Part shown: positions 1 to 11,845 of the stretch, piece after piece
Position numbering within the stretch: the first letter of the stretch is position 1
Layout of the letters: each line of letters opens with the position of its first letter
Origin: Candidatus Saccharimonadota bacterium
GTDB taxonomy: Bacteria; Patescibacteriota; Saccharimonadia; Saccharimonadales; Saccharimonadaceae
Direction of reading: 5' to 3'
Assembly (NCBI GenBank): GCA_017510305.1
Contig: JAFWNO010000036.1
Coordinates: 1-11,845 of the forward strand
Length of the DNA stretch: 11,845 nucleotides
Program-made: the position numbers and the translations under genes
Notes under the pieces: model-generated
The model's input: only the letters and a program-made list of their open reading frames with translations
Told to the model about the DNA's origin: nothing
The model's database searches: none

Positions 1-620
1 AAAACCTCATCGCAGACAACCAAATCGATAAAAACAAAACTCTCCGCCTGATGGACACGGTAGAATTAAAGCAGGAAGAAGCCGATCCAGACGAATACGA
101 CGAGCACATCTGGACTAGCATCCCCAATACCACCAAAATGCTCACTGCCATCAAAGACAAATTAATCCAAATCGACCCTAAAAATACTAACACTTACGAA
201 CGGCAAGCCGCTTCCTACGTGCAAAAATTAACAGAGTTAGACCAAGAAATCCGCAGCATCGTCGCAAACAGTAGTCGAAAAGAACTCGTCTTTGCAGACC
301 GCTTTCCATTTCTCTACTTCGTCACCGAATACGGCCTCGATTACACCGCCGCCTTCCCAGGCTGTAGCGAGCAGACCGAAGCCAGCAGCCAGACCATCTC
401 CACCCTTATCGACAAAGTCAAAAAAGGCCACATTCCTGTCATCCTCAAAATCGAAATGACTCCTGATAATCTCGCCCAGACTATCAGCGAGGCCACCAAC
501 GCCAAAATCCTCACTCTCTATTCCGCCCACAATATCTCCGCCGAAGATTTTGAAAAGGGTACCACCTATCTAGACCTTCTCGAGAAAAACGTAGACACCT
601 TAAAGAAGGCTCTAAACTAA
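1..620 (+). CDS. Metal ABC transporter substrate-binding protein (ZnuA/AdcA-like), 5' partial
   Basis: This is the C-terminal part of an extracytoplasmic metal-binding protein (cluster A-I/ZnuA family) that delivers Zn2+ or Mn2+ to the permease encoded downstream. The frame is open to the window edge, with the first full codon at position 3. The ATG at 51 is therefore probably internal, and the signal peptide and first ligand lie outside the window. A D-E-H-I-W motif (His codon 105-107) matches the second His ligand of ZnuA. The usual Ser-His-x-Ala-Phe motif before Y-G-L is replaced by D-R-F-P-F (Arg codon 300-302), and near the C-terminus there is S-A-H-N (His codon 528-530) where classical ZnuA has an Asp ligand. 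These features match, from memory, a Firmicutes-type subgroup with DRFPF, AFPGCS and HN-x-S motifs. The stop overlaps the next start by one base (TAATG), so the genes form an operon. The family call is firm; the metal is not settled. Confidence 0.88.
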   Translation, partial: NLIADNQIDKNKTLRLMDTVELKQEEADPDEYDEHIWTSIPNTTKMLTAIKDKLIQIDPKNTNTYERQAASYVQKLTELDQEIRSIVANSSRKELVFADRFPFLYFVTEYGLDYTAAFPGCSEQTEASSQTISTLIDKVKKGHIPVILKIEMTPDNLAQTISEATNAKILTLYSAHNISAEDFEKGTTYLDLLEKNVDTLKKALN

Positions 621-1303
621 TGAAAACCTTCCTTTCTACACACCATCTCAGCCTCGGCTACGGCAACAATCCGCCAGTTTTAATAGATGTCAATATCAAA
701 ATCAACAAAGGCGATTTTGTCTGCATTGTCGGCGCTAATGGCTCTGGCAAATCCACCTTGATAAAAGGCATCCTTGGCCTCATCAGACCCAAATCTGGCC
801 AGATTTCCTTTGAAAACGGTCTAAAGCCGACTAATATCGGCTATCTCCCCCAAAATACCAAGACCGACCCAGATTTTCCCGCCCTAGTGAAAGAAATCGT
901 CCTTTCTGGCACGCTCGGCCAAATGAAAAGTCGCCCATTTTATAGTAAAAAAGAGCAAAAAATCGTAGAAAATAATCTAAAACGCCTGCAAATTAATCAT
1001 CTCAGTAGTCACAGTTTTGCCGAGCTTTCTGGTGGTCAAAAGCAAAAAGTCCTCCTCGCTCGTGCCCTCTCCGCCACCACCGAACTTCTCATCCTCGACG
1101 AGCCATCCAATAATCTCGACCATCAGTCTAAAAAAGATTTCTACCAGACTCTAAAACAGTTAAACAGAGAAGGGCTCACCATCATTATGATTACTCACGA
1201 TTTAGACACCGAAGATTTAATTGGTAATAAAATCATCGCCCTAGATAATTCCAGCGCCAGCACTTACACCACCAAAGAATATCTAAAGAGGTATCAAAAA
1301 TGA
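620..1303 (+). CDS. znuC: Metal (zinc-type) ABC transporter ATP-binding protein
   Basis: This is the cytoplasmic ATPase that powers metal import with the neighbouring permease and binding protein. At 227 residues it has the usual family length and a complete motif set: Walker A GANGSGKST (38-46), Q-loop Gln78, signature LSGGQKQK (136-143), Walker B LLILDEP (156-162), D-loop NNLD (164-167) and H-loop His193 in ITHD. The start ATG overlaps the upstream stop by one base and the 3' end overlaps the permease start by four (ATGA). Translation is therefore probably coupled across the operon, and no separate Shine-Dalgarno sequence is needed. The znuC label follows family and context; the protein could equally serve manganese uptake (MntB/PsaB-like). 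Confidence 0.93.
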   Translation: MKTFLSTHHLSLGYGNNPPVLIDVNIKINKGDFVCIVGANGSGKSTLIKGILGLIRPKSGQISFENGLKPTNIGYLPQNTKTDPDFPALVKEIVLSGTLGQMKSRPFYSKKEQKIVENNLKRLQINHLSSHSFAELSGGQKQKVLLARALSATTELLILDEPSNNLDHQSKKDFYQTLKQLNREGLTIIMITHDLDTEDLIGNKIIALDNSSASTYTTKEYLKRYQK

Positions 1304-2100
1304 GCCAAATTCTCACTATGTTCTCTTACGATTTTATGCTTAGAGCAGCTATAGTCGGCCTAGCCATTTCTATCGCTGCTGCGCTCGTCGGAGTATCAGT
1401 CGTCCTCCGCAAAAATTCCATGATCGGCGACGGCCTCTCGCACGTCGCCTTTGGCGCCTTTGCTATTGCTACCGTCCTTGGCCTCACTCCAGTCTGGTTC
1501 GCCATGCCAATTGTGATTTTGGCCTCTTTCTTCATCCTCCGCCTTAGCAGAAAGCAAAGTGGCGATGCTATTTTAGCCATCCTTTCCGCCTCTAGCCTCG
1601 CTATTGGTACGCTCGTTATCTCTATCAATAAAGGTGTCAATATCGATTTAAACGGCTATCTCTTCGGCAGTATTCTCTCTGTTAGCTGGCTAGACGTCGT
1701 CCTCAGCCTCATTATCACCGCCATCACCATCTCCCTTTACGTCTTTGCCTACCACCGCATCTTTGCCATCACCCTCGACCCAGACTTCGCCAAATCCATC
1801 GGCATCAAAACCGGCCTCTACGACGGCATTTTCGCCATCATCTGCTCACTCATTATCGTCCTCGGCATGCGCCTACTCGGCGCACTTCTCATCTCCAGCC
1901 TTATCATTTTTCCTACCCTCACCGCTAAAAATCTTTGTAAAAGTTTTAAAAGCGTAGTTATCACCGCCAGTATCATCTCCTGCCTTACCTTCATCATTGG
2001 CCTAATTCTATCCTACCTACTAAACACTCCCACTGGTGCCACCGTCGTATTATCAAGTCTTGCTGCCTATCTACTAACTAAAATTTATTCGCTTCTCTAA
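1300..2100 (+). CDS. znuB: Metal (zinc-type) ABC transporter permease, ABC-3 family
   Basis: This is the integral membrane channel of the metal importer. At 266 residues it has the usual length, and almost the whole sequence is hydrophobic, consistent with about eight or more membrane helices. Family landmarks are the N-terminal loop LRKNSMIGDGLSHVAFGA (36-53), the coupling region LDPDFAKSIGI (159-169) that contacts the ATPase, and the conserved helix GALLISSLIIFPT (194-206). It is the last gene of the operon. Its stop (TAA, 2098-2100) interlocks with a TAG on the opposite strand (2097-2099) that ends an open stretch following the sortase gene. No hairpin terminator was seen after it. Confidence 0.93.
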   Translation: MSQILTMFSYDFMLRAAIVGLAISIAAALVGVSVVLRKNSMIGDGLSHVAFGAFAIATVLGLTPVWFAMPIVILASFFILRLSRKQSGDAILAILSASSLAIGTLVISINKGVNIDLNGYLFGSILSVSWLDVVLSLIITAITISLYVFAYHRIFAITLDPDFAKSIGIKTGLYDGIFAIICSLIIVLGMRLLGALLISSLIIFPTLTAKNLCKSFKSVVITASIISCLTFIIGLILSYLLNTPTGATVVLSSLAAYLLTKIYSLL

Positions 2101-2192
2101 TTCTGCCCAGTTAGCCACCGCCAAATACTTTCAAAGAACGACGGGGAATTAGACGGCATCGCGGTATCAGCCTTATTTTCTTCACTTGTCAC
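2097..2192 (-). other. In-frame open continuation after the sortase stop codon (31 codons plus TAG)
   Basis: Reading on from the sortase TAA (2193-2195) in the same frame gives GTG followed by 30 more sense codons, then TAG at 2097-2099. The peptide is Ser/Pro/Glu-rich and ends SFFESIWRWLTGQN, an amphipathic, Trp-rich tail that looks like real protein rather than random translation. It fills the whole gap to znuB, and its stop interlocks with the znuB stop exactly as at the other two convergent junctions here. It may be the original sortase C-terminus cut off by a recent nonsense change, a tail reached by stop readthrough, or a small coupled peptide starting at GTG 2192 or at an internal ATG. 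Which of these is true cannot be told from one sequence. Confidence 0.45.
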
Positions 2193-3308
2193 TTACGTAG
2201 CCGGTTTTGCCCCCTCCGGTGATGGATCCACCTGCTCGGCAAATACCAGTAAACGGTATCTCGAAGTCCCCAGCGGGGTACACGTCACTAGCGTCAGCAT
2301 CGGTCGCGTAGCATCGATTAACAGAGAATTCACATCCGTTGGCTCTACTGTCTTTTTATCCGTCACGGTATAAGTATAGCGCTTTGAATCATAATTTATG
2401 TAAATCGTATCGCCCGCCACCAACCTTTCCAGCCCCGAGAAGATAAACTTATACTGATTATTACTATAAATATCTCCAGCCGAGTGCCCTGATATTACTA
2501 AATTCCCAGCCTCCCCAGGCATCGCATTGGCCCCAGGAATAGAGAACTGTGCCACCCCATGATTCATCGCCTCCATCACCGTCGCCTCGTCATTAGAAAT
2601 TCCAAAATTTATCGGCACTTCTATATTAAGTTTTGGAATAATCAACTTTGGATCCGGCCCAGGCGCCGCCGTTACTGTGGCATCTATCGCCGTAATGCCA
2701 TCATCAGACACATTCCCAGGCGACACATACGCCATAATCGGCGCAAAAACTAGCCTATTATATTGCAAAAATAACGCCAGAAGTATCACAAAAATTCCTG
2801 CCGCTGCCGGCACCCACCGCCGCGACCTCCTCCGCTTGCTAGCCGCGTCCGAAGCTTTCTTTTGAATTTTCTCCCTCAAAATCTGCGCAATATTCTGCTT
2901 CTCCCCCTCTGTTGGCTCAGGCTCCGCTGCCGGCGAAACAATCGCCTTCTCCTCTGGCTCTGGCGCCGAAACAATAATCTGCCGCGGCTGCGCTATCGCG
3001 CTCGCCTCTGCAATTTGCTTCTGATACTCTAAATCTTTTCGAATCTTCTCATTTTTCTCTCGTTCCGTCTGAATGTAAGCCTTAGCCGCCTTTGCGTAAT
3101 AATCACTGTAATACTTCTGATAATAATTTTGCCATGCCGAATGATATTTCTTCCAATCCGCCCCCGAATTAGACCGCTTCGTCTGTATCGGTGCCTCTTT
3201 ATATTTATTGGCATTTGAATAGGACGCTACCACCTTCTGGCGAGCGATTTCTGCAGCGGTCTGTCTTTGGCGAGCATCAGATGAAAACCCACCACTTTTA
3301 GAATCCAT
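2193..3308 (-). CDS. Sortase, class D/E-like, with long cytoplasmic N-terminal region
   Basis: This is a membrane-anchored cysteine transpeptidase expected to cleave a C-terminal sorting motif and join surface proteins to the cell wall or to each other. Of 371 residues, 1-165 are hydrophilic and probably cytoplasmic. They include an aromatic stretch (WQNYYQKYYSDYY, 59-71), a charged coiled-coil-like segment (about 72-105) and a Pro/Glu-rich linker. One membrane helix follows (about 166-187), preceded by RRRSRR, which predicts an N-in orientation. The catalytic domain (about 218-360) carries His275 in SGHSA, Cys343 in TLVTCTP and Arg352 in SRYRLLV, the full sortase triad. The ATG at 3308 sits six bases after a consensus promoter, so the mRNA should start at or next to the start codon. 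No LPXTG-type substrate is encoded in this window. The annotated stop may not be the ancestral end, because the frame stays open beyond it. Confidence 0.92.
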   Translation of the reverse strand: MDSKSGGFSSDARQRQTAAEIARQKVVASYSNANKYKEAPIQTKRSNSGADWKKYHSAWQNYYQKYYSDYYAKAAKAYIQTEREKNEKIRKDLEYQKQIAEASAIAQPRQIIVSAPEPEEKAIVSPAAEPEPTEGEKQNIAQILREKIQKKASDAASKRRRSRRWVPAAAGIFVILLALFLQYNRLVFAPIMAYVSPGNVSDDGITAIDATVTAAPGPDPKLIIPKLNIEVPINFGISNDEATVMEAMNHGVAQFSIPGANAMPGEAGNLVISGHSAGDIYSNNQYKFIFSGLERLVAGDTIYINYDSKRYTYTVTDKKTVEPTDVNSLLIDATRPMLTLVTCTPLGTSRYRLLVFAEQVDPSPEGAKPAT

Positions 3309-3314
3309 AAGTAC

Positions 3315-3343
3315 ATTATACTTTATAATTGCTCACGTTTCAA
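3315..3343 (-). promoter_or_regulatory. Sigma-70-type promoter of the sortase gene
   Basis: On the minus strand, TTGAAA (3338-3343) and TATAAT (3315-3320) are separated by exactly 17 bases. The -10 box ends six bases before the ATG at 3308, so transcription should begin on the start codon itself (leaderless). The -35 box lies inside the last codons of the upstream PEGA gene, which ends at 3323. Confidence 0.8.
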
Positions 3344-4723
3344 GAGAAGTTTATCTCCATCCACTCTAAAATAATACAAATATCGCCCATTACCGTTTAT
3401 CAGCGCCGGATACCCGCTACTCGCCTTTACTAACTCCCTACGATTCGTCCCATCAAAATCATAAACTATCAATTCTCCGTCTACAATCGTCCCAATTAAA
3501 TAATCATCCAGCCAAAAATATTTATCGCTCGGTAGTTCATATTCGTAAATCTGCTCTGTTTCCGCATCCATCACCCCCATATTCTTACCATTACTCATTA
3601 TCACCATCTGGCCATTTTTACTTGCCTCAAAATTAATCGGCACAGATTTCAAATCTTGCTCCAGATACTTCTCCATCGCAAAATCCTGCCCCACCACTGG
3701 AAAATCATCCGCCTTATACCCTACAAACTTCTGCGAAAGCAACAGGCTTAAATATGTATCACCCAAATACTCCTCCACCGCTACCTTTACTACCATACTA
3801 TTGTCCGTCACATCCATTACTTTTACTGGTTTATTATCGCCATCACGATACGTTTCTATTATCCTTTTCTCATCTGCCGTCTTTTTTACATAGACTACCT
3901 CATCCTTATCATTCGCAAAACTTAACACATTGCTAGCCAGCACTCCAGAGGCCTCTTTATTGGACACATAAATCTGCCGGAGATTTCCATTTTCTACTAC
4001 CCACAGTCTATCTCCTGCCTCATTTAGTGGCTCCACATCAGAAAAATTCATGCCAAACATCTCTGTCAAATTAACACTTTTCTCTGGCGTTTTCAAATCT
4101 ATTATCTGCCACTCCCTCGTACTCTCTTTCGTCACCTCCACAAGCACCCTCTCGTTATTTGATAGCCACTCTAAAGTATTCAACGTCCCATCAAACAAAT
4201 TCGCCGTATTTATCTCGACCTCTTTCAAATCGTTACTATTTAAATCTACAAAATACCATATTTTACTATCATTTTTCGCATATAACATAAACCTACGATT
4301 ATCCGAAAACTTCACCCAAGCTATATCCTCTAAAGTCTTCGCCGTCTCCGCGCCTCTGTTTTCCTTAAAAAGTCTAGGGTATTTCAACCTTAAGAATATG
4401 CCAGACCGCACGTTTATTTGCTTCTGCCAATCTGTATACCCATCTCTATATAGCCGCACAGTATGCTCGCCAGCCGAAAGCATCCGGCTAGTTTCCGTCC
4501 GCGGGAAAATATCCTCGCCGTCTATCTGAATCGAGGCTCCCGAAGGTTCAGACACTAATTGTACCAGTCCAGATTGTTCTACGCTCCACTCATCACCAGT
4601 TTTTAAACTATATCCCATCACCATAAACATCAAAAGCGCCACAATCACCACTACTGCCACTACCATTATCGATTCAGTAAGCGCCACACGCATCATCTGC
4701 TTACGCTTCTTTTCACTGTCCAT
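3323..4723 (-). CDS. PEGA-domain, membrane-anchored extracytoplasmic protein
   Basis: This 466-residue protein has a short Lys/Arg-rich N-terminus, one membrane helix (about 17-38) and a large outer part, so it is predicted to sit in the membrane with most of its mass outside. Residues about 52-113 form a PEGA domain: the V-S-E-P-S-G-A-S-I-Q-I-D-G core, AGEHTVRLYRDGY (84-96) and a following strand, a small beta fold common in surface proteins. The rest (about 125-466) is rich in short beta-strand-like repeats with aromatic and charged turns, such as W-V-K-F-S-D-N and F-W-L-D-D-Y. This suggests a beta-propeller-like domain, though no family is assigned. It lies 14 bases upstream of the sortase gene, which has its own promoter. 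No sorting signal is present at its C-terminus. Its function is unknown; a role in the envelope is inferred from topology. Confidence 0.82.
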   Translation of the reverse strand: MDSEKKRKQMMRVALTESIMVVAVVVIVALLMFMVMGYSLKTGDEWSVEQSGLVQLVSEPSGASIQIDGEDIFPRTETSRMLSAGEHTVRLYRDGYTDWQKQINVRSGIFLRLKYPRLFKENRGAETAKTLEDIAWVKFSDNRRFMLYAKNDSKIWYFVDLNSNDLKEVEINTANLFDGTLNTLEWLSNNERVLVEVTKESTREWQIIDLKTPEKSVNLTEMFGMNFSDVEPLNEAGDRLWVVENGNLRQIYVSNKEASGVLASNVLSFANDKDEVVYVKKTADEKRIIETYRDGDNKPVKVMDVTDNSMVVKVAVEEYLGDTYLSLLLSQKFVGYKADDFPVVGQDFAMEKYLEQDLKSVPINFEASKNGQMVIMSNGKNMGVMDAETEQIYEYELPSDKYFWLDDYLIGTIVDGELIVYDFDGTNRRELVKASSGYPALINGNGRYLYYFRVDGDKLLLKREQL

Positions 4724-4729
4724 AGTACA

Positions 4730-4738
4730 ATTTTATCA
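4730..4738 (-). promoter_or_regulatory. Extended -10 promoter of the PEGA gene
   Basis: The minus strand reads TGATAAAAT, an extended -10 box (TG-n-TAAAAT), six bases before the ATG at 4723. No good -35 box was found at 16-18 bases. The spacing predicts a leaderless mRNA. It is divergent from the promoter of the gene starting at 4794. Confidence 0.6.
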
Positions 4739-4755
4739 TATTTATAAAAAATCAC

Positions 4756-4785
4756 TTGCATTTTTATAATGCTTTACGTTATAAT
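4756..4785 (+). promoter_or_regulatory. Sigma-70-type promoter of the DUF4367-like gene
   Basis: TTGCAT (4756-4761) and TATAAT (4780-4785) are separated by 18 bases. The box ends eight bases before the ATG at 4794, leaving little or no 5' leader and no Shine-Dalgarno sequence. A second TATAAT lies at 4765-4770. The 70-base gap to the PEGA start therefore holds two divergent promoters. Confidence 0.72.
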
Positions 4786-4793
4786 AGTAAATA

Positions 4794-5924
4794 ATGAGTA
4801 AATCAGAGAATCAAAAAAACTACTCTAGTTCTGCCACTCACCAAAGCGTGCAGAAATCTTCTACATTAAATCGCAAATATGTTTCCCGCCCGACTATCCG
4901 CATCGAAATCGATAAAATCAAAGAGGAAGCGCATGCCGCGCCAGCAGTTCTCGCAGAGGAATCTATCCCCGTAGAGGTAGACGAGCCATCTATTGTCCCA
5001 GAGGAGCCGCTTCGCTCCATCCTGCAAACCCCCCCAGAAAATATCATTATCGAGCGCACCAAGCAAATAGAAATCGTCGATGCTTTCTCCGAGCCAGAGG
5101 AAGATAAAATTGAAGATGATGTAAAAAATACAACAGATATAGATGTTGCCGAGCCAGCAGATTCCCCAGATCTCCCGCCAGAAACCCATCCTTATCAAAG
5201 AATCATCGACGAAGTCGCCATTAAAAATTCCGTGTCTGCTGACGCCGACGGCGAAACCGTTCCGCCACCCACTCCTCGGGAGCTTAAGAATGAAGCCATC
5301 AAAAAGGCCCTCCATCAACTAGACGAGCAAAGGGAAGAAGACGCAGCAGTCTCCAAAGTTATCGCCAGCGAAAAGAAGCAGGCTCGCTCTGAAAAGCACG
5401 CCAAAAAGCAAAGCAAATCTAAGCATACACTTTCAGATTCTTTCAAAAAGAATAAACGCCATTCATCCGTTAGCAAATTCATCCTTGCCTTCGCCACTTC
5501 TGCCGCCTGTATCGGCATCCTCGGCTACTTTGTTAGTCTTAACATGCCTAGTATCTCCGTTCGCGTCGCCGCCATGCAGACTGGTATCGAAGCCGCCTAT
5601 CCATCTTATGTTCCCAGAGATTATCAATTATCTGGCGTCTCCACCGGCGATAACAACACCGTCACCATCAATTTCTCCGGCAAAGATAGTGACGCTTTCT
5701 ATATTTCCGAGGAAAAAAGCAGTTGGGATTCCAACGCCCTCCTTAATAACTATGTCAAATCGGAGTGGGGCGAAGATTACACCACTCTCCGCGAGCAAGG
5801 CGTCACCATCTACATCCACAATTCTGATGCCACTTGGGTCAACGGCGGCATCCTCTACAAGCTAAAGACCACCGGCGGTTCATTAAGTAAAAAATTAATC
5901 AAAAACATCGCATTATCCCTATAA
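4794..5924 (+). CDS. Single-pass membrane protein with a DUF4367-like C-terminal domain
   Basis: This is a 376-residue protein of unknown function. Residues 1-225 are hydrophilic and predicted cytoplasmic: an acidic, Pro/Glu-rich, low-complexity region (about 45-165) and then a Lys-rich stretch (about 192-222). A membrane helix follows at about 227-248. The outer domain (about 265-376) begins YPSYVPRDYQLSG and contains a strand pattern, W-V-N-G-G-I-L-Y-K-L and a final K-L-I-K-N-I-A-L-S-L helix. This layout resembles DUF4367 domains, but the match is from memory and no catalytic residues are apparent. Topology is the same as in the nearby sortase and DUF3048 proteins: a long charged inner part, one helix and a compact outer domain. 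The ATG is chosen because it directly follows a strong promoter. The gene ends 18 bases before gltX. Confidence 0.75.
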   Translation: MSKSENQKNYSSSATHQSVQKSSTLNRKYVSRPTIRIEIDKIKEEAHAAPAVLAEESIPVEVDEPSIVPEEPLRSILQTPPENIIIERTKQIEIVDAFSEPEEDKIEDDVKNTTDIDVAEPADSPDLPPETHPYQRIIDEVAIKNSVSADADGETVPPPTPRELKNEAIKKALHQLDEQREEDAAVSKVIASEKKQARSEKHAKKQSKSKHTLSDSFKKNKRHSSVSKFILAFATSAACIGILGYFVSLNMPSISVRVAAMQTGIEAAYPSYVPRDYQLSGVSTGDNNTVTINFSGKDSDAFYISEEKSSWDSNALLNNYVKSEWGEDYTTLREQGVTIYIHNSDATWVNGGILYKLKTTGGSLSKKLIKNIALSL

Positions 5925-5926
5925 TA

Positions 5927-5935
5927 TGGTATAAT
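5927..5935 (+). promoter_or_regulatory. Extended -10 promoter of gltX
   Basis: TGGTATAAT (5927-5935) is an extended -10 box ending seven bases before the gltX ATG at 5943. It predicts a leaderless or nearly leaderless mRNA. No convincing -35 box is seen, and another TATAAT overlaps the end of the upstream gene at 5920-5925. Confidence 0.65.
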
Positions 5936-5942
5936 ATACTAT

Positions 5943-7394
5943 ATGATTAAAACTCGTTTTGCGCCCAGCCCCACTGGCTATATTCACATCGGCAACGTCC
6001 GCAGTGCCATTTATCCATACCTAATTGCCAAGCAAAATAATGGCAAATTTATCCTCCGCATCGAGGATACCGATCGGGCGCGCTATGTCGAGGGTGCTAC
6101 CGAGTTAATTTTAGATACCTTAAAGTGGCTTGGCCTTGATTGGGATGAAGGCGTGGAAGTCGGCGGCCCAAACGAGCCATATTATCAGTCTGAAAGAAAA
6201 GCCATCTATCACAAATGGGCACAAAAGCTAATTAATTCTGGCCGCGCCTATGCTGACCCTACTCCTCCGGAGGTCATTGACGAATATCGCAAGGCCGACA
6301 ATGCAAAAAAGATTCCATTTCTTTACCGTAATCATCGCCCAGCGGAAACTCCTGAGTGGCACGAAGGTATTCCTCTCCGTTTCAAAGCCGAGCCAAAGGC
6401 TTACGAGTGGCACGATGAAGTTATGGGCGATATGCACTCCGGCCCCGAAGTCTGCGACGATATTATCCTTATCAAAAAGGATGGCCTTCCTACCTACAAT
6501 TTTGCCCACATCGTCGACGATGCCGAAATGGGCGTCACTCACATCGCCAGAGGAAATGAATATCTATCTAGTGTGCCAAATTACCTTGCCCTCTACGAAG
6601 CCCTAGGCCTAGAGCGCCCTAAATTCCTCTCTCTACCCCATATTCTCGCACCCCAAGGCAACAAAAAACTCGGCAAGCGCGATGGTGCCAAATCCGCCAC
6701 CGAATACCGCGACGACGGCATCCTGCCCGAAGCTATGCTAAATTATCTTGCTTGCCTCGGCTGGAACGATGGCACCGAAAAGGAAATCTACACCAAGGAA
6801 GAATTACTAAAAAACTTCTCTATTGATCGCATCCAAAATTCCGGCGCGCGTTTTGACGAAGTTAAAATCCTCTGGATGAACGGCCAATGGATTCGAAAAA
6901 TTGCCGACGAGCAGGGAATCGACGCCCTCTATGCTCGTACAGAGGGCTTCTGGCCAGAGTCTGCAGCCCCCTATCCAGACACCTACAAGAAAAAAGTCCT
7001 CTCCATTATTTACGATCGCCTCAAGACTCTTTCCGATCTTCGCGATATGACCGATTACTTCTTTAAAGACCCCCGCATTCTCCTCCCAGCCATCGTTACC
7101 CACAAAATGCTAAAAAAGATGTCTGAGGAGCAATTAATCGATCTTCTCACCGCCGCCATCGAAAAATTAGATGCTATCCCTGAAGATGAATGGAATGCAG
7201 ACAACCTACAAAATGCTTTCAATGAATTATTGAAAGAAACCAAGAAAAAACCAGGCGAATTCTTCACCCTCATCCGCATCGCCATATCTTTTGCTCCATT
7301 TTCACCAGCACTCAATCTTACCGCTGAAGCCCTCGGTAAAGAAGTATTCCTAGCCAGGCTAAACAAAGTCCGCACCGCCCTTGCTAACGATTAG
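5943..7394 (+). CDS. gltX: Glutamyl-tRNA synthetase (GluRS)
   Basis: This class I aminoacyl-tRNA synthetase attaches glutamate to tRNA-Glu in the cytoplasm. At 483 residues it has the usual bacterial length. The N-terminus reads RFAPSPTGYIHIGN, with the HIGH-type signature at 15-18. The Rossmann core contains LRIEDTDR (38-45) and the Glu-pocket region YNFAHIVDD (185-193). The KMSKS-type loop is KLGKR (242-246) followed by DGAKS. The helical C-terminal anticodon-binding region follows from about 330. A tRNA-Glu(CTC), one of its likely substrates, lies about 1.6 kb downstream. Whether the enzyme also charges tRNA-Gln (non-discriminating, needing GatCAB) cannot be decided from the sequence alone. 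The ATG follows an extended -10 box by seven bases without a Shine-Dalgarno sequence. Confidence 0.96.
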   Translation: MIKTRFAPSPTGYIHIGNVRSAIYPYLIAKQNNGKFILRIEDTDRARYVEGATELILDTLKWLGLDWDEGVEVGGPNEPYYQSERKAIYHKWAQKLINSGRAYADPTPPEVIDEYRKADNAKKIPFLYRNHRPAETPEWHEGIPLRFKAEPKAYEWHDEVMGDMHSGPEVCDDIILIKKDGLPTYNFAHIVDDAEMGVTHIARGNEYLSSVPNYLALYEALGLERPKFLSLPHILAPQGNKKLGKRDGAKSATEYRDDGILPEAMLNYLACLGWNDGTEKEIYTKEELLKNFSIDRIQNSGARFDEVKILWMNGQWIRKIADEQGIDALYARTEGFWPESAAPYPDTYKKKVLSIIYDRLKTLSDLRDMTDYFFKDPRILLPAIVTHKMLKKMSEEQLIDLLTAAIEKLDAIPEDEWNADNLQNAFNELLKETKKKPGEFFTLIRIAISFAPFSPALNLTAEALGKEVFLARLNKVRTALAND

Positions 7395-7430
7395 CTTTAC
7401 CACCACTCTATACTTTAATTATACCACATT

Positions 7431-7459
7431 TTGCCATAAAAATCAAGATATGCTATAAT
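7431..7459 (+). promoter_or_regulatory. Promoter of the DUF3048 gene
   Basis: TTGCCA (7431-7436) and TATAAT (7454-7459) are 17 bases apart, and the -10 is extended (TGC before it, 7451-7453). There are 23 bases between the box and the ATG at 7483, so unlike its neighbours this gene should carry a short leader of about 17 bases. That leader shows no clear Shine-Dalgarno sequence. Confidence 0.78.
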
Positions 7460-7482
7460 TTAACCATAAACGAGACAATAAC

Positions 7483-8793
7483 ATGCAACCAAGCGAACAA
7501 GATTTAGAAAAAATTAACCTAGGCATCTCCGAGACGCCAGAGATGTCCATCGACGGCAAGGATGGCAAAAAGAAAAAACGCCACACTTCCAGCAAAAAGA
7601 CTAAAAAAGGTGAAAAGCCTAAGAAAAAATGGTCCACCAAAAAGAAAGTCATCGTTTGGTCTATTGTAATTATTGTCTTAATCGGTGCCGGCGTAGGCGG
7701 ATTCTTCCTCTATCAATATCTCACCCGCAAAGAAGAGCCAGTTGCTACCGAGGAAAAACAGCCCGAAAAGCCACATTATTACAGTATTCTCTCCGGTGAA
7801 GAAATCGCAAGCGAGTCACTCAATTCCTCCCCGACTTTCTGCGTCCAGATTCCAAACGGCCTAGATGGCGCTCGCCCCCAAGTTGGCTTAGCTCAGGCCC
7901 CAGTCGTCTTTGAATCTATCGCCGAGGCCGGCATTACCCGTTTTGCTGCCATCTTCCAGAATCCTACCTCGTCCGCCATCGGCCCCATCCGCTCTCTCCG
8001 CCCTTATTATCTAGAGTGGGACACTCCATATGATTGCACCGTCGTCCATGCTGGCGGCTCTTACGAAGCTCTAGAGGCTCTAAAGAGTGGCGGCTATCGC
8101 GACCTTACCGAGGATAATACCTACGAATGGCGCGACTACTCCGCTTACGTCGCTCCAAATAATCTCTTTACCTCTGCTAATCTCTTAAAGAAATTCAATG
8201 ATGATCATGGCTACACCACCTCCAACGTCAAATCTTTCACCCGTATGCGCCCAGTAGAAGCCGATACTGATCGCAAAGAGGCTATTGAGGCCAGCAAAGA
8301 AAAGACCGAAACTAACGAAGCTGGCGACGAGATAAAAGTCCCAGGCACTCCTCTAGTTAAAAATATCTCTGTTAATTTCGGTTATACCGCCTCTTTCAAT
8401 ACTATCTATACTTACAATGAAGAGACTGGCGACTATCTCCGATCCTACGCCGACGGCGTCCCACATTACACCTTCACTTGCCCTGAAGGCCTAGAAAATC
8501 CTGCCCCTCAGCAGCAATGTGGCGAAGCTAAGCAGGTCGCACCAAAAGCCGTAGCTGCCATATTCGTCCAGCAGAGCCTCGATAGAGACGGCTACCACAT
8601 CGTCTCCCAGACTACTGGCGAAGGCAAAGCTTACATCTTCCAAAACGGCAGAGCTTACGAAGGCACTTGGTCCCGCCAAAGCTACAGCGAGCCTCTCAAA
8701 TTCACCGATAAAGATGGCAAAGAAATCGCCATCGTCCCCGGCCAGCTCTGGATCGCCACCATCCCCACCTCCACCGGCTCCGTCAATTATTAA
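7483..8793 (+). CDS. DUF3048 (YerB-like) membrane-anchored protein
   Basis: This 436-residue protein has an N-terminal Lys-rich cytoplasmic segment (about 28-55), one membrane helix (about 55-79) and a large extracytoplasmic part. The N-terminal DUF3048 half carries ARPQVGLAQAPVVFESIAEAG (split here as ARPQVGLAQAP, 130-140, and VVFESIAEAG, 141-150), then IGPIRSLRPYYLEW (166-179) and YEALEAL. The C-terminal half carries NFGYTASF, GKAYIFQNGRAYEGTW and a closing PGQLWIATIP typical of the family. Bacillus YerB belongs to this family. The biochemical role is not established, and a cell-wall-related role is inferred only from location. Family members in Firmicutes are often lipoproteins, whereas here a membrane helix replaces the lipobox. 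The stop interlocks with the stop of a small gene on the other strand. Confidence 0.88.
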   Translation: MQPSEQDLEKINLGISETPEMSIDGKDGKKKKRHTSSKKTKKGEKPKKKWSTKKKVIVWSIVIIVLIGAGVGGFFLYQYLTRKEEPVATEEKQPEKPHYYSILSGEEIASESLNSSPTFCVQIPNGLDGARPQVGLAQAPVVFESIAEAGITRFAAIFQNPTSSAIGPIRSLRPYYLEWDTPYDCTVVHAGGSYEALEALKSGGYRDLTEDNTYEWRDYSAYVAPNNLFTSANLLKKFNDDHGYTTSNVKSFTRMRPVEADTDRKEAIEASKEKTETNEAGDEIKVPGTPLVKNISVNFGYTASFNTIYTYNEETGDYLRSYADGVPHYTFTCPEGLENPAPQQQCGEAKQVAPKAVAAIFVQQSLDRDGYHIVSQTTGEGKAYIFQNGRAYEGTWSRQSYSEPLKFTDKDGKEIAIVPGQLWIATIPTSTGSVNY

Positions 8794-8918
8794 TCACAAT
8801 CGTAAGTCATATCTGAAGTATCATCCCCGTCCGCCAATTCTTCAGCTTCCTCAGAATTCAAAAGAGTCTCCAAATTCTCAATGTCTTTTTGGTCTTTGAT
8901 ATCTTTTACTTCCGTCAT
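8790..8918 (-). CDS. Small acidic protein, 42 residues
   Basis: This is an overlooked short gene. It starts at an ATG (8916-8918) preceded by a Shine-Dalgarno sequence GGAG with seven bases between, and runs for 42 residues to TAA at 8790-8792. The product begins MTEVKDIKDQKDIENLETLL and ends DDTSDMTYDCD. It is strongly acidic, probably helical in the first half, and has a single Cys next to the C-terminus. No family is recognised. Support as a real gene comes from the Shine-Dalgarno sequence, an extended -10 box just upstream (8948-8956), exact 4-base stop interlocking with the DUF3048 gene, and complete filling of the gap. It also lies directly downstream of the tRNA-Glu terminator, so readthrough could contribute to expression. 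Confidence 0.68.
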   Translation of the reverse strand: MTEVKDIKDQKDIENLETLLNSEEAEELADGDDTSDMTYDCD

Positions 8919-8919
8919 T

Positions 8920-8956
8920 TGGAAACTCCTTTGGTTATCTTATACTAAGTATACCA
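8920..8956 (-). promoter_or_regulatory. Promoter, candidate operator and ribosome binding site of the small acidic gene
   Basis: The minus strand carries TGGTATACT (8948-8956), an extended -10 box whose start point would lie near 8941, and a GGAG ribosome binding site (8926-8929). A perfect 13-base dyad, TATACTAAGTATA (8941-8953), covers the -10 box and predicted start point, where a repressor could bind. No -35 box is apparent; that position is occupied by the tRNA terminator. Confidence 0.5.
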
Positions 8957-8978
8957 CAAAAAATCCCCAACGGGGGAT
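8957..8978 (-). terminator. Rho-independent terminator of the tRNA-Glu gene
   Basis: On the minus strand, ATCCCC-CGTT-GGGGAT forms a perfect six-base-pair hairpin followed directly by a run of T (positions 8963 down to 8958). It starts 12 bases after the encoded CCA end of the tRNA. Confidence 0.85.
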
Positions 8979-8990
8979 CTTGAAGGCTCC

Positions 8991-9067
8991 TGGTGATCTC
9001 GGCGGGATTCGAACCCGCGATTGCCTGGATGAGAACCAGGAGTCCTGGACCGCTAGACGACGAGACC
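8991..9067 (-). tRNA. tRNA-Glu (anticodon CTC), CCA encoded
   Basis: The minus strand folds into a complete cloverleaf. The acceptor arms are GGTCTCG and CGAGATC (one G-U pair), the discriminator is A and CCA is encoded. The D-arm loop contains GG, and the anticodon stem is CCTGG/CCAGG around loop TTCTCAT. The T-arm is GCGGG-TTCGAAT-CCCGC. The anticodon at loop positions 3-5 is CTC, reading GAG (Glu). Total length is 77 bases with CCA. A second tRNA-Glu with TTC would be expected elsewhere for GAA codons. The 5' leader and 3' trailer are complementary to each other (9075-9086 with 8985-8996). Confidence 0.96.
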
Positions 9068-9094
9068 AAGATACTCACCTGGAGCCATATACCA

Positions 9095-9123
9095 ATTGTA
9101 ACACAAATATGTTATAATTACAA
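9095..9123 (-). promoter_or_regulatory. Promoter of the tRNA-Glu gene
   Basis: On the minus strand, TTGTAA (9118-9123) and TACAAT (9095-9100) are separated by 17 bases, and TGT before the -10 makes it extended. The start point would be near 9088, giving about 20 bases of 5' leader. Its -35 overlaps the -10 of the divergent der promoter by one base, so the two promoters compete for the same DNA. Confidence 0.65.
9110..9118 (+). promoter_or_regulatory. Extended -10 promoter of der
   Basis: TGTTATAAT (9110-9118) is an extended -10 box ending seven bases before the der ATG at 9126. It predicts a leaderless or nearly leaderless mRNA. No clear -35 box is seen, and there is no Shine-Dalgarno sequence. 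Confidence 0.68.
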
Positions 9124-9125
9124 CT

Positions 9126-10586
9126 ATGAAATCCCTTCCAATTGTAGCGTTAATTGGTCAGACTAACGCAGGCAAATCTAGCCTGCTCAATCGTCTTGCC
9201 CATAAAAATATCGCTATCGTCGCCAGGGAAGAGGGCACTACTCGCGACTCTGTCTCTGCCCGCATCGATAATCGCTTCCTCTTAGTCGACACTGCCGGCC
9301 TCAAAGATCCAGAAGACGATTTTGAAGCCACCATCCAAGACCAAATCGCTGACGCAATTGATTCCGCCGAAGTTATCCTCCTTACCTTAGATTCCACTAA
9401 ATATCCAGACGATAAAGATAAGCAAATCGCCAAATCCGCTCTCAAATCCAAAAAGCCAGTCATTCTAGTCTTAAACAAATCAGACAAAGGCGAATCTCTC
9501 CCGGATGAAGAATTTCTCCGCCTCGGCATCAAGCCCGACATGACAATCCGCACCTCCGCCACCACCGGCCAAGGCACCCGCGACTTAGCCGAAAAAGTTC
9601 AAGATATAATAGGAAATAACATTTATAAAGAAAAAGACACTTCATTGAAGGTGGCTCTTATCGGCCGCCCAAACGTCGGCAAGTCCAGCCTCTTCAACTC
9701 TCTAGCTAAAAAGCAACAAGCCATCGTTTCTTCTCGCCAAGGCACCACTAGAGATGTAAATCGAGTCACTATCAAATTTAAAGGCCGCGACATCGAGTTT
9801 CTAGATACCGCCGGCCTCAGAAAGCCAGGCAAAAGGGAAGTCGGCATCGAAAAATTTTCCGCCCTCCGCACTCTCGCCGCCATTGAAGAGGCGGATATCT
9901 GCGCCCTCCTCATCGACGCCACCGAGCCTCACTCCAAACTAGACCAATCCCTCGCCGGCCAAATCGTCGACGCCGGCAAAGGAATCATCGTTATTCTAAC
10001 CAAGAGCGATTTAATCAATGAAAGAAACGATCAGGCTTTGCCATCCGAAACCGTGCCCCGGATTTCTTACGAGAAATCCGACGCGAGCGATACCCGCAAC
10101 GGCGGGCTAGCGCGAGCAGGGTTGAGGAGGCAAACGCCTGTCGTTTCTAGCACTACCGATGAAATCCTTGACAAATTAGAATACGATTTCAATTTTATCC
10201 CCTACGCCCCCGTCCTCATCACCAGCAGCGAAACTGGCAAAAACGTCACCAAACTATACGACCTCATCGAAACCGTCGACAAATCCCGCCACACTGAAAT
10301 CCCTACCAGCAAGTTAAATCACATCCTAAGAGACGCTGTCGTCTCCCACCCCCCTGCCGGCCTCAAAAATACCCATCCCAAGCCCAAATATATCGTCCAG
10401 ACAGACACCTGCCCGCCTTGGTTTGTCATCCACGGCCGAGAAATGCAGATGATGCACTGGTCCTACAAGCGCTTCCTAGAGAGAAAAATCAGGGAAGAAT
10501 ACCCCCTTGTTGGCACCCCAATTATGTTTAGCTTTCATAATGAAACAAAGCAAGAAAAACAGGGGCATAAAAAGAGCGAGGCTTAG
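9126..10586 (+). CDS. der: Ribosome-assembly double GTPase Der (EngA), with a 42-residue insertion
   Basis: Der is an essential GTPase with two tandem G domains that helps assemble the 50S ribosomal subunit. G domain 1 has GQTNAGKSS (11-19), EGTTRD (36-41), DTAG (55-58) and NKSD (117-120). G domain 2 has GRPNVGKSS (180-188), GTTRD (206-210), DTAG (227-230) and TKSD (292-295), where the family usually has NKxD. The KH-like C-terminal domain runs from about 388 and includes the typical SYKRFLERKIREEYPLVGTP stretch. Length is 486, against roughly 435-450 for most family members. The excess is one block, residues 300-341, encoded by a palindromic element. Joining E299 to S342 restores the normal run from TKSDLINE through the helix to FIPYAP. 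The insert lies just after the G4 motif, on a surface segment. The reading frame stays open, so the gene is probably functional. The stop interlocks with the stop of the opposite gene. Confidence 0.96.
   Translation: MKSLPIVALIGQTNAGKSSLLNRLAHKNIAIVAREEGTTRDSVSARIDNRFLLVDTAGLKDPEDDFEATIQDQIADAIDSAEVILLTLDSTKYPDDKDKQIAKSALKSKKPVILVLNKSDKGESLPDEEFLRLGIKPDMTIRTSATTGQGTRDLAEKVQDIIGNNIYKEKDTSLKVALIGRPNVGKSSLFNSLAKKQQAIVSSRQGTTRDVNRVTIKFKGRDIEFLDTAGLRKPGKREVGIEKFSALRTLAAIEEADICALLIDATEPHSKLDQSLAGQIVDAGKGIIVILTKSDLINERNDQALPSETVPRISYEKSDASDTRNGGLARAGLRRQTPVVSSTTDEILDKLEYDFNFIPYAPVLITSSETGKNVTKLYDLIETVDKSRHTEIPTSKLNHILRDAVVSHPPAGLKNTHPKPKYIVQTDTCPPWFVIHGREMQMMHWSYKRFLERKIREEYPLVGTPIMFSFHNETKQEKQGHKKSEA
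10023..10148 (+). repeat. In-frame palindromic element inserted in der (126 bp)
   Basis: The ends are inverted repeats: AGAAACGATCAGGCTTTG (10023-10040) and CAAACGCCTGTCGTTTCT (10131-10148). They form 17 base pairs with two single-base bulges. The stem continues imperfectly (10041-10056 with 10116-10130, about 11 pairs). It encloses hairpin A, CGGATTTCT-TACG-AGAAATCCG (10059-10080, 9 pairs, UNCG-type loop), and hairpin B, CGCG...CGCG (10082-10114) around CCCGC-AACG-GCGGG (10093-10106). Nearly every base is in the Y-shaped fold. Length is exactly 42 codons with no stop. Local base use is G-rich (22 G to 13 C in 10081-10130), unlike the C-rich + strand around it. It resembles intragenic palindromic elements of Rickettsia in organisation, not visibly in sequence. 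Copy number elsewhere cannot be seen from this window. Confidence 0.8.
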
Positions 10587-10595
10587 CCCCGCTCT
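10569..10595 (-). terminator. Rho-independent terminator of the 160-residue gene, inside the end of der
   Basis: On the minus strand, AGAGCG-G-GGC-TAA-GCC-T-CGCTCT forms a nine-pair hairpin with one mismatch, followed by TTTT. The TAA in the loop is the stop codon of the gene being terminated. The same DNA encodes the last residues of der on the + strand. In the + direction the hairpin is followed by GGCAC rather than T, so it should act only on minus-strand transcripts. Confidence 0.78.
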
Positions 10596-11065
10596 GGCAC
10601 AATCGGCCCACCGCCATGTTTACTCATTATCGCGGCATTTACTCCTACTAACTCATTGGTCTTTCTCTGGTATTTCCACGCCAAATCTCTCTGCCATTTC
10701 AATACCGCCACTGTCGCTGGGCATTTTTCATTCCACATCTCTATCAAAAAATCCAGCCGATGTTGCATTGTGTCGCGCCCTATATCAAGCTGCCCACATC
10801 TTAATCTACATAACATCTCCACATAGGCATCCTTCAATTCTTCCTCGTTCGGGCAAGGAATATCATGAATTTTGCTGTGAATTTTGCGATGCAGAGTATA
10901 TTGTGGTATGTACACTTTCAGATACGGATGCGCCCGCAGCAACTTCGCATATCCCTTATCCCAATGCCTTCCCTGATACAACAAATGGTGCCAATCTGAT
11001 TTCTTTGAGTCGCATTTCTTAGCCCACTTCAGCCGATTTCTGCGCCTCTTATACCGCTTGCTCAT
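10583..11065 (-). CDS. Hypothetical basic, His-rich protein, 160 residues
   Basis: The family is not recognised. The start is the ATG at 11065, preceded by AGGGGGTG, close to the consensus AGGAGGTG and six bases from the ATG measured from the G-run. The N-terminus is very basic (SKRYKRRRNRLKWAKK). Then come DWHHLLYQGRHW (24-35), LRAHPYLKVYIP (43-54) and LHRKIHSKIHDIPCP (58-72), with His at 26, 27, 59, 63 and 67, followed by an alpha-helical C-terminal half and a GGGP tail. The paired His, then spaced His before I-P-x-P, faintly recalls HNH/His-Me-finger nucleases, but no full motif was identified and this is speculation. A nucleic-acid-binding role is plausible from the charge. The gene is a single transcription unit with its own promoter and terminator, set between two housekeeping genes that point the other way, which suits an accessory gene. 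Confidence 0.7.
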   Translation of the reverse strand: MSKRYKRRRNRLKWAKKCDSKKSDWHHLLYQGRHWDKGYAKLLRAHPYLKVYIPQYTLHRKIHSKIHDIPCPNEEELKDAYVEMLCRLRCGQLDIGRDTMQHRLDFLIEMWNEKCPATVAVLKWQRDLAWKYQRKTNELVGVNAAIMSKHGGGPIVPERG

Positions 11066-11110
11066 GTCCCACCCCCTAGGTCTTGTGCTAATTTACACCC
11101 ATCCTCTCTT

Positions 11111-11119
11111 ATTGTATCA
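11111..11119 (-). promoter_or_regulatory. Extended -10 promoter of the 160-residue gene
   Basis: The minus strand reads TGATACAAT (11111-11119), an extended -10 box. The start point would be near 11104, giving a leader of about 40 bases that ends in the GGGGGTG ribosome binding site. It lies back to back with the pth promoter, 5 bases away. ATTGT-ATC-ACAAT (11111-11123) is a small inverted repeat across this box. Confidence 0.5.
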
Positions 11120-11124
11120 CAATA

Positions 11125-11133
11125 TGATATAAT
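11125..11133 (+). promoter_or_regulatory. Extended -10 promoter of pth
   Basis: TGATATAAT (11125-11133) is an extended -10 box ending six bases before the pth ATG at 11140. The predicted start point is the A of the start codon (leaderless). No -35 box was found at normal spacing. Confidence 0.68.
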
Positions 11134-11139
11134 TTTAGT

Positions 11140-11661
11140 ATGAAACTAATCGTCGGCCTCGGCAATCCAGGCAATCAGTACAATTTTACTCGCCACAATT
11201 TCGGCTTCCTCGCCCTCGATTTTTATGCCAAAGTCAAAGGTTGGGACTGGGACACCACCCCTAAATTTAACGCCATCTATCACAAAGAGGGCGATACTAT
11301 TTTCATCAAGCCCCAGACTTTCTATAATGAAGTAGGGCAAGCCGCTCAAGCCTTCTCTCACTATTACAAAATCTCCCCAGCAGACATCTTTGTTCTTGCG
11401 GACGATTTCAATCTCACCTTCGGCACTACTAGATATAGAGAAAAAGGCTCCGCCGGCGGCAATAATGGCCTCAAATCCTTAATCAAAGAGTTAAACACCG
11501 AAAATTTCCCTCGCCTCCGCCTCGGCACCGCCAATGACGAACTTAGAAGAAAGATTGGCGATACCGACTTCGTCCTCTCTAAATTCACCGACGAAGAAAA
11601 GGGGGAACTCCCAAATATCCTCCGTACTACCTCTGATAAGATTGACAATTTTATACATTAG
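11140..11661 (+). CDS. pth: Peptidyl-tRNA hydrolase
   Basis: Pth cleaves the ester bond of peptidyl-tRNAs released from stalled ribosomes, recycling tRNA in the cytoplasm. At 173 residues it is slightly shorter than the usual 185-195. The N-terminus is typical: VGLGNPGNQYNFTRHNFGF (5-23) with substrate-binding Asn9 and catalytic His19. The KPQTFYNEVG segment (57-66) gives Asn63 but has Tyr in place of the usual Met. LADDFNLTFG (86-95) gives Asp88, the partner of the catalytic His, preceded by Ala instead of His. GSAGGNNGLKSL (103-114) retains Asn109, matching E. coli Asn114, but has Asn in place of the preceding conserved His113. The enzyme is therefore complete in its main catalytic pair but divergent around the CCA-binding surface. 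It starts without a Shine-Dalgarno sequence directly after its -10 box. Confidence 0.95.
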   Translation: MKLIVGLGNPGNQYNFTRHNFGFLALDFYAKVKGWDWDTTPKFNAIYHKEGDTIFIKPQTFYNEVGQAAQAFSHYYKISPADIFVLADDFNLTFGTTRYREKGSAGGNNGLKSLIKELNTENFPRLRLGTANDELRRKIGDTDFVLSKFTDEEKGELPNILRTTSDKIDNFIH

Positions 11662-11670
11662 TGGTATAAT
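11642..11670 (+). promoter_or_regulatory. Consensus promoter of the gene at 11738
   Basis: TTGACA (11642-11647) and TATAAT (11665-11670) are exactly 17 bases apart, and TGG before the -10 makes it extended as well. Both boxes match consensus perfectly, the only such pair in the window. It lies over the last codons of pth. The start point should be near 11677, giving a leader of about 60 bases. Confidence 0.88.
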
Positions 11671-11678
11671 TAAGACAT

Positions 11679-11732
11679 AGGGGCCAATTTTTGTACCCCA
11701 GTTAGAACCTTAAAAAAGCATAAGGAGGAGGG
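11679..11732 (+). promoter_or_regulatory. Structured 5' leader and Shine-Dalgarno site of the gene at 11738
   Basis: The leader begins with a small hairpin, GGGG-C-CAA-TTT-TTG-TA-CCCC (11680-11699), placed near the predicted 5' end of the mRNA. AAGGAGG (11722-11728), a full match to the anti-Shine-Dalgarno sequence, follows, nine bases before the ATG. The hairpin could protect the 5' end from decay. It is too short to call a riboswitch and no known riboswitch was recognised. Confidence 0.55.
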
Positions 11733-11737
11733 AAATT

Positions 11738-11845
11738 ATGCAAAATTTTGTAGAAACCCTGAAACAGGAAACCGAAAATACCGCTAACAAGCGGCCGATC
11801 CGCGACATCCAAAACGTCGTCATGCCGGGGGATTTCGCAAACCAG
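11738..11845 (+). CDS. Hypothetical protein, 3' partial, strongly expressed signals
   Basis: Only the first 36 codons are present, open to the window edge. The ATG is set by a perfect AAGGAGG nine bases upstream and by a fully consensus promoter. The N-terminus begins MQNFVETLKQETENTANKRP and continues hydrophilic, with no signal peptide or membrane helix, so a cytoplasmic protein is likely. Codon choice includes CTG, CAG, CGG and CCG and looks different from the C-ending codons of neighbouring + strand genes. The family cannot be recognised from this fragment. High expression is inferred from the promoter and ribosome binding site. Confidence 0.7.
   Translation, partial: MQNFVETLKQETENTANKRPIRDIQNVVMPGDFANQ

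Follow-up and report, generated by a model that had tools for sequence, protein, structure and literature searches.

The question raised by this locus is how der, an essential gene, came to hold in its reading frame a long palindrome that folds into a Y, and what kind of DNA that palindrome is. It lies in a window, i.e., the whole stretch of DNA analysed, of 11,845 nt from a Candidatus Saccharimonadota genome. The original prediction, made from the sequence alone, placed a 126-bp element with two tetraloop hairpins at 10023-10148 and guessed that it might be one copy of a new family of protein-coding palindromic elements, with those of Rickettsia as precedent. The features concerned are the following.

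9126..10586, + strand: der (ribosome biogenesis GTPase Der), the host gene; ORF of 486 codons, NCBIfam TIGR03594 at 398.5 bits (cut-off 306.7)
10022..10153, + strand: net insertion of ~132 nt (44 codons) against the empty der of L080, from the alignment; edges uncertain by a few bases
10023..10148, + strand: Y-shaped palindromic element, from the folds and a match to family model R2 (10032-10150, 85.4 bits)
10023..10042, + strand: left outer arm, site-specific, from the fold and the alignment with relatives
10047..10056, + strand: start of the subfamily-2 core, GAAACCGTGC, 5' side of the inner stem, from the alignment with 14 relatives
10059..10080, + strand: hairpin 1 with loop TACG, from the fold
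10093..10106, + strand: hairpin 2, CCCGCAACGGCGGG, with loop AACG, from the fold and the alignment
10129..10148, + strand: right outer arm, complementary to 10023-10042, from the fold and the alignment with relatives

The predicted Y was borne out on both strands, with -67.0 kcal/mol (z -7.10) for the + strand and -67.8 kcal/mol (z -7.03) for the - strand of 10023-10148, and none of 200 shuffles was equally stable in either case. One base per side is left unpaired in the outer arms (10023-10042 and 10129-10148), and the tetraloop hairpins TACG and AACG are present as claimed. The block is stop-free within the 486-codon Der ORF, and the protein is matched by the Der family model in two stretches, the best at residues 5-302. 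Two of the predicted details stand in part: the paired block does measure 126 bp, or 42 codons, but the net gain over the empty gene of L080 is bigger (132 nt, 44 codons), and the switch from C-rich to G-rich is real but modest, the C/G fractions being 0.30/0.24 in the left half and 0.27/0.37 in the right half (0.30/0.19 in der upstream of the insert). As for the neighbourhood, a tRNA gene lies just upstream of der (8994-9067, - strand), as one also does on the + strand just upstream of the der of L086, and a 160-codon ORF (10583-11065, - strand) converges on der and overlaps its end.

The site in der is empty in L080, the nearest of the relatives seen, which is recorded as Candidatus Saccharibacteria RGIG5864 from sheep jejunum. 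There it reads DLI-EN-TDEI, against DLI-46 residues-TDEI here (net +44 codons in the window), and the Der of L080 is 81% identical in the best tblastn segment and 89% in alignment A2. A broader Der set comprised 128 loci and 112 distinct sequences, of which 97 came from the genus or close gut MAGs and 15 were outgroups from other families. Residues 300-341 are not common to all close Der orthologues, as a palindrome stands at site 300 in only five of the 97 genus or close-MAG sequences (the window, L008, L081, L086 and L123), and all five differ in sequence. The linker between the two GTPase domains, which holds a stable palindromic insert in 42 of the 97, is an insertion hot spot; among the 15 Der sequences from other families no palindromic insert was found at either place. 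Non-palindromic insertions also occur at site 300 (17 residues of the NYFGEEN type in many genus-mates, 24-32 residues in some, ~40 residues in the outgroup rows L019 and L029), so tolerance of insertions appears to be a general property of the site. On a quick Der tree, built without the linker and site-300 columns, the linker changed state at least 28 times and site 300 changed 5 times, and these many changes point to frequent gains and losses.

The insert sits after TKSD, the G4 motif of the second GTPase domain of Der. AlphaFold2, run with 25 Der sequences (25 of the 33 rows first listed, used after a stop was found in L088), predicts residues 300-341 of the protein with the block as a low-confidence loop (pLDDT <50) between predicted helices 295-303 and 343-354. 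The mean pLDDT of Der is 71, five other, shorter stretches also fall below 50, and low AlphaFold confidence in part reflects missing homologous sequence. A loop can probably be accommodated after TKSD.

The expectation of further copies in this genome held for diverged copies, which were found by profile models, and failed for close ones: BLASTN with the element found no second close copy. The first family model, R1, has 24 matches in this genome, which is 58% complete. Of 52 motif-bearing cores, 43 were joined in alignment A1; what they have in common is a core made up of two hairpins with the loop stem CCCGTNNNGACGGG, the motif by which the copies themselves had been chosen. On the window, R1 matches the core hairpin only, with 21.7 bits, close to the chance-like ceiling of 20.7 bits given by its best match in preselected viral stretches; because R1 alone does not establish that the window belongs to the family, a second model was needed. 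When the site-300 element of L086 was taken as the query, a second subfamily emerged, and the window aligns without gaps through the core to 14 of its sequences (L340 and L197 being the same copy), with which it has in common ACCGTG(C/T)CCCG, mostly a TTACGA loop, and a CCCG-CGGG hairpin. At the core start (10047..10056), the majority of these relatives show GAGACCGTGT or GAGACCGTGC instead of GAAACCGTGC; hairpin 1 (10059..10080) recurs in L342 and L343 with compensatory changes, and the most frequent form of hairpin 2 across the family is CCCGTNNNGACGGG. Model R2, built from 13 other copies with the window excluded, recognizes 10032-10150 from end to end of the model (positions 1-119 of 119), with 85.4 bits and E 4.6e-19. 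Nine control stretches (180 kb in total) yielded nothing further up to E 1. This supports the guess of a palindromic-element family.

Alignment A3 pairs in 96.2% of 442 cells, with 27 of 34 pairs changed on both sides (shuffles 74.8% and 14.3). As its rows are mostly different sites, structure is kept while sequence is not. In the window and 14 element-bearing loci, only tRNAs exceeded the gathering score of Rfam. The NCBIfam library includes domain models of Rickettsia palindromic elements (RPEs); in a comparison at the protein level, the 51-residue peptide of the window matched no NCBIfam family at E up to 5. Two model-free detectors were tried and rejected. An ungapped palindrome search proved too insensitive for the bulged arms (at a score of at least 16, it found 2 in 200 kb of the genus, a sample chosen without regard to elements, vs 3 in a 183 kb control), and clusters at -60 kcal/mol numbered 3 in the 200 kb of the genus vs 15 in the 183 kb of the control, which has a GC content of 0.47 vs 0.42 and more stable window folds (medians -31.8 vs -26.4 kcal/mol). 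Since neither palindrome search nor fold energies separated genus from control, we relied on the family models.

The signature CCCGTNNNGACGGG occurs 545 times in 60 genus genomes, compared with 6 occurrences of its reversed, uncomplemented control, and is found in 57 of the 60. R1, run on 40 genomes of the genus, has 462 matches, spread over 39 of them; G033 is the one in which it found no copy. Searches of the order and the phylum, in which part of the first-look candidates were scored and weak or rare copies may be missed, found at least 9 of 148 genomes of the order positive with either model, all from genus g1 or its sister genus g32 (by R1, six of the six listed for g1 and three of the four listed for g32), and at least 4 of 286 genomes of the phylum (three of g1, one of g32). 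The family is thus multiplied in one genus of gut Saccharibacteria and thinly present in a sister genus. In the latter (L203, L204, L205, L206), R1 matches occur as inverted pairs in G189 and G195, with starts 167-289 bp apart, whereas copies in the main genus usually stand alone. The records that have names are Candidatus Saccharibacteria, either uncultured or with an isolate code, from gut samples, including those of different ruminants, and many are marked as MAGs. Sources of this kind could raise the suspicion of an assembly or binning artefact, for which we see practically no chance, as in-frame copies with gene-specific arms recur in many separate assemblies from different ruminants and follow a genus-level pattern.

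Where the copies sit was read from 102 copies distinct in their central 60 nt; many of their loci had been fetched for a strong match, so they are not a random sample. Besides the window, 37 of 47 R1 matches were entered and nine in sister-genus loci were left out; also excluded were copies <160 nt from the end of a locus, loci in which no match was centred, and copies duplicating the central 60 nt of another, and L186 was dropped since its core is identical to that of L180 at 11467. Sixty-seven of the copies are placed in frame within an ORF, another 29 are intergenic, and 6 straddle an ORF edge. The hosts identified by NCBIfam are ValS, LeuS, PheT, LysS, TrmD, TsaD, TruB, MnmA, QueA, YchF, PolA, LigA, and exonuclease I, together with an RsuA-type pseudouridine synthase and, below the curated cut-off, a PcrA/UvrD-like helicase. 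One TsaD gene has two copies, as does the PheT gene of this genome. The other 35 copies are not within an intact ORF, and at two of them a gene seemed to be interrupted; L246 sits at a gene end, and L073 is one ambiguous exception. In L193, a single open frame (1085-2530) consists of a RuvX-like part, the element and an MltG-like part, and the element may have fused two genes.

Frames and orientation, and likewise the mismatches in the element's own orientation given below, were determined for the 74 of the 102 elements that have the exact core motif. The 49 in-gene copies of this kind comprise 33 in the same and 16 in the opposite orientation and use several frames; a single frame or one conserved peptide was not found among them. 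In 20 intergenic copies, a given frame was open 0-7 times, no more than in shuffled sequence (32.5%). Selection in genes thus appears to act on an open frame rather than on a particular peptide, which argues for translation, and the insert would be translated as an incidental, probably disordered, loop. The alternative that ribosomes skip the palindrome, as in byp-like translational bypassing, so that it is absent from the protein, could appeal to the palindromic bypassed elements cited for mitochondrial genes of Magnusiomyces in the available part of one paper (PMC6649704), which likewise are palindromic inserts in genes. Bypassing needs no open frame, yet all 67 in-gene copies keep theirs by the ORF test, with L073 as the one ambiguous exception, whereas a given frame is open in just 0-7 of the 20 intergenic copies; we give this explanation very little credence.

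The mismatches within the stems bear on the level at which the palindrome acts. On the sense strand, G-T and A-C mismatches number 23:26 in the 67 in-gene copies (p 0.78) and 21:24 in 47 Der inserts (p 0.77), which partly overlap with the 67, and the 29 intergenic copies, in arbitrary orientation, have 15:15. Since sense-strand mismatches have no G-U bias, the palindrome looks like a DNA-level feature, and mRNA folding is apparently not selected. In the element's own orientation, the ratio of G-T to A-C is 43:19 (74 copies, p 0.003), and 37:17 in the outer stem (p 0.009); as a hint from a test made after the fact, one strand may also matter when folded, as RNA or single-stranded DNA, perhaps during movement. 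A functional mRNA structure, i.e., a folded messenger that regulates der translation, pausing or stability, would fit the very stable fold (z -7.1) and the strong pair covariation among copies (27 of 34 pairs changed on both sides). It is at odds with a sense strand that favours G-U no more than A-C, with the occurrence of both orientations, with the intergenic position of 29 of the 102 copies, and with the presence of a palindrome at this site in just 5 of 97 Der genes, different in each, and we regard it as very unlikely.

We consider it likely, instead, that the block is a copy of a mobile, non-coding, Y-shaped palindromic DNA family, of which the core spreads while the arms are site-specific. 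The arms of the family are indeed site-specific, often 20-40 bp long, and matched. In TruB, EIQEY, EIQPY or EIRLY on the left pairs with TLES, KVES or AIES on the right, residues that go together since each stretch is the reverse complement of the other; in the TruB of L367 the usual LES/VES has become VGS. At an intergenic insert, the upstream flank CCAGAATAA returns inverted as TTATTCTGG at the far end. Such an origin as a copy of the flank was seen for some arms, those at the der, pheT and exonuclease sites having no clear origin. According to the accessible part of one study (PMC8604942), template switching between the arms of inverted repeats homogenizes them, also in coding DNA, and the accessible part of another (PMC6649704) suggests the same process for coding palindromes of nematomorphs. 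As the arms here match and reach host codons, and as such cases exist elsewhere, template switching is probably at work in this family as well.

Site-specific arms that reach host codons would also fit purely local palindromes, born in each gene by template switching and immobile, and so would the element-free TruB of L395, which has a native short inverted repeat, GATTCAA...TTGAATC. Such a repeat might draw insertions to the site; alternatively, a copy may once have been present in L395 and since been lost. A local origin is difficult to reconcile with a core shared by hundreds of sites and, unless every core is put down to gene conversion, with 72 nt that are identical at two loci of one genome, and it seems to us highly improbable.

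Further signs of spread concern the mobile core of the preferred reading. The two loci with the identical 72-nt core, both in this genome, have different arms. Empty sites are seen in the nearest relative at four places: in der, in pheT (net 120 nt), in the exonuclease I gene, and at one intergenic spot. In the helicase gene (L180 at about 1097-1233; L238, G205), the site in the nearest relative is taken up by an unrelated insert, which is about as long and has a fold of -53.6 kcal/mol, and since this insert is a different one, insertion sites may be reused or replaced. Empty and occupied sites together with an identical core are what mobile cores leave behind and, as far as sequences tell, suggest active transposition; gene conversion between resident copies could alternatively explain the identity of the core. 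No clear target-site duplication was seen at four junctions read by eye, with a 3-nt TGC repeat possible in pheT.

Two observations concern elements of related build. Several copies contain within their hairpin loops a nested hairpin insert, CGCCCCTTGGGACGCG, of roughly 25-35 nt (judged by eye), that is, an element inside an element. Copies with it were found at the following places.

L182, 1557-1687: copy with nested CGCCCCTTGGGACGCG insert
L187, 1176-1309: copy with nested CGCCCCTTGGGACGCG insert
L188, 282-415: copy with nested CGCCCCTTGGGACGCG insert
L190, 1504-1637: copy with nested CGCCCCTTGGGACGCG insert
L193, 1557-1658: copy with nested CGCCCCTTGGGACGCG insert
L195, 1560-1658: copy with nested CGCCCCTTGGGACGCG insert
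L081, L061 and L070: further copies with nested CGCCCCTTGGGACGCG insert

Long in-frame palindromes without the CCCGT...ACGGG core were found in the der linker of L032, L033, L040 and L041, in the TruB of L369, L382 and L385, and at site 300 of L123. Some are common to genome pairs (L040/L041 and L369/L382), and they are probably other families of the same kind.

The search for a mover covered two families, PF01797 and PF00078. A Y1/HUH transposase (PF01797) was found in 1 of 40 genus genomes, by a search that was positive in 5 of 14 control genomes. Reverse transcriptases (PF00078) are encoded in 25 of the 40 (e.g. L292-L295), and were rejected as the mover, being unmatched in G003, G004, G018, G025, G026, G060 and G063 (the last 79% complete), which have 15-28 R1 copies each. 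Viruses were also considered as a vehicle: exact motifs in viral contigs gave 1, 3 and 36 stretches, in the first four of which R1 found nothing up to E 0.1. The 36 stretches gave 37 weak R1 matches, nearly all of 15-30 nt around the selecting motif and one of them full-length (L334, E 0.084). These matches were read as chance, and the viral vehicle was rejected. To our knowledge, no mover has been identified for the Rickettsia elements either.

Small, repeated, palindromic and non-coding elements are familiar as MITEs and as REPs or BIMEs (with RAYT transposases), REPs being extragenic by name. An element of this type, moved by a transposase that comes from the host or from a donor, lost or uncultured, would fit the family in its size and copy number, its inverted repeats and its lack of coding capacity. 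Fixed terminal inverted repeats are absent here, however, as the outer arms vary from copy to copy; target duplication is unclear, and the Y1/HUH transposase is present in just 1 of the 40 genomes. We therefore judge this explanation unlikely, though worth keeping in mind.

Under the preferred reading, that of a mobile core with site-specific arms, a core of ~70-90 nt, made of the inner stem and two hairpins, would move to new sites, in genes or between them, in either orientation. A copy in a gene would persist only where the reading frame stays open and a loop or linker tolerates it. The outer arms would not be a fixed part of the element, since they differ per site yet are complementary; during replication, template switching between them would copy one arm into the other and extend the palindrome into the flanking gene. 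In its most specific form, a self-extending palindrome of which the core alone moves, with arms grown by inverted copying of the flanking host gene and no dedicated transposase in the genome, this is a tentative proposal that we put at somewhat below an even chance.

The closest precedent is supplied by Rickettsia, and the earlier appeal to it is supported by the in-frame palindromes in many housekeeping genes (67 of 102 copies). As described in the available parts of the sources, RPEs measure ~150 bp, form ten families, lie in ORFs in nearly half of the cases and, per review, each encode a conserved peptide (PMC10969869; PMC3733652), and their repeats lose identity over time (PMC6649704). On that description, the likeness lies in size (a 126 bp block and 132 nt net here), in the several families, and in the in-frame insertion into unrelated genes as well as elsewhere. 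The differences are the unrelated lineage, the use of both orientations and several frames rather than one conserved peptide, and arms that stay matched and site-specific where those of Rickettsia lose identity. The best reading is that of selfish DNA that works like RPEs in an unrelated lineage, and not of a demonstrated RPE. Coding palindromes in nematomorph mitochondria, so far as the accessible text goes, resemble ours in that both arms encode conserved residues, and their perfect arms are tentatively attributed to conversion or a template switch, the same idea as here; that text describes no shared mobile core, whereas the core here is common to hundreds of sites (PMC6649704). For Saccharibacteria, Patescibacteria or the candidate phyla radiation, we found no description of such elements in the titles and abstract starts of the open-licence papers listed.

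Protein-coding palindromes, reportedly called "unique but recurrent" in Rickettsia in a title of 2002, have so far been treated as a peculiarity of that genus, and the abundant family described here adds a second case, independent of the first, from ultrasmall Patescibacteria. It means that, in reduced genomes, essential proteins can be lengthened time and again by selfish palindromes, and for annotators that such inserts will appear as unexplained low-confidence loops. Occupied and empty sites in close species make movement, arm matching and protein tolerance testable. If the self-extension proposed above is true, it would couple conserved codons on both sides of an insert, so that selfish DNA would lead to paired amino-acid changes in essential proteins.
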